From Blastopirellula sp. J2-11 (lineage in GTDB: Bacteria; Planctomycetota; Planctomycetia; Pirellulales; Pirellulaceae), in the NCBI RefSeq assembly GCF_024584705.1, contig NZ_CP097384.1, forward strand, positions 3,472,001-3,536,000: 64,000 nucleotides of DNA, given 5' to 3'. Numbering within the stretch: position 1 is the stretch's first letter; every line of letters starts with the position of its first letter. Below are positions 1-64,000 of this stretch, one piece after another. The notes below the pieces were generated by a model. It saw only the letters and a program-made list of their open reading frames with translations. It made no database searches and was not told the DNA's origin. The translations under genes and the position numbers were made by a program.

Positions 1-580
1 CCACGTTGTCTTTGCGGTAGATCTGCATGGCGATTTTTTTATCGGTACGGGTCGGCAATGTCAGGGTTGCGATCGCTCCTTCGGCGGTCAGCGCCACCGG
101 CGGACGTTGCCCCAGCAACTGCGTTGTGCGGTTTTCGACCTGACGCCAATCGGCTTGGCCCAGTTTCACTTCGACTTCGACCTGACCATTGCCCAGCGAA
201 CGCGTATGTTGATGGCGAGCATTCTCGACCGGCGTCGCCACGCGTACCGGAGCCAGCTTCGTATTTCCATCGCGCAGATAACCGGAGCGATTTAGGAAGG
301 CCTCGACCTGCGTTTGCACTTCTTCGGATGCGGCGACGACCAGCGTTCCCCCTTTAGCATCCGATGTGAAGGTCGCTCCTTTATCTTCCGCGTAAAGCTG
401 ACGGAAGACCTCCAAGAGGTTCTGCAGTCGCTCTGGATCGACCGAATAGCTGCGAATTTCGCGTGCTCCGGCGGTTACCGGAGCCTGGGCGATCGCGGGA
501 CCGACTGCTCCAGCGAACCAGGTCGCGAAGAGAAGCGCGATGATAAGAGACCTTCTCTGTCCCAAAATGCAATAAAGCAT
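1..580 (-). CDS. gspD: GspD-like secretin, N-terminal part (runs off left edge)
   Basis: The first 193 codons are present and the rest lies beyond position 1. The start at 580 has an AGAAGGG ribosome site about 10 bases upstream. A hydrophobic signal segment (LIIALLFATWFAGAVG) ends near AIAQA. It is followed by a beta-alpha-beta module typical of secretin N-domains, with the pattern FTSDAKGGTLVVAASEE and then QTQVEAFL, as in GspD/PilQ N1-type repeats. The product should form the outer-membrane pore of the type II secretion system. It is the last gene of the gsp operon, separated from the preceding gene by about 580 bases holding a mobile repeat, so it may have its own promoter. The secretin call rests on the N-domain and the context; the pore domain is not visible. 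Confidence 0.72.
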   Translation of the reverse strand, partial: MLYCILGQRRSLIIALLFATWFAGAVGPAIAQAPVTAGAREIRSYSVDPERLQNLLEVFRQLYAEDKGATFTSDAKGGTLVVAASEEVQTQVEAFLNRSGYLRDGNTKLAPVRVATPVENARHQHTRSLGNGQVEVEVKLGQADWRQVENRTTQLLGQRPPVALTAEGAIATLTLPTRTDKKIAMQIYRKDNV

Positions 581-1159
581 CAGCAAACCCTTCTTCGGAT
601 TTTACGTCCAATGGACGAATCGACCGCGCACGTTGACTTCTTGGATTGATCGGAACATGAGGTCTAATCCCTACAAGCATTCCTGCCAGGAAAAGCGCCA
701 CAGATTGCCACCGATGAGAAGCTGTAACGCCTCGGTAAGCCGCGGCGCAGCAGTGCCAGCAGAGGCGAGCCAGCTAGCAAGAGCTTCCGTGTTAGCCGCG
801 GCAATCAATTGCTCTTCGTAGTCCGCCAGCGCAAGCAAGAGAAATGCGTCTGGCTACATCGATCCGCCTAAGAATTGCTGAGAGAGGTTCCCTCGCGGGC
901 GTATTTGAAAGCGCCCTATTTAGCCAAACCACGCCCGGTTGGCCGCGATAGCTCCGCTATCGGGGCGGCGCAGCCGTAAGAGACATCCATACCAAGCTCA
1001 CCGTTCCATGGTGCGCAGGCCACTTCAAACAGCATGGTAAACCGCCGATTTTAGACGCATTGCGGAGCAACGCCTCTTACCGACTTCGTCGGCCCCGATA
1101 GCGGAGCTATCGCGGCCAACCGGAACATTGCGCCACTTCAAGCGATGGAAACAGAAATC
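581..1159. other. Intergenic gap in the gsp operon
   Basis: No convincing gene is seen in these 579 bases between the GspM/C-like gene and gspD. The gap is largely occupied by the palindromic element at 937-1121. The short open frames here show no family resemblance. The rest of the operon is packed with overlaps or gaps of a few bases, so this gap probably arose by insertion. Confidence 0.6.
937..1121. repeat. MITE-like palindromic element, copy A
   Basis: A 185-bp element with perfect 30-bp terminal inverted repeats at 937-966 and 1092-1121. Each arm starts GGTTGGCCGCGATAGCTCCG. Inside the arms are sequences shared with the other copies (GCGCAGCCGTAAGAG on the left, CCTCTTACCGACTTCGTCGG on the right). 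It has no coding capacity. Relatives lie at 14202-14232 (half), 22576-22758, 23866-24137 and 28940-29025. Confidence 0.8.
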
Positions 1160-2341
1160 CTACAATTCGGCCGCGCTGCGGGCCTCGCTTAGCGGTTGGC
1201 CGATGCGAAGTTGGACGGTTTCGTCTCCGATTTGAAGCTCGATCACCTTGTCGCCGACCGAGAGGATCTTGCCTTTGAGTTGGCCAATTTCAAACTTCTC
1301 GCCTGGCTTCAGACGGAGCATTTTGTTTTTGGTCCGTAGGCTAACCCACGCTTCGGGATACTCGCCAGAAACGATCGTCGCAGTCAAAAACGCATGCGCC
1401 GCGTCGTCAAACGATGGCTTTGGTTCTGGTTTCATCTCCGGCGGTTTTGGCTCGACGACGGCGATGGTGAATTCTTTGGAGTCCATGATGGTCGGTTGAC
1501 GATCGTCGTGAACCATGACGTTGAATTTGAATTCTCCCAATTCGGTCGGTTTCCAGCTGATCGTTCCCCGCTCGCTGATTTGTAATCCCGTCGGAGCGCC
1601 TTCTCCCAGCTGGAAAGAAACGCGATCCTTCTTGTCGGGATCTTCCGCTTTGACGGCATAGCTGAACGTCTTCCCCATTTCGGCCGTATGCTTGGTGGTC
1701 GACACCAACTTGGGCGTCTTGTTGCCGGGGCGGAAAAAGTCGCGCGCCAAAATCACTTTTTGATAATCGGCTAACTCACCATGAGTGAGCAGTTCTCGAC
1801 GCTTGGCTTTGGCGTCCACCAAATCGTTGACCCCTTCGATCCCAATCGCTTCGACCGACAGCGTCACCTCGAGATTCTCTGAATCGGGCAAGGGACGTAG
1901 CGACACCGATTTGATCTTGTGCAGCACGTTAAACGCATAAAACTCGTAGCAAAATTGAGTAATGCGAGCCAACGGCGCTTTGGCGCGAACGCTGAACGCA
2001 TACTCCGAGTGCATTCCTACTTTCTTCCTGCTTAGCGGCTTGATGCTGACATCTTCAAAGCCGACCTCGCCCACTTTTTCGTGCAGCCAGTTCGAATACA
2101 AGGACTGCGAAACGCGATAGTCCTCGGGCAGACTATGTTCGCGATAGGTCGCCAAGCGTTGGGCGGCGAGGATCGCTTGGATTTCGACGAACTCTTCCTG
2201 ATCGATTTGTCCTTGCAGCGCCGCGAGCTGTTTGGCGCGTTGGTCGTAGGCGCTCGCATAGCGGCCGTAACCCAAATAGAGCACGCCGAAAATGACTAAC
2301 AGCCCGACAAGACCAACTAAAATTTTCTCACGTTGATTCAT
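1160..2341 (-). CDS. GspM/PilO-like inner-membrane protein with GspC-like tail
   Basis: A 393-residue bitopic protein. One membrane segment near the N-terminus (ILVGLVGLLVIFGVLYLGY, about residues 8-26) is followed by a coiled-coil and ferredoxin-like periplasmic part of the PilO/GspM kind (to about residue 180). Next comes a stretch about 90 residues long resembling Ig/He_PIG domains (GLQISERGTISWKPTELGEF), then a C-terminal part of short beta repeats (LRLKPGEKFEIGQLKGKIL) resembling the GspC/PilP homology region. It probably links the inner-membrane platform to the secretin. It starts 4 bases inside the preceding gene, so translation is likely coupled. The assignment rests on position and topology; no catalytic motif is expected. 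Confidence 0.6.
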   Translation of the reverse strand: MNQREKILVGLVGLLVIFGVLYLGYGRYASAYDQRAKQLAALQGQIDQEEFVEIQAILAAQRLATYREHSLPEDYRVSQSLYSNWLHEKVGEVGFEDVSIKPLSRKKVGMHSEYAFSVRAKAPLARITQFCYEFYAFNVLHKIKSVSLRPLPDSENLEVTLSVEAIGIEGVNDLVDAKAKRRELLTHGELADYQKVILARDFFRPGNKTPKLVSTTKHTAEMGKTFSYAVKAEDPDKKDRVSFQLGEGAPTGLQISERGTISWKPTELGEFKFNVMVHDDRQPTIMDSKEFTIAVVEPKPPEMKPEPKPSFDDAAHAFLTATIVSGEYPEAWVSLRTKNKMLRLKPGEKFEIGQLKGKILSVGDKVIELQIGDETVQLRIGQPLSEARSAAEL

Positions 2342-3921
2342 GACTGGGCTCCCTCTTCCGTCTTGTCCGCGGCATCCTCGCCTTCGGCGGATTTGGTATT
2401 GACCGGCTCGGTAGAAGCTGGCTCCATTGGGTTAGGCTCAAGTTTGGCGGGTTCTTCCTTCGTAGGCTCTTCGGCGGTTCGCTTTTCGGCCGGCTCCACT
2501 TCGGCAAAGGGAGGTTCCGTCGGCTTGGCGACGATGATCCGTTCCTGGAAATTCCAGTCGTAACCCGTCACTTCGGATTGTTTGCTGCCGAGATTGCTGA
2601 CCTGGTGCTGGTCATCTCGTAGCGAGGTCTCCAGCTTTTTGATTCCCCCTTCGCTGGCGACAAAGCCGTCGAGCATGATCACGCCTCCTTCGGTCTGCGA
2701 CGCGTCCATCTGTAACCGGGAGAGGATTGTTTCTTCGGCCGGCGGCAAGCTGGTCGCCATCCAGTAGGCCTGATCGAGCCACTGCACGTTCGACTCGAGC
2801 CAGCGATCGATTTTCTCGACATCGTTCTGCTGCGCGACGGCCGCTTCGTTCGATTCTTTCAAAACGGCGAGCTTGGTCTTGGCGGCGTCGATGTCACTAT
2901 CAAGCGAACCGAGCCGCATCCAGATCACCGCGGCGACCAGCGCCACGACGACTGCAGCCGCTGTTGCGTACGTCACATACTGACGACGCTTGCTCGGCGG
3001 CGCCGGACGACGACGCGGATTGCGCAGATCCAACGATCGCGTCGATGGCGCCGATTGCTCGACCAACAGTCCCAACAAGCCGGCGTAGCGTCCCCGATTG
3101 ACCAGCTTCTCGGCGCCGCTGTATTTCACGGCGGGGCTTGAGAATGGGTCGTACAACTCGGCAGGCAAACCTAATGTCGCCGCGAGCGACGTTTTCATTC
3201 CCGACAGTTCTTCCTGCCCGACCAGGATGATTTTTTCGACGCTATGCGCGCCCAGCTGATTGCGAGCGGCGATCAACGTGCGGCGCGATTCGAGCTGCAA
3301 CGCTTTTTGCCGCTCTTCGCTTCCTTCTTCGCCTGGCAGGCGCGTCGATCGAGTAAAGACAACGGCGCCATCGGCGATGATGGTCAACTCAATATCATCT
3401 GAACTCGATTCAACGACCAACGCGACTGACGAAGCGTGGTGCGCGTCACGCGCCATCAGCGATGCGGCCGCCAGCGGACGAACGCCGACATGCTCCACCG
3501 CCAGCGAAGCGGACGAACAAGGGGTCTCGACCCCTTTCAGGCCTTTGCCCGAGATGCCGGCGGCCAATACGATCGTCTGACCAACGGCGTTCACTTCGAT
3601 CGGCGTATAGTCGAGCAGCCAGTCGTCGGTCAGCGCCGTAAACTCACGAATCGCCGCAAAGCGAACCATGTCGGGTAAATCTTCATCCGGCGCCGGAGGC
3701 AGCGTCAACACATGCAGTTCGACGCTGCTGCGCGGCAGCGTGACGCAGACTGGTCCCACGGCGATATTGCGATCGGCCAGCGCCGCGCTGATCGACTCCG
3801 CCAGGTCGCTGGTCCGCGGCGCGGCGAACGCCGAATCCACCGTCACGCCTCCGCTGCGCGGGCGCGCGACGACGACGCGAATCTCGCTGCCGTCCCACTC
3901 GATACCTATCAATTTCGCCAT
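2338..3921 (-). CDS. PilM/GspL-type assembly protein fused to a PilN-like segment
   Basis: 527 residues from the ATG at 3921 (MAKLIGIEWDGSEIRVV). A start further upstream would run into gspK, whose stop is at 3939, so the internal ATG is preferred. The first 330 residues have the actin-like fold pattern of PilM/GspL. A membrane helix (YATAAAVVVALVAAVIW, about residues 315-335) is followed by a periplasmic coiled coil and a PilN/GspL-like domain. The last 60 residues are a low-complexity tail rich in Pro, Glu and Ala. Such proteins couple the cytoplasmic ATPase to the inner-membrane ring. The acidic tail is unusual and its role is unknown. Confidence 0.68.
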   Translation of the reverse strand: MAKLIGIEWDGSEIRVVVARPRSGGVTVDSAFAAPRTSDLAESISAALADRNIAVGPVCVTLPRSSVELHVLTLPPAPDEDLPDMVRFAAIREFTALTDDWLLDYTPIEVNAVGQTIVLAAGISGKGLKGVETPCSSASLAVEHVGVRPLAAASLMARDAHHASSVALVVESSSDDIELTIIADGAVVFTRSTRLPGEEGSEERQKALQLESRRTLIAARNQLGAHSVEKIILVGQEELSGMKTSLAATLGLPAELYDPFSSPAVKYSGAEKLVNRGRYAGLLGLLVEQSAPSTRSLDLRNPRRRPAPPSKRRQYVTYATAAAVVVALVAAVIWMRLGSLDSDIDAAKTKLAVLKESNEAAVAQQNDVEKIDRWLESNVQWLDQAYWMATSLPPAEETILSRLQMDASQTEGGVIMLDGFVASEGGIKKLETSLRDDQHQVSNLGSKQSEVTGYDWNFQERIIVAKPTEPPFAEVEPAEKRTAEEPTKEEPAKLEPNPMEPASTEPVNTKSAEGEDAADKTEEGAQS

Positions 3922-3938
3922 TTGGCGTCCGCTCCCAC

Positions 3939-5648
3939 TTAGTTGGCTGCGCCTGTAAATCCGATTCCGATTCCCAAGACTTCCAAGGGATGACCGCGCC
4001 CGAGATGGCTTATATCTCTCCACAATAATAGCCGCGGCTCAGGCTGAGTAGCGTCAATCACGGCCTCATGCCGACTAAATGCAAGTCCACCTTCGTAATA
4101 ACCGACAATTTGGGCGCGATGGACGTTTCCGCCGGCGTTGACCAGCGGCAACAGGGTCTTCATCTCTTCGAGCGTGACCAGCCCCTCCATCCAGATCCAA
4201 GTCTCGTAGGCCCGCATTGGGTTCTCTTCGTCGGCGACCGGCACGCGATTCGCGATAATCGCTTCCGCCGCTTCTTCAGTCATGCCGGGGATCGCGACCA
4301 GCAGTTCACGCGGCGCCTGGTTTATATTGATGCGGCCCGGGATGATCGGCGACTCGTTCACCGTCAGCAGCTCCATAAAGTCGGGCATCCACTGAGCGGC
4401 GTTGAGCTGCTGAAACGGCGATTTCATCATCTGCGTTTGGCCGTTTTGTCCAGAACTTTGTCCGCCGCCGCTTGACGGCGAAACGGAGACGACGGCGTCG
4501 ATTAAATCGAGCGCGCTCGCAAAAGTTCCTTTCGGCTGTTGCGAAAAATCGAACTGGACGGTCGTTACATAGTTTTGATTGGTCGCATTGGAACTCGCAG
4601 TGCCGGCGCCATACATGCGATAGGCGACGATAAAATCGGCCCACTCTTGCGGCACAACTTCCATCAGTCGCGCGTGCAACGCTTGGACATCCTCATCGTT
4701 GATGAAGATTTTTTCCATTCCATCGGCGCCGTAGTTCTTTTCCATCCCATACAACGTCAGAAACGAAGTCCAGCCTCGTTCCGGCGCCTCGGTCAGCATG
4801 TCTTGTTCGAAACGATCGGAATCGGCCGACAGCGCGAGCTCTTGCGGATCGATGACGCCGTTGCGATTTTCGTCGCGACCAAACAAGAGCTGCGGAGTCA
4901 CTCCCCGCACGAGCAGCAATTCTTCGACCGTCTCCAGCGGCCCATTCTTGGGCGCGTAGGGTGGATCGAGTCCTGAGTAGTAGTCGACTTCGGCGCCAAA
5001 CTCACGCGGCTCATCGTCTTCGTCGATGTAGTCGAGAATCGCGTCGGCGATGTCTTCGGTCATGCCAGGCAAGCCCATCAACAATTGCCGCCCAGTGCTG
5101 CCAGAGGTAAGCGACTCGTCGCTGGCCAGACCGGTAATCGTTGAAGACGCGCCAGCGGCCGCTGCGCCGCTGGCGTCAGCGAGGCCGGCGGCGCTCGCCA
5201 TTCCTGAAGCGGCGCTCGATTGCTCATCCAGCATCAGCAAAGCGTTCAAATTCAACCGAGCCGACTCATCCTCAAGTCCATAGCGAATTCCGTTCAAGTA
5301 GCCGTCAATATCGACGAGCGGCGCCAAAACCGTAAACCGGCCCCGCTGTCGCTCGTCTTCCTCGTCATCCACAAGCAACTGCCCTTGGAACATCGCGGGG
5401 TTGTCGTAGATCCCGCCCAATTCGGTAATGTATTCCGGCTCTTGAGCCAGGTACGATTCCAAAAAAGACTCGCCCGACTCGGCGAAAGCGCGGGCTTGAA
5501 TTTGTCGCCCGGTCAATTGAACGGCATGGTTTTCGGTTTGCATCAATTCGGTGAACGCATAAGCGCCCAGCGTCAGCATCATCACGACGACCAGCACCAC
5601 AATCAGCACGGCGCCGCGGCGGTCTTGTTTCCCCCGTTGGCGATTCAT
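3939..5648 (-). CDS. gspK: GspK-like minor pseudopilin
   Basis: A 569-residue protein with a short basic leader, a hydrophobic helix (GAVLIVVLVVVMMLTLGAYA) and a large globular domain of the GspK/XcpX type. Two helix-hairpin-helix-like motifs are recognisable (LLMGLPGMTEDIADAILDYI and LLVAIPGMTEEAAEAIIANR), as is usual for GspK. GspK sits at the pseudopilus tip with GspI and GspJ. At 569 residues it is longer than the roughly 330 usual in proteobacteria; inserts rich in Ala/Ser/Gly and Gln/Gly account for part of this. Its start overlaps the end of the GspJ-like gene by 4 bases. Confidence 0.8.
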   Translation of the reverse strand: MNRQRGKQDRRGAVLIVVLVVVMMLTLGAYAFTELMQTENHAVQLTGRQIQARAFAESGESFLESYLAQEPEYITELGGIYDNPAMFQGQLLVDDEEDERQRGRFTVLAPLVDIDGYLNGIRYGLEDESARLNLNALLMLDEQSSAASGMASAAGLADASGAAAAGASSTITGLASDESLTSGSTGRQLLMGLPGMTEDIADAILDYIDEDDEPREFGAEVDYYSGLDPPYAPKNGPLETVEELLLVRGVTPQLLFGRDENRNGVIDPQELALSADSDRFEQDMLTEAPERGWTSFLTLYGMEKNYGADGMEKIFINDEDVQALHARLMEVVPQEWADFIVAYRMYGAGTASSNATNQNYVTTVQFDFSQQPKGTFASALDLIDAVVSVSPSSGGGQSSGQNGQTQMMKSPFQQLNAAQWMPDFMELLTVNESPIIPGRININQAPRELLVAIPGMTEEAAEAIIANRVPVADEENPMRAYETWIWMEGLVTLEEMKTLLPLVNAGGNVHRAQIVGYYEGGLAFSRHEAVIDATQPEPRLLLWRDISHLGRGHPLEVLGIGIGFTGAAN

Positions 5649-6649
5649 AAGGCGGCCTCCGAACCGGAGCCGGATTCCATCATTGCGTCTTCTTCGGCCA
5701 GCGGATCGATCGGCACGGCGATCGGAATCCGGACCAACCGACGATAGATCATGTCCCCTTCGGCGACGCCGACCACGATCGTCTCGCCGTCGTCGATGGC
5801 GCTGCCGCGATCATCGGTCGAACGAATCGCGACCACAATATCGACGGCCAGCGGTAGTCCGCCCATCGCGGAAGAATCCCATTCTTCGTACCACTCATAA
5901 CCATCGAAGTACCGAAAGTTCAAGAAGCAGACTTCCGGCGCGATGATTTCAGCCGTTGCGTCCAACTGCTCGGTATCGCCGTTCTCCAGAGCCCATTGCG
6001 TCACCGAGCGATCGAGCACGCGGCGCACTAGTCCGGACTGCTCCACCGTTCGATCGGCGGAGTCCCCGACGGTTCCTTGATAGGCCGAACCAGGGATCAA
6101 CAAATAGTAGGTGACCGTCTTCACATCGCTCGGCTTATCAGCCAGCTTCTGCGATCGGAAGCCGACGTACTCGGGATCGTACTCATCGACACGCGGCAAG
6201 CGGCTCATATCGAACTGCAATTCGGTCGCGTTCCCATACAGGCCAATCTGCATCGCGGGAACGCTCGACGCGGCCAGGTCAGTCGTATTGAGGCTGGCGT
6301 CTGTTTCGGTCGTTGAATCAAGAGTGCTGCTGATGTCCGAGGTAATCGCGCCGCCTGTTAGCGAACTCGCAGCGCTCGATGCAGAGCCGGACGCCAGCGC
6401 TTCGACCGAAGAAAAATCGATCTCGTTCTTCCAAATGCAATTACGGAGATCCTCTTCCATCAGTTTCATGACGGCGCGACCCAACTGCGCTTCTTCGACA
6501 TTGGTGCGGCCGATATCGACGGCGCGCGAATACATATGAATCGCCGCGCTGACCGCCGCCATCAAGACGACGGCGATCGCCGAGGCGACCATCAATTCCA
6601 GCAGCGAGAGACCGCGACGCCGCCAACGATGGTGAGAGATGCGACTCAT
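5645..6649 (-). CDS. GspJ-like minor pseudopilin
   Basis: 334 residues. The prepilin signature RRRGLSLLELMVASAIAV gives a leader cleaved after Gly and a Glu at position +5 of the mature protein, followed by a long hydrophobic helix. The C-terminal part contains the VTQWALENG and FRYFDGYEWYEEWDS elements typical of GspJ (substitutes for WxWxxx-like patterns in other members). A Ser/Ala/Thr-rich insert at about residues 85-130 is unusual. Placed between GspI-like and gspK with 4-base overlaps on both sides, as in other gsp operons. It is expected to be processed by a prepilin peptidase, which is not in this window. Confidence 0.72.
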   Translation of the reverse strand: MSRISHHRWRRRGLSLLELMVASAIAVVLMAAVSAAIHMYSRAVDIGRTNVEEAQLGRAVMKLMEEDLRNCIWKNEIDFSSVEALASGSASSAASSLTGGAITSDISSTLDSTTETDASLNTTDLAASSVPAMQIGLYGNATELQFDMSRLPRVDEYDPEYVGFRSQKLADKPSDVKTVTYYLLIPGSAYQGTVGDSADRTVEQSGLVRRVLDRSVTQWALENGDTEQLDATAEIIAPEVCFLNFRYFDGYEWYEEWDSSAMGGLPLAVDIVVAIRSTDDRGSAIDDGETIVVGVAEGDMIYRRLVRIPIAVPIDPLAEEDAMMESGSGSEAAL

Positions 6650-7464
6650 ATCGCGCCTCCGCTCATGCTGCTGCTCGAATTCGGATCACTCGACTCCGGC
6701 ATTTCCAAGAGTTCCGCCTCGGGATCGGGGATCCAGCGAATCAGCTGAAACTGATCGGCGTCGGCCAGCGAAGTCGCGTTGACGCGGCGAACCGATACCC
6801 GCACCGCCAACAGCCCTTCCATTGTCGCCGGTTGCGAGTCGATCGAGTACGACCAAACAACCTCGCGTGCCGGAAGCGTGATGTTGGTTTCGCTGAGCAT
6901 GTCGACCGGAATATCTTGCACCGGATCGGGCAAGCGAACGCCGACAATGATCTCGTCCATGATCGTCTGGCAGATCATCTGCGACTCGGTCAACCCTTCC
7001 GCTTCGCGCGCGCTGCGAAAACCGATGCCGATCAACTGCCCCAGCACCGCCAATGCGCCCGCGAGAATCGCGAACGCCAAAACGACTTCCAGTAGAGAAA
7101 AACCGACCTTGCTCGTTCTTCGTAGCCCGAAGCGCCAGCGAGGGAAATGCGGTTGGCGAATCGAAGCCGGATCGAAGCCGAACGTCGTAACACTAGCCCG
7201 CTGCGCCAGCGAGGGAATCCGCTTGGCGATACCAACACGGATGGAAGTGACCAGCCGCATTCCCTCGCTGGCGCAGCGGGCTAGTGTCCAGTTGGCTCGA
7301 AATAGCGCAACTTCAAAACTTGCGCAACGGGCTACAAAGAGAGACGCCAGCCAAATTGTCGAAATGCGCAACCTCAAAAATCGTCCGCGAGGGCTGCGAA
7401 GATTTTCGTGACGAAGACTTTCTGTACAAAGATGCGAGTTAAACAGCGGAAGATTTGCGTTCAC
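6646..7464 (-). CDS. GspI-like minor pseudopilin with repeat-derived N-terminus
   Basis: 272 residues from a GTG at 7464 that overlaps the stop of the preceding gene (GTGA). The prepilin signature SKVGFSLLEVVLAFAILAG lies about 125 residues in, far longer than the usual leader of under 15 residues. No ATG, GTG or TTG lies in frame just before it. The DNA coding for the extra N-terminus (about 7120-7330) consists of inverted and direct copies of a repeat (GCGCCAGCGAGGGAAT-like units) related to those between genes elsewhere. The C-terminal domain (LRLPDP..., VWSYSID, VRRVN) suits GspI. Either the repeat entered the 5' end of the gene in frame, or an atypical start is used. Confidence 0.62.
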   Translation of the reverse strand: MNANLPLFNSHLCTESLRHENLRSPRGRFLRLRISTIWLASLFVARCASFEVALFRANWTLARCASEGMRLVTSIRVGIAKRIPSLAQRASVTTFGFDPASIRQPHFPRWRFGLRRTSKVGFSLLEVVLAFAILAGALAVLGQLIGIGFRSAREAEGLTESQMICQTIMDEIIVGVRLPDPVQDIPVDMLSETNITLPAREVVWSYSIDSQPATMEGLLAVRVSVRRVNATSLADADQFQLIRWIPDPEAELLEMPESSDPNSSSSMSGGAI

Positions 7465-8096
7465 AACGAAAGGTCCTCCGTCGTTTCGACTTCGGCGACC
7501 TTGGCGATCCCCGTCAAGCCGCGTAGTTTGACCATCCGCATTGAGCCATCTTCCGACTTCAACACCACCATTGCGTCCGAGGTGGTTCCGTCCGGATAAA
7601 AAAGAATGGGCCGCGACTGGTCCGCGGCGCCCCCTTCGGCGATTTGTCCGTCGGTCGTTTCGTAGGATCGCATATCGATATCGACCTGCTCGCCCATAAA
7701 GACGACCCCTTCCGGCAACTCTCCTTGACGCGTGGTCGCTTCGACCGACTGCGTGATCAGCGAGTTGCCGACGACGCGGTCTCCCTCGCCGACCAGATTG
7801 TTCTCTTGCGTATCGCTCGCGCGCAGCCAGGGCTCAACCTGATAGTTGCCGGTCTCCTTTTGAAAGCGAAACATCCGCACGCGTCCCGATTCCATCGCTT
7901 CGACGCGCGACTTGCTGAACTCGGCGCAGATGGTGTCAGCGGCGCTTTTCAATCGCTGCGAACGTAGCGGCGCCAAGATGCTGGGCGCCGCGAGTGACAG
8001 CAGAATCACCAGCAAGGTCAGCACGACGAGCAGTTCGAGCAGGGTAAACCCGATCGATCGCCCTGAGTTCAAGTTGCAATTGCGATTCTTCATCAA
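7461..8096 (-). CDS. GspH-like minor pseudopilin
   Basis: 211 residues with a clear type IV prepilin N-terminus: SIGFTLLELLVVLTLLVILL, cleavage after Gly, Glu at +5. The rest is a beta-rich domain with motifs common in GspH/FimT (AADTICAEFSKSRVEAMESGR, FYPDGTTSDAMVVL). In FimT/GspH proteins this domain sits just below the pseudopilus tip. It starts 8 bases after the gspG stop and its own stop overlaps the next start, so it is co-translated. GspH is the best call from position, length and the FYPDGT-like motif, but other minor pilins cannot be excluded. Confidence 0.68.
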   Translation of the reverse strand: MMKNRNCNLNSGRSIGFTLLELLVVLTLLVILLSLAAPSILAPLRSQRLKSAADTICAEFSKSRVEAMESGRVRMFRFQKETGNYQVEPWLRASDTQENNLVGEGDRVVGNSLITQSVEATTRQGELPEGVVFMGEQVDIDMRSYETTDGQIAEGGAADQSRPILFYPDGTTSDAMVVLKSEDGSMRMVKLRGLTGIAKVAEVETTEDLSL

Positions 8097-8104
8097 GGTC
8101 CAGC

Positions 8105-8506
8105 TTATTGAATATCGTCGTCCGAACCGTCGACGCCGTCGGGGCCTGCCGAGTAAACGTCAGGCATGCCGCTAGCGCTCTTCTTGTATTTGAAATCATT
8201 GTCCCAAGCGTCCTTCGGCAACTCCTCTTTTTCCAAGTAGGGACCTTTCCACTTGGTCGAACCGGCCGGCGCGACGATCAAATCTTCCAGCTTTTCGGGC
8301 AATTGCCCCATGTTCAGCAAATAGGTTTTGCAAGCTTGTTCCAGCATCGCAGCTTGCACGGTCGTACTTTTTTCTTTCGCTTGATCGAAGCTGCTGAAGA
8401 TTGCAACGCCAGCGAACGAGGCGAGAATCACCAAGATCACGAGGACCAGCAACACTTCCAACAACGTAAAACCGCGGCGCCGACGGCGATTGCGCTGATG
8501 CGACAT
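8105..8506 (-). CDS. gspG: GspG major pseudopilin
   Basis: 133 residues from the ATG at 8506, chosen because AGGAG lies 11 bases upstream; an in-frame GTG at 8518 overlaps that site. The prepilin signature RRRRGFTLLEVLLVLVILVI is followed by the GspG-specific pattern QLPEKLEDLI, KGPYLE and LPKDAWDNDF, and the C-terminal DGVDGSDDDI calcium-binding loop. This is the main subunit of the pseudopilus that pushes substrates through GspD. All key GspG features are present. Confidence 0.93.
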   Translation of the reverse strand: MSHQRNRRRRRGFTLLEVLLVLVILVILASFAGVAIFSSFDQAKEKSTTVQAAMLEQACKTYLLNMGQLPEKLEDLIVAPAGSTKWKGPYLEKEELPKDAWDNDFKYKKSASGMPDVYSAGPDGVDGSDDDIQ

Positions 8507-8545
8507 AGCTAAACTCACTCCTAACCATTGAACGAAAATAGGGGA

Positions 8546-9751
8546 TTACAAACTGCTGCTCATCCGGAAGATCGGCAGCAACAGCGCGATGACGACGACG
8601 AGCACGATGCTCGCCATCACCAGCAACATCATGGGTTCCAACAACCGCACGGTCAGATCGAGCCGACGTGACGTCCGCTTCTCGAGACCATCGGCGATTT
8701 CGACTAACACCGTGTCCAGCGAGTTTGACTCTTCCGCGACGCTGATCATTTCGACCACGTTCCGGGGGAAGTAGCCGGAGGCTGACAACGGACTCGCCAA
8801 CGATTCGCCGGCGCTGATATTCTCAGAAGCGTCTTCGATCGCTTTGGCCAAGATCAGATTGCCGGCGGCGTCGCGACTGATTTCTAACGAACGGATGATC
8901 GGCACGCCGTTTTTCAGCATCGTTCCCAACACGCGGCAAAACCGCGCGACGGCCAGCGACAACAAGATCGAACCGAGCATCGGCATTTTGATTTTGATCC
9001 AGTCCCAGCGGCGACGTCCGGTCTCGGTTTTTAGTTGTAGGTTGATGTAAAACGCCAGCGCGACCAGTCCGATCAAAAGTGGAATGCCAAAATTTTTGAC
9101 CGACGTGCTGAACCACAACAGCCAGTCGGTGATCGCCGGCAATTGGCCCCGCTCACGCAAGCGAGCAAACAGCTCGTCAAACTGCGGCACAAAGACCAGT
9201 AGCAGAAAGCCAAGCACGAACGAGCCGACCACGCCGAGAAAAACGGGATAGGCGAGCGCACTCATCGTGCGGCCCTTCAGATCTTCCTGATCTTCGGTAA
9301 ATTTGGCGACGCGATCGAGCGCATCTTCCAGGAATCCACCCTCTGCGCCGGCGCGAACCATGTTGGTCGCCATTTCGCTGAACGCTTTCGGATGGCGGCG
9401 CATCGCTTCGTCGAGCGAAGCCCCTTCTTCGACCCGGCTGACGATGTCGTCCAAGATTTCCTGCAGCGCGACGTTCGACGCTTGTTCACGCAGCACTTTC
9501 AACGATCGCATCAGCGGCACGCCGCTGCGGATCAAAGAAGAAAGCTGCGCGTAAAGGATCGCCGATTGTTGCGCGCTGACTCGCTTGCCGCCGATCCGAA
9601 ACCCGCTTCCTTTCGACTCGGCTTTCACTTCAATCGGAAAAAGCGACTTCCCCGACAGCTGCACAATCACGTCTCGCTCGGTCGCCGCCGACAGCACGCC
9701 GTTGACCTTGCGGCCGGTCGTATCTCGCGCGATGTAAGTGAAGTCAGGCAT
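8546..9751 (-). CDS. gspF: GspF/PilC inner-membrane platform protein
   Basis: 401 residues, normal for the family. Two T2SSF domains are visible, each ending in hydrophobic segments (VFLGVVGSFVLGFLLLVFVP, LLIGLVALAFYINL, and the C-terminal LLVMASIVLVVVIALLLPIF). Typical family strings include YAQLSSLIRSGVPLMRSL and FCRVLGTMLKNGVPIIRSLE. The protein anchors the GspE ATPase to the pseudopilus base. It lies between gspE and gspG with 57- and 39-base gaps. Confidence 0.93.
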   Translation of the reverse strand: MPDFTYIARDTTGRKVNGVLSAATERDVIVQLSGKSLFPIEVKAESKGSGFRIGGKRVSAQQSAILYAQLSSLIRSGVPLMRSLKVLREQASNVALQEILDDIVSRVEEGASLDEAMRRHPKAFSEMATNMVRAGAEGGFLEDALDRVAKFTEDQEDLKGRTMSALAYPVFLGVVGSFVLGFLLLVFVPQFDELFARLRERGQLPAITDWLLWFSTSVKNFGIPLLIGLVALAFYINLQLKTETGRRRWDWIKIKMPMLGSILLSLAVARFCRVLGTMLKNGVPIIRSLEISRDAAGNLILAKAIEDASENISAGESLASPLSASGYFPRNVVEMISVAEESNSLDTVLVEIADGLEKRTSRRLDLTVRLLEPMMLLVMASIVLVVVIALLLPIFRMSSSL

Positions 9752-9808
9752 CGGAGGCTACAGCAAAATGAGTGAGATCGAAAAGAGTGGATTCGTGAGC
9801 AAAACGGG

Positions 9809-11536
9809 TCAGGCAGGCGCCGAGACGCCGACAGCTTCCGGCTTCGTGACGCGCAGGATTTCTTCAACGGACGAATCGCCGCTCAGCGCTTTGCGCCAGC
9901 CATATTGTCGCAACGTGAGCATGCCGTTCTTTTTGGCGATCTGTTTGATCTTGTGCGTACTGAGCCCTTCGTGAGCAAGCTCGCGGATTTCTTCGGTGGT
10001 GATCAACAACTCGTAGATACCCATTCGGCCGCGATAGCCGACTCCGCGACACTGGCGACATCCGGTCGGCTGCTGCAGTTTGCCTCCGGCCGCGATAAAG
10101 TCATCCCACGGAAAATCAGCCGGCAGTTCCCCACGCTTCGGCACATAGGCGACTTTGCAGTGCGGACAGAGCTTGCGAACCAGGCGTTGGGCCATCACGC
10201 CTTCAATCGTGCTGGCGATCAAAAAGGGTTCGACTCCCATATCGATCATTCGCGCAAAAGCGCCAGCCGCATCGTTGGTATGGAGCGTACTGAACACCAA
10301 GTGCCCCGTCAGGGAGGCTTGCACCGCGTTTTCGGCCGTTTCTTTATCACGAATTTCGCCAACCAGCACGACATCGGGGTCATGCCGCAAAATACTACGC
10401 AGCGAAGCGGCGAAGGTGAGCCCGATCTTGGGATGGACCTGAATCTGGTTGATCCCGTCCAGCTGATATTCGACCGGGTCTTCGGTCGTGATGATCTTGG
10501 TCGACTCGTCTTGGATTTCAAGCAGCGAGCTGTAAAGCGTCGTCGTCTTTCCAGAACCGGTCGGACCAGTCACCAGCACGATACCGTGCGGCAACGAAAT
10601 AATGCTTTTGAATTGTTGATAGACGTCTTCGTCCATGCCGAGCGTGCGCAGGTCGAACGAGAGCGAACCCTTGTCGAGAATACGCATCACGATGCTTTCG
10701 CCGTGAATCATCGGGATCATCGAGACGCGGATGTCGATCTCGCGGCCGCGCACCTTCAGTTTGATGCGGCCGTCTTGCGGCAGACGTTTCTCGGCGATGT
10801 TCAAGCGCGACATGATTTTCAAGCGGCTGATGATCGCCGCCTGAAAATAGTTGATCTCCGGCGGGACTGGCTGCGAGTGGAGCATGCCGTCGATGCGGTA
10901 CCGGACGACCAGGCCGTTGCCTTGCGATTCGATATGCACGTCGCTCGCGCGCGATTCAATCGCTTCAAACATGATCTCGTTGACCAAGCGGACGACCGAG
11001 GCCTCTTGGGCCATTTCGGAAAGTTCCGAGCCGTCCGATTCGATATCATCCAGCAGTTCGATATCGTTGTCGCCGTCTTCTTCCTTCAGCGCGAGCAGTC
11101 CTTCCACCGTCTCGCCGCCGACGCCCAAATTGGCTTTGATCAGCTTGGCGATCTCGACCCGCGAGGCCAGCACCGGCACCACCGACAAGCCGGTGACGGC
11201 GGCGACTTCGTCCAGCGGGTACAGATCAAACGGATCGCTGGTCGCAACAATCACACTGCCGTTACGGCGCTGCAGCGGAAATAGAGACTGACGATAGATC
11301 AACCGCTGCGGCAACGTTTTCAACAGCGAGAGATCGATATCGGCGGTGGTTAGATCGACAAAATCGAGCCCCACCTCCACGCCGAGCGCTTTCAGCGCGT
11401 CTTCTTCCTCGACAAATCCCAACTCCACCGCACGTTCGATCGCGTCTCCAGGCAGCTTTTGTTCGCGACGAACGATCTCTAACTGTTCGGCTGAGATCAA
11501 TCCATGACGTACCAAGATTTCGCCGGCTTCAACCAT
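9809..11536 (-). CDS. gspE: GspE/PilB-type secretion ATPase
   Basis: 575 residues from the ATG at 11536 (MVEAGEILVRHGLISAEQLE), the usual beginning of the family. An in-frame ATG at 11617 would add 27 low-complexity residues; neither has a clear ribosome site. Domains in order: an N1E/MshEN-type domain, the N2E domain (SDVHIE, RYRIDG), Walker A GPTGSGKTTTL near residue 330, Asp/His boxes, Walker B DPDVVLVGEIRD, and a zinc-binding tetracysteine (CPHC near VAYVPKRG, and CRQC). It powers pseudopilus assembly from the cytoplasm and is the first gene of the operon. No terminator is seen between it and gspF. Confidence 0.93.
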   Translation of the reverse strand: MVEAGEILVRHGLISAEQLEIVRREQKLPGDAIERAVELGFVEEEDALKALGVEVGLDFVDLTTADIDLSLLKTLPQRLIYRQSLFPLQRRNGSVIVATSDPFDLYPLDEVAAVTGLSVVPVLASRVEIAKLIKANLGVGGETVEGLLALKEEDGDNDIELLDDIESDGSELSEMAQEASVVRLVNEIMFEAIESRASDVHIESQGNGLVVRYRIDGMLHSQPVPPEINYFQAAIISRLKIMSRLNIAEKRLPQDGRIKLKVRGREIDIRVSMIPMIHGESIVMRILDKGSLSFDLRTLGMDEDVYQQFKSIISLPHGIVLVTGPTGSGKTTTLYSSLLEIQDESTKIITTEDPVEYQLDGINQIQVHPKIGLTFAASLRSILRHDPDVVLVGEIRDKETAENAVQASLTGHLVFSTLHTNDAAGAFARMIDMGVEPFLIASTIEGVMAQRLVRKLCPHCKVAYVPKRGELPADFPWDDFIAAGGKLQQPTGCRQCRGVGYRGRMGIYELLITTEEIRELAHEGLSTHKIKQIAKKNGMLTLRQYGWRKALSGDSSVEEILRVTKPEAVGVSAPA

Positions 11537-11696
11537 GATTGGGGCAGTTAATGGGATAAGGGGTGAAAAGGAGGAGGCGGAACTTATTGTAACTGTTCGT
11601 CCCCCAGATTGGCTCATTTGTTCGCTAGATTGTTTGTCTACTAAGTTCCAACGCCGGAAATGGCGCCAAAGTTTCGCAAAACATGCAAACCGCGAC

Positions 11697-11735
11697 GAAA
11701 AAACCCCTGGCCCGTGCGGGCGAACCAGGGGTTTT
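11697..11735 (-). terminator. Intrinsic terminator
   Basis: Arms AACCCCTGG (11702-11710) and CCAGGGGTT (11725-11733) form a hairpin. On the minus strand it is followed by a run of T. It lies just after the stop of the Spy/CpxP-like gene and separates that gene from the gsp operon. Confidence 0.8.
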
Positions 11736-11758
11736 CTGGTTAATTTTCACTCGCACGC

Positions 11759-12520
11759 CTAGATGCTGTCGTCACCGGCAGGCGTTCGGCCGCGACGGTT
11801 ATTCTGATTGCCGCGGTTGTTCGGGCCGCCTCGCCCGCCGAACTGCAATTCGTACGGTTCGCCGAGTAGTTCTTTCCATTTCGCTTGCTGCTCCGGCGTC
11901 AGCACGCTCAGCAGCTTTTCTTCCGCTTCTTTTTGGGCGGCCGCCAACTTCTCACGCAGCTCTTGGGTGACTTCTTCTCGCTTTTCACGCAACTGGGCGA
12001 TCTGCTCTTCGGTCAAACCCAAAGCTTCGACAACGCGCTCATTGGTCAAAGCATTGGCTGCGCCCGTTCCGCCGCCAGGACCGCCGCCGCGAGCGACTTG
12101 CTGCTGTAACGCAATTTGCTTCAAGCGAGAAACTTGATGCGGCAGCAACACCTTCTCCATTTCAGACTTCACTTCGGTCTGAACTTCCGCCATTTTGGCC
12201 TGCATCGTTTCGCGAAATTCGGCCCGCTCTTCTTCGCTCATGTCGCGAAAATTGCCCATTCCTTGGAAGACTTCGCGCATTTTTTCGCGAACGGAATTCT
12301 GGATTTCACGGATCTCTTCATATTGGGCGTCGGGAATTTCCAGTTCTTCTCGAACTTGCTGGCTGTTCAACAGGCCAAACTCGTCACCGCCGCCGCCAGG
12401 TCCGCCAAATCCGCCGCCAAACCCACCACGTCCGCCGGGACCTTGGGCCAGCGAGAGGGAGCTGAGCGTAACCACAAGTGCCGCAACCATTAACGACAAA
12501 CCGGCAAATCGATATTTCAT
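11759..12520 (-). CDS. Secreted Spy/CpxP-like helical protein, Gly-rich
   Basis: 253 residues with a signal peptide (MKYRFAGLSLMVAALVVTL, cleaved near LAQ) and a Gly-rich linker (GGFGGGFGGPGGGG). Two related helical blocks follow, each starting with a leucine-rich turn (LLNSQQVREELEIPDAQYEE and LTNERVVEALGLTEEQIAQ) and continuing in long charged helices with LTPEQQAKWKELLG. This LTxEQ pattern resembles the LTxxQ motif of CpxP/Spy periplasmic chaperones. The C-terminus is rich in Gly, Arg and Asn. A terminator follows directly. Function is inferred from motif resemblance only. Confidence 0.55.
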   Translation of the reverse strand: MKYRFAGLSLMVAALVVTLSSLSLAQGPGGRGGFGGGFGGPGGGGDEFGLLNSQQVREELEIPDAQYEEIREIQNSVREKMREVFQGMGNFRDMSEEERAEFRETMQAKMAEVQTEVKSEMEKVLLPHQVSRLKQIALQQQVARGGGPGGGTGAANALTNERVVEALGLTEEQIAQLREKREEVTQELREKLAAAQKEAEEKLLSVLTPEQQAKWKELLGEPYELQFGGRGGPNNRGNQNNRRGRTPAGDDSI

Positions 12521-12734
12521 GACCGTACTCTCCGCATCGAAAAGACGAAAAAAGCCTTAAAAGGCGTTTGTTGATGAATCTCCACCGTAAATCTAACCCG
12601 CAAGAGGGCCCGAGGTTCCGGCGATTTCGGCTTGATTCCGATAAAACCGAAACAACCGATCGACCGCTCGGTTAATAATAGGTATCTCTACTTGCTGCTT
12701 TTATTTCCGGCCCTCCTATGAGGACGATTCCGCG

Positions 12735-14069
12735 ATGCGAAACTTCATTCTGCTGCTCGTTTTAGCTCTCTCGCTCCCTTTGATTGCCCAGGCCCAAGGT
12801 CCCGGTGGGGATCGTGGGAATTGGGGCGGACGCGGCGGTGATCGCGGCGGCGATGATCGTGGTAGAGACCGCGGCGGTGATCGCGGCGGCGATGATCGTG
12901 GTAGAGACCGCGGCGGCGATCGCGGAGGAGATGATCGTGGTAGAGACCGAGGTGGCGACGATCGACGGCGTAGTTTTGATCCGACCGAAATGCTGAAACG
13001 TATGGACCAAAACGGCAACGGTGTGCTGGATGATAACGAAGTTTCGGATCGGGCTCGCGGTTTTCTCGATCGGATGAAAGAACGCTCCGGCTATACCGAC
13101 AAAGGCCCGATCAATATTGAGAAACTGACCGCCGCGATAAAAAAACAAAGCGAAGGAGCCGAGCCGGCAACCGTTCCCGGTTTTGGTGAGAGCGACGGCC
13201 TGGAAGCAGCCAAAGGATTTGACGCGCCCCCTCCCTACACCGGAATGGCGCTGGAAAACAAGTTTGACCAGAAGACGATCGACAGCGTCACCAGCATGCT
13301 GGACCGCTATGACAAAGACAAGAACGGCTTTCTCGACAGCTACGAATGGTCGGGCGCTCGCTGGCGCACTCCGCCGGAAGGTTCCGACCTGAACAAGGAT
13401 GGTAAGCTCGATCGTCTGGAACTCGCCAAACGCGTTTCTGGTTTCTCGGCAGGTGGTGACAAAGACAAAGATGACGATGGCGGGGGAGATCGACGCGACT
13501 CCGGCGACAAAGGGGACGTGCGCGAAAACGCGAAAGCCCTGTTGAAACAACATGATAAAAACGGCAACGGCTACCTCGAAAAAGAGGAATGGTTCAAAAG
13601 CGATCTCGGCAACTACGACAAGAACCGCGACGGCAAAATCTCGACCGATGAACTGGCTAGCCGCATCTCAAGCTTCGCCAACCGGTCATCATTTGCGTCC
13701 AGCCGCGCCGAGGATCAAAAAGTCGAAACCTATCGCTTTTTGAGCCCGCTAGAGCGTCTACCGAAAGGGTTGCCCGATTGGTTTAACACGAACGACGCCG
13801 ACGAAGATGGTCAGATTCACATGAGCGAATACTCGGTCGTCTGGTCTGACAGCAAAGCGGAAGAATTCGCCCGGTACGACCTGAACGGCGACGGCTTTAT
13901 TACGGCCAAGGAAGCTTTAGGGGGCGGAAGTTCGACTTCGTCCACTTCCTCGACTTCGTCCAGCCGCACTTCTTCTTCGACCGCGTCGGCGGCGCCATCG
14001 GAACGGAGCGGCGGACCGCCGTCACGAGGTGATCGCCCGCGCAGCGGTTTTGGCTTCGGCCGTCGCTAG
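12735..14069 (+). CDS. Secreted EF-hand calcium-binding protein with RGD-type repeats
   Basis: 444 residues with a signal peptide (MRNFILLLVLALSLPLIAQA). A basic/acidic low-complexity region follows, made of 13-residue units RGGDRGGDDRGRD. At least seven EF-hand loops are readable: DQNGNGVLDDNE, DKDKNGFLDSYE, DLNKDGKLDRLE, DKNGNGYLEKEE, DKNRDGKISTDE, DADEDGQIHMSE and DLNGDGFITAKE. The C-terminus is Ser/Thr-rich and then Arg/Gly-rich. Loops show Asp/Asn at positions 1, 3 and 5, Gly at 6 and Glu at 12, so calcium binding is likely. The gene is divergent from the Spy-like gene and ends at a strong terminator. The biological role is unknown. Confidence 0.8.
   Translation: MRNFILLLVLALSLPLIAQAQGPGGDRGNWGGRGGDRGGDDRGRDRGGDRGGDDRGRDRGGDRGGDDRGRDRGGDDRRRSFDPTEMLKRMDQNGNGVLDDNEVSDRARGFLDRMKERSGYTDKGPINIEKLTAAIKKQSEGAEPATVPGFGESDGLEAAKGFDAPPPYTGMALENKFDQKTIDSVTSMLDRYDKDKNGFLDSYEWSGARWRTPPEGSDLNKDGKLDRLELAKRVSGFSAGGDKDKDDDGGGDRRDSGDKGDVRENAKALLKQHDKNGNGYLEKEEWFKSDLGNYDKNRDGKISTDELASRISSFANRSSFASSRAEDQKVETYRFLSPLERLPKGLPDWFNTNDADEDGQIHMSEYSVVWSDSKAEEFARYDLNGDGFITAKEALGGGSSTSSTSSTSSSRTSSSTASAAPSERSGGPPSRGDRPRSGFGFGRR
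12831..12960 (+). repeat. 39-bp in-frame tandem repeat
   Basis: Three nearly perfect 39-bp units (12831-12869, 12870-12908, 12909-12947) plus a partial fourth, each coding 13 residues of the RGGDRGGDDRGRD unit. The copies are almost identical at DNA level, which suggests recent expansion by slippage. Confidence 0.85.
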
Positions 14070-14096
14070 ACCCCCAACATCAAAGTTCATTTCGCT

Positions 14097-14136
14097 ACAA
14101 CAGCCGCCTCTCGCCGAGCGGCTGTTGTTGTTTCTT
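14097..14136 (+). terminator. Intrinsic terminator of the EF-hand gene
   Basis: Arms ACAACAGCCGC (14097-14107) and GCGGCTGTTGT (14118-14128) with a 10-base loop, followed by TGTTTCTT. It lies 28 bases after the stop. Confidence 0.85.
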
Positions 14137-14201
14137 GGACAAGCGGAGCCCCCAGACGCGAGTTTTGATGTGCGTTATTTGTGGCCGAATAGAGTTCGGG
14201 C

Positions 14202-14232
14202 GCCCCGGATAGCGGAGCTATCGCGGCCAACC
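14202..14232. repeat. Half copy of the palindromic element (copy B)
   Basis: A single arm, reading GCCCCGGATAGCGGAGCTAT and then the CGCGGCCAACC end, matches the terminal repeat of the element at 937-1121 with one extra base. It is followed by AGTGCAACCTCAAAAC, which also flanks the copy at 23866-24137. Confidence 0.7.
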
Positions 14233-14272
14233 AGGGAAATAGTGCAACCTCAAAACGCGATCTGCGATGAGG

Positions 14273-15772
14273 CTACTTCGCCGCTTGCTTCGCCGACTCG
14301 CCAACCGTTAGTTCGCCGTCGCTAGCGTTGTCTTCGATCGTCGCGGGGTCAAACACCGGCAGTGTGATGCGGAAGGTGGTGCCGACGTCGGGCGCGCTTT
14401 CGATCTGGATACTGCCGTCGTGCGATGCGATGACCGCGGCGCAGATGCTGAGTCCGAGACCGGTTCCTTGCGTCGGTTCGCCGGGAACTCGTCTGCGATC
14501 GCCGCGGTAAAAACGTTCAAAGACCTTCTCGTGATCTTCTTCCCGAATGCCGCACCCGTTGTCGGCGATCGAGAGCTCCACCGTCCCGTTGTCGGCCGAC
14601 TTTTGGATCAGCACGTCAATCCGACCTCCCTCAGGCGTAAACTTGATCGCGTTGTCCAGCAGATTGTTGACCACCTGGCGAAGATGCTCGACATTGCCGC
14701 GCACCCAGCAAGATTCCATTTCGCTATGGAGCGTCAACCCATTCTCTTCGGCGGCGCCGCGGAACATATCGACCGACCTTTGCACAGCCAGATCCAACGA
14801 CATCCGATGGAGATGAAAGAAACGCCGATCCGACTCGGTTTCGGAGAGCAGCAACAGTTGATTGACCAGCGTCTCGAGATGATAGTTCTCTTCGATCAGT
14901 TCGCCGAGCAACTCTTGATAATCTTCGACCGGCCGCGGTTCGTTCAGCGTTACTTCGATACTGCTGCGAATCGCCGCGAGCGGCGTGCGCAGTTCGTGCG
15001 CCGCATTGGCCAGCAGATCTTGTTTCCGTTCGACATGCACGGCGATTCGATCGAGCAGCCCGTTGATTGTCGCCGCTAGTTGATCCATCTCGTCGCCGGT
15101 TCCCCGCCAGGGCAAACGTTCTTCAAGATGGCTAGGTCGCAACCGGGCCGAAGCGTGAATCATGTCCGATAGCGGTTCGGTGGCGCGCCCGGCGAGCCAA
15201 TATCCGCAGAGCGGCGCGAGCAATAATACGATGCCCGACGCGACCAAGACCTGACGATCGACACGCGTTAAATCGTCCCAAATCGGCCGCAAACTGGTTC
15301 CTAAACGGATCGACGCGATCCCTTCTTCCGGCTTGCCCAATTGGTGCTGTACGAATCGAATCGAACCAACTTCGATCGGTCGGGAATCGGCGATCTTCTT
15401 TGCGTAGTGCAGCGCCTCGTCCGGCGCTTTCGCGCTCGCCCAAATGACGTCCGAATTCTCGCCCATAAAAGCGACAAACCAACCATGCTGCAGGTGTCCT
15501 TCCGCATGCTGTTCGAGCGTCTGACGCATGTCGACCAGATCAATCGGACGTTCATTGAGCATCAATACGATTTGCCGCATATCCTCTGCTAGCAGCTGAT
15601 CCACTTCGTGATAGAGCGCGTAGCGAACCCCTTCGCGCAGCCCCGCTAGCGTCGCTCCTGCAGCCAACAATACGACGATCGCATTCCAGACCATCAGCCG
15701 AAATCGCAGCGTTTGAGACGCGGTTTTCAGGGTCTTCCAACGTTCGTTGATCCAGAGAGAGGAGGGACTCAT
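14273..15772 (-). CDS. Sensor histidine kinase (HAMP, HisKA, HATPase)
   Basis: 499 residues. First membrane helix at about residues 28-46 (LMVWNAIVVLLAAGATLAGL), a periplasmic sensor part of about 130 residues, second helix VLVASGIVLLLAPLCGYWLA, and a HAMP linker. The HisKA box AAHELRTPLAAIRSS has the phosphorylated His at about residue 259. ATPase boxes are N (NNLLDNAIKFT), G1 (DNGCGI), F (FERFYRG) and G2 (GTGLGLSI). It should autophosphorylate and signal to the OmpR-type regulator at 17418-18089. A porin gene on the opposite strand separates the two. The ligand is unknown. Confidence 0.88.
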   Translation of the reverse strand: MSPSSLWINERWKTLKTASQTLRFRLMVWNAIVVLLAAGATLAGLREGVRYALYHEVDQLLAEDMRQIVLMLNERPIDLVDMRQTLEQHAEGHLQHGWFVAFMGENSDVIWASAKAPDEALHYAKKIADSRPIEVGSIRFVQHQLGKPEEGIASIRLGTSLRPIWDDLTRVDRQVLVASGIVLLLAPLCGYWLAGRATEPLSDMIHASARLRPSHLEERLPWRGTGDEMDQLAATINGLLDRIAVHVERKQDLLANAAHELRTPLAAIRSSIEVTLNEPRPVEDYQELLGELIEENYHLETLVNQLLLLSETESDRRFFHLHRMSLDLAVQRSVDMFRGAAEENGLTLHSEMESCWVRGNVEHLRQVVNNLLDNAIKFTPEGGRIDVLIQKSADNGTVELSIADNGCGIREEDHEKVFERFYRGDRRRVPGEPTQGTGLGLSICAAVIASHDGSIQIESAPDVGTTFRITLPVFDPATIEDNASDGELTVGESAKQAAK

Positions 15773-15884
15773 GCTTTACCTTCAAGTTTTCAAACTAAGC
15801 AGTCGTATATTTTGTGAATCGCAAACTCGATCGCTAGCACTACGTGAATTCGGGAAGACCAGGCGCCTTAAGGGATTTTAATAG

Positions 15885-15897
15885 TTGACATCGTCAA
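15885..15897. promoter_or_regulatory. Small inverted repeat between divergent kinase and porin
   Basis: TTGACATCGTCAA has 5-base arms and lies 69 bases before the chosen porin start. It could be half of an operator or a promoter -35 box. There is no second copy to support it. Confidence 0.25.
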
Positions 15898-15965
15898 ATG
15901 AGAAAGCCGATGAGAATCCAACACCCCACTCCCTACGCCTAATACAAAAAACTGTCGGAAGTATC

Positions 15966-17390
15966 ATGATGATGCGCCGGATCGCGACCCTGATGTTCCT
16001 TCTTGCCTGTATAGGCTTTGTCCGCACGAGCTTTGGGCAGGAAGGCTACGTTGAAACCGATGTCGAACGACGTCTCCTCTCGATGGAGAGCGAAATCGAA
16101 TTGTTGCGCAACGAATTGGCCGCCGCCAAAACGGTCGGCAGCGCCCCCTACCAAGAGGCCTCCTATTCGACAGCTGCGGAAGAGGCCGGTTGGGTGATAA
16201 ACACCAACGTCGGCCTACCGCCGTGCCCTCCGGCCACAACTTATCCCACGTTGAAGGTCTCGGGCTTCTTTCACTTGGACTCGGATTGGTTCGACCAAAA
16301 TCAGGCGAATATCGCTACGGTTGGCGACATCCAAGATGGTAGCGGCTTCCGTCGCTCGCGTTTGGGCGTGAACGGCAAAGTCGCCGAAAACGTCAACTAC
16401 AACATGGAATATGATTTCGCAGTCAGCCAGGCCCGCTTCACCGACGTCTGGGTAAACTTTAGCGAAGTGGCCCTGCTGGGCAACGTTCGCATCGGTCGCT
16501 GGCGCCAGCCGTTCGGCATGGACGAATTGACGAGCGTGCGCGAACTGCCGTTTCTCGAACGTTCGCTGTTGTTTTCGATGTCTCCGTTCCGCCAAACCGG
16601 CGTCGGCTTCTACGATCACAGCGAAAGCGAAAACATGACCTGGGCCGCTTCGGTGATTCGCTATCAGACCGATAACTTTGGCAACACCGCCGGCGACAAC
16701 GGCGGCTATGGTTTCGTTGGTCGTTATACGATGCTGCCGATCTATCAGGATGATGGCGAACGCCTGGTGCATTTGGGCGCCGACTATTACTATGTCGATC
16801 CCTCCTTAAATACTACTCGCTTCGCATCGCAACCTGAAATTCAAATCGTCGACAGCACCGGGTTCCAAGGAAACATTCTATCGAGCGTTCCGCCGTTCAT
16901 CGACACCGGCGTGGTTCCGACCAACCACGTCAGCTCGTACCGCTTAGAAGCGGCCGCCGCCTATGGACGATTTTACGTCCAGTCCGAAGCGCAATGGCTG
17001 CAACTAGATCAGCTAGGCGGACCGAACCAAACGATCGAAGCGGCCTACATCCAAGGTCGCTACATCCTGACCGGCGAAAAGCTGCCGTACAATCGGAAGA
17101 CCGGCGTATTTGGAGCGATCACCCCCTTCCACGACGTGAAGCCCTGCTACGGCGGAATCGGCGCCTGGGAAGTGACGGCTCGATGGTCCTATGCGGACTT
17201 CAATGGCGCGTGGATTGGCGCCAACGCCGGTCCTGGTCGTCAATTGAACGACGCGACGCTCGGCTTGAACTGGTACGTCAACAAGTTTACCAAGTTCCAG
17301 TTCAACTACATCCATGCGATGTTGAACGATCCAACTCTCGGCGACAGCAACGCGAACATCTTCGCCGCACGCTGCCAGCTGGCGTTCTAA
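15966..17390 (+). CDS. OprO/OprP-like outer-membrane porin
   Basis: 474 residues from the ATG at 15966, which directly begins a signal peptide (MMMRRIATLMFLLACIGFV, cleaved near FGQ) and has GGAAG upstream. A start at 15885 would put 27 unrelated residues before the signal. After a short coiled coil (VERRLLSMESEIELLRNEL) comes a beta-barrel region with the family pattern LKVSGFFHLDSDWF, RRSRLGVNGKV, NMEYDFA, VRIGRWRQPFGMDEL and the terminal aromatic residue (ARCQLAF). OprP-type porins often pass phosphate or other anions; the substrate here cannot be told. It is flanked by the genes of a two-component system, which may regulate it. Confidence 0.82.
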   Translation: MMMRRIATLMFLLACIGFVRTSFGQEGYVETDVERRLLSMESEIELLRNELAAAKTVGSAPYQEASYSTAAEEAGWVINTNVGLPPCPPATTYPTLKVSGFFHLDSDWFDQNQANIATVGDIQDGSGFRRSRLGVNGKVAENVNYNMEYDFAVSQARFTDVWVNFSEVALLGNVRIGRWRQPFGMDELTSVRELPFLERSLLFSMSPFRQTGVGFYDHSESENMTWAASVIRYQTDNFGNTAGDNGGYGFVGRYTMLPIYQDDGERLVHLGADYYYVDPSLNTTRFASQPEIQIVDSTGFQGNILSSVPPFIDTGVVPTNHVSSYRLEAAAAYGRFYVQSEAQWLQLDQLGGPNQTIEAAYIQGRYILTGEKLPYNRKTGVFGAITPFHDVKPCYGGIGAWEVTARWSYADFNGAWIGANAGPGRQLNDATLGLNWYVNKFTKFQFNYIHAMLNDPTLGDSNANIFAARCQLAF

Positions 17391-17417
17391 GCAATTCCGG
17401 CGCGAAAGCGAGCTCAC

Positions 17418-18089
17418 TTAGCCGGTTCGTAAAACGTAGCCCCTGCCCCGCACGGTGTGGATCAGGGGCTCGTCGAATCCGCGATCTACTTTTTGCCGCA
17501 GATGGTTGATGTGGACGTCAATGACGTTAGTCATTCCATTCCAGTCCTGCCCCCACAGATGCTCGTTCAGCATCTTGCGCGAGACGATCTGACCTGCATG
17601 CCGCATCAGCAGTTCTAAGATGCTGAACTCCGACGGCGAAAGATCAATCTCTTTGCTGCTGCGCGTCACTTTGCGACTCCCCAAGTCGAGCGCTAGTGGG
17701 CCTGCTTCGTAGTTGAGCGCCGGCCGCGGACTGGCTCTGCGCCACATCGCGTTGAGCCGCGCGAGCAGCTCCGGAAATGCGAACGGTTTCACCATGTAGT
17801 CGTCAGCGCCATGATCCAGCCCTTGGACGCGATCATCGACCGATCCCAGCGCCGTGAGAATCAACAGCGGAGTGCCGATTCCTTCGTCACGCAGCGTTTT
17901 GACGACCTCCAACCCGCCGATCCCAGGCAGCATCAGGTCAAGCAAGATCGCGTCATATTGCTGCGTCCTGGCGTATTCCAGCCCCTTCTCGCCGCTGCGG
18001 GTCCACGTACATTCGTGCCCGGCCTCGGTGAGCCCGCGTGACAATGACTTGCCCAGGAGTTGTTCGTCTTCGACGACTAAAATGTGCAT
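17418..18089 (-). CDS. OmpR/PhoB-family response regulator
   Basis: 223 residues. The receiver domain has the acidic pair in VVEDE, phospho-acceptor D51 (AILLDLMLPG), T79 and K101 (VKPFAF). The C-terminal winged helix is complete: EIDLSPSEFSILELLMRHAG, VIDVHINHLRQKVD, HTVRGRGYVLR. It is convergent with the porin gene (27-base gap) and shares a strand with the histidine kinase beyond it. Most likely the partner of that kinase. Target genes are unknown, the porin being the obvious candidate. Confidence 0.92.
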   Translation of the reverse strand: MHILVVEDEQLLGKSLSRGLTEAGHECTWTRSGEKGLEYARTQQYDAILLDLMLPGIGGLEVVKTLRDEGIGTPLLILTALGSVDDRVQGLDHGADDYMVKPFAFPELLARLNAMWRRASPRPALNYEAGPLALDLGSRKVTRSSKEIDLSPSEFSILELLMRHAGQIVSRKMLNEHLWGQDWNGMTNVIDVHINHLRQKVDRGFDEPLIHTVRGRGYVLRTG

Positions 18090-18561
18090 TACGGCGACCC
18101 GAGCTTCGTTTGTACGTCCTAAGCGGCAGTTACTTTGCCGCTGAAACCATTGAATCTACCGTACTGGATGAACGTAACCGGGAGAACATGAATGTTTTTT
18201 AATTCTAACTACCTTTGCACTTCCTGGCATCTCGACGCAAAATTGCATCACCGTTGAATTGCACCGCTTCACCCCCTGCGAACGGCGAAAAACCGATTCC
18301 GCCATCGCGCTAGAAACAACACTGCTGAGCCCCCCATGATAACCTCCGCCCGGTTCCGCCGCTTCGCTCCCCATCGCGAAGTTTGGCAACATCCGTCGCG
18401 GACGGCACGCGTAACGCAAGCCCCGTAGCAGTCCCCAGCACCTGAGCGGCGGCGGCGACGTTGTCGCACAACGCCGCCGCGCAGGTTTGCTGAACAGGAA
18501 CGCCCGCCGCAGAGAAACCGAAGCAAGACCCGCTGACTTACCGCAACAAAAAGTTTTCGCA
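18090..18561. other. Non-coding stretch upstream of the bicarbonate module
   Basis: No supported gene. A GC-rich potential hairpin lies at about 18446-18480 (GCGGCG arms around GTTGT/ACAAC). It could be an untranslated leader or a terminator without a T run. Confidence 0.4.
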
Positions 18562-18999
18562 ATGGCAGCCGATAACGTCGCGAGCAGCATCGCAGGAGAT
18601 CCGCTCAGCTTGCTGCGCGAATCCTCTCACGCTTTGCTGCAAACGGATTCTGAGCTCGCGATCATCAGCGGAGTTTTGTTACTGCTGATCGGTCTGCGTA
18701 CGCTGCTGCAAGGGAAGTTCACTCGCTTGATTCCGGTCCCGTTGAGCGCGATCTTTCTCGCCGCTTTGCCAAGCGTCTACTTCGACGTCAGCTGTCCCGA
18801 CTCAGACAAAACCGCGCTGGCGGAAGCGGAACCGTGCGACGTCCAGTCCAAATCGGACGCCGACTTCCTCTGGGCGCCAATCGACTATCGCCCTCGCGTT
18901 GTGCGAAACTCCACAACTTTGCAAATCGTCGAGGAACAAGCAGCTCAGACGCTGCGCAGCCGGAATACTTTTCTCCTTCGTGGGCCCCCTGCGGCCTAA
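18562..18999 (+). CDS. Small membrane protein of unknown function upstream of sbtA
   Basis: 145 residues from the ATG at 18562 (MAADNVASSIAGDPLSLL); the frame is open from 18487. One or two membrane helices are visible (LAIISGVLLLLIGLRTLL and LIPVPLSAIFLAALPSVYF), followed by a polar tail. No family is recognised. It points the same way as sbtA but is 202 bases away, so co-transcription is possible but not shown. Base composition and codon use are like its neighbours. It could be a spurious frame, though the hydrophobic pattern argues for a real protein. Confidence 0.45.
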   Translation: MAADNVASSIAGDPLSLLRESSHALLQTDSELAIISGVLLLLIGLRTLLQGKFTRLIPVPLSAIFLAALPSVYFDVSCPDSDKTALAEAEPCDVQSKSDADFLWAPIDYRPRVVRNSTTLQIVEEQAAQTLRSRNTFLLRGPPAA

Positions 19000-19201
19000 A
19001 CGCCGCTCTCTTTTCGCCCACCATGCCTTATTCACTTTCGTTTTGGATTCATCGCTGCTCGATCTCAGAAAAGTCATCTGTCCACGCGTTTGGCTTCCAA
19101 CTTTGAGAACCTGCCGCGACCAAAACGTACGCCGGCGACGACTTCATGCAGGAAGTCCGCCCAAGATTCAAATCAACCCCACAACTTAGTACAGGTGAAG
19201 T

Positions 19202-20995
19202 ATGCGTAAGCAGAAGCATCGCTCTGCTCAAAATGCGACCACCGGCCGCGGCCGGTGGTGGAAAGGCGCTTGCCTGGCGATTGTCCTTGTGACCGTCGGA
19301 CAAAGCGCGTACTGGCTGACCAATACGGCGAAGGCTCAAGAGAAGGAAGCCTCCGCCGTTACTGCGGTCGTCTTGGGCCAATCGATGAAGAAGGAAGCGG
19401 AAGTCCCTGCGGCGAAAGCGGACGAACTGAAAAATCGCCCCATCGGCATGCGCGAGTTTCGCGCCGTCGTCGAAGTCGAGGATCCGTCGACACTAAAAGC
19501 CGGCGACGAAGTCGATATCTCGCTGGTCACGCTCGGCGGCGATCATGGCCACGTCGAAAAGATCTTAAAAAAGGTCCGCGTCCAATCGGTCGAAGTTCCC
19601 CGCGGCGAAAAGCCGGAACCGGAGAAAGTTGTCACCGCCGAGGAAGCCGGAGCCGAACACGTCACGCCAGAACTTTATCCGACGCGCGTCGTCACCCTCC
19701 AGGTGACCAGCGGTCAACTCGAGAAGGCCCGTGTCGCCGACGCCCAAGGCATCCTCCGCTTGTCGCCGTACGTCGATCATGCAAACGTCGGCATGTTAGA
19801 ATCGATCGCAAGCAACTTTGTGGCCAACTTGTTTCAGCCGTTGTTGCTCTTCTTCTTCATGGGCTTCGCGATTCCGCTGTTGCATGTCCCCTTTGAATTT
19901 CCCAAAGCTTTGTATCAAAGCTTGACCATCTATTTGTTGGTAGCGATCGGCTGGCACGGCGGCGAGCTGATGGCCGCTTTGGCTCCATCAGAACTGGCGG
20001 TCGCCGGCGGATTGGCCGTAGTGGGGTTCATCGTGAACGGTCTCATCGGAATCGCAGCTACGTGGATGTTGCGAACCTTTACTCCGATGCGCCGGATCGA
20101 TGCGGTGACCGTCGGTTCTTATTATGGCTCTGACTCGGCAGGCACCTTTGTAACTTGTTTGGGTATCTTGGCGACCTTGGGCATGCTGCACGACAGCTAC
20201 ATGCCGGTCATGCTGGCGGTCATGGAAATCCCCGGCTGTTTGGTCGGCTTGTTCCTGATCTCCCGTTTGCGGCGTCAAGGGATGGATATCTCGGGCAACA
20301 TGCCGGACGAAGCCGGATATTCGGGACCTGCAAGCGGAGACGATTCATGGAACGACGGGGCTGGAACAGGCGAAGAGGATCCTTACGCGCATGACGACTC
20401 GAAGAAGCTCGTTCCTAAATCGGTCGGAGCGGCAGCCGCGCATAGCGGCGGAATTTTGAGCCCGAAGATCTTGCACGAAGTCTTCCTGAATCCAGGACTC
20501 TTCATGCTGTTTGGCGGTTTGGTCGTCGGCTTTATTAGCGGTCGCCAGGCGCTGGTCGATCCGCACGTTGTCGAAGGCCCCAACAACTTCTTTGTCATGA
20601 TGTTCAAAGGAGCGTTGTGCTTGTTCCTGTTAGAGATGGGCATCACCGCATGCCGCCGTCTGCAAGACTTGAAGTCGGCCGGCGTCGGGTTCATCATCTT
20701 TGGTCTGCTGGCGCCCAACTTGTTCGCGTTGATGGGAATTTGCGCCCTGCACGCTTACAGCATGGCGCTGGGACATCACTTTGAAACAGGCACCTACGCG
20801 TTGATGGCGGTCCTTTGCGGAGCCGCATCCTACATCGCCGTTCCGGCGGTGCAGCGAATCGCAATTCCAGAAGCGAGCCCCACATTGCCGTTGGCCGCTT
20901 CACTAGGTCTGACGTTCACTTGGAACGTGACATTGGGGATCCCGATTTACATCGAGATGGCGAAGTTCGTCATCAGTACGTTCCCGGTTACCTAA
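19202..20995 (+). CDS. sbtA: SbtA-family bicarbonate transporter with N-terminal CpaB/RcpC-like domain
   Basis: 597 residues against about 370-380 for cyanobacterial SbtA. Residues 1-45 form a signal anchor (WWKGACLAIVLVTVGQSAYW). Residues about 80-195 resemble the RcpC domain of the Flp-pilus protein CpaB: GMREFRAVVEVEDPSTLKAG, DEVDISLV, KKVRVQSVEV, then VVTLQVTSGQLEKARVADAQ and GILRLSPY. From about residue 205 the SbtA (DUF897) membrane domain follows: LFQPLLLFFFMGFAIPLL, YYGSDSAGTFVTCLG, VMLAVMEIPGCLVGL, a polar central loop (about residues 360-410) and LFLLEMGITACRRL. SbtA imports bicarbonate with sodium. The genes just downstream encode SbtB-like PII and carbonic anhydrase. A CAGGTGAAGT site precedes the start. 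Confidence 0.82.
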   Translation: MRKQKHRSAQNATTGRGRWWKGACLAIVLVTVGQSAYWLTNTAKAQEKEASAVTAVVLGQSMKKEAEVPAAKADELKNRPIGMREFRAVVEVEDPSTLKAGDEVDISLVTLGGDHGHVEKILKKVRVQSVEVPRGEKPEPEKVVTAEEAGAEHVTPELYPTRVVTLQVTSGQLEKARVADAQGILRLSPYVDHANVGMLESIASNFVANLFQPLLLFFFMGFAIPLLHVPFEFPKALYQSLTIYLLVAIGWHGGELMAALAPSELAVAGGLAVVGFIVNGLIGIAATWMLRTFTPMRRIDAVTVGSYYGSDSAGTFVTCLGILATLGMLHDSYMPVMLAVMEIPGCLVGLFLISRLRRQGMDISGNMPDEAGYSGPASGDDSWNDGAGTGEEDPYAHDDSKKLVPKSVGAAAAHSGGILSPKILHEVFLNPGLFMLFGGLVVGFISGRQALVDPHVVEGPNNFFVMMFKGALCLFLLEMGITACRRLQDLKSAGVGFIIFGLLAPNLFALMGICALHAYSMALGHHFETGTYALMAVLCGAASYIAVPAVQRIAIPEASPTLPLAASLGLTFTWNVTLGIPIYIEMAKFVISTFPVT

Positions 20996-21096
20996 GCCCA
21001 ATTGCAATCATGGGATGGTTGTCGGCCGATTTTGGCTGCCCGCGGGTCGGTCGACAACCTCCGTTTTAAGAAAACAACGACCTTGGGAGATATTCC

Positions 21097-21426
21097 GTGT
21101 TTACTACCAAAAACGCGCGTCGCGTCACGATTGTGATGGACGCGGCGCTCAAAGGCTTCATGCTGGAGAAGCTCTCCGAGTTGGGAGTCCGCAGCTATAG
21201 CTTTATGAATTGTCATGGCCAAGGTCACCACGCGGTGACCGGCGATCTCTACAACGGCGACGATTTGCTTCGCCTAGAAATCGTGACGACCACCGAAATC
21301 GGCGCCAAGATCCTTGACTGGATTCATGCCGCTCAGTTCGCTCAACTCAGCCAATATGCGTTGTTCGCCTATGCGGACCACGTCGAAGTCGACGAACGCG
21401 ACCAATCGTTTCGCAACACTCCGTAG
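21097..21426 (+). CDS. sbtB: SbtB-like PII family regulator
   Basis: 109 residues from a GTG. The ferredoxin-like PII pattern is readable: ARRVTIVMDAALKGFMLEKL, then ELGVRSYSFMNCHGQGHH at the base of the T-loop, and LLRLEIVTTTEIGAKILDWI. SbtB proteins bind adenine nucleotides and cyclic AMP and control SbtA; regulation of the neighbouring transporter is inferred from this. The canonical uridylylated Tyr of GlnB is not evident, and the C-terminal CGPxGC redox motif of some SbtB proteins is absent. It lies 101 bases after sbtA on the same strand. Confidence 0.78.
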   Translation: MFTTKNARRVTIVMDAALKGFMLEKLSELGVRSYSFMNCHGQGHHAVTGDLYNGDDLLRLEIVTTTEIGAKILDWIHAAQFAQLSQYALFAYADHVEVDERDQSFRNTP

Positions 21427-21537
21427 CCGGCGCAATGAACTTCCCTGGCCCGCTCGGCGCGTTGCAACTCGCCTGGCGGGCGACCTTCTGCTCTTCGATT
21501 TGCACTTCGCAACCACCCACTGAAGGATTGCGCCGTC

Positions 21538-22410
21538 GTGTTCTCTAGCTTCGCTTACAACCCCAACAGCCAGTATTCGCTGGGCACGACCATGCAGCGT
21601 CCCAATGACGCAGACTCCGCCAAACAGGCGTTGGAACAAGGAAACCTGGCTTTCCGTCACTGGATCGCCAACGCGTTCACCGGCAACGAATCGACCGACG
21701 AAGTCGACTTGGCTCAACGTCGCGCCACGCTAGAGACTCTCTTCCCGACCGGCAAGGTTCCTAAGCAAACCCCGTTCGCCGCGGTGTTTGGCTGTTCTGA
21801 CGCGCGCGTTCCGGTTCGCCAGTTGTTGGGGCAATCGGCGAACGATATCTTCGAGATCCGCACCGCCGGTCAGACGATGGGAGACGAATGCCTGGGCAGC
21901 GTCGAATATGCGCTTCGCCACATGCCGACCATCAAAACGGTCGTCGTCCTAGGACACGGCAGTTGCGGCGCCGTCTCTGCGTCGGTCGATTCGTATCTGA
22001 CCAGCTGGGGGCTGAACCTGGGGCTCGCGTCAGTTGGACTGCGCAGCATTTTGCAACGCATTAACCCCGCGGTGGTCTTAGCCGCTCAATCGATTCAAGC
22101 ATCCACCATCGGCGTCGACTTCCGCCGTGAGACCGATCGCAAACGCCTGATCGACGTCGCGACAACGCTGAACGCCGCCGCGTCGGCTCATCAATTAAAA
22201 CTATTGGCCAACAGCGTCGACCGTTCCGATGTCAGCGTTCTGTTTGGCGTCTACGACATCGCGACGCACGCGGTCGTGCGCCCTCCGCTCCGCGCGGTCG
22301 ACGGAGACGCGTGGGAAGATGGCCTGGCCCTAGCGCCCGAAGAAGATGACCTCTTAGAATCGCTCGCGGCGATTTCCGTCACCGCCGCCGATCGACAACC
22401 GCTCGGTTAA
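21538..22410 (+). CDS. Beta-class carbonic anhydrase
   Basis: 290 residues from a GTG with GAAGGA about 10 bases upstream; an ATG at codon 19 is an alternative start. Zinc ligands and catalytic dyad are intact: C86, D88 and R90 in FGCSDARVPV, and H140 and C143 in LGHGSCGAV. It interconverts carbon dioxide and bicarbonate in the cytoplasm. It is 111 bases after the SbtB-like gene and followed by a terminator, so it closes the bicarbonate operon. The C-terminal 70 residues are longer than in minimal beta enzymes. No signal peptide is seen. Confidence 0.9.
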   Translation: MFSSFAYNPNSQYSLGTTMQRPNDADSAKQALEQGNLAFRHWIANAFTGNESTDEVDLAQRRATLETLFPTGKVPKQTPFAAVFGCSDARVPVRQLLGQSANDIFEIRTAGQTMGDECLGSVEYALRHMPTIKTVVVLGHGSCGAVSASVDSYLTSWGLNLGLASVGLRSILQRINPAVVLAAQSIQASTIGVDFRRETDRKRLIDVATTLNAAASAHQLKLLANSVDRSDVSVLFGVYDIATHAVVRPPLRAVDGDAWEDGLALAPEEDDLLESLAAISVTAADRQPLG

Positions 22411-22450
22411 CGGTTGGCCAGGATTCCAGCCCCTGGCGGATCGTTACTTC

Positions 22451-22500
22451 GCAACCCGCATCGAGTCTCCCTACCGCTTCGATGCGGGTTGCCGTTTTTC
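22451..22500 (+). terminator. Strong intrinsic terminator of the sbtA-sbtB-carbonic anhydrase operon
   Basis: Perfect 14-bp arms GCAACCCGCATCGA (22451-22464) and TCGATGCGGGTTGC (22479-22492) with a 14-base loop, followed by CGTTTTTC. Confidence 0.92.
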
Positions 22501-22575
22501 TTGCCCAGTCGTTTCTGGGCCCTCATTCTCTCTTCATAGCCTGAAGCGCGAGTTTTGAGGTTGCGCTATTTCCCA

Positions 22576-22758
22576 GGTTGGCCGCGATAGCTCCGCTATC
22601 GGGGCCGACGAAGTCGGTAAGAGGCATCGAGCCGCGGTCGGACGAACTTCGGTGTTCGCTATACCGTTGGAAATGGCGAAAAGCCCCTGAACTGCTTGCC
22701 GGGGACCAAGACCTCTTACGGCTGCGCCGCCCCGATAGCTCCGCTATCGCGGCCAACC
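22576..22758. repeat. MITE-like palindromic element, copy C
   Basis: 183 bp, from GGTTGGCCGCGATAGCTCCG to the complementary CGCGGCCAACC end. Its interior (GGAAATGGCGAAAAGCCCCT, GAACTGCTT) matches copy D at about 23912-24092. It is preceded by AAGCGCGAGTTTTGAGGTTG, an outer repeat also found beside copies D and E. Confidence 0.85.
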
Positions 22759-22844
22759 CGACGTGGTTTGGCTAAAAATCGCAACTTAGAAGACGGAAGG
22801 TATAATAGACCGGCCCCCATTTTGACCGACAGCCAGAGTTCGCT

Positions 22845-23849
22845 ATGCTTCGTTCCATTTTGATCCTCGCTTCCCTCCTCTGCGCTCCCTTGCCGATCGT
22901 GCAGGCGGCGCCGCTGCAGCGATACGAGAGCGTTCGCCCATTGATGGGAACCGTGGCGAAAGTGATCGTCTACGCCGATTCGCCCACCGCCGCCCACCAA
23001 GCGATCGACGCGTCGTTCGCCGAGATGAATCGCCAGATCGCAATTCTTAGTGACTATGAGTCGACCTCCGAGGTTTCTCGGCTCGGCCAAATCAGTCCTG
23101 GCAAAACGGACATCGGGCCAGAGCTCTGGGATGTGCTTTCGTATTCCGAGAAAATCAGCCAAGCGACCTGCGGCGCATTCGATGTCACCATCGGCCCGCT
23201 CACCAAAGCCTGGCGCCGGATGCGGCGCCGTCGGCAGATCGATCCACAAGAAATCGCCGACCATTTGCCAGCCGTCGGTTACGCCAAACTAAAGCTTGAC
23301 CCGGCCTCTCACACCGCCGAGCTAACGACCGCCAACATGCGTCTCGATCTCGGCGGAGTCGCCAAGGGTTACATTATCGACGCCGGCTTAAAAACGTTAC
23401 GCGATCATGGCCTCAAGCACGCACTAGTCGATGCAGGCGGAGACATGGCGCTGGGCGCCGCGCCCCCGCAGTCCGCCGGCTGGAAGATCTCGGTCGCCCA
23501 GTCCAAACAGCCTGGCGCCGAAGTGATGATCGTCGAACTAGCCAACTGCGGCGTCGCAACCTCTGGCGACGCCTACCAGTTTGTCGAAATCAACGGCGCC
23601 CGCTACTCGCACATCCTCAATCCCCACACCGGATACGGCGTCACGACCAGTCGCACAGTAACGGTCTTCGCCCCCACCGCAATGCAAGCCGACGCCTGGG
23701 CTTCGGCGATCAGCGTCTTAGGCCCCCAACAAGGCTTCGCCGCATTAGCCCAACACCCCAACCACGCCGCCGCCGTCACCACGCTCGAACAAGATAAATT
23801 GGTGGTCGAGAAAAGTAAGAATCTAGACAACTGGCTAACAGCGCATTAG
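22845..23849 (+). CDS. apbE: ApbE-type FAD:protein FMN transferase
   Basis: 334 residues with a signal peptide (MLRSILILASLLCAPLPIV, cleaved near QAAP), so exported. Family motifs are in order: RPLMGTVAKVIVYAD, ISPGKTDIGPELWDVL, the flavin/magnesium motif DLGGVAKGYIIDAGL, LVDAGGDMALG, and HILNPHTGYGVT, followed by TVFAPTAMQADAWAS. ApbE attaches FMN through a phosphoester bond to Thr or Ser of target proteins such as NqrB/NqrC or RnfG. No such target is encoded nearby. It stands alone between two palindromic elements. Confidence 0.92.
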   Translation: MLRSILILASLLCAPLPIVQAAPLQRYESVRPLMGTVAKVIVYADSPTAAHQAIDASFAEMNRQIAILSDYESTSEVSRLGQISPGKTDIGPELWDVLSYSEKISQATCGAFDVTIGPLTKAWRRMRRRRQIDPQEIADHLPAVGYAKLKLDPASHTAELTTANMRLDLGGVAKGYIIDAGLKTLRDHGLKHALVDAGGDMALGAAPPQSAGWKISVAQSKQPGAEVMIVELANCGVATSGDAYQFVEINGARYSHILNPHTGYGVTTSRTVTVFAPTAMQADAWASAISVLGPQQGFAALAQHPNHAAAVTTLEQDKLVVEKSKNLDNWLTAH

Positions 23850-23865
23850 CTTTCTCCTCATAGCC

Positions 23866-24137
23866 CGAAGCGCAAGTTTTGAGGTTGCGCTATTTGGCCG
23901 AACGGATTCCGGGTGGCCCGGATAGCTCCGCTATCGGGGCCGACGAAGTCGGTAGGAGACGTCGAGCCGCGATTGGGCTTACTTCGGTGGTCGCTACATC
24001 GTTTGAAATGGCGAAAAGCCCCTGAACTGCTTACGGGGAATCAATGCCTCTTACGGCTGCGCCGCCGCGATAGCGGAGCTATCGCGGCCAACCAGGGAAA
24101 TAGCGCAACCTCAAAACTGGCGCCGCGGGCTATGAAA
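23866..24137. repeat. Palindromic element, copy D, with outer inverted repeats
   Basis: The core (about 23912-24092) is homologous to copy C. It lies between outer arms reading AGCGCAAGTTTTGAGGTTGC on the left and GCGCAACCTCAAAACTGGCG on the right, an inverted repeat of about 35 bp. This gives the fullest version of the element. It occupies most of 23850-24246, where no gene is supported. Confidence 0.82.
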
Positions 24138-24246
24138 AGAAGCGCCAGCCAGATTTTCAAATATCGCGAGCAAGGGCAATGCGTCCGGCACGTCAGCATC
24201 GCCCCATCACGTCTCAACCGGGCTTAAAGCGGTTGAAAGGGGCAGA

Positions 24247-25008
24247 TCACTTTTTCGTTTTGGCGAGGATTTCTTTTGCTTCTGAGGCCCCAATCTCGCG
24301 TACGAAAATATTTCGCCAAGAGATTTGGCCTCCATGCGTTTGCAGCATAATTGGCCCTTTAGGTGGAAGCGGTTGACTTCGCCCCCAGAAGTTCTCCATG
24401 ATCGCATTGTCGACTACAAGTTTCCCGTTCAGCCAAACCGACGTCCAGGCGCCAATTTGTCGAATACGCAGTTTATTCCATTCGCCAAAAGGGAGATCGG
24501 CTAATTCGAGCGGGTCACGACCTGGGGCCCCTGGAGTGTTGTTGTACAAACCCCCGGAACCAAGATGAGGTTTTCGGTCCGGACTTTGCGCGTTGAATTT
24601 TTGATTCGTATCCCAAATTTGTATTTGGGGTGCGCCTCTTAAATAGACCCCGCTATCAGCCCCAGGCGCCGTCTTGTATTCCAGTTGTAATTCAATATCG
24701 CCAAAATCATCTTCTGTAGTTGCATAGGGTCCCTTGCCATCGTTGACAAGGCTTCCATCTTCGACTCTCCAATATTTTGAAAACTCGGCTCGCTGCTTGA
24801 GCAAGTTCTTGTCTTTTTCCTCACCTACTAATTTGGCGGACAGGTGTGGATTTAACCCATACCATCCGCTAAGGTCATGCCCGTTAAACAAAGCACGAAA
24901 CCCTTGAGGCGGCATAGGTTCCGCCGAATATCCAGGAGTTGGCGCTAAGTCCATAGCAAGGATCAAAGCAAACAAACATCGAGTTGCGAAATGAAAATCA
25001 AGCTTCAT
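24247..25008 (-). CDS. Secreted DUF1080 (3-keto-disaccharide hydrolase fold) protein
   Basis: 253 residues with a signal peptide ending near GYSAE. The DUF1080 lectin/glucanase-like sandwich is plain: FRALFNGHDLSGWYGLNP, KYWRVEDGSLVNDGKGPYAT, DIELQLEYKTAPGADSGVYL, GSGGLYNNTPGAP, EWNKLRIRQIGAWTSVWLNG, and ILLQTHGGQIS-like QTHGGQISWRNIFVREI. Planctomycetes carry many copies, and some act as 3-keto-glycoside hydrolases. The Gfo/Idh/MocA oxidoreductase at 27062-28387 could be the 3-oxidising partner. The DNA is more A/T-rich than 1-24,000. Confidence 0.86.
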   Translation of the reverse strand: MKLDFHFATRCLFALILAMDLAPTPGYSAEPMPPQGFRALFNGHDLSGWYGLNPHLSAKLVGEEKDKNLLKQRAEFSKYWRVEDGSLVNDGKGPYATTEDDFGDIELQLEYKTAPGADSGVYLRGAPQIQIWDTNQKFNAQSPDRKPHLGSGGLYNNTPGAPGRDPLELADLPFGEWNKLRIRQIGAWTSVWLNGKLVVDNAIMENFWGRSQPLPPKGPIMLQTHGGQISWRNIFVREIGASEAKEILAKTKK

Positions 25009-25248
25009 CGTAATTCCAGAGTAGGACAGCGAAGTTTAAAGCCGTGAAATCATGCCAAGTTGTGAGTAGGTCAAAAGGCCGTCGGCAGATCGCTCGGGCT
25101 AACAACACGAAAACAATCATTCGCGCGGTCGCCGAATCAAATTCACCGGAGGAAAGCGAAGCCATGCGTGTCGCGGCAGCGCTGTCTCTGCGGGAAGTCA
25201 ATCGACTCTCCATGCAAACATTGACGCAATGCTCAAAGAACGGCAAGC

Positions 25249-25680
25249 TTACTGAGTTGGATATTTGTCGCGGTCGGCTTCGATATCAAAGTCGAATGTA
25301 TTTTCACCCGGTTCGATCGTTACGAACTCCGTCCCCTGAGAATATTCGGGAGGAAATCGCTCCGGCTCCCCTAAGCTACTCACTCCGTCATCGTCGCGGA
25401 AAGGCGAAACATAGGTCGATAGGACCACCCGGTTTTCACCAAGCTTGGCGCCCTTCACGCCGGGGGTGTAGTTTAGCTCATAAGATCCGTCCGCTTTCGT
25501 TATCGCCATGGCGGATCTTCCTCCAGCGACCGGGGAAAAAATGACCACGGCATCTTCTACTGGAGCGCCGTTGATCTTGATGACGCCGACAACGTGACCG
25601 TATTCGCTGCTGTTAAAGTTGCAACCAATCGCTGACAGCAATAGGCTGCACAGACTGATACAAATCAGGGAATAATTCAT
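25249..25680 (-). CDS. Small lipoprotein with carboxypeptidase-regulatory-like fold
   Basis: 143 residues from the ATG at 25680; a GTG three codons earlier is the alternative. The lipobox LLLSAIGC gives a lipidated Cys near residue 20. The remainder is a transthyretin/CarboxypepD_reg-like beta domain (GVIKINGAPVEDAVVIFSPV, AITKADGSYELNY, GAKLGENRVVLSTY). In planctomycetes such lipoproteins commonly sit beside DUF1559 genes, as here (gap of 122 bases) and again at 62879-63361. Function unknown. Confidence 0.75.
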   Translation of the reverse strand: MNYSLICISLCSLLLSAIGCNFNSSEYGHVVGVIKINGAPVEDAVVIFSPVAGGRSAMAITKADGSYELNYTPGVKGAKLGENRVVLSTYVSPFRDDDGVSSLGEPERFPPEYSQGTEFVTIEPGENTFDFDIEADRDKYPTQ

Positions 25681-25743
25681 GGCACTCACTTCGTGAGAAT
25701 AAGGGAATGTCAGTGGACGAAGAGCCGTGGTTGCATAATGGCG

Positions 25744-25785
25744 AAAGCTCCACCCCTCGAAACAAATCTAGGCAGGTGGAGCTTA
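25744..25785. terminator. Hairpin between DUF1559 and lipoprotein genes
   Basis: Arms AAAGCTCCACC and GGTGGAGCTT form a stem of about 10 bp right after the DUF1559 stop on the minus strand. The following bases in that direction are not a T run, so it may be an attenuator or mRNA end element instead of a classical terminator. Confidence 0.4.
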
Positions 25786-25802
25786 CGGCTTTTAATATAG
25801 GC

Positions 25803-26864
25803 TTAGAAAGAATTTAAGACTTGCCCATCGTCCTTTTGGATCAGCCGCTCAAACGTACTGTTCGCTGCTCCAAAGTTGCTGCCATCGGGATTATGATCGA
25901 TCGTATCTGGAATGAAATGCACGGAACCATCCACCAGAACGAAGTTGACTCCGCCCGAATGATTCGAGGCGAATCCCTGTCGATGAGAATTGTTGGCGTC
26001 ACTGACCGTCGAATTAATGGGGTAGTACCCCGAACCAGCCACATAAAAATATCCCACTTCGGCGCCGGTCGGCTGGTCTCCATCGTCATTGCCAGCATGC
26101 CCAAAGACGACGCCGCTGCCAATCAACTCGCCTCCCAATTCATAACAACGTTCGCCAATGAGCAAAGTGTTGGTGAGGCCATCAGTAATATCGGCAAATC
26201 TTACCGGAGGGTTCATGCGGGTCCAGACGAAGCATCCATCGGGGCGATTGGTGCTACTACCCCGGTAAATCTTATCCTTGTCGTTGACGACGACATAGTC
26301 GGACCGAGCGAGAAACGTATCACCGTTGCCGCTATCGTAAGGAATGGGCTTCGAGTCGTTCAGTTCAGGTCCAGAAGTCGATGGGCAGATGAACGCTGAA
26401 ATGGGCGTTTGCAGAATTGGCTTCAGGGCAGGATCGGCCGCCGCGGCGTGCAAGGTGTTTCCTGTCGCTTTGCGCGGCCAGTAGTCGCTAGTCACAACCC
26501 CCGACGTGGGATTGAGCGCTTCGACCGTGCTATTAAGTTCCATTTGAGGCATCACAAGAACAGCCCAACCCCAGTTGGCCTGGGTATCATCGTTGCCCCA
26601 ATCTTCATGGCTCATGGGGGGCAACTTGCCATAGGTGTCATGGAAGTTGTGCATCGCCAGACCCAACTGCTTTAAATTGTTGGTGCATTGCATGCGCCGC
26701 GCGGCCTCACGCGCTTGCTGAACGGCAGGCAACAAGAGAGCAATGAGTGTTCCGATAATGGCGATGACCACCAACAGCTCAACCAAAGTAAACGCACCGC
26801 GTGCGTGGGGGAGCCTCTGAAAACGCTGCGGCGAAGATCCGCAATATGACTTACTGAACAACAT
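25803..26864 (-). CDS. DUF1559 protein with type IV prepilin-like N-terminus
   Basis: 353 residues. The N-terminal methylation motif is [20 protein letters not shown], followed by the planctomycete hallmark [20 protein letters not shown] and [20 protein letters not shown]. The C-terminal H-x9-DG motif is present ([18 protein letters not shown]). These proteins are among the most multiplied families in planctomycetes and are thought to be exported or assembled with pseudopili; the gsp operon at the left of the window could in principle handle them. Substrate or role unknown. Confidence 0.88.
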
Positions 26865-27061
26865 TAATAATCTCCTAAATGATTAAATCGCTAAGAAAAC
26901 AAATGGGATACTAGTGTTGCAGTGATGGGTGAAATTCGTCTTGAGCCTGTGCAGGGCGTAAGGAATTTCCCTTTCAGTGAGCATGCATTCCGCAAAAACT
27001 AATTCACGGAAACCATGTGAATGAAGGGGAAACTCGCCGACCAATGATTTGATCCTGGCGT

Positions 27062-28387
27062 CTACACGCCAGGCACGGTCCAACCAGCCCGGTAGTCCTT
27101 CCTCAGAAACTGGTTTGCCTCCGGAGCGTTCGTGATTTTCATTTTGGAGGAATCCCAGTCCAATGACTGTGTCGGTAGACGACTGGCGACAATTCCTAAC
27201 AGAACTGCCTCCGTTAGCGGTCCTGAGTAACTGAACGAAGAGGATGTCTCCGCTTCTCCGCGACAGGCATCTGCCCATGCGGTGTAATGGTCCCGCCCTT
27301 CGACTTCAGCGACTGGATACTCTTCAAATGCTTCTTGAGGCGAGAGCATTGGAGCGCCAACGTGCGGGAGGATAAGATGCCCCTTTTCTCCAATAAACAC
27401 GGAGCCTGCCTTGGGTATCTTAACCCCTTCCGGCAAGGTCAATTGCTCGCGCGTAGGCCGATGATCTACTCCACTATACCAAGTGACGTTAATTGTCGGA
27501 TCAGCAGTATACTGCGTGCCTGGGAAAATATATTTTACGATGTTTGTCTTTGGCCAGACTTCCTTGTTCAAAACCGGATTTTCTGCAACGAGCGAAGTCG
27601 GCGCTGTCAGCTCCAATGCAGTAAAGACAGGATCCAGAATATGGCAGGCGAAATCCCCGAGTTTGCCGGTACCAAAATCTTGCCAGTTTCTCCAATTGTA
27701 AGAATGGTAGCATTTCGAGACATAGGGGCGCTCGGGAGCGACTCCGAGCCAAAGATCCCAATGGACCTTGGGGGGAACAGGATCACTGCCTGGGACTCGA
27801 TCGTCCCAGAGATTCCATGACGTACCTCCGCTTTGCCACGAATACACCTCACGGATTTTGCCAACTGCCCCATCCTGCAGTAGTCGAACAGCAGTACGAT
27901 AGAACTCGTGCGATTGGATCTGATTACCCATTTGCGTGACGACCCCCATCTTCGCGGCGGCCTCTTTCATTGCGCGGGCCTCAGCCACACTATGCGCCAA
28001 TGGCTTTTCGCAATAGACATGCTTATCTAGCGCCATAGCGGCCAGGGAAATCGGGGCATGCATGTGATCTGGAGTCGCAACAATCACGGCGTCGATATCT
28101 GACTGCTCCATCATCTTTCGCCAGTCAACATAACGCTTCGCTCGGGGAAATTTTTCAGCAGCCCGCCCAAGATTATTGGGCCCTTCATCGATATCGCACA
28201 GCGCGACGATATTTACATAAGGACTAGCGGAAACCGAATTCAGATCTGACCAACCCTTTCCTCCTACTCCTACGGCTGCGACGTTCAGCTTGCTGTTTGC
28301 AGGAGCAGCATGCGAAATCCCGCATACCAGAGCGGCCCCACTCAATGAAGATGATTTCAGAAAGTTTCTTCGCGTAAGCATTGCCAT
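27062..28387 (-). CDS. Tat-exported Gfo/Idh/MocA oxidoreductase
   Basis: 441 residues from the ATG at 28387, preceded by GGAGGA at 10 bases. It has a twin-arginine signal (LTRRNFLKSSSLSGAALVCG). The NAD(P)-binding Rossmann part reads LNVAAVGVGGKGWSDLN and VNIVALCDIDEG, with IDAVIVATPDHMHAPISLAA and the catalytic-type EKPLAHSVAEAR motif. The C-terminal planctomycete domain (WNLWDDRVPGSDPVPPKVHW, DFGTGKLGDFACHILDPVF) matches the paralogue at 48592-49944. A periplasmic sugar or cyclitol oxidoreductase is likely. The cofactor would be bound before Tat export. Confidence 0.9.
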   Translation of the reverse strand: MAMLTRRNFLKSSSLSGAALVCGISHAAPANSKLNVAAVGVGGKGWSDLNSVSASPYVNIVALCDIDEGPNNLGRAAEKFPRAKRYVDWRKMMEQSDIDAVIVATPDHMHAPISLAAMALDKHVYCEKPLAHSVAEARAMKEAAAKMGVVTQMGNQIQSHEFYRTAVRLLQDGAVGKIREVYSWQSGGTSWNLWDDRVPGSDPVPPKVHWDLWLGVAPERPYVSKCYHSYNWRNWQDFGTGKLGDFACHILDPVFTALELTAPTSLVAENPVLNKEVWPKTNIVKYIFPGTQYTADPTINVTWYSGVDHRPTREQLTLPEGVKIPKAGSVFIGEKGHLILPHVGAPMLSPQEAFEEYPVAEVEGRDHYTAWADACRGEAETSSSFSYSGPLTEAVLLGIVASRLPTQSLDWDSSKMKITNAPEANQFLRKDYRAGWTVPGV

Positions 28388-29310
28388 AAGAGCAAATCCT
28401 CCAAAAGATTTGTATTTCTCAGCGGTTCGCTATCAAGGATATTGCAGAGCTATCTTAAAACTACTATTTCTAAAGTCCAGCCTTCTCTCTTCTAACCTCT
28501 CCGCAAAACTGATTTGACCAAACTCACCAAGAAAAAAAGCGGCCATTCACTGGCGCCCACTATTGTACCTAAGGTGATGTCACGTGTCATCAACTTTTTA
28601 CGCACCTTCTTCATTTTGTATAAAGACAGTATTGCGCTGCGAAACGCCCGCCAAACGAGCAAAAATTGGAAGGGAGCCTTGGCGCATAATCAATGCGCCG
28701 GGAACTCCAGGCGTCCTAGGCAAACGCGTAATATCTTCTTTCGCCTTTGGTCTTCCCATGAGCCCCTTTTCTTCCCTCGCGAATCGCATATTCAAACTTC
28801 AGCAACCATCCCAGTAGGCCAGTAGGCCTCCCTTTCATTCACCACATGCGCGATTTCCAACGTCAACATCCGTTGAAGTCGAACTTATCCAGGGCTGCAG
28901 TGAAGTAGGCGCGTCTCGGCGCACCTACCGGAACTTACGCACTTCGTATCCGAAGCAAGAGTTTTGAGGTTGCGCTGTTTCGATGGTTGGCCCCGATAGT
29001 TCCGCTATAGGGCTGCGCAGCCGTAGGAAGTATTTGTTCCCCCGAAAACAGTTGACGGCATTTCGCCATGTCAAACGGTCCAGCGGCTATCGCAGGAAAA
29101 GCGCCCAAAATTTGTCTCTCGACAAAGCGCACGGAATTGGGATCGAATAGGGAATGAATCCACCGACGGTCAGTGATGGCTGGCGCGGCGTGAATTGCTG
29201 CGCGGTCCGGAACAACTAGTAAAACCGTAGGTCAGGCCATGCCTGCCGCAGCGCCAAAACACCCCAAACTAACAACCCAGCAGACTGAGCAATGCGATGC
29301 AAAAAATAGA
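28388..29310. other. Long intergenic region, no gene supported
   Basis: About 900 bases. A short minus-strand frame near 28598-28795 (GRPKAKEDITRLPRTPGVPG, ARLAGVS) has a faint DNA-binding look but no full domain, so it is not called. An imperfect hairpin lies near 28905-28930 (GTAGGCGC ... GCGCACCTAC). The partial palindromic element is listed separately. Confidence 0.5.
28940..29025. repeat. Partial palindromic element, copy E
   Basis: Reads GAAGCAAGAGTTTTGAGGTT, then GCGCTGTTTCGATGGTTGGC and a diverged arm (CCCCGATAGTTCCGCTATAG), then GGGCTGCGCAGCCGTAGGA. It resembles the left half of copies A and C with several changes, so it is an older, decayed copy. Confidence 0.65.
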
Positions 29311-29520
29311 GCGGTCCGGTCCAACCTTTCGGACAACAAACAGTCCGGTCCGGTCCAACCCTTCGGACAACAAACGATCCAGTCCGGTCCAACCTTTCGG
29401 ACAACAAACGATCCAGTCCGGTCCAACCCTTCGGACAACAAACGATCCGGTCCGGTCCAACCTTTCGGACAACAAACGATCCGGTCCGGTCCAATCTTTC
29501 GGACAACAAACGGTCCGGTC
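29311..29520. repeat. 34-bp minisatellite, six units plus a partial seventh
   Basis: Unit CGATCCAGTCCGGTCCAACC followed by TTTCGGACAACAAA, 34 bp. Six units differ only at a few positions (CAGTCC/CGGTCC and AACCTTTC/AACCCTTC/AATCTTTC), ending in a partial unit at about 29510-29522. The same GCGGTCCGGTCC sequence recurs at 29593-29606. A 34-bp period shifts frame at each unit, so it is not coding. It lies just beyond the stop of the M28 peptidase gene. Confidence 0.88.
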
Positions 29521-29624
29521 CAAGGCGCCGCCGCACACCAATGCCCCCAAGCTACCCCCAGGAAGACCAGGTAATTGGATGCAAAAAAATGCAGCGGTCC
29601 GGTCCAGTCCAACCAAGGTCTGAC

Positions 29625-31247
29625 CTACTGCTCCGCGGGCTCCGCAGGAGCGGGCTCTTCCAGCGGGAGAGCGTCGGTCGAGGGTTCTTCGGCGGGCGGC
29701 TGTTCGGTGGGGGGAGTGATGCCGAGGATCGCGTGCAGCTTTGACGTATCGACTTCGATGGTGCTCAATCGACCTTGTCGCTCGACGACCAAACGGAGCG
29801 GTTTGGAAAAGTCGGTCACCAGGTCGTAGAACTGCTGGCCGTCGTCAAATTTTTGGCCGTTCGCTTCGTAGATGCGATCGCCGAGTCGCAGGCCTGACGC
29901 TGCGGCGAGTGATCCAGGGACAACCGTTGTGAGAAACATGACATCGGGATTCGCATCGTCGCCGCGCCAGCGAATGCCGAGCGGCGATGGTTTTTCGTTG
30001 AGAGTGACCGGCAGTTCCAGCGGGCCCTCTTCTCCTTCGCGCTCGACCGTGATCGTGGTCGACTCGGGAGAGGCTTGGACGTTAATCAAAAACTGTTCGA
30101 CATCGTTGATCGGCAAGCCAGCGAACGCGACCATTTTGTCGCCGCTGCGGATACCGGCCAGAGAAGCGGGGGACGCCGGAACGACTCCTTTGACGGTCAA
30201 GCCGTCGATCGTTTCTTCTTCGGCGGTCGCCCAACGGACGCCTAGGCGTGAACCACGACCGAGATAAGGGGATTCAAATCGTCGTCGCTGCGAAGGACCT
30301 TCGCGTCGCGCCAAATCGCGAAACTTGCGAGGCGTCTCTTCGTTAGCCAACAACCAGATCAATTGGAACGCCATGCGAGCGACCGACTGGGCGCCGTCGA
30401 ACGAGATGAACTCGACATCGTCTTGCGGGCGATGGTATTGGTCATGCAGTCCGGTATGCAGCATGACGTACGGAATGCTGCGTTCATAGAAAGGATGGTG
30501 ATCGCTGTTCGCTTTGATGTCCCAATCAAAATCGAGCGTCAACTGGGTCGCTTCGTTGGAGCGCGTGATCAGACTGCGAAGCCGATGCGACGTGCGACCG
30601 CCGGAGACTTCGACGCGACCTTTGCGTAGTCGCCCGATCATGTCGAGATTGATGTAAAACTTGACGCGCGACAGCTTGATCGTCGGGTGTTGCAACCAAT
30701 GTTTTGAGCCAAGCAGCCCTTTCTCTTCGCCATCCCAAAAGCAGAAGAGAATGCTGCACTGCGGCGGTTCGGCCAATGTTTGAAAAGCTTCGATCACTTC
30801 CAACAAGCCGGAGGTTCCGCTGGCGTTGTCATCAGCGCCGTTGTGGATATAGCCGGTTGGCCCAAAGCTGTTGGTCGAGTTGCCGTAACCGACATGATCG
30901 TAGTGAGCGCCGACGACGATCACCTGTTGGGCGAGGGTTGGATCTTTGCCGGGGAGCATGGCCAAGATGTTGCGATATTCACTACCAAACCACTGGAAAT
31001 AAGTACCGTTGTCCCCGGCCGGCTGGAGCCCGGCCGCTTTGACAAGTTCGACGATGTAGTTGCCAGCGGCGCGACCGCCGCGGCTGCCGGCTTCGCGTCC
31101 TTCAAAGGAATCGTCGGCGAGGGTGTCGACGTGCCGCTTGATTTCGTCGCTTTGGATCGAATTGACCGCTTCCCCCAGGGTCGCCTCACCGGCGGTCGCC
31201 AACGGCGAGAGGAACATCAAGGCAAGAATCGATGTCAGGCGGGTCAT
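29625..31247 (-). CDS. Secreted M28 family metallopeptidase with two PDZ domains
   Basis: 540 residues from the ATG at 31247 (MTRLTSILALMFLSPLATAG, a signal peptide); the frame is open to 31325. Zinc-binding and catalytic residues of the M28 fold are visible: His in GAHYDHVGYG, Asp in GADDNASGTSGLLE, the Glu pair in WDGEEKGLLGSKHWL, Asp in LDMIGR, and a final His in HHPFYERSIPYVMLHTG. Two PDZ domains follow (GLTVKGVVPASPASLAGIRS and FLTTVVPGSLAAASGLRLGD). The C-terminal tail is Pro/Glu/Ala-rich. Probably an aminopeptidase acting outside the cytoplasm. G+C is high again here compared with the neighbours on the left. Confidence 0.9.
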   Translation of the reverse strand: MTRLTSILALMFLSPLATAGEATLGEAVNSIQSDEIKRHVDTLADDSFEGREAGSRGGRAAGNYIVELVKAAGLQPAGDNGTYFQWFGSEYRNILAMLPGKDPTLAQQVIVVGAHYDHVGYGNSTNSFGPTGYIHNGADDNASGTSGLLEVIEAFQTLAEPPQCSILFCFWDGEEKGLLGSKHWLQHPTIKLSRVKFYINLDMIGRLRKGRVEVSGGRTSHRLRSLITRSNEATQLTLDFDWDIKANSDHHPFYERSIPYVMLHTGLHDQYHRPQDDVEFISFDGAQSVARMAFQLIWLLANEETPRKFRDLARREGPSQRRRFESPYLGRGSRLGVRWATAEEETIDGLTVKGVVPASPASLAGIRSGDKMVAFAGLPINDVEQFLINVQASPESTTITVEREGEEGPLELPVTLNEKPSPLGIRWRGDDANPDVMFLTTVVPGSLAAASGLRLGDRIYEANGQKFDDGQQFYDLVTDFSKPLRLVVERQGRLSTIEVDTSKLHAILGITPPTEQPPAEEPSTDALPLEEPAPAEPAEQ

Positions 31248-31512
31248 CCGGAAGCTCCGAGTGCAAATCGAGAAAGTCTGCCCCAACAATTCTGATGGAA
31301 ATAATATCGACAGCGTCAGGGGCAAAGATGGGATCGAAAGATAAACGACCGTACGCCATATTTAAGTCTATTTACCGGCGGTTTCCTCCCCAATGGGCGA
31401 AATTTTACCGATTAGTCAGGCAACTCCGCCAAAAGCAACCGAACCCGGCCCGCGATTTCCCGGTCTCCCCATTGCCGAAACGGAAGGCAAAAGTTAATCT
31501 GTTCGTTCCACT

Positions 31513-31601
31513 GGAGAGGTGGCAGAGTGGTCGAATGCGCCGGTTTGCTAAACCGGTGAACGGGTCAAACCGTTCCACGGGTTCAAATCCCGTCCTCTCC
31601 G
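31513..31601 (+). tRNA. tRNA-Ser(GCT)
   Basis: Acceptor arms GGAGAGG (31513-31519) and CCTCTCC (31594-31600) with discriminator G at 31601. The anticodon loop TTGCTAA gives anticodon GCT. A long variable arm (AACGGGTCAAACCGTT) and the T-arm CGGGTTCAAATCCCG are typical of class II tRNA-Ser. CCA is not encoded. An integrase gene reads toward its 3' end, suggesting the tRNA is the attachment site of an island. Confidence 0.97.
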
Positions 31602-31660
31602 CTTTAGAAAAATGGCTCGTCGTAAGGTCTTTAAACATAAGACTTTCCGGCGGGCCTTTT

Positions 31661-31699
31661 TTTTTGGCCCAATCGATTGGGTCAAGATTGGGCCAAAAA
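31661..31699. other. Perfect 14-bp palindrome between tRNA-Ser and integrase
   Basis: Arms TTTTTGGCCCAATC (31661-31674) and GATTGGGCCAAAAA (31686-31699) with an 11-base loop. A run of nine T overlaps the left arm. It could terminate transcripts from the tRNA side or be part of a recombination site. Confidence 0.6.
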
Positions 31700-31811
31700 C
31701 GGAGAAAACCGGGCGGTCAATTTCTCCTCGATTCATTGTTCCGAACGGAAACTCCTCTCAAAAAACAACACGATCAGCTCGACGGTCGGCAGACGATCTG
31801 CCGAGCCACCA

Positions 31812-32996
31812 TCAAACTGAAGTGAATTGGATCGACTTCATCCGCGATTGGCTCGTGTCGTCGAACTGATGGCGATAAAGCGCCACCATCTCTGAATCCT
31901 TGTGACCGACCCAGTCTTTGATCTGGCCGTCCGATGCCCCAGCTTCGGAGCATTTACTGACAAAATAGTGTCGAAAGCTGTGGAATCGCGCGTGGACAAA
32001 TCCGATGTCACCTTCCTCCGTCGGAAACTGCTCTGCGAGTTGTTCGACGACGTCGCGCTTGAAAATCACGCGAGCCGTATCGGCCTTGAGCCGGCCGCCG
32101 CGCGGCCCATGGAAGACGTACCCGTCGCGATGCCGAATGATCTGCTTGAGAATGGGCTGAAGGTCGTCGTGAATCGGTACGATACGTCCCCGCTTCCCCT
32201 TTGTTTTTCGCGCCGACTTCATCTTCGCTTTTCGCTGACTGGCGCCCTCGTCCGCAATTTTGAGAAAGGGGCGCGGTTCCCACTCAATATCTGAATGACG
32301 CAAGTTAATCGCTTCGCCGATTCGCATTCCGGTCATCGCGAGAGTCGCTAGCAACACGTACAGCCAATCCAGTTCTCGGTTTGAGTTGCAGTGAGCAAGG
32401 ATCGCGTCTACCTGAGCGCGAGTGTAGCAGTAGGTGTCGGATCCGGTAAGCTTCTTCAGACCTAGCTTCATTCGCTGCTGCTGGGGAAGCCGCTTTTCAT
32501 CGATAAACCAGTGGACGACGTGCTGAACCAAATGAAGCTCAAGAGAAATCGTCCGCTGAGCATAGTCCAGACGGTCTAAATCGCCGCCGTATCGCTCGAC
32601 AACCGACTTCGTCACGCCTTGCCAGGAAGAAATATTGATTTGCTTGCAGAACGACGAAAATTTATCACCTACCGCCCCATACCGCTTGATCGTCCCCTCC
32701 GCCTTCCCTCCCATGACGCGAGGGCGGCGACAATGATCAAGATACTGCCGCATTCCGACTTCAATCGGAATCGCAGGAAACGGCGTTTCGCCGGCCGACT
32801 CAGCAACCAGGCCATTGAGAACTGCCAGCTTTCGATCAAGCAATTGGAGTTGCTGCTTCGCTTCCGTTAGGTCGCGAGTACCAAGAGAATGTCGCCCAAG
32901 ATTCGGCATATTCGATCGCCCGTCCGCGTAATACATACGGCGACGCTGGAAAACGCGCCAGTTGTAATAGAGATCTTCTTCTGCAGTCTTTCGCAT
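31812..32996 (-). CDS. Tyrosine recombinase/integrase
   Basis: 394 residues. An N-terminal SAM-like DNA-binding domain (KFSSFCKQINISSWQGVTKS, TISLELHLVQHVVHWFIDEK) precedes the catalytic domain. Active-site residues are readable: Arg in TGMRIGEAINLRH, H339 and R342 in HSFRHYF, H365 in VGHKDSE, and nucleophile Y374 in ALYRHQF. It probably integrates and excises the element next to tRNA-Ser, whose 3' end is 211 bases beyond its stop. The excisionase-like gene lies just upstream on the same strand. Confidence 0.92.
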   Translation of the reverse strand: MRKTAEEDLYYNWRVFQRRRMYYADGRSNMPNLGRHSLGTRDLTEAKQQLQLLDRKLAVLNGLVAESAGETPFPAIPIEVGMRQYLDHCRRPRVMGGKAEGTIKRYGAVGDKFSSFCKQINISSWQGVTKSVVERYGGDLDRLDYAQRTISLELHLVQHVVHWFIDEKRLPQQQRMKLGLKKLTGSDTYCYTRAQVDAILAHCNSNRELDWLYVLLATLAMTGMRIGEAINLRHSDIEWEPRPFLKIADEGASQRKAKMKSARKTKGKRGRIVPIHDDLQPILKQIIRHRDGYVFHGPRGGRLKADTARVIFKRDVVEQLAEQFPTEEGDIGFVHARFHSFRHYFVSKCSEAGASDGQIKDWVGHKDSEMVALYRHQFDDTSQSRMKSIQFTSV

Positions 32997-33023
32997 TTCG
33001 AATTCCTAATGGTTCACGCAGAA

Positions 33024-33269
33024 TTACGATTCCCACTTCGGACGTCGCCCCACTCGGGGCGCACTTCGCACCGAGGTGGGGATAGAGTGGATGGACGCCT
33101 GGATTGCGTCCGCCGAGAACAACAGGCGGCCGTTCTTGCCGCTAGGCTGAAAGAAAGGAATTCGTCCCGCTTTTGCCCATCGACGCAGCGTGACGATAGG
33201 AACTCCAGAGCGAGCGCTTAGCTCTTGGATCGAAAAGAGTCGCGTCGACTCGCTAGATGGCTCTGACAT
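33024..33269 (-). CDS. MerR-like/excisionase small DNA-binding protein
   Basis: 81 residues with one winged-helix core: LFSIQELSARSGVPIVTLRR, WAKAGRIPFFQPSGKNGRLL and FSADAIQASI, the pattern of helix_turn_helix_17/excisionase proteins. It lies 27 bases upstream of the integrase on the same strand. It probably acts as the recombination directionality factor. The arginine-rich C-terminus (RSAPRVGRRPKW) fits DNA binding. Confidence 0.8.
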   Translation of the reverse strand: MSEPSSESTRLFSIQELSARSGVPIVTLRRWAKAGRIPFFQPSGKNGRLLFSADAIQASIHSIPTSVRSAPRVGRRPKWES

Positions 33270-33356
33270 GATGCAACCGAGGGGAAAAAAGGATTAACTT
33301 TCTATCCTCTCCCGGTTGCAAAATAGTGAGCACGCTATTTTGAACGCTTTCCTTCG

Positions 33357-34514
33357 CTATCTACGCGCTCGAAATAACTCGATAAGTTCGTCAATAGCGG
33401 TGATCGATTCAGACGGGACTTCGAGAGCATCGCGTATTTCGATGTTCAACTTTCCCTTTTTGACAAACTCATCGATATCGATCAACAAATCGGTAACTCT
33501 TTCAGATGATTGCGAAGCGGCATCTTCCTGGCTACTTGCCATTAATTCAACCGTACGTTTCCCTCCCAAAGCAGATTCAGGTACTTCACGTTTGGAACGT
33601 AGTTTGATCGGCCGTTTTCGAGCAACCTTCCCAATCACTTCCTGCGTCACCGTTGACAATTTTTCCCACCCCATGAATCGCACCCAGGTTGGCGCGGAAT
33701 AAGTGTACCCGGTGATTAACTCAAATGCTGATCGATATCGCATGTTTGCAGTTGAGGGATTGATGTCCAACTCTGCTGCAACCTCGCCCAGCGTTTTTTC
33801 ATTTTCATTTGAATAGACGCCAACCGCCCAGCCTTCGCGAAGATCCCAAACACGGAGATAGTCTCTGTAACTAGCCGAACGGTCCCTACCAACCGAGATG
33901 TTTCTTTCGGCACGCCATCGCTCCAACAGGGGGCTCAGGTCATGATGGATCTGGCGATCCGAGACAGTTGGATTGATGGAGACAATCGGTTCGTTGATCA
34001 TCTGGTCAAGCCGCATTTCCTGAATCTGCTGAAGAGCTTGAAGACCAGCATTTCTGCGCTCATTGGGCTCCAACTCAGTCAGCATTGCCGCTGAGATTTG
34101 CGAAGCAGTCGCTGAAAATACTTCCGCAGGTAAAGTCGCAATGAGCAGTCCCCAAATCCCCCGCAACGTGATGGGCGAAATAGATCCACCAAGCCAGCCA
34201 TTTTCGTTAACGCCCTCTCCAAGCTGCGCGAATTCGAGTCTTGGATCTGGAGCAAATGACGTTACGCCGATCTCGTTTAGAAACCGAGCGGCGATACTGG
34301 CTACTTGCAACGCAGGCAGATCGGCTTCGGAAACTGTTCCGTCGGAGGTTCGAGCCCAGTCGAAAAAAGTCCGCGCTGCCGTCCAGAATTGACCATAGAT
34401 TGGATGTCGTCGCGTAACTTCCCAGCGAAAATTTACTGGCAGAAGACGCAACTGCCCGCGCGGCCGAGGCAGGAAGAGATAGGCTAAGCGGCTGAATTCG
34501 TCAGTTTCATCCAT
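33357..34514 (-). CDS. Unknown protein with sigma-region-4-like HTH
   Basis: 385 residues, no family recognised. The N-terminal 200 residues are mixed alpha/beta (QLRLLPVNFRWEVTRRHPIY, GGSISPITLRGIWGLLIATL). The middle contains LGEVAAELDINPSTANMRYR, which has the shape of a sigma-70 region 4/LuxR-type HTH and is the only clear feature. The C-terminal part is basic (VARKRPIKLRSKREVP) and then acidic. It lies between the excisionase-like gene and the cas operon, reading away from cas. Three spaced repeats lie 110-340 bases upstream of its start and may be its own operators. Confidence 0.6.
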   Translation of the reverse strand: MDETDEFSRLAYLFLPRPRGQLRLLPVNFRWEVTRRHPIYGQFWTAARTFFDWARTSDGTVSEADLPALQVASIAARFLNEIGVTSFAPDPRLEFAQLGEGVNENGWLGGSISPITLRGIWGLLIATLPAEVFSATASQISAAMLTELEPNERRNAGLQALQQIQEMRLDQMINEPIVSINPTVSDRQIHHDLSPLLERWRAERNISVGRDRSASYRDYLRVWDLREGWAVGVYSNENEKTLGEVAAELDINPSTANMRYRSAFELITGYTYSAPTWVRFMGWEKLSTVTQEVIGKVARKRPIKLRSKREVPESALGGKRTVELMASSQEDAASQSSERVTDLLIDIDEFVKKGKLNIEIRDALEVPSESITAIDELIELFRARR

Positions 34515-34626
34515 GGCGACTCACTTTGTTTATTTTGGATCTCGACACGATCGGCCAAAGCTCAACGACTTTGCTAATATTTCGCCATCGGACGATTGTC
34601 GCCAACTCGTAACGATCCCCATCATC

Positions 34627-34849
34627 TTTTATGACACCAAACGGATGGAAATTTAGATGCCGTCGAACCACCTAACGTTTCGCCAGTCCCAATCGCCTGT
34701 TGGCCGATAGTTAGTTCGCCCTCTATCTATTATGACGCAAAAAGGCCCAAAATTTAGCGGAGGGCCGGCTGATCGCTAATGCCCCTTCCCTCTCTGCCTG
34801 ATGAATTAGGACTTTTTTGTTTTATGACACATTCGCCCGATAAATTTAG
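34627..34849 (-). promoter_or_regulatory. Three spaced repeats upstream of the HTH protein
   Basis: The motif ATGAC(A/G)C, 11 variable bases, AAATTTAG occurs at 34631-34656, 34732-34757 and 34824-34849. The 18-base distance from motif start to AAATTTAG is identical each time, while the 11 bases between are unrelated. Copies are 101 and 92 bases apart and all are preceded by TTT or TAT. On the minus strand each reads CTAAATTT ... GTCATAA toward the gene at 33357-34514. They look like operators or promoters of one regulator. Confidence 0.6.
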
Positions 34850-35421
34850 CTGACCTCTATCCGAAGAGAACTTTGGACGCCGGCCCAACTCGGCGACCTG
34901 TTGGCGATTTCAGCGCGGCTGCGTTTGGTCGACAAACTAGGCGGCCGAATTCATCGGCCATCGCGACATGAACTGCTCCATAAGAACCTGGAGCAGCAAA
35001 ATGGCCAGACAACGCCATCAAGGTTTTTGACAAGTTCTCAGATGAAAACTGGACGTATACCTTGATCGAATATTTTATTCGCAAGTCGTGACCTGCATGA
35101 AGGTTACGCCGCGATGAATTTCTTCATTAGGACGAGACATCGACAACTCCGTCCAATTTCGTCGCGCGAAGCTACATACCGCGCGAGGCGGACGCGATTC
35201 GAGTCTCTAGGTATCTTGCTTCGTTCCACTCAATAACGACGCGAGCAGAGGCGAAATTTTCAACAAATCTGAGCGGTTGTGACCAAACGTGTCACGAGGC
35301 TGGTTTAGGATCAGCATTACTCCAAGTCAACAAACGACGCCGTTAGCGAAACGAATTTGTTGGCGTGGCGAGTTGTTTTCCAATGACGCGAAAACGCATC
35401 TTTATCAGCCGGTCGCGCACG
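34850..35421. other. Region upstream of the cas operon, no gene supported
   Basis: About 570 bases. A minus-strand frame (34857-35084) shows no family resemblance. The cas3 promoter should lie in the last 150 bases but no clear -35/-10 pair can be assigned. Confidence 0.45.
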
Positions 35422-37674
35422 ATGTATTACGCACATACCCAGGGAAATGGGCCTGAAGATTGGGAGCCGCTCGAAGAGCATTTGCGGCTGGTCGCGCTTG
35501 GCGACGATCAGTTCCCTGGAGCAGCCGGTTTCGCCAAAAAATTTGGCGCCGCCGATTTTGGCGAACTCCTCGGCTGGTGGCATGATCTGGGAAAATTCGC
35601 GCCGCAGTTTCAAGGTTATTTGCGCCAGCAAAATGGTCTCGACTCCCATCTCGAAAATCTGCCAGGTCGCGTCGACCATTCCACCGCTGGCGCCGCTTTT
35701 GCCGTTCAGCGATTTGCAGATACTCATCCCGCCGTGGCGCGGATTCTAGCGTATTGCATCGCCGGCCATCATGCTGGACTGGCGGACTGGGATACCGACA
35801 GCGATGCGTGTCTTCAGCAACGTCTAAATGCGAAGAAGCCGGAAACAATCGCCGCCTTGAAGGAAGCTTGCGGAGAATTTCTTCACTTGCCGCTGCCCCC
35901 TCTGCCTTCGTTGACGCCCGGTACAGATAACGCCGAGAGGAGCTTTCAATTAGCATTTTTTACACGAATGCTGTTTTCGTGTCTGGTCGACGCTGATTAT
36001 CTGGCGACCGAGAAATTCATGGCGCCGGAAACTGCCGGACAGCGGAGAGAGCAACAGCCGTTGCTGGCGGAATTGAATGCGGCGCTCGATCGCTGTTTGG
36101 CTGACAAACGTTCCCAGTCCGAACCGACTCCCGTCAACGCAATTCGCGGCGATATCTTATCGGAGTGTCAAAACGCCGCACCGCTTCGCCCCGGGTTCTT
36201 TTCGCTAACGGTTCCGACAGGCGGCGGCAAAACGCTCTCGTCGCTTTCCTTTGCGTTGCGACACGCATTACAGCATGACCTTGATCGGATTATCTACGCG
36301 ATTCCCTTCACCAGTATCGTGGAACAGAACGCGGACGTATTTCGCGCGGCCCTGGGAGATTTGGCGACAACCGGACTTGTCGAGCATCACAGCAATTTTG
36401 ACCCCAAGAAAGAAACCCCCTGGAATCGCCTTTCCGCCGAAACTTGGAACGCGCCGCTGGTCGTGACTACGAACATCCAACTTTTGGAATCGTTATTTGC
36501 CTCACGGACTTCGCGCTGTCGCAAGCTGCACAACATCGCTCGCAGCGTCATTATTCTGGATGAATCCCAAACGCTGTCGGTGGAACTTCTGCATCCCTGC
36601 TTATCCGCACTTCGTGAACTTGTGCGCAATTATCAATGCAGCGTCGTGCTTTGCACCGCAACGCAACCGGCGCTGATGGCGCGAGACGATTTCAAAATTG
36701 GAATTCCGGCGAACGAAATCGAAGAAATCATTTCCAAGCCTGCCGCGCTTTATCAATCGCTAAAACGCGTGCAGGTCCAATACGTGGGCGACTTATCCGA
36801 CGATGACTTGATCGATCAGCTCGCGTCCGAGCAGCAAGTGCTGTGCATCGTTAACACTACTCGGCATGCGGCCGAACTCTATCAGCGACTTAAACAGCGC
36901 GGCCAAGCGGTTCATCTCAGCGCCCGGATGTGTCCCGAGCATCGCAGCAAAACGATCAAGGATATCAAACAGAGCCTAGATGACAAAAAACCGTGCCGTG
37001 TGATCAGTACGCAAGTCATCGAGGCAGGCGTCGACATCGATTTTCCCGCTGTCTATCGGGCGATCGCCGGGTTCGACTCCTTGGCCCAGGCGGCAGGCCG
37101 GTGCAATCGGGAAGGGAGACACGCCGCCGGCAAAGTGGTCGTATTTGCCACCGAACATCCGCTTCCCCACGGCCACTTACGGCAAACTGCGGAAACCGCT
37201 CAAGAATTGATCCCGCTCTACGACGATTTCCTGAGCCTGGATGCGATTGAACATTACTTTCGCAAACACTACTGGCAACACCAAGGGGGCTGGGACCGTC
37301 CAGGCGTTTTAAGCAGTTTCCGTTCGGACAGTGGTTCCTTTGCGCCGCTAGCCGATTTTCGCAGTGCCGAGCAAAAGTTTCAGCTCATACCTGATGAAAC
37401 GAAGCCGGTTATCGTTCCCTGGGGCAAGACAGGCCGCCGCCTTGAAAGGCAACTCCGCAAATCGCCATTTGTCAGCCGTGAGATTCGTCAACAGTTACAG
37501 CGATACACGGTCCAAATTCGCCAATTTTATTGGGATCGTTTCGTGCAGAATCATTGGGTCGAGTTGGTTTACGAGCAGTACCCTGTCCTGGTTGACTCGT
37601 TGCGATACGACGACAATTTAGGAATCGGTCTAGATGATCAGATACTACTGGACCCCGCTCAGTCGGTGGTATAA
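35422..37674 (+). CDS. cas3: Cas3 nuclease-helicase, type I-C
   Basis: 750 residues from the ATG at 35422 (MYYAHTQGNG, the usual beginning in I-C systems); the frame is open to 35365. The HD nuclease motif is at residues 54-55 (GWWHDLGKFAPQFQGYL) with further HD-domain His in DHSTAGAAF and AGHHAGLADW. Helicase motifs: Walker A VPTGGGKTLSSLSF, DESQ in IILDESQTL, TATQPAL, and C-terminal VISTQVIEAGVDIDFPAVYR and QAAGRCNREG. It degrades DNA marked by Cascade. First gene of a contiguous operon with cas5c 24 bases downstream. Confidence 0.96.
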   Translation: MYYAHTQGNGPEDWEPLEEHLRLVALGDDQFPGAAGFAKKFGAADFGELLGWWHDLGKFAPQFQGYLRQQNGLDSHLENLPGRVDHSTAGAAFAVQRFADTHPAVARILAYCIAGHHAGLADWDTDSDACLQQRLNAKKPETIAALKEACGEFLHLPLPPLPSLTPGTDNAERSFQLAFFTRMLFSCLVDADYLATEKFMAPETAGQRREQQPLLAELNAALDRCLADKRSQSEPTPVNAIRGDILSECQNAAPLRPGFFSLTVPTGGGKTLSSLSFALRHALQHDLDRIIYAIPFTSIVEQNADVFRAALGDLATTGLVEHHSNFDPKKETPWNRLSAETWNAPLVVTTNIQLLESLFASRTSRCRKLHNIARSVIILDESQTLSVELLHPCLSALRELVRNYQCSVVLCTATQPALMARDDFKIGIPANEIEEIISKPAALYQSLKRVQVQYVGDLSDDDLIDQLASEQQVLCIVNTTRHAAELYQRLKQRGQAVHLSARMCPEHRSKTIKDIKQSLDDKKPCRVISTQVIEAGVDIDFPAVYRAIAGFDSLAQAAGRCNREGRHAAGKVVVFATEHPLPHGHLRQTAETAQELIPLYDDFLSLDAIEHYFRKHYWQHQGGWDRPGVLSSFRSDSGSFAPLADFRSAEQKFQLIPDETKPVIVPWGKTGRRLERQLRKSPFVSREIRQQLQRYTVQIRQFYWDRFVQNHWVELVYEQYPVLVDSLRYDDNLGIGLDDQILLDPAQSVV

Positions 37675-37698
37675 ACATAGCTCCAAGGAGTGCCCAGC

Positions 37699-38409
37699 AT
37701 GTCATATTCGGTGAAGTTACACGTTTGGGGTGAAGCCGCCTGCTTCACTCGTCCCGAGATGAAGGTCGAACGCGTCAGCTATGACGTGATGACCCCCTCG
37801 GCAGCTCGCGGGGTGTTGGAAGCGATCTATTGGAAACCGCAAATGCGGTGGGAGATCGAGCGGATCCATCTGCTGAAACCGGTCCGATTCACGAACCTTC
37901 GCCGTAACGAGGTCGGGGTAAAAGCCTCCGCCGCCAACGCCAAATCGGCGATCAAAAGTGGAAGCGGTTCTTTAGGTCTTTATATCGAAGACGAACGGCA
38001 ACAACGAGCAGGCACGATCCTCCGCGACGTCGGCTACGTTATCGAGGGACGTATCGTCGCGCTCGATGCCGAGAATCCTGCCGAAAAACATTACCACATG
38101 TTCAAACGTCGGGCCGAAAAAGGGCAATGCTTTCAACGTCCCTATCTTGGCTGTCGCGAGTTTCTCGCTGACTTCGCCTGGGTTGAAAACGAACTCCCTG
38201 CTTGCGAACTTTCGCAGTCCGAGCGAAACCGCGACCTGGGTTTCATGCTGCTCGACATCGCGTATACGCCGGCTACCGGCAAAGCCTACGATGTCATCGA
38301 AAGCAACACCGGAAAAAAGCTGCTCGCCCAGCCGCAGTTCTTCCGCGCTGCCTTGAAAGCTGGCGTCATGGAAGTTCCCGCCGTGACATCAACGGAGGTG
38401 GTCGCATGA
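37699..38409 (+). CDS. cas5c: Cas5c (Cas5d) pre-crRNA processing nuclease
   Basis: 236 residues from the ATG at 37699 with AAGGAG 8 bases upstream; a GTG at 37690 overlaps that site. The RAMP fold begins SYSVKLHVWGEAACFTRPEM and continues VSYDVMTPSAARGVLEAIYW, AGTILRDVGYVIEGRI, RRAEKGQCFQRPYLGCREF. In type I-C the Cas5 protein replaces Cas6 and cuts the repeat hairpin, leaving an 11-nt 5' handle. Its stop overlaps the cas8c start (ATGA). Confidence 0.95.
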   Translation: MSYSVKLHVWGEAACFTRPEMKVERVSYDVMTPSAARGVLEAIYWKPQMRWEIERIHLLKPVRFTNLRRNEVGVKASAANAKSAIKSGSGSLGLYIEDERQQRAGTILRDVGYVIEGRIVALDAENPAEKHYHMFKRRAEKGQCFQRPYLGCREFLADFAWVENELPACELSQSERNRDLGFMLLDIAYTPATGKAYDVIESNTGKKLLAQPQFFRAALKAGVMEVPAVTSTEVVA

Positions 38410-40187
38410 TTTTGCAAGTGTTGAATGAATTCTACGAGCGGCTTTCCGACGATCCAAGTCAAGAGATCGCTCCCTACGGCTATAGTGTGCAGAAGATGAG
38501 CTTTTGCGTCGTCCTTGCTCCCGATGGGCGACTCGTGCAATTCCAATCGCTCATTTCCGAAATGAAGAATGGCCGCGGCATCGCCAAGCCGCTTGTCGTC
38601 CCTGGACAAGGCAAACCGCCAGGCTCCGGCGTCAATCCTTGCCTGCTGTGGGACAACGCCGCCTACATGCTCGGCTATCGCGCCGAGGATCCCAAGCCAG
38701 AGCGAACGTCGCAATGCTTTGAAGCGTTTCGTGATCGGCATCTCGCGCTCGAAACGGAGATCAACGATCCGCAATTTTCGACCGTTTGCAGCTTTCTCAA
38801 GCAATGGCGCCCAGAACTAGCCGTCGAACATCCGGAACTTGCTGAGATCTCGCAAAGCTTCGGCTGTTTTCTCCTGCAAGGCGAAACCTCGTATGTTCAC
38901 GAGCGAACCGCTGTAAAGCAGTGGTGGGACCAGCAAGAAACTTCGGACAGCGAGCGACGCGGCGCCTGCCTGGTAAGCGGCCAGCAGCGGACGCTCGCTC
39001 GGCTACATGCGCCCAAAATCAAAGGGGTTCGGGGAGCCCAAAGTTCCGGCGCGTCTATCGTCAGTTTTAACCTGGATGCGTTTGAATCGTACGGAATGCG
39101 GCAAAGCTACAATGCGCCGGTCTCTGAGCAAGCCGCATTTCAATACGCTACGGCGCTGAATCAAATGCTGGCTGATCCGGCCAGAACGGTTTCGCTAGGA
39201 GATACGACCATCGTATTCTGGACAGCGAAACCGACCGCAGCCGAAACGATCTTCCCCACCTTTTTCTCCGGTCCGCTGCCAACGCAAAACGAAGCGGAAG
39301 ACGCCGCAGTGCTTGCTCGCCTCAAAGCATTCCTCTCGCGGCTCGCTCAGGGCAAGCGGGACAAGTCAGCTTTGCCAAGCGAAGACGCCGATACGCCGTT
39401 CTATATTCTCGGCCTTTCTCCCAACGCATCGCGGGTCTCGATTCGGTTTTGGCAAGTCAGCAGCGTTGGAGAGATGTCCCAGCGACTTGCCCAGTATGTG
39501 CAGGAAGTCGAACTGGTGAACTCGCCGGATGAAATCCCGCCGACGCCCCGGCAATTGATTCGCGAGACGGCGCGTGAGGCCAAAGATGCTCCGCCGCTCC
39601 TCTCCGGGTCGCTCATGCAATCCATCTTGACCGGCGCGCCCTATCCGCTCGCTTTTTATCAAGCAATTCTGCGGCGGATTCGGGCCGAGCAACTCGTTGA
39701 CAAAAGCCATCGCAAGGATTGGATTCGCGCGATGCATCGCCGTATCGCCGCGATCAAGGCCGTCTTAATCCGCAACTTCAACAAGGAGATATCCGTGGGA
39801 CTCGACACCAACCGCTCCGAACCTGCCTACCACTTGGGGCGCTGGTTCGCCTTGCTTGAAAAGGTGCAGAAAGACGCTTTGGGAGAACATATCAACGCGA
39901 CGATCAAGGACCGCTTCTTTACCGCCGCTTCATCGACGCCTGCGACGGTGTTTCCCCGCCTGATTAGCATGAGCCAAAACCACTTGAACAAAATCGATGC
40001 GAAAGGACTTCGCATCACGCGCGAAAAACAAATTCAAGTGATCGCCGATCGGTTGAACGAATTCCCCCGACACCTGGCGCTCGAGCAGCAAGGCTTGTTC
40101 CATCTCGGCTACTACCATCAGGTTCAAGATCTCTATACGAAGAAGTCCGAAACGCCAGCTATCTCCTCCGCCCCAGAAAGCGAGTAA
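38406..40187 (+). CDS. cas8c: Cas8c large subunit (Csd1)
   Basis: 593 residues from the ATG at 38406, which overlaps the cas5c stop. Csd1 hallmarks: [91 protein letters not shown] and [20 protein letters not shown]. It recognises the PAM within the type I-C Cascade. An internal start making a small Cas11-like subunit from the 3' part is known for I-C systems. Here the ATG at 39733 or the GTG at 39795 would be candidates, but neither is demonstrated. Confidence 0.95.
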
Positions 40188-40191
40188 TCCC

Positions 40192-41058
40192 ATGAATCGA
40201 TACGACTTCGTCTACTTCTTTGACGTGACCGATGGCAATCCCAACGGCGATCCTGACGCCGGCAATTTGCCGCGTGTCGATCCCGAGACAGGGCACGGTC
40301 TGGTCACCGACGTCTGCCTGAAACGAAAAGTGCGCAACTACATCGGCCTGGTTCATGGAGAGCATCCCCCTTACGAAATATACGTCAAAGAGAAAGCGAT
40401 CCTCAACCAGCAGCACGAGCGCGCCTACCAGGCGACCAAGCTCACCGCCAGCAAAGGGAAGCTGCCCAAAGAACTGGCCCAAGCCAAGCAGATCACCGAC
40501 TGGATGTGCAATAATTTCTTCGACATCCGCACTTTTGGGGCTGTGATGACGACCGAAGTCAATTGCGGTCAGGTTCGCGGCCCGGTGCAAATCGGTTTTG
40601 CCCGCAGCATTACGCCGATTATTTCGCTAGAGCACTCCGTAACGCGCTGCGCCGTCACGACCGAGCGCGAAGCGGAAAAGCAGGAAGGGGATAATCGCAC
40701 GATGGGCCGCAAGTATTCCATTCCCTACGGGCTCTACCGGGCCCACGGGTTTATCAATCCCTTCCTGGCGGAGAAAACCGGCTTTTCAGACGACGATTTG
40801 GAACTGTTCAAGTCGGCTTTGAGCAATATGTTCGAGCATGACCGCTCGGCAAGTCGCGGTCTGATGACTCCCAAGGCCTGCTTTGCGTTCAAGCATGAGA
40901 GCCAGCTGGGCAACGCCCGAGCGGATGAACTGTTCGCCCGCGTTACGTCCGAACGCTCGAATGCTGAAACCGAGCCGCCGCGAAACTTCAACGATTATAC
41001 GACCCGCGTTTCCACGGAAGATTTACCGAGCGGCGTCACCATGGAGAAATGGGTGTAA
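40192..41058 (+). CDS. cas7c: Cas7c (Csd2) Cascade backbone subunit
   Basis: 288 residues. Typical Csd2 features: [20 protein letters not shown] near the N-terminus, [77 protein letters not shown] and [20 protein letters not shown]. Several copies bind the crRNA spacer. The gap from cas8c is 4 bases, and the 3' end overlaps the cas4 frame. Confidence 0.95.
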
Positions 41059-41066
41059 TCGCAAAA

Positions 41067-41817
41067 ATGCACGCCGAAACCGATCTCCTTCCCCTTTCCG
41101 CTCTTCAGCACTTGCTGTTTTGCCCTCGGCAAGCGGCGCTGATTCATGTTGAGCAATTATGGGCGGAGAATCGGTTGACGGTCGAAGGGATGAATTTGCA
41201 TCGCCGCGCGCATGAGGCGACCGACGAGTTGCGCGGCGATACGCGGATCGTCCGCGGACTGTCGCTTCGCTCGCTGCAGTATGGCTTGATCGGGAAATCC
41301 GACATTGTCGAATTCACGCCGGCTGATGTCGCCCGAGTTGGCCAACTTCGCAGCACTCCCATGCCGCAACTGTTCGCCGCGATCCGCGAGGAGCCCACCG
41401 CGTGGCTGGTGACGCCGGTCGAGTACAAGCGAGGCAAACCAAAAAGCGACGATAGCGATCGCGTTCAACTATGCGCCCAGGCGATTTGCCTCGAAGAAAT
41501 GTTGGCCGTCAAAATTGACGAGGGCGCCCTGTTCTATGGTCAGCGCCGCCGTCGCATGTCAGTTCCCTTCGATGTATCGCTACGGACGGCAAACGACAAT
41601 TCAAACCGCCGCACAGTGTCATGCTCTCTTTTCTGCCGCAAAGACTCCGCCCGCAGTCTATGAAAAGAAGTGCGATAGCTGTTCCCTCCTATCACTCTGT
41701 CTACCGAAACTGGCGGATCGCATGGCGGCGAGCCGTTTTCTCGATCGCCAGTTCACGGCGGCCTTGGCAGGCGAAGCTCCTCAGACCGATCTGGATATGT
41801 GGGAAGAACCGGAATGA
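41067..41817 (+). pseudogene. cas4: cas4 with a +1 frameshift
   Basis: The first frame from 41067 (or 41049) encodes a normal Cas4 start: LPLSALQHLLFCPRQAALIH with the first iron-sulphur Cys, VEQLWAENRLTVEGMNLHRR, WLVTPVEYKRGKPKSDDSDR, CAQAICLEEMLAVKIDEGAL and FYGQRRRRMSVPFDVSLR. It then loses homology and stops at 41663. The family sequence resumes in the +1 frame (RQTTIQTAAQCHALFSAAKT, then [20 protein letters not shown] with the three C-terminal Cys), ending at 41817 and overlapping cas1. The slip lies near 41575-41590. With one base skipped the protein would be of normal length. It could be an assembly error, a recent mutation or programmed shifting. Cas4 normally trims prespacers at the PAM end. 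Confidence 0.88.
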
Positions 41818-42845
41818 AACAGCACCTCAACACGTTGTTCGTCACCACCGAAGGGGCTTACCTGGCGAAGCAGGGACAAGCCGTCGCCGTCCGCGTCGAA
41901 AAAAAGACGCGACTGCGGATCCCGCTTCATAATCTGGACGGCATCGTTTGTTTCGGTCGCATCGGCGTCAGCCCGTCTTTGATGAGTATCTGCGGGGAAA
42001 TGGGCGTCACGATCTCGATGGCCGATTCAAACGGACGATTTAAGGCGGCGATCGTCGGCTTCTCGCCGGGAAATGTGCTATTGCGGCGGACGCAGTATCG
42101 ATTGGCCGATGAATTGGAGAAATCGTGTGAAATTGCCCGCGTGATGGTCGCCGCCAAGCTGGCCAATTGCCGGGCCGTCCTCCTTCGAGCAGCGCGCGAG
42201 GCGCCAGAAACGCCCCGTCAAGAAGCGTTGGAAGCCGCCGCCAAACGGCTTGTCACCAATTTAGAAGCGGCGCGAACTTGTGCGTCGCTGGATCGCTTGC
42301 GCGGTATCGAAGGAGAAGGTGCTGCGACCTACTTTGACGCCTTCGCGTTGATGATCCGCACGCCGGGTGATGCGTTCCGCTTTACCCATCGCAGTCGACG
42401 GCCCCCGCTCGATCCGATCAACGCGCTGCTGTCGTTTCTGTACGCGATGCTCGCACATGACGCCCGCTCGGCTTGCGAAGCGGCGGGACTGGATGCGGCG
42501 GTCGGCTTCCTGCATCGCGATCGCCCCGGTAGGCCCGGCTTGGCGCTCGACTTGATGGAAGAGTTACGCCCCTTTTTGGCGGATCGTTTGGCGCTTTCGC
42601 TGATTAACCGCCGTCAGGTGTCGGCCAGCGGATTTACGACTTCCCCCAGCGGCGCCGTGCTGATGGATGACGCAACGCGAAAAACGGTGATCACCGCTTA
42701 CCAGAGTCGCAAACAGAATTCACTAATGCATCCCTACCTGCAGGAAAAGACGTCAGTCGGAATCATGATTCACCTGCAAGCTCGCTTACTGGCTCGTCGA
42801 TTACGCGGCGATATCGACGCCTATCCTGCTTTCATCTGGCGGTGA
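41814..42845 (+). CDS. cas1: Cas1 integrase, type I-C
   Basis: 343 residues from the ATG at 41814 ([20 protein letters not shown]), which overlaps the cas4 stop. Family motifs: [40 protein letters not shown] containing the metal-binding Glu, [20 protein letters not shown], and a His/Asp pair in [20 protein letters not shown]. It joins new spacers to the leader end of the array together with Cas2. Catalytic residues appear intact, so acquisition enzymes other than Cas4 look functional. Confidence 0.96.
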
Positions 42846-42853
42846 GAAAAACC

Positions 42854-43144
42854 ATGTATGTGCTCGTAACCTATGACGTGAACACGGAAAATCGCGAAGG
42901 ACGCCGCCGGCTTCGCCAGATCGCCAAAACGTGTCTCGACTACGGGCAACGAGTTCAATACTCGGTATTCGAGCTGAAGGTCGATCCGGCCCAATGGGCC
43001 GCCTGCAAAGCCAAACTAACGGACCTGATGAATCCGGCTAAAGACAGCCTCCGCTTCTACTATCTGGGCTCTAACTGGAAACGCAAAGTAGAACACTGCG
43101 GCGCCAAGCCCTCGCTCGACGTTGACGGGCCGCTAATCGCCTAG
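42854..43144 (+). CDS. cas2: Cas2, type I-C
   Basis: 96 residues from the ATG at 42854 ([20 protein letters not shown]); a GTG at 42842 overlapping the cas1 stop is an alternative. Core strands LVTYDV with the conserved Asp, the [16 protein letters not shown] segment and [10 protein letters not shown] are typical of I-C Cas2. It bridges two Cas1 dimers in the integration complex. Last gene before the leader and array. Confidence 0.95.
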
Positions 43145-43356
43145 CCGGATGTCCCAGCTCAACGAGGGTGAATAAGTCTCTGCGAACGAAAAGCGCCAGA
43201 CAAATCCCCGGCAGGTTCGCGATTACCGTAATCCTCGAACCTAAAAGCATTTACGAAAACCATATCACCCACCCTGCCGATGTAAGTTAACCGCGAGCCG
43301 AGGTTCGCGAATTTACAGCCGTTGCCCCTGCCGTAGTAAGCATTTAGGCTGGCGGC
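43145..43356 (+). promoter_or_regulatory. CRISPR leader
   Basis: 212 bases between cas2 and the first repeat, without a gene. By position this is the leader that should carry the array promoter and the integration signals. The last bases before the first repeat read GCATTTAGGCTGGCGGC. No clear promoter boxes can be named. Confidence 0.7.
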
Positions 43357-46300
43357 GTCGCTCCCTGCGCGGGAGCGTGGATTGAAACTTTTGTCCGTAT
43401 TGTCGCACAGAACAGAGCTACGTCGCTCCCTGCGCGGGAGCGTGGATTGAAACGATTCCGCTATTGATTCCAACAAGTGCGGGGTTCGTCGTCGCTCCCT
43501 GCGCGGGAGCGTGGATTGAAACTGCGCAACAGGCGAACATGGTCGCAATTCAGAAAGGTCGCTCCCTGCGCGGGAGCGTGGATTGAAACAAATTCGTCGA
43601 TCATTTTGCGATCGAACGCGGCAGGTCGCTCCCTGCGCGGGAGCGTGGATTGAAACAGGTCGTCGGGGACGACGGCCTGCCGATCAGCGAAGTCGCTCCC
43701 TGCGCGGGAGCGTGGATTGAAACTTTGTGATTCTTCACGCGCTGCGCAATGATCTGCTCGTCGCTCCCTGCGCGGGAGCGTGGATTGAAACTGTCCGCAT
43801 TACCCCTGGCCGAAGCAACAGTTTTGTCGCTCCCTGCGCGGGAGCGTGGATTGAAACAACGAGCCGTCAGGATCGCCGGCGGCAGTCAAGCCGTCGCTCC
43901 CTGCGCGGGAGCGTGGATTGAAACTGTCGATCGATGCGCGCGAAGCAATGTTCGGCGGGTCGCTCCCTGCGCGGGAGCGTGGATTGAAACTAAAAGGGGA
44001 AGTCATGAATAATAAAGATGATCTGGTCGCTCCCTGCGCGGGAGCGTGGATTGAAACATCTGCTTCGAGACGCGATCGCAGTTGTTCGAGGTCGCTCCCT
44101 GCGCGGGAGCGTGGATTGAAACTTGTCACAAGCTGCATCTGAATCCCGAGACGCTGTCGCTCCCTGCGCGGGAGCGTGGATTGAAACCGTACGGTTGACG
44201 AAAAAAAACGTTAGCTGCTATGTCGCTCCCTGCGCGGGAGCGTGGATTGAAACGCCTGTTCCTCTTCGCTCGTCGGGCCAACTGCGAGGGTCGCTCCCTG
44301 CGCGGGAGCGTGGATTGAAACTTTTCCGCCTGCTTGATCAGGTCCGTCGTTATGCAGTCGCTCCCTGCGCGGGAGCGTGGATTGAAACGACTTCGATTGA
44401 AGCACCGAAAACATGAAAACCGTCGCTCCCTGCGCGGGAGCGTGGATTGAAACGCCTTACGAAGGGCTTTCGATCTTCGGCGGCAAGGTCGCTCCCTGCG
44501 CGGGAGCGTGGATTGAAACACTTTCCCGAGCGGCGCGACTTGCGAGTTCGGCCGTCGCTCCCTGCGCGGGAGCGTGGATTGAAACGTCACCTCGAAGACT
44601 TTGATCGCGTCGACAAGTCGTCGCTCCCTGCGCGGGAGCGTGGATTGAAACCAAAGGCGAGCCTTCCAAGCTTCGGCCCCGACTTCTTGTCGCTCCCTGC
44701 GCGGGAGCGTGGATTGAAACTTCCTGACTGAGTCGCTGAAGTGCTAGACCCGTCGTCGCTCCCTGCGCGGGAGCGTGGATTGAAACAAGTTTTTTAGGCT
44801 GAACTTCATAAGCACCTAGCCGTCGCTCCCTGCGCGGGAGCGTGGATTGAAACCGACCTTCGCCCATCGTCTTACATGAGACGCATAAGTCGCTCCCTGC
44901 GCGGGAGCGTGGATTGAAACACAAGAGGGACGAAATCGAAGGGTTGATTCGTTCGGTCGCTCCCTGCGCGGGAGCGTGGATTGAAACACGTTGGCAGGAC
45001 GCAAGGCGACGACGGAATCATTGTCGCTCCCTGCGCGGGAGCGTGGATTGAAACGTCGCGGCGCAATGGGAAAAAATTTGGTCTTGTTGTCGCTCCCTGC
45101 GCGGGAGCGTGGATTGAAACTTCAAGTCGGCAGGCTTCATTTTAGCCCTTTCGTGTCGCTCCCTGCGCGGGAGCGTGGATTGAAACATTTTCGCTTCGCC
45201 TTTATTACGCGAGGCCAAAAAGTCGCTCCCTGCGCGGGAGCGTGGATTGAAACAATCAAGCGCAGGGCAGGATGGAGCGAGCGATTGAGTCGCTCCCTGC
45301 GCGGGAGCGTGGATTGAAACTGAAATGCTTGCGTCTGATTTCGAGGTCGAGAACGTCGCTCCCTGCGCGGGAGCGTGGATTGAAACATGATCTTTTATTG
45401 ACGTTAGAAAATGCCTCAGAGTCGCTCCCTGCGCGGGAGCGTGGATTGAAACCTTGAAGGCCGCGTAGAAGGCCGCTTCGACTTCGCGTCGCTCCCTGCG
45501 CGGGAGCGTGGATTGAAACTCGACAACCTCAGAAACGAATGACTCCATCGTCGTCGCTCCCTGCGCGGGAGCGTGGATTGAAACATCGTCTTCGCCTGCA
45601 GCGTCGCGAAGTCATGAGTCGCTCCCTGCGCGGGAGCGTGGATTGAAACGGCGAAGCTTGTCGGCCTGCGCCTCGCTGAACGTGTCGCTCCCTGCGCGGG
45701 AGCGTGGATTGAAACAAGTTGAAAACGCCGGACGTCTCGCCAGATCATGAAGTCGCTCCCTGCGCGGGAGCGTGGATTGAAACAGCCGGCCTCACCGTCC
45801 GTGCGGTATCGCTGATTGTCGCTCCCTGCGCGGGAGCGTGGATTGAAACATCTCTGATTCGGAAGGGTCGTATCGAAGCAGCTTGTCGCTCCCTGCGCGG
45901 GAGCGTGGATTGAAACAGGCTGAAAGTCAGGCGAAGAATCATCTTTTAGAGTCGCTCCCTGCGCGGGAGCGTGGATTGAAACACTTGATCAACTTTGCTC
46001 CGCATGTCAGACGCGAGGTCGCTCCCTGCGCGGGAGCGTGGATTGAAACCCGTCGAAGTGAATCACCCTAGATTCGGCAAGCGTCGCTCCCTGCGCGGGA
46101 GCGTGGATTGAAACCTCTCGAAAGCGTCCCAAGCGCGAACTGCTGAAGCGTCGCTCCCTGCGCGGGAGCGTGGATTGAAACACGGCGGCGGTCGCAACAA
46201 GCGCGGCATGCCTGATGTCGCTCCCTGCGCGGGAGCGTGGATTGAAACTGGCCGACTCGATCATGACCGTTAAGTCGGGCGTCGCTCCCTGCGCGGGAGC

Positions 46301-47047
46301 GTGGATTGAAACGTTGGGTCGGTTGGCCGGCCCCTATTCGTTGAAATGTCGCTCCCTGCGCGGGAGCGTGGATTGAAACATCGCATGCAGCCTTCGCCGT
46401 AAGTAGGTCTTTTAGTCGCTCCCTGCGCGGGAGCGTGGATTGAAACTCGCTTGCGAAAGCTGACGACGATAAAGCGAAAGGTCGCTCCCTGCGCGGGAGC
46501 GTGGATTGAAACAAGCCCGAACGGCTCGTTCACTTGTTCAAACTTCGCGTCGCTCCCTGCGCGGGAGCGTGGATTGAAACCCTGCCGCAAAGGTTGCTGT
46601 TAATGCCGCCGCGCTGTCGCTCCCTGCGCGGGAGCGTGGATTGAAACCAGTAGATGTTTTCGCCGGGATCGTAGTCGGCATCGTCGCTCCCTGCGCGGGA
46701 GCGTGGATTGAAACGGCAAAGGCCAGTTGATTATTCTCGGCGCGCGTCCGTCGCTCCCTGCGCGGGAGCGTGGATTGAAACTGGCTGGGCACATTCACGG
46801 GACGATCTGCCAAGGTCGCTCCCTGCGCGGGAGCGTGGATTGAAACTGCGAGTCGCTTTCCTGCGGAACTGAACGGCTGGCGTCGCTCCCTGCGCGGGAG
46901 CGTGGATTGAAACTGGATCTTAGACTAAACTTGGTCCTCGTGTAATGAAGTCGCTCCCTGCGCGGGAGCGTGGATTGAAACAGAATGCCCAGCAGCCAGT
47001 AAGAGTAGAAGGTCGGTCGCTCCCTGCGCGGGAGCGTGGATTGAAAC
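43357..47047 (+). CRISPR. Type I-C CRISPR array, 56 repeats, 55 spacers
   Basis: A 32-bp repeat beginning GTCGCTCCCTGCGCGGGAGC and ending GTGGATTGAAAC occurs 56 times, the first at 43357 and the last at 47016. The stem CGCTCCC/GGGAGCG with a TGC loop and the ATTGAAAC end are typical of I-C repeats. Repeat starts are 64-69 bases apart, so spacers are 32-37 nt. By eye every copy is identical, including the last, and no spacer is duplicated. The adjacent cas2-leader order puts the newest spacers at the left. Confidence 0.98.
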
Positions 47048-47102
47048 ACTCAATGGCGTATGCGGAATACGCCAGCTATCGGTCGCGGCGCCTCCGCGCA
47101 GC

Positions 47103-47693
47103 CATACCAATGATCTGCTGGGAGTAATCGCCGAGTTCCGCGCCAACTTCCCCGACGTTCGCCTGGTGATGCGGGAAGTCTTTGAGTCGCTTGGCAACGA
47201 AATGCTCGAAGCGAGAGAAGTCGATCTGGTGATCGGCGACAACAAATGCTGTCGCAATCCTGCAGAGCTGTTGGTGGAACCGATGCACGAGATCGAACCG
47301 ATGGTCATCATGCCGGTCGGTCATCCGTTGGCCGATCGCCGCCGGATCCTACCGAAAGACCTCGCCAAGTATTCGGTGCTCAACCATCGCGATTCGTACG
47401 CTGACGACGAAGGACGTGCGATCCTCACCAAAGCCGGCGTCTTCGATTTTCCGGAACGATGATTCGATTTGATCCTCGCTTCGTCGATTCGCAGCTGCGT
47501 CAAACAAGGGCACGGCATCGGTCTGGTCGGCCGCGTGATTCCTGACGCGGTCGGCGACCCCGAGCTAGTCGAACGCTCGCTGAAACATTGTCTGCCGCCG
47601 ACCGAAATCAACGGCTACCGCAGTCACCGCATTACCGAAGATCCGCTCCTGCGATCCTTTATTAACTTGGTGAAAGCAAAACCAGGCAAGTAA
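47103..47693 (+). pseudogene. LysR-type regulator remnant (effector-binding domain only)
   Basis: Starts about 55 bases after the last repeat and encodes only the C-terminal domain of a LysR/CysB-like regulator: DLLGVIAEFRANFPDVRLVM, EVDLVIGDNKCC, IMPVGHPLADRRRILPKDLA, YSVLNHRDSYADD. It is interrupted by an in-frame TGA at 47460-47462, and homology continues in the same frame (FDLILASSIRSCVKQGHGIG, LVGRVIPDAV) to the stop at 47691. The DNA-binding half is missing on the array side and not found elsewhere in the window. It is therefore both truncated and stopped, and not functional. Confidence 0.85.
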
Positions 47694-47823
47694 CTTGAGC
47701 GCGTTTTGAAGCTGCAACTAGCGTGGCGCCTGACCCATGCGGCGAAACAGTCCCAAGGTCAGAGTAATGCTCTCAACGCATATTGCCAGCGGATTTGAGC
47801 TTGAACAAGATTCGCCGCCGTAT

Positions 47824-48483
47824 TTACTCAGGTAATTCCTTAATTCGCAAATTTCGGATCGCGACCTTGGCGCCGTGCCCAAGGAAGCCAATGTGCCCGA
47901 TCGAACGTTGCAGACCAGGGTGCTCCTTCCCATCGAGAGTTGGATTCTTACGGATTCCTTCCAGATTTGCGCTAAGTATCTCGGCGCCATTCAGCACTAC
48001 CTTCACGGTATCGCCATCGAAAGTTACTTCCTGCTGGTTCCATTCTCCCAGCGGCTTCTGGAAACCACGCTTGGCAGGAGCCAGGCCATAGAGGGATCCA
48101 TGGTATTGATATGGCTGTAGGTTTTCGTAAATCTTTGCCGAATCGTCCAGGATCTGAAGTTCGTAGCCGTCATAGGCCGGGTTGCCTGTTATAGGAGTCC
48201 GGATCCCCAGGCCGTTGTTAGCCCCTGGAGGAAGCTTGAATTCAAAGCGAAGAACAAAGTTGGCGTATTCTTTTTCCGTGTAAATGCTGCCGCCGCCAGA
48301 TACCGGATCGCAGACGATACAGCCTTCCTCTATAGCATATCCCTTGGTATGTCCAATCCAACCATCGAAGTTTTGGCCATTAAAAATGGTGACAAAGCCT
48401 TCATCGATCTCAGTTGCGGAAACAAAAGCAATTGGGACGACGAATATTAGCCAAGGCAGAACGAAGACAAATGGGGTTCTCAT
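47824..48483 (-). CDS. Secreted DUF1080 protein
   Basis: 219 residues from the ATG at 48483 (MRTPFVFVLPWLIFVVPIAF, a signal peptide ending near VSATE); the open frame extends further upstream without a signal. Domain signs: FVTIFNGQNFDGWIGHTKGY, EEGCIVCDPVSGGGSIYTEK, NFVLRFEFKLPPGANNGLGI, YDGYELQILDDSAKIY, HGSLYGLAP, EWNQQEVTFDGDTVKVVLNG. Same fold as the protein at 24247-25008 but clearly diverged. It follows the Gfo/Idh/MocA gene at 48592-49944, a pairing seen often in planctomycetes and consistent with sequential oxidation and cleavage of glycosides. Confidence 0.86.
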   Translation of the reverse strand: MRTPFVFVLPWLIFVVPIAFVSATEIDEGFVTIFNGQNFDGWIGHTKGYAIEEGCIVCDPVSGGGSIYTEKEYANFVLRFEFKLPPGANNGLGIRTPITGNPAYDGYELQILDDSAKIYENLQPYQYHGSLYGLAPAKRGFQKPLGEWNQQEVTFDGDTVKVVLNGAEILSANLEGIRKNPTLDGKEHPGLQRSIGHIGFLGHGAKVAIRNLRIKELPE

Positions 48484-48591
48484 CGATGTTTTCCTCGATA
48501 GGTTTGACATACAGGAGTGGGGCTGAACTGGGATAGGGTCGTCGCAACGATTCAATTCCGCAGATTTCAACCAGCAGATTTTCATTCGCGA

Positions 48592-49944
48592 TTAACCCAG
48601 ATCAGCCCAACCTTCGCGGTACTTCGGCTTGATGATATCTGCAACTTCGGGGGCATTCTTCGCGACCAGATTTTTGGCGTCCCACTGAATTATTTTTCCC
48701 TTACCTGATTCGCCGGTCGTCCAGACGGACAGGTTACCCAGCAAAATGGTTTCCGTTAATGGACCAGCGTAGTTCGGGAAATTCGACATCGGCTCAGGAC
48801 CTCCTTTGATCCCATTGACGAATTCCTTAAAGTGCCCCGGCGAACGTGGAATTGTTTCTTTCGGACCTTTGTAATCCCTATATTTCTCTTCAGGCAGCAG
48901 ATGGAACTTTGAACCGTCGTTGCCTGGCGAATAGATCTTTCCTGCGTCGCCGATCAGAAGACTGCCAGTGACGGAAAGCGCCCCGTCTTCCAGCGGAAGA
49001 TCTTGGGTCAGCGCGGGTGAAGGCAGTTGGCCGCCGTCATACCAGTAGACAGTACATGCCGCACGACCATTCAACTCGGGGAACTCGAATTTGATGACCG
49101 ACCACTTCGGATAGGTTTGCCCGTTGTGGCCAGACGAATCAGCGACCACTGAAATCGGATCGCGCAGGTTCAACGCCATAAAGGGCATATTGAACGTATG
49201 GCACGCCATGTCACCGAGGGCTCCGGTGCCAAAATCCCACCAACCTCGCCACATGGCGGGGTGATAAGCATCTGCGTATTCGCGGAATGGAGCCGGACCG
49301 ATGAACATTTCCCAATCAATATGATCGGGAACCGGCTGCGGCTTAGGCATTCCGATGCCTTGCGGCCAGATTGGTCGGTTCGTCCAAACATGAATTTCAT
49401 TCACCGTGCCGATACCGCCGGCTTGAATTATCTCTGCGGCTCGGCGCAAGCCATGTTGGGCTGTGCCTTGGTTGCCCATCTGGGTAACCACTTTATTTTC
49501 CTTTGCGATTTCGCCCAGACGACGCGCCTCCCAAATGCTGTGGGTCAGCGGCTTCTGCGTGAAGCAGTGTTTGCCCATCTTCATCGCCATGGCAGAAGCG
49601 GCGGCATGCGTATGATCTGGAGTGCTGACGGTTACTGCGTCAACCTTATCGCCCATTTCGGTAAGCATCTCGCGATAGTCCGTGTACGTCTTGGCGTCCG
49701 GATAGAAGCTTTTGCCTTTTTCAAGCTGACTCTTGTCGATGTCGACAATAGCGACCATGTTGCCTGCACGCCCCGCATCGGTCGAGTCGCTAGAGCCCTT
49801 ACCGCCGATCCCGATGCTAGCGAAATTAATCTGTTCGTTGGGTGAGTTCGATTCCTGAGCTTGCACGCCGGCAGCGGCCCAAAAGCCTGCGCTGGCGGCA
49901 GTTGACAGCTTGATGAAGTGGCGACGGTCTTGGTGAGAATTCAT
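48592..49944 (-). CDS. Tat-exported Gfo/Idh/MocA oxidoreductase
   Basis: 450 residues from the ATG at 49944 with AGGA about 10 bases upstream; 11 unrelated codons lie before it in frame. The Tat signal is QDRRHFIKLSTAASAGFWAA. Rossmann features are INFASIGIGGKGSSDSTDAG, VAIVDID and VDAVTVSTPDHTHAAASAMA, with QKPLTHSIWEARR replacing the usual EKP. The C-terminal part (DHIDWEMFIGPAPFREYADA, WWDFGTGALGDMACHTFNMP) places it with the paralogue at 27062-28387. It is probably periplasmic and acts on sugar derivatives. The Gln for Glu change in the EKP motif is a notable departure. Confidence 0.88.
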   Translation of the reverse strand: MNSHQDRRHFIKLSTAASAGFWAAAGVQAQESNSPNEQINFASIGIGGKGSSDSTDAGRAGNMVAIVDIDKSQLEKGKSFYPDAKTYTDYREMLTEMGDKVDAVTVSTPDHTHAAASAMAMKMGKHCFTQKPLTHSIWEARRLGEIAKENKVVTQMGNQGTAQHGLRRAAEIIQAGGIGTVNEIHVWTNRPIWPQGIGMPKPQPVPDHIDWEMFIGPAPFREYADAYHPAMWRGWWDFGTGALGDMACHTFNMPFMALNLRDPISVVADSSGHNGQTYPKWSVIKFEFPELNGRAACTVYWYDGGQLPSPALTQDLPLEDGALSVTGSLLIGDAGKIYSPGNDGSKFHLLPEEKYRDYKGPKETIPRSPGHFKEFVNGIKGGPEPMSNFPNYAGPLTETILLGNLSVWTTGESGKGKIIQWDAKNLVAKNAPEVADIIKPKYREGWADLG

Positions 49945-50069
49945 ATTTCTGTCCTGGTCAAAAAAGTCGTATGTCATTTCAATAAGAGCGTAAACTATTC
50001 AATTAATGCGTATCGGGCGTGAATATAGGTAGGCGTGCTTGGAATGGCCAAAGAACGAAGTCAAAAACT

Positions 50070-51536
50070 TTAGCGTTCTCCAGCTGTCACCATAGGGAAG
50101 CGATCCGTACGGAATGGGGAGGCAGGCAGGCCTTCTAGATTGAAAAGATTAGGCGTAGCATCATCTCGCCACGCAAAACGTGCCGCCACAGGATTCGCCA
50201 CTTGAGTACTGCGCACAACGACGGTGTCGCCTTCTATCGTTGCTTTAGCTTCGACAAATTTTTTGTCACTAGCGGCAATGGTGAAGTGCGTAAGCGATTC
50301 GTCGTTGCGAGCGACCAAACCGCTTCCTATGTGAGAGAATCGAATGCGAATCGAATCCTCTTCAACCGTGTAGCCTGCGTAAAGTGGGCCGCTATGGACG
50401 ATCTCTTTTTTTCCATAGGCTTGCGCCAAAGCCCATAGAGCAAGCCGCTGGCCGACATCCTGTTTGTTCCTGGGATGAATGTCGCGTATGTCGCCGATGT
50501 CCGTGGTTACCGCCATGCCTGTATTGGGCAATTGGAGCGTTAGCCGTTGGGCTTCCCGTAATTCGGCGCATGCCTCTGGGTCACGCGGGCCGTAACGAAA
50601 CGGAGCTAATTGCACAAACAGAAAGGGGAAGTCGCGCTGCCCCCACTGCTCTCGCCAATCGGTAATCAAAGTGGGAAACAATTGGTGATATTGAGCAGCT
50701 CGAGTAGTATTTGCTTCCCCCTGATACCAGATTACTCCTGCGATTGGATATGGGATAAGCGGGTAAATCATTGCGTTGTAGAGAACGGCAGCTTGATTTG
50801 GCGAATTAGGCTGAAAGACGGCGGAACGCTCAAGGATCGGAGCGAATTCTTCTTTGTCATGCAATGCTTGACGACGAATCCAGGCCTCGCAATCCGAACC
50901 TCCCCAACTGGCGATTATTAATCCAATTGGAATATGGAGTTCTTTATGCAACCGACGGCCAAAAAAGTAAGCGACCGCAGAAAAATCGGCGACCGTATCC
51001 GGAGTACAGACCGACCATGATCCTCCGCAATCCGTTTGAGGCGTGGCGCTGATTTTAGGAGCAACTTGAAACAATCGAATTTGAGGGATATCCGCCGAGG
51101 CAATTTCGCTGTCCGCATTATTTACAAACTTAACGGGAAACTCCATGTTGGACTGGCCGACCGCAATCCATACCTCTCCAATCCATACGTCTTGAAACTC
51201 TTTCGTGTTGGTTCCTTGGCATCTCAAGACATAGGGGCCGCCTGCGGAAAGCTTATTCAATTGTACGGACCAAACGCCAGTCGATTCGGTTAACGCTTTC
51301 TGGCGGCGAGTGACTCTTCCCGTACTATCTAAAATGGAAACGGTCACCCATTCCTGAGGATCAGACCAACCCCAAACGGGGATAGTCTTTCCTTTCTGTA
51401 GCACCATGTGATTGGAGAAGACAGCTGGCAAACGGATGTCGGCCAGACAATGAGAATTACCCATCAGGTGAACCAGCATGCCGACCGTGGTCGCCAGCGT
51501 GATTCGCCAAATATTATTACTATGTTGAAAATTCAT
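50070..51536 (-). CDS. Sialate O-acetylesterase-like SGNH esterase
   Basis: 488 residues with an N-terminal hydrophobic segment suggesting export (LATTVGMLVHLMGNSHCLAD). A first beta domain (IRLPAVFSNHMVLQKGKTIP, VWGWSDPQEWVTVSILDSTG) precedes the SASA catalytic domain: nucleophile Ser in VAVGQSNMEFPV-like AVGQSNMEF, oxyanion-type IIASWGGSDCEAWI, and VIWYQGEANTTRAAQYHQLF. A C-terminal beta domain follows. Members remove O-acetyl groups from sialic acids or from xylan and other polysaccharides. In this cluster a polysaccharide or glycan side-chain esterase is likely. Confidence 0.87.
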   Translation of the reverse strand: MNFQHSNNIWRITLATTVGMLVHLMGNSHCLADIRLPAVFSNHMVLQKGKTIPVWGWSDPQEWVTVSILDSTGRVTRRQKALTESTGVWSVQLNKLSAGGPYVLRCQGTNTKEFQDVWIGEVWIAVGQSNMEFPVKFVNNADSEIASADIPQIRLFQVAPKISATPQTDCGGSWSVCTPDTVADFSAVAYFFGRRLHKELHIPIGLIIASWGGSDCEAWIRRQALHDKEEFAPILERSAVFQPNSPNQAAVLYNAMIYPLIPYPIAGVIWYQGEANTTRAAQYHQLFPTLITDWREQWGQRDFPFLFVQLAPFRYGPRDPEACAELREAQRLTLQLPNTGMAVTTDIGDIRDIHPRNKQDVGQRLALWALAQAYGKKEIVHSGPLYAGYTVEEDSIRIRFSHIGSGLVARNDESLTHFTIAASDKKFVEAKATIEGDTVVVRSTQVANPVAARFAWRDDATPNLFNLEGLPASPFRTDRFPMVTAGER

Positions 51537-51595
51537 TGAAGGATCTTACGAGGATATAACTCGATACGGCTAGGCATGAAAGGCTGGCGATCCAC

Positions 51596-53062
51596 TTACC
51601 TCAAGAGCGCTTTAACAGGGTGTTGCGCTTCGACGCCTGTAAGCTTCATATCAAGCCCTTGAAACTTGTAAGACAGGCGACTATGGTCGACTCCCAAGCA
51701 ATGCATGATGGTGGCGTTTAGCTCGTGAACAGAGACAGGGTTTTCGATTACATCGTAGCTGTAGTCATCCGTTTTTCCATATTCGACGCCTGGCTTGATT
51801 CCGCCTCCAGCCAACCACATTGAGAAGCAGCGTGGATGGTGATCTCGGCCATAGTTTGTTTTGGTCAATTGCCCTTGACTATAGATCGTCCTGCCAAATT
51901 CTCCTCCCCAAATCACAAGGGTATCGTCAAGCATGCCGCGCTGTTTTAAATCTTGAATCAAGGCATAGCATGCTTGGTCAACGTCTCGGCACTGATTGGG
52001 CAGGTCCGTAGCTATTTCGGCATGCTGATCCCAGCCGCGATGGAAAATCTGGGTGAAACGAACGCCTCGCTCGGCCAATCGTCGGGCCTGTAAGCAACTC
52101 GCGGCGAACGACCCGGGAGTATGAACCTCGGGGCCATACATATCGAGAACATGTTTAGGCTCATCTGCAGTATTAACAAGTTCAGGCACTGCGCTTTGCA
52201 TTCGAAACGCCATCTCATATTGAGCGATGCGGGCCTGAGTTTCTGGATCTCCAAATCGATCAAATTCTCGGTGATTCATCTCCGAAAGAGTATCCAGCAT
52301 CTTCCTGCGCATGTTCTCGCTCACCCCCGGCGGATTGGCCAAAAACAGGACGGGATCTCCCGTGTTGCGCAGCAAAACGCCTTGATGCCTTGACGGCAGA
52401 AATCCGGAACCCCAAAGTCGATTGAACAGTCCCTGGGCAACCTTGCGGCCAGTCCACGAAGCCGTTAATACGACAAACGCAGGCAGATTCTGATTTTCGG
52501 TACCCAACCCGTAACTTAGCCATGATCCTAGGCTCGCACGTCCGGGCAACTGATTTCCGGTGCAAAAGAAAGTGATTGCGGGATCGTGATTAATCGCCTC
52601 GGTTTGCACAGAACGAACGATCGCCAAATCATCAACCATCTTCGCCGTATGCGGAAGAATGTCGCTAATCCAAACGCCATTTTTTCCATGTTGTGAGAAC
52701 TTAAACATACTTGGTGCGACCGGAAGTCGATCCTGCCCCGAAGTCATTGTCGTTAGTCTCTGCCCCTTGCGTATGGAATCGGGCAAATCCTTATCGAAAT
52801 ACTTTTCCGGATTCTTGGCCATGTCGGGCTTGTAGTCGAAAGTATCCATTTGAGATGGACCGCCAGCCATGAACAAATAGATCGCCCGTTTCGCTTTGGG
52901 GGCAAAATGCGGAAGATCTGACAATCCGCCGGTCGTCGCAGTTGCGCCGTTTGCGGCGCCCGGGAGCATCGACGCTAACGCTGCGGCCCCAATGCCAGAT
53001 GCGCCGCTTTGAAAAAAATGCCTTCGTGTAATAAGGCTGGCATAGTCTTGTACTGGATTCAT
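51596..53062 (-). CDS. DUF1501 secreted protein (sulfatase-like fold)
   Basis: 488 residues with a twin-arginine signal ([20 protein letters not shown]). DUF1501 motifs: [135 protein letters not shown]. In planctomycetes it almost always sits beside a PSCyt1/DUF1549/DUF1553 gene, as here with a 31-base gap. Biochemical function is not established; the fold resembles alkaline phosphatase/sulfatase enzymes. Confidence 0.92.
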
Positions 53063-53093
53063 GATTGTGTCTCCTACGTTCGCATTCTGATTA

Positions 53094-56000
53094 CTAATTC
53101 TTCGTTATCACTTCATCCAGATTCAAGATGGTATTGGCAATCAAGGTCCATGCGGCAAGTTCACTCGGATTGCTTGTACTAACAGGAGGAGTCTCTCCAA
53201 CCGCAATGAGTTTATTCGCCGCTTCAACGTCCTCTTGAAAACTTTCCTGATTTGATTGATACGCTTCCTTTAAAAGACGCAGGTCTTCGTCGTCAGGCAA
53301 ACGAGCGGTTGCAAGGCGAAAAGCGAACTTGAGTCGATCTTCAACGGAATCGCCTCCTTCATGCAGAATTCGCTCGGCAAAGGCCCGCGCAGCTTCCACG
53401 TATTGAGGATCATTCATCAGCAAGAGAGCTTGAAGAGGAGTGTTGGTGCGTTCGCGGCGCACGGTGCATGACTCCCGTGAAGGTCCATCAAGCGTACTAA
53501 TTTGAGGAGGCGGAGCCGTCCGTTTGATAAAAGTGTAAAGCGTCCGCCGATAAATTTTGTCAGCCCCTTCGTCTTTACTAAATCGCACGGTGTTTGACGA
53601 ACCATAGCCGACAGCCAACCATAATCCGTCTGGCTGCGGCGGTTTGACGCTTGCTCCCCCCATTTTGTAGACGAGCAATCCGCTGATGGCCAGCGCCTGG
53701 TCTCGTATCGGCTCCGCATCAAGACGAAATCGTGGTCCGCGAGCCAACAAGCGATTATTCGGATCTCGTTGCATCGCCTCCTTCGTCGCTCGCGATGACT
53801 GACGATAGGCCGAAGACAATACCATGCGACGCAAGCTACGCTTAATATCCCAGCCATCTTCGATAAATTGCACCGCTAACCAGTCAAGAAGCTCCGGATG
53901 GCTTGGCATTTCTCCTTGAGAGCCGAAGTCTTCCGATGTTTTGACGATGCCTGTACCGAAAAGCTGTTGCCACAACCGGTTAACAAAGACACGTGAAGTC
54001 AGGGGATGCTGAGAGGCAGTCAGCCATTTGGCAAGACCTAGCCGATCTAGCGACAACTCATCGGTCATCGGCGGTAAGAACTTGGGCGTACTTCGCTCCA
54101 CCATCTCACCTCGATTGGCGTACTCACCTCGTTTAAGGACATAGGCGGGCCGATGTTCATCTCGCTCACGATAGATGAGCGTGGTGGGTGCGTTTTGCCG
54201 GACTTCTTCAATACGTTTTTCGGCTTTGGCCAAGCGATCGAAGAGGTGGGAAAAGGCTTTCCGAGTTCCAGTATAAACATGCTTCAGGAAGTGCCGTTTT
54301 AATTGCCCTTGTTCCTCTATTGAGCGTTTCGTCTGGTCCGTTTGAATTATCGCCAAAATATCTTGGGGCAAGTCAGGCTGGTCGGTCGCCAGCACGTCGC
54401 GCTGCCAGATCAGCAGCGACTCGTATTCCGTTTGCTGCGGCTTCTTGGTAATGACGCCGGCCGAATCCCAATAGATCGTTCCATCGAATTGAGTAAACGA
54501 CCAGCCATGAACCTTAGCGCCAGGAGTCAGAGCCACTTGTTGGATAGGGATTTCAAGCTTCACCCAAGTCCCTGCTTCAGGCAGCGCGCCCATGTATTGT
54601 CGACTAGGCGTTTTATCTTTTCCCCAAGTTATATGGTCTTCTCCCCAATATGCGCGATGCTCCCAGCTACCGTCATACCATTCCAGCATGATTTGCTTGG
54701 GTGGATTCTCCGGATCGATATAAACGTGAGCGAAGAGAACATCTCCGGCAGTAACTTCGAGAGGCGGGGAAGCCTCTATGAAGTAATGCTGGCTTAAGCC
54801 TTCAGCCGATCGGTAAAAGGCTTTGTCGCCGCCGAAAACAGGTTCAGGAGCGGAAACATAATTCCAGCCTCCTCCCGTTTTCGCGCCAATGGGAACGGCG
54901 TCCTCGATCCAAACAATTTCTGTCGGTTCGTAGGGGGCCACATCGCTAGGGGCGATGGGGTCTTGATAATCGATTGTTTCAATTTGTGCAGCGATCTCTG
55001 AAGTCACTGTCGCAATCTCTTGATTCAATTCGTCAATCTGCACCTTTTCTTCCGAGGTAAGAACTCTCAACATAGGGGCGGAATCTTTTTTGCCGTCGTC
55101 AATTGAAGGCCCATCCAGATTGTTAAAAAATGCAAATAGGGAATAGAACTCTTTCGATGTAATTGGGTCGTATTTATGATCGTGACATCGAGCACATTCC
55201 AATGTTAATCCCATGAAAATAGTGCCTGTGGTCGTAACGCGATCGACTACATTTCTCACGAGAATTTCTTCTTCGATCGATCCCCCTTCCCCGGTTGTCA
55301 AATTACATCGATTGAATCCTGATGCGATTTTTTGCTCGATCGTAGCGTCCGGCAATAGATCGCCCGCCAACTGCTCAGTAAGAAACTGGTCGTAAGGCAT
55401 ATTCGTATTGAAAGCGGATACAACCCAGTCTCGATAGGGCCACATTTCTCGATAGTTATCGAGGTGTAACCCATGCGTATCGCCGTAGCGAACAGCGTCG
55501 AGCCAATAACGAGCCAAGTGTTCGCCGTATCGAGGCGATTCCAGCAAGCGATCAACGACCCGTTCATAGGCGTCGATACGATCGTCTGCTAAAAATGCGC
55601 TTACATCCGCCGTTGTTGGGGGGAGACCGGTGAGATCAAGGGTCACCCGCCGAATGAGCTTCGCCTTGTCTGCCTCAGGCGAGAAGGTTAAACCTTCCTT
55701 TTCTAGTCGCGACAGTATAAAAGAGTCGATTTCATTTCTCACCTTGTCTACCTGCCGCACCGGAGGCGCTGTTGGCCTGGCGGGGGAAGTGAACGCCCAG
55801 TGCCCTTCCCATTTTGCCCCTTGTTCGATCCAGCGGGTAAGTAGATCGACCTCTTCCTGCTTGAGGGCGTCATGCCCATCCGGCGGCATCCGCAAACTGG
55901 GATCTTCTGAGTTGATTCGCGCGATGATTTCGCTTGTCATGGGAGAACCAGGAACAATCGCCGTCGCTCCAGAGTCGCATTTGCTTAATGCATCTTTCTC

Positions 56001-56180
56001 GATATCAAGCCGTAAACCAACTTGGCGAGATTCCTCGTCAGGTCCATGGCAGGAAAAACATTTGTCCGAAAGAATTGGACGCACATCACGGCTGAACTGC
56101 ACCTCTTCCGCATGGATTGGCTGCACGAAGAACTGGAGAACAAGCATGGTGAGTACGGGCAGGAAGTTTAATCGCTTCAT
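53094..56180 (-). CDS. PSCyt1-DUF1549-DUF1553 secreted cytochrome-type protein
   Basis: 1028 residues with a signal peptide ([20 protein letters not shown]). Residues about 30-130 form the planctomycete cytochrome c domain with a single heme motif CFSCHG ([20 protein letters not shown]) and the distal MPP motif ([10 protein letters not shown]). DUF1549 follows ([53 protein letters not shown]). A carbohydrate-binding-like beta insert precedes C-terminal DUF1553 ([60 protein letters not shown]). Exported with the DUF1501 partner. It is probably a periplasmic redox protein for sugar oxidation. Confidence 0.92.
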
Positions 56181-56708
56181 GTTTGCTTGGAATCCAAAGA
56201 TGGGTCACTTAATAGCTTTGTAGGCGTGAAGTAAAGGGATGCAATATATTCAACTTTAGAGAGACTGCGATTGAGTGTCACTGAGAATATGTCGCAATCG
56301 GATGTTGAATATGTGTTAACAATAACGCCGATTGCGGCCCACGGCTGGCGCACACTTTGGGTATTTTCGCACAGCGATGATATTGGCTTTCCAATTTTCC
56401 ATCACGCGCTGCAAGAAGAGCCGCAGTCTCGACAAGTCAACCAAGATGAAATCGTTTCGATTCTCGACCATTTCACGTAGCTTGATGATCCGCATCGCCA
56501 TATCAATCGCAAGCATTTATTGGGCGATCTGCTCAGGATGAGCAACGTGAGCGTCAATCTGCTGCTCTTCGAGGTTAAGCTGCACCTGATCCACCGACCA
56601 CGGTGAGGACCGATCGAGAATGGCCTAATAGATTTCTTTGTCTCGCACGAGGTTACTCCTTCGCGGAGAATTCTGCCCAACCCCAGAAGAAGCCGAATCG
56701 GCTAATAT
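56181..56708. other. Intergenic region with a likely transposase fragment
   Basis: 528 bases between two minus-strand genes. Apart from the decayed frame listed separately at 56515-56640, nothing convincing is seen. The promoter for the DUF1549/DUF1501 genes should lie close to 56181. Confidence 0.5.
56515..56640 (-). pseudogene. Possible ISL3-type transposase N-terminal remnant
   Basis: On the minus strand the frame reads KEIY, stop, AILDRSSPWSVDQVQLNLEE, QQIDAHVAHPEQIAQ, stop. The PWxVxxVxLxLEExxIDxxVxHP pattern resembles the beginning of ISL3-family transposases. Stops at both ends and the absence of the zinc finger and catalytic part show it is only a fragment. Resemblance is short, so the call is tentative. 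Confidence 0.35.
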
Positions 56709-58661
56709 TTATGGAGAAATGCGACTTCGCAAGGGAGCCGCAGAAGATGCCTGAGGAACGCCTGCGTTTAGCTGTTCTTTCAGCTCCGGCAGATGATCTT
56801 CATAGACATCTCTTGGGTTACATGCATGCTTTTTGCAAATTCCCGCGGCCATCCCAACAACTTCGCCCATCATGCCTGTGGTTCTCTGAACGCGCACGGT
56901 CCCCAAGGCAATATGGGTAACGCTGATATTTCGCCCTGCCATAAAGAGGTTATCAATATTGCGCGAGTACAAGCATCGATAGGGGATTGGGTAAGGTTCG
57001 ATTTGTAAATGATGGGCTTCGGATTGAAACGCTTCGCAAGCGCAAATCGGCTTTAGCGGATAATGCAGGTCGATAGTCCAAGTTGTTGTGACGCATGCGT
57101 CTGGAAACTCTTTCTGCTCAACGATATCTTGTTGGCGAAGAATAATGTCGCCGAGCAGGCGTCGCGACTCTCGCTTTCCTCCAATGTAGGCTATCCAAGA
57201 CAGCTTCCAGGGAGCATATTTTTCGCGATACTTTTCATCGTTCTTCAGAGTAGCCCAATTTCCGTAAACAATTCGAAAGGCGTAGTCACGAATACGCTCA
57301 ATTTCGCTGACTTGATCGCGCTGAGCGCCTGTTTCCCAGTCCCAGTCACCGCGCGTCGTCTCAACGCATGATGTGCTGTCGAATTGAATTGCCCAGGGGC
57401 ATTCCGGGAAGGTAGATGACTTCTCCTCTTGTTCGGCATTCCATTGAACTGATGTCCCCATGACTAATTTATCGGCAACTTCTGGCGCCAACGCTTCATT
57501 CGTTTGCGATTTGGACTCACGACCAACTCTCAGATCGGCTTTTGCGAGATAGCCGAGCGTTCCGTCTCCTGTGCAATCGACAAACATGCGTCCGCGAAAT
57601 AAGTGTCGTTCACCTGTTTTGATGTTTTGACCGACAACCGAAACGATGCGGTTGCCGTCCATCATGACCTCATTCATGTGAGTGTTGAGAAATAGGTCTA
57701 TGTTTTTCTCGGATAGTATGGCTTGAAGCTTTCGATCGTCTTCGTAGTTGCTAGCCGCACCTGCATTGTGCTGTTTTTTTTCGGGATGCGCCTTAATGAC
57801 CGCTAGTATCCGTTTGCTGCGAAGTGAGTCGGGATTTTGTTCGGCCTCCCACAGATTCCAGTGACCGATGGGGCCAATTTCATCGACGACAGATCCGAGT
57901 TTAGGGTACGGACTTTGAAAGATAAGCCCGGAGAGCCCAACGCGAACTTCAGAGCTATTGTTGCCGCCAAGCACGGGGCGGTTTTGAAGCAGCGCGACAC
58001 GGCAACCGTTTCGTGCGGCGCTAATGGCAGTGCAGCAGCCAGCCACGCCGCCTCCTACAACGACCAGGTCATATTCGCCCACTAAAGGGGGCGCGTCCGG
58101 ATAGCCTAACTGCTTTCTTCTAAAGCCAGCCATATCCGGGTCTTGATTCGGAGGCGAAAAGTCGTGATCCGTACTGAAGAGAATTGCATCGCACCGTCCT
58201 GCAAAACCGGTAAGATCATGAATCGCCAGCGTCCGCCGCCCTTCGGATATCTCGACGATGCCCCCTTCTTGCCAATGCCACTGTTCATCTGCAATACCGA
58301 AAGTACAATCCAACCTCTTGCCGTCAATAGAAAGCTGAAACCTACCGGGAAATCCTACGGCTTTCATTGCAGGCGGCGTCGTCTCTTTTTTCCATGGAGC
58401 GACCCAGTCTCGAGTTCGAACCCAAACCTTGTAAGCTCCAGCGACTGGAAACGCAACTTCCGTCTCAGCATCTGCAACTTGCTGGCCTAGGCCGTGGGCT
58501 AGAATAAAAGGGGAGCCCATTTGGCCCATTGCTTGTTGGTCAATTACCCAGCCTCCGAGATTTGAAAAGCTTTCCGCTTCAACGAGGACGGTTGCCGCCG
58601 ATGCAGCGGTGGAGGTGATGGCCAACCACAGGATGACGACTATACAGCGGGCAGTATGCAT
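56709..58661 (-). CDS. Secreted FAD-dependent oxidoreductase (FAD_oxidored family)
   Basis: 650 residues with a signal peptide (CIVVILWLAITSTAASAA). Residues about 25-170 form a carbohydrate-binding-like beta domain (VLVEAESFSNLGGWVIDQQA, YKVWVRTRDWVAPW). The FAD domain begins YDLVVVGGGVAGCCTAISAA and continues GCRVALLQNRPVLGGNNSSE, VRVGLSG, then MFVDCTGDGTLGYLAKADLR. The C-terminal end has FMAGRNISVTHIALGTVRVQ and RTTGMMGEVVGMAAGICKKH. PF12831-type proteins oxidise sugars or similar substrates. It belongs to the same minus-strand cluster as its neighbours. Confidence 0.9.
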   Translation of the reverse strand: MHTARCIVVILWLAITSTAASAATVLVEAESFSNLGGWVIDQQAMGQMGSPFILAHGLGQQVADAETEVAFPVAGAYKVWVRTRDWVAPWKKETTPPAMKAVGFPGRFQLSIDGKRLDCTFGIADEQWHWQEGGIVEISEGRRTLAIHDLTGFAGRCDAILFSTDHDFSPPNQDPDMAGFRRKQLGYPDAPPLVGEYDLVVVGGGVAGCCTAISAARNGCRVALLQNRPVLGGNNSSEVRVGLSGLIFQSPYPKLGSVVDEIGPIGHWNLWEAEQNPDSLRSKRILAVIKAHPEKKQHNAGAASNYEDDRKLQAILSEKNIDLFLNTHMNEVMMDGNRIVSVVGQNIKTGERHLFRGRMFVDCTGDGTLGYLAKADLRVGRESKSQTNEALAPEVADKLVMGTSVQWNAEQEEKSSTFPECPWAIQFDSTSCVETTRGDWDWETGAQRDQVSEIERIRDYAFRIVYGNWATLKNDEKYREKYAPWKLSWIAYIGGKRESRRLLGDIILRQQDIVEQKEFPDACVTTTWTIDLHYPLKPICACEAFQSEAHHLQIEPYPIPYRCLYSRNIDNLFMAGRNISVTHIALGTVRVQRTTGMMGEVVGMAAGICKKHACNPRDVYEDHLPELKEQLNAGVPQASSAAPLRSRISP

Positions 58662-58779
58662 GATTTTCGTTTTCGCAAAGTGGCGTGATTCTGAAATCGC
58701 GTAGTAGATAGATGGCTCAAGTAAGCGAAAATGCCAACATGTCCTAGCGTCTTAAAAAATGGGGCTCGGCAGGCAATTG

Positions 58780-59898
58780 CTACTTTAGCCAAAGGTCAAT
58801 TGGCCTCTTGGCGTCAACATGAAGCGGCAGATCAATTCGCCGTCCTTCTCCCGCTGAAGCATAAGCCGCCATCACAATTTCCATAACGGCGAGTCCATCT
58901 TCGCCAGTTACGATTGGCTGATTGTCATGCTTAACACAGTCAACAAAATGCGCCATTTCCTGAGGGAATCCATAGTTCCAGAGTTCTTCATAAATAGTAA
59001 AACTCCATCCCTTGGTGCCACCAGACTTTTCTACGGCATACTCATATCCATTTTGTGAGTACGTTTGAATGGAATTTCCTTGCAGTAAATTAGCGTATGC
59101 GAGACCTTTGCTCCCATAGACTTCGGCCCTGTCGTCCATTCCGCCAAGCTTGGCCCAGCTTTCTTCGGCTAGGCCACGGCAGCCATTTTCGAATTCCACA
59201 ATGATTATCGCATCGTCATCTCCACGGGTTTTGTCGCCGTGAACATAGGTGCCCATTTGAGCCAGCACGCTGACTGCCCTTGGGCGATTGAGACAATCTG
59301 GCCCTGATAGCAACCACCGGAAGAATTCAAAGGCATGGCACCCCAGATCTAGCGTGACGCCCCCTCCCGAGCGTTCCATATCCCAGAACCATTCTGAGTG
59401 GGGACCGTCATGTTTCTCCGATTGCTTTAGTAAGTAAGGAACGCCGATAGCTCCCTCATCCACAAGCTGTTTTAATCGCACGTATTTGGGGGCGAAGCAA
59501 AGCTCTTCGGCGTACATCAGCTTCACCCCAGCCTTGTTGCATGCGGCGATCATGCGATTACACTCTGCAAGACTAGGGGCCATCGGCTTCTCTAAAACGA
59601 TGTCCTTGCCTGCTGCCGCCGCCGCCAGTACCGCCTCGCAGTGCAAGTGGTTCGGCAGCCCGATAACTACCATGTCGATTTCTGGCATTTCCAGAAGCTT
59701 TTGGTAGTCCGTAAACCAATGGGCGATCTTGTGCTTGGCGGCGAATGAGCGGACATTTTCTTCCGTTGCAGAAGCGACCGCAAGGATTTCTGCGTCTTTT
59801 ACGGATCGAAGCGCCTCAACATGAATGCTGCTGATGAATCGGCTTCCCAGCAGGCCTACGCCTACCTGGCCGGCGATAGAATTTTTTATACACGTCAT
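58780..59898 (-). CDS. Cytoplasmic-type Gfo/Idh/MocA oxidoreductase
   Basis: 372 residues from the ATG at 59898; codons before it are unrelated. There is no signal peptide, unlike the two paralogues. QVGVGLLGSRFISSIHVEAL gives the dinucleotide fold, IDMVVIGLPNHLHCEAVLAA and LEKPMAPSLAECNRMIAACN the EKP catalytic region, and GGGVTLDLGCHAFEFFRWLL the substrate-binding region with a conserved His. An inositol- or sugar-dehydrogenase-like role is likely. It begins 5 bases after the isomerase stop, so the two are co-transcribed and possibly act in sequence. Confidence 0.9.
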   Translation of the reverse strand: MTCIKNSIAGQVGVGLLGSRFISSIHVEALRSVKDAEILAVASATEENVRSFAAKHKIAHWFTDYQKLLEMPEIDMVVIGLPNHLHCEAVLAAAAAGKDIVLEKPMAPSLAECNRMIAACNKAGVKLMYAEELCFAPKYVRLKQLVDEGAIGVPYLLKQSEKHDGPHSEWFWDMERSGGGVTLDLGCHAFEFFRWLLSGPDCLNRPRAVSVLAQMGTYVHGDKTRGDDDAIIIVEFENGCRGLAEESWAKLGGMDDRAEVYGSKGLAYANLLQGNSIQTYSQNGYEYAVEKSGGTKGWSFTIYEELWNYGFPQEMAHFVDCVKHDNQPIVTGEDGLAVMEIVMAAYASAGEGRRIDLPLHVDAKRPIDLWLK

Positions 59899-59903
59899 GT
59901 TGA

Positions 59904-60833
59904 TTATTTCTGTGAACTTGCGGCAGCACAAATGCGTTCCAGTAACGCTTTGGATTTTCGAATCCCATCGTACTCGGATAAAACGGGACCCTCGTATTCA
60001 ATCCCAACGTAGCCGTGGTAGCCGGAAGACAAGACGATGTCCATCATGCGAGGATAGTCGATGCTGGTTTCTTCGCCATTGTCATTGAAGTTGTAGCTCT
60101 TGGCCGACACCCCTTTGGCGTAAGGCATTAATTCCTGGATGCCCCGATATCGATCATAAGTCTGTTCCGGCGTGATATTAAAATTTCCGAAGTCAGGAAG
60201 CGTTCCGCAGTTGGGCAAATCTATCTGACGAATCAGTGACGCTAGCCAAGCGCCATCGGAGGACAGGCCGCCATGATTTTCCACCAGAATGTTTATTTCT
60301 TGCTTCGCCGCAGCCTCGCACAGCATGCGAATGCCTTCCGCAGCACGATCTCGCTGCTCATCGGCGCTTCCTTCGGCGTCTGCATAAACCCGAATCGAAT
60401 GACAATTCAAGAACTTGGCGGCCTCTACCCATCGCAAATGGTTGGCGACGGCTGATTCCCGCTCTTTCTTTGCAGCAGCGCCGAGGGTGCCTTCGCCGCC
60501 GCACATAATCAGCAGGCTCCGGACTCCATGGTCCTCGGCTCGCATTTTCATCTCTTTCAGATACTTGTAGTCAGTGACCTTATCTTGGAAGAAGCGATTC
60601 ACATATTCGACAGCGGTGATCCCAAAATCTTCGCTGGCCATTTTAGCGAAATCGAGGTTGTTCAAAGTTCCCCCGTAGAAGCCTCGATGAAGAGACCATT
60701 GCGCCAACGAAATCTGAAATGCGACCTTCTCTTCAGCAGCGACTAGCTTATCCGCCAAGCAAGCGGTCAAGCCAGTTCCAATGCAGGTTAACGTCGCATT
60801 TTCAAGAAAGTTCCGCCTAGTAATCTTATTCAT
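59904..60833 (-). CDS. Tat-exported sugar phosphate isomerase/epimerase (AP-endonuclease-2 fold)
   Basis: 309 residues from the ATG at 60833 (MNKITRRNFLENATLTCIGT, a twin-arginine signal). A TIM-barrel of the xylose-isomerase-like family: FQISLAQWSLHRGFYGGTLN, LDFAKMASEDFGITAVEYVN, HGVRSLLIMCGGEGTLG, HSIRVYADAEGS, NILVENHGGLSSDGAWLASL (metal-binding Glu), GTLPDFGNFNITPEQTYDRY, and GYHGYVGIEYEGP with the last Glu. Metal ligands look complete. With the dehydrogenase just downstream it may epimerise or isomerise a keto-sugar. Confidence 0.88.
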   Translation of the reverse strand: MNKITRRNFLENATLTCIGTGLTACLADKLVAAEEKVAFQISLAQWSLHRGFYGGTLNNLDFAKMASEDFGITAVEYVNRFFQDKVTDYKYLKEMKMRAEDHGVRSLLIMCGGEGTLGAAAKKERESAVANHLRWVEAAKFLNCHSIRVYADAEGSADEQRDRAAEGIRMLCEAAAKQEINILVENHGGLSSDGAWLASLIRQIDLPNCGTLPDFGNFNITPEQTYDRYRGIQELMPYAKGVSAKSYNFNDNGEETSIDYPRMMDIVLSSGYHGYVGIEYEGPVLSEYDGIRKSKALLERICAAASSQK

Positions 60834-61084
60834 GTTTACCGCTCTAAAAATCATCATCGTTAAGGCAAGCGTATGCCTGATCTGACCAAAGTCTAGGTGC
60901 GAGTCCCGAGCTCGTCACTGAGATTCTGTAGCGTTTGAGTGTTAAATATGTATTGCGTAATTAAACTGAGAGATGATTCAACGTGATCCATAGCGTCCAT
61001 CCAGCTCATAGCGTATTCATGTAAGTGGGGGGAATTCGTTGCACAGCGGTGGTTTGAACTATCTTGAAGTGGGAGTCGCAGGCA
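60834..61084. promoter_or_regulatory. Divergent promoter region of the sugar cluster and its regulator
   Basis: 251 bases between the isomerase start (minus) and the XylR-like regulator start (plus), A/T-rich in the middle (TGTTAAATATGTATTGCGTA, ATTAAACTG). The regulator probably binds here. No operator can be delimited. Confidence 0.5.
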
Positions 61085-62281
61085 ATGTCGCTATCGGACA
61101 AGCGGGAAAAATTACGGCCGCATGTTGCAGTTCTTGTTGACAGTACTGGAAATTACGGTCGCTTGCTGCTTCTTGGAATTGCAGAGTATGCGGAGACGCA
61201 AGAGAACTGGTCGTTGTTCATCGAGACGCGGGGGACAGGTCGGCTTAACACGCGGTGGCTGGAGAATTGGGCAGGAGACGGCATTCTGGCATATATCGAA
61301 GATATCAATACAGCGTCTAGCTTGCTGCAAGCTGGAATACCGATTGTTGAAACCTATGGGCATGCATGCTTTCCGGATGTGCCATCGGTTGGAAACGACG
61401 ATATAGCCATCGGCCGTATGGCGGGTGAACATCTAGCGGAACGCCGTTTTATTCATTTCGGCTATTGCGGGTATCCTAGTCAGTCTTGGTGCAAGCTTAG
61501 GCTTCAAGGGTTTCGCGAAGCAGTTGACAAACGAGCCTCTTGGTTTGATACGCACTTTATTCCAAGAAGTTTTCCTTCGCTGCGGCGCTGGGAGAAGTCG
61601 CAAGTTGCCCTTGGGAAATGGCTGATCGAGGCTCCTAAGCCGCTCGGTCTAATGGCTTGCTCGGATCGATGTGCTCAGCAGGTGCTGGATGCTTGCCGTC
61701 GGGTCAATTTAAAAGTCCCTGATCAGGTTGCAGTACTTGGATCCGACAATGACGAGGTCCTTTGTCGGGTCTCTGACCCTCCTCTGTCCAGCGTTGCTGA
61801 CAATCCACGTAAGATTGGATACGAAGCGGCCCGTTTATTGTCACGATTGATGCTAGAGAAACGATCGTCTGAAGAAAGAATGGAGCCGATCATGATTCCG
61901 CCTCAGGGAGTAATTACCCGGCGATCTACGGAGGCGATGGTAACTGACGACGCGATAATCGCTCAGGCGCTTCAGTACATTCGCGATCATGCTTCAGAGT
62001 CGATCGATGCAAGTGCCGTAGTCCGACAGTTTCCACTCTCTCGCAGCGCTTTTTATCGTAGGTTTTCAGATGCCGTTGGACACTCACCGCACGAGGAAAT
62101 CATCAGAGTTCGGATTAATCGAATTCGCGAACTCCTTGTCCAGACCTCTTTGCCGCTCTCGCGGATAGCACACCTATCAGGTTTTGGGCATACGGAATAT
62201 ATGGTCGCTGTCTTTAAGCGACGAGTGGGCATAACGCCTGGCAAATATCGGACAAAGCATCGCATCGTGATTGACAATTAG
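61085..62281 (+). CDS. XylR-like transcription regulator (LacI-type sensor, AraC HTH)
   Basis: 398 residues from the ATG at 61085 (MSLSDKREKLRPHVAVLVDS); a TTG at 61064 is an alternative. Residues about 12-280 form a periplasmic-binding-protein-like sugar sensor (NYGRLLLLGIAEYAETQENW, MAGEHLAERRFIHFGYCGYP, MACSDRCAQQVLDACRRVNL, VPDQVAVLGSDNDEVLCRVS). The last 100 residues are an AraC-type double HTH (DASAVVRQFPLSRSAFYRRF, RINRIRELLVQTSLPLSRIA, HLSGFGHTEYMVAVFKRRVG). This is the E. coli XylR layout. Divergent from the sugar cluster and likely its activator; the inducer is unknown. Confidence 0.9.
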   Translation: MSLSDKREKLRPHVAVLVDSTGNYGRLLLLGIAEYAETQENWSLFIETRGTGRLNTRWLENWAGDGILAYIEDINTASSLLQAGIPIVETYGHACFPDVPSVGNDDIAIGRMAGEHLAERRFIHFGYCGYPSQSWCKLRLQGFREAVDKRASWFDTHFIPRSFPSLRRWEKSQVALGKWLIEAPKPLGLMACSDRCAQQVLDACRRVNLKVPDQVAVLGSDNDEVLCRVSDPPLSSVADNPRKIGYEAARLLSRLMLEKRSSEERMEPIMIPPQGVITRRSTEAMVTDDAIIAQALQYIRDHASESIDASAVVRQFPLSRSAFYRRFSDAVGHSPHEEIIRVRINRIRELLVQTSLPLSRIAHLSGFGHTEYMVAVFKRRVGITPGKYRTKHRIVIDN

Positions 62282-62339
62282 CAGGCTGCTGAAAAGTCGG
62301 GCGGTTGGGCGCGCTGCGTGCTGTGGCCGGAAAGCGCTT

Positions 62340-62616
62340 CGCTTGCCTAGCGATAGGTGATGGATCGGCCGGCGTTTTGCCCCTTGATGACGGAGGGCTT
62401 GTTGGTTGGCGCATTGGGAGACGCGGCGGCCGTCGCCTGCTTGTTCCACTATAGCGATCGCGGTGGTCAATACGCAGGCAAACGGTTCCGATCGTTGCCG
62501 CGTCGCGCATCGATTCGCCAAAGCGTCGACTCCAACGACAACTGCGACCGAAAACACTTCAGCACCGGCTACCGAACGCCAGTTCTACTCAAGAGCCATC
62601 AGCCTAGCGAAAAATA
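62340..62616 (+). pseudogene. Decayed IS3-family transposase fragment
   Basis: The frame LVGALGDAAAVACLFHYSDR, then GGQYAGKRFRSLPRRASIRQ, then SVDSNDNCDR resembles the IS3 OrfB core (HSDRGSQY...GIRxSMSxxGNCxDN). Only the second catalytic Asp region is left, the following Glu region is out of frame or lost, and no intact start exists. The sequence CAGGCTGCTGAAAAGTC right after the regulator stop may be a terminal repeat. 62617-62878 shows no gene. Confidence 0.65.
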
Positions 62617-62878
62617 AGACGCCAGCAAGCTTTCATTTCGAGCGCTATCTCAAAAAAACACTACAAGATGGGGGAGTCGGCATTTTTGAAAAATAAACCA
62701 GCTGCAAACTACGTCTTGAAGTGTTAGCGAGTGGTTCTTCTAGATGGATCTCGTCCAGAGAAGATGAGACCTTTGCGAGCGTCACTTTTCTGGAAATCAC
62801 CTCAGTGTGAAACAGCGAAATCAATAGTGAGGTTCAGCCTGAGCGATCAGAACCCAAATCTAGGAGGCAAGGGAGATT

Positions 62879-63361
62879 TCATTTTGAAGATTGGGCGCGC
62901 TCTCGGTCGTCCGGCACGTTGATGTCAAGTGAAGTCGCCTCTGACGGCAACTCAACTTCCATACGATATTCTTTAAAAAGCTGCCTGCCCTGCGGAAGTT
63001 CTATGCCAACGGGATTTCCATCCATCCCTAAAACACGCACAACGTAAGAGCCGCCAAAGATCCCACGATTCACTTTTGTTTTGTATTCGCCATTTTGAAT
63101 CTCAGCATAGGCCGCCGGGGCTGAATTCCCCTTAGAAGCGTCCGGTTCAAAAATTACTCTCCCGATTGGAACCGGTTGTTCACGAAAATTTACCTGACCA
63201 TGCACTTCATATCCGTGCTGATCTGAAGCAAAGCAACCAATGAGAAAAGTCGTCTGGACGATTAAGCAAATACGCAACAGTTTTCCCGAGGCGTTTGCAA
63301 GATTCAATTTCAACGCCTTATTTGGAAAACGATGCTGGTCAGTACTCATTGCGTTACTCAT
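62879..63361 (-). CDS. Small lipoprotein with CarboxypepD_reg-like fold
   Basis: 160 residues (alternative ATG at 63349). A lipobox (TTFLIGC) lies about residue 43, preceded by a hydrophobic stretch (LLRICLIVQTTFLIG). The domain is like that of 25249-25680: YEVHGQVNFREQPVPIGRVI, FEPDASKGNSAPAAYAEIQN and GGSYVVRVLGMDG. It lies next to a DUF1559 gene on the same strand, the same pairing as at 25249-26864. Function unknown. Confidence 0.75.
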   Translation of the reverse strand: MSNAMSTDQHRFPNKALKLNLANASGKLLRICLIVQTTFLIGCFASDQHGYEVHGQVNFREQPVPIGRVIFEPDASKGNSAPAAYAEIQNGEYKTKVNRGIFGGSYVVRVLGMDGNPVGIELPQGRQLFKEYRMEVELPSEATSLDINVPDDRERAQSSK

Positions 63362-63500
63362 TTACGTCAGTTTTGGGACAAAAACTATGGATATCCATAT
63401 TCAGTAACATGGAAATCACCGAATAATGGTTAAACCATATTTGTCTTTCGCTGTCTCTGCATGTCCTGAAGCTTACACAACAGAAAGACGGGGGATTCTT

Positions 63501-64000
63501 CTAATGCGAAACTGGCGTTCCATCGGCACGGGACCCTAGCAATCGAAGGATAGTTAGGTCTGTCGTGTCAGACAAAAACTGCACGGAACTATCCGCAAAT
63601 ACAAACAATGCGCCTTGCGGGTGCTTGCTGCCAAACGTAGATGTAGCCGGCCCAGCTGGATAGTCGACAGAAGGATCAAGGTCAGAAGAGTTTATGCCTT
63701 CCATGGCAGCGCAAAGGCCGGACGGGAAATCGTACAGACCCATTGGATATGCTCTCAGTCCAGTATCCCAGCTCGTGTATCCCGTCGGCGCTCCAGAAAT
63801 ATGTGGGCAATATTTCGTCTCGCCAATCATTATGACATTGCTCGTGCCATCGGTAACCGAAGCAAATCTGTTTGACGAGTTGTTGTGAAAAATTCCGTTG
63901 TAAAAATAAACACGATCCGGGGCGTCACTCGCAGTGCATTTTGGCGCTGAGCCTCCCCCCTGACAAGCATAATAGTTTGTGTTGCATGAATCGGAGGTTG
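63501..64000 (-). CDS. DUF1559 protein, C-terminal part (runs off right edge)
   Basis: The stop is at 63501 and the frame is open to the end of the window (no start visible; an internal ATG at 63830 is not the start). The C-terminal hallmarks of DUF1559 are plain: VYFYNGIFHNNSSNRFASVT, TDGTSNVIMIGETKYCP, and the H-x9-DG-like motif FGSKHPQGALFVFADSSVQF, here with AD in place of DG. The N-terminal prepilin motif lies outside the window. Confidence 0.88.
   Translation of the reverse strand, partial: TSDSCNTNYYACQGGGSAPKCTASDAPDRVYFYNGIFHNNSSNRFASVTDGTSNVIMIGETKYCPHISGAPTGYTSWDTGLRAYPMGLYDFPSGLCAAMEGINSSDLDPSVDYPAGPATSTFGSKHPQGALFVFADSSVQFLSDTTDLTILRLLGSRADGTPVSH

Follow-up and report, generated by a model that had tools for sequence, protein, structure and literature searches.

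A candidate RGPP arrest-peptide gene upstream of an SbtA-type carrier fused to an RcpC-like domain in Blastopirellula sp. J2-11

In the marine planctomycete Blastopirellula sp. J2-11, a bicarbonate-type transporter is fused to a domain of the periplasmic pilus-assembly type. The gene lies in the 64 000-nucleotide stretch of DNA analysed here (the window), between a small upstream open reading frame (uORF) and genes for a PII-like protein and a beta-carbonic anhydrase (Table 1). A sequence-only reading had described the fused carrier, its two downstream neighbours and a terminator 3' of the module. All of its open reading frames were confirmed at the coordinates given, and the terminator consists of a perfect 14-nt inverted repeat with a T tract behind it. 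The feature it described begins at 18562, which is the start of a separate upstream gene that was not discussed, and the likeness of this gene to RGPP arrest peptides was overlooked. No other part of the locus proved as unusual as this gene.

Table 1. Features of the sbtA fusion locus (window coordinates)
Feature	Position	Strand	Evidence
uORF, 145 aa, hydrophobic membrane segment, C-terminus ...FLLRGPPAA-stop	18562..18999	+	
RGPP codons CGT GGG CCC CCT	18979..18990	+	sequence
Hairpin GCGGC-CTAAAC-GCCGC, uORF stop codon in loop, then TCTCTTTT	18991..19006	+	
UUCACUU, predicted pairing with sbtA Shine-Dalgarno region (19193-19199)	19031..19037	+	
CAACCC, invariant in seven orthologous leaders	19174..19179	+	
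sbtA fusion gene, 597 aa	19202..20995	+	
Signal peptide region, residues 1-44, A-x-A before Gln	19202..19333	+	alignment
RcpC/CpaB D2-type domain, residues 74-195	19421..19786	+	Pfam, profile-profile, fold
SbtA (Sbt_1) transporter core, residues 199-597	19796..20992	+	profile, solved-structure homology
PII-like protein, 109 aa	21097..21426	+	P-II E 9e-8
beta-Carbonic anhydrase, 290 aa, CSDAR and HGSC	21538..22410	+	Pro_CA E 6.9e-22
Terminator, 14-bp inverted repeat (22451-22492) and T tract	22451..22499	+	sequence

The fusion protein is, as had been proposed, an SbtA-type carrier with about 200 added N-terminal residues. Residues 213-587 match the Sbt_1 profile (TC 2.A.83; E 2.3e-87) over positions 1-307 of 308, which makes family membership strong, and homology to the solved Synechocystis SbtA begins at residue 199. 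The HCO3- site of the Synechocystis protein consists of Ser114, Tyr140, Ser324 and Ser327, as placed by docking and not by observation (PMC8352866). Two of these four docked ligands are kept in the fusion protein (S312 and S543); the other two are changed, Tyr140 to Leu338 and Ser327 to Ala546. It is proposed that the carrier is an SbtA bicarbonate importer, in which an SbtA-family trimer would bring in HCO3- together with Na+.

The neighbouring genes bear on this assignment. The PII gene predicted 3' of sbtA is a P-II family member and adjoins sbtA in all seven Pirellulaceae fusion loci; it is missing in three MAG fusion loci, and several unfused planctomycete sbtA genes also adjoin one. Its nearest solved relative is TTHA0516 (E 1.3e-6), with SbtB at E 0.09, and it lacks the CGPxGC motif, which is present in only some SbtB proteins. 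The beta-carbonic anhydrase carries both zinc motifs, C-x-D-x-R and H-x-x-C, in agreement with the earlier assignment. It lies beside the fusion gene only in Blastopirellula and G262, and is absent from that position in the four fusion carriers of genus g58. The enzyme was therefore dropped as a fixed member of the module and is outside the conserved core of the locus. The host had been taken for a heterotroph, which fits a genome search that found neither a RuBisCO nor a PEP carboxylase gene. In Blastopirellula, the beta-carbonic anhydrase may interconvert CO2 and HCO3-, serving biotin carboxylases and the synthesis of carbamoyl phosphate, while the PII-like protein would work at the cytoplasmic face of the carrier. 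It is rather unlikely that the carrier instead moves some other small solute (an anion or metabolite) together with Na+, beside a PII and a carbonic anhydrase gene that are coincidental neighbours. The Leu and Ala at two docked ligand positions would be compatible with such a substrate, as would the restricted occurrence of the carbonic anhydrase gene; the strong family membership, the recurrent PII neighbour of both fused and unfused sbtA and the carbonic anhydrase 3' of sbtA in Blastopirellula argue for bicarbonate.

The N-terminal extension begins with a hydrophobic stretch. This had been read as a signal anchor, but instead resembles a cleavable signal peptide (A-K-A before Q), and Ala43 of the A-x-A motif is invariant in an alignment of 10 relatives. 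With such an export signal, the predicted periplasmic location of the following domain is probable. The motifs on which its likeness to RcpC had been based (GDEVDISLV, KVRVQSVEV and LRLSPY) are present. Pfam RcpC matches residues 97-187, with E 2.9e-4 for the whole protein and 4.2e-5 for the N-terminus alone, at a score below the Pfam gathering cut-off, so independent support was needed. This came from profile-profile comparison with a planctomycete CpaB profile (hhalign E 3.2e-11) and from the fold, compared with RcpC 9gzr (Foldseek E 2.2e-5, VIA Z 9.7). In addition, RcpC is the top Pfam family for the N-domains of nine of the 10 relatives. The solved RcpC was recovered only by profile-profile and fold comparison; a direct search of solved-structure sequences with the N-domain profile did not find it. 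Profile and fold thus both bore out the RcpC identity, and the fusion recurs in relatives. TIGR03177, which describes full-length CpaB, was matched only at positions 132-211 of 262, with 23 bits against a cut-off of 71. The extension is therefore not a full CpaB/RcpC protein, and the D1 domain is missing. A full-length structure model of the fusion (mean pLDDT 42, from a 10-row alignment) was discarded.

The comparison with RcpC/CpaB, the Tad-pilus alignment protein (PDB 9gzr; PMC12307814), suggests what the extension may do. The D2 profile and fold are common to both, as is, probably, the periplasmic site. Unlike RcpC, the fusion lacks the SAF-type D1 domain, the L3 linker and the beta-hairpin, its membrane part is SbtA in place of a single helix, and no pilus genes lie near it. 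Once the signal peptide had exported the N-terminus, the D2-type domain would sit in the periplasm above the trimer. In RcpC, D2 domains assemble side by side into rings, so the most likely role of this one is that of a periplasmic collar stabilizing the SbtA trimer. Oligomerization of RcpC needs the L3 linker (PMC12307814), and the absence of this linker counts against a collar. Alternatively, the domain could tether the carrier to another envelope component, for instance a Tad-pilus or secretin complex. The genome does contain two true CpaB-type genes, but the parts used for secretin binding and oligomerization (beta-hairpin and L3) are absent and no pilus gene was seen adjoining the locus, which makes a tether improbable.

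In a tree, all fusion proteins form one clade with support of 100/100, which indicates that the fusion arose once. It turned up in just a few Pirellulales genera and MAGs, and among 397 genomes of the order Pirellulales the N-domain occurs solely in SbtA frames. If the domain identity is correct, a transporter has acquired a periplasmic module from pilus assembly, in a single event within one bacterial order. Unfused planctomycete SbtA proteins (e.g. L039-L043 and L048-L056) have cores 49-58 % identical to that of the fusion. They lack the RcpC extension, and no RGPP uORF was found in the flanks examined. Two fusion loci, L034 and L035, have neither an RGPP uORF nor a PII gene, so neither is obligatory for the fusion.

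An RGPP-ending uORF precedes the fusion gene in each of the seven Pirellulaceae loci, and also in MAG L036, at a nearly constant distance of 202-232 nt from sbtA. Across 60 genomes, the pattern LRGPP[AV][AV] followed by a stop was found at three sites, of which two are at the sbtA-fusion locus; an RGPP match in G010 is antisense to a large ORF and was attributed to chance. The uORF is under purifying selection (dN/dS below 1, and about 0.1 in genus g58). RGPP is its best-kept part in all copies, with silent changes in the codons, and the middle is divergent; neither the uORF of the window nor the G390 copy matched a Pfam family. RGPP is strongly avoided in proteomes (PMC12992588). In other bacteria, ribosomes stall on uORFs of this kind, with the two Pro codons (corresponding to 18985-18990 here) occupying the P and A sites (PMC12992588). 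The uORF has the RAPP/RGPP form, being small, with a localization signal (judged from hydropathy only), RGPP near the C-terminus and a downstream gene on the same strand. This suggests that it is a candidate RGPP translation-arrest peptide controlling sbtA.

The RNA between the two genes offers a possible means of control. The hairpin whose loop contains the uORF stop codon recurs among the orthologous leaders and is a candidate attenuator, although the T tract that follows it is imperfect. RNAalifold found no extended common structure in seven leaders; the only three pairs predicted were all in this hairpin, and an Rfam search of the leader gave no family. Sequestration of the sbtA Shine-Dalgarno region is predicted in the window, with pair probabilities of up to 0.94, and similarly only in G001. 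In the remaining leaders the region pairs with other partners, and sequestration is therefore retained as a weak possibility. Ribosomes would stall at Arg-Gly-Pro-Pro until the nascent membrane protein was pulled or bound at the membrane; the stalled ribosome would melt the stop-codon hairpin, and expression would run on into sbtA. It is also conceivable, but improbable, that the uORF encodes an ordinary small membrane protein with an incidental RGPP, sbtA having its own promoter. The 200-nt gap has room for one, a sigma-70 scan was uninformative, and the uORF remains next to a decayed sbtA in G433 and G262. An incidental RGPP is less readily reconciled with the conservation of so rare a motif beside a divergent middle, with the silent codon changes, with the constant spacing, or with the presence of RGPP-bearing homologues of the uORF in front of a different transport gene. 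The preferred reading, a bicarbonate-import unit made up of an SbtA trimer with an RcpC D2 collar, a PII protein and RGPP arrest-peptide control, is given a probability of about one-half, marginally on the favourable side.

Such a unit would share an Sbt_1 core and an adjoining PII-type gene with the cyanobacterial SbtA-SbtB system of Synechocystis (PDB 7cye and 7egk; PMC8352866). It differs in the approximately 198 added residues (signal peptide and RcpC D2), in two of four docked HCO3- ligands, in a PII protein that matches TTHA0516 better than SbtB and lacks CGPxGC, in the beta-carbonic anhydrase gene and RGPP uORF, and in a host without RuBisCO. With the known RAPP/RGPP arrest peptides (ApdA, ApdP, CruR and the Streptomyces lividans set; PMC12992588, PMC10987492) the uORF has in common a small localized product with a variable middle, RGPP no more than two residues from the stop, and a downstream envelope gene on the same strand. 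In contrast, the target here is of SbtA type, and none is named in the main texts of those two papers; the present candidate also has a stop-codon hairpin and homologous copies before two transport operons. If the proposal is correct, inorganic-carbon transport, in a bacterium without RuBisCO, would join the functions under ribosome-arrest peptides, with uptake by SbtA linked to a pilus-derived periplasmic collar.

The second of these operons is one for RND efflux: in relatives, a homologous RGPP uORF lies before the adaptor gene. Further RGPP matches, in frames of 14-48 aa (L113, L125, L126 and L128) or followed by TGG and not by a stop (L127), were rejected. Tentatively, and with rather less confidence than the import unit itself, a Pirellulaceae RGPP arrest-peptide family may have been copied before SbtA import and RND efflux adaptor operons, each copy converting an envelope or periplasmic signal to expression by stall-dependent melting of the stop-codon hairpin. 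Homologous arrest peptides with different targets would then allow their sensing specificity to be dissected. The layout of this putative family consists of a membrane segment, a GKPxxPHSxDS segment, an acidic stretch and an LRGPP end.

In the complete 6.43-Mb genome that contains the window, from a Blastopirellula-type planctomycete, sequence features indicate a probable arrangement in which SbtA, carrying a periplasmic RcpC D2 domain, is under RGPP control. The locus joins known kinds of element (SbtA, RcpC D2 and an RGPP leader) in one arrangement, and the arrest-peptide-like leader is more consequential than the SbtA fusion itself. Of the named relatives that have the locus, B. marina DSM 3645 is the closest, its fusion protein being 96% identical. 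The ORFs named in the sequence-only reading are present in the window sequence, and its placing of PII and beta-carbonic anhydrase (beta-CA) genes on the sbtA strand, followed by a terminator, is borne out by the ORFs and an inverted repeat.

Features of the sbtA locus and of the related upstream ORF (uORF) found before RND adaptor genes
Feature	Position	Remarks
uORF	18562-18999 (+)	Ends ...FLLRGPPAA*, 202 nt before sbtA
Stop-codon hairpin	18991-19006	uORF stop codon in loop; followed by TCTCTTTT; listed by terminator scan
SbtA fusion ORF	19202-20995 (+)	Sbt_1 match at residues 213-587, E 2.3e-87
PII gene	21097-21426 (+)	Downstream of sbtA, same strand
beta-CA gene	21538-22410 (+)	Follows PII gene, same strand
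Terminator	22451-22492	Perfect 14-nt inverted repeat
Second uORF	L117, L118, L119, L123, L124, L131, L132	Stop near position 1521 of the oriented locus

The RGPP uORF was overlooked in that reading. In six-frame scans, six further genomes (G002, G001, G390, G471, G473 and G475) have an ORF upstream of sbtA that ends RGPP[AV]x*, the metagenome-assembled genome (MAG) locus L036 has one ending RGPPV*, and RGPP-ended ORFs lie beside a decayed sbtA in G433 and G262. No RGPP end was found upstream of the fusion in MAG loci L034 and L035, or in the upstream flanks covered for planctomycete sbtA genes without the fusion. The uORF stop lies 202–212 nt from the sbtA ATG in Blastopirellula and 230–232 nt in a second genus, g58, despite diverged leader sequence. 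The third bases of the RGPP codons differ while the peptide is constant, dN/dS of the uORF is about 0.1 among g58 genomes and 0.5 between the window and G002, and every copy has a hydrophobic segment 64–90 residues before RGPP. A search of 60 genomes for LRGPP[AV][AV]* gave three occurrences, two of them sbtA uORFs; the third, antisense to a large ORF, was rejected. In G433 and G262 (L075:8142-8604, L076:9065-9445), only fragments of sbtA, broken by stops and frameshifts, remain beside an intact uORF, and in G262 an intact beta-CA gene follows the remnant.

The sbtA uORF shows the hallmarks of RAPP/RGPP arrest peptides, namely a small localised uORF, the motif near the C-terminus and a downstream gene on the same strand (PMC12992588). 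Motif-dependent ribosome stalling is documented for 7/7 tested Streptomyces lividans examples and for Bordetella CruR, and in many phyla no other tetrapeptide is avoided as strongly as RGPP (PMC12992588). The main texts of PMC12992588 and PMC10987492 do not mention SbtA or bicarbonate. By analogy, the sbtA leader appears arrest-peptide-like, and RGPP control of sbtA is probable.

Scanning a selection of genomes with and without the fusion showed a homologous RGPP uORF in seven g58 genomes (G384, G390, G433, G262, G471, G474 and G475). Six of the seven lie 268–290 nt before a HlyD/CusB-type RND adaptor (Pfam assignment from the G390 copy) with a His-rich, lipoprotein-like N-terminus; in G433 the distance is 132 nt, the first start found being a longer in-frame one. 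The two uORF types match with BLASTP E-values down to 1e-23 and share a membrane segment, GKPxxPHSxDS and the RGPP end. Most RND-type copies have a SECAELSEC-like cysteine pair, which the g58 sbtA-type copies lack. G384 and G474 lack sbtA and have the RND-type uORF only. The presence of homologous uORFs before both genes suggests a family of paralogous arrest peptides, with members recruited to two different transport operons. Candidate signals would be Sec/YidC engagement, metal binding or envelope energy state.

If the ribosome stalls with the published geometry, holding the proline codons 18985-18990 in its P and A sites, it would shield the 5' arm of the stop-codon hairpin. Such hairpins occur in most uORF orthologues with compensatory arms (e.g. 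CCGG/CCGG, CCAG/CUGG and CCCG/CGGG), and RNAalifold predicts common leader pairs only there. Shuffled sequences fold equally well at a fraction of 0.00 (window) to 0.31, and of 0.73 in L036. These recurrent pairings favour a model in which stalling would melt an attenuator or folding element around the uORF stop; they are suggestive rather than conclusive, given an imperfect T tract and non-independent orthologues. The Shine–Dalgarno region is predicted to pair with 19031-19037 in the window; a similar pairing is predicted in G001, but the leaders do not show it consistently. CAACCC (19174-19179), about 25 nt before the sbtA ATG, is invariant in seven diverged leaders; no pairing partner or role was found for it.

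The claimed SbtA–RcpC fusion is confirmed. Synechocystis SbtA residue 4 aligns to fusion residue 199, which makes the extension about 198 residues long. Of 241 genomes from the family, seven have a full fusion, three in Blastopirellula and four in g58. An N-domain profile search of 397 genomes of the order gave 11 carriers, with one match each: four belong to family f8 and the others are those seven. Ten have a frame of sufficient length for the full fusion, and the eleventh (260 aa) is at a contig end. L034-L036 encode the same fusion at 58–62% identity, and some may be the same organisms as the f8 carriers. In a tree of SbtA cores with 27 unfused planctomycete homologues, the ten fused proteins form one clade (support 100/100, one state change); the extension is real and has a single origin. 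The proposed signal anchor was not upheld: an A-x-A motif closes the signal region and Ala43 does not vary among the ten fused proteins, which under the -3/-1 rule points to a cleaved signal peptide. In the reported topology the SbtA N-terminus is outside, and a periplasmic N-domain fits this.

The case for an RcpC-pattern domain is strengthened. The N-terminus alone matches RcpC over 97-187 (E 4.2e-5, below the Pfam gathering score), and RcpC is the best Pfam family for 9/10 N-domains. Profile–profile comparison with six planctomycete CpaBs covers the whole domain (probability 97.2, E 3.2e-11). For an AlphaFold2 model of the N-domain (mean pLDDT 60, core blocks 68–81), RcpC 9gzr is the sole Foldseek match below 1e-3 (E 2.2e-5), and VIA-align superposes model 74-195 on 9gzr chain 119-239 (Z 9.7, 96 residues; next row 5.5). 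On Pfam, profile–profile and predicted-fold evidence, the domain is identified as RcpC D2. The D2 domains of RcpC pack side by side into a C12 ring; oligomerisation requires L3, and the secretin is bound by a C-terminal beta-hairpin (PMC12307814). The fusion has D2 alone. Given the ring packing, the domain would most likely form a periplasmic collar on the SbtA trimer; a less likely alternative is that it tethers the carrier to an envelope partner.

Membership of the SbtA family is, from sequence, unambiguous. Four Synechocystis SbtA residues are docked to HCO3- (PMC8352866); in the alignment Ser114 and Ser324 are retained (S312, S543), and Tyr140 and Ser327 are replaced (Leu338, Ala546). The PII and CA neighbours make bicarbonate the most likely, though unproven, substrate; the suggested import function is still an inference. 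The PII gene adjoins the fusion in 7/7 Pirellulaceae carriers; no PII gene was found beside the fusion in L034-L036. The PII was described as SbtB-like; the window PII lacks CGPxGC and is closer to TTHA0516 (E 1.3e-6) than to SbtB (E 0.09). The beta-CA gene adjoins the locus in the three Blastopirellula and in G262. Family searches, positive in control genomes, found neither RuBisCO large-subunit nor PEP-carboxylase families in the window genome.

Upstream, a Porin_O_P gene (+) lies between response regulator (-) and histidine kinase (-) genes (14273-18089). This order is maintained in B. marina and G001; in G390, the surroundings of sbtA showed none of these genes. A tRNA gene is located at 31513-31601 (Rfam).
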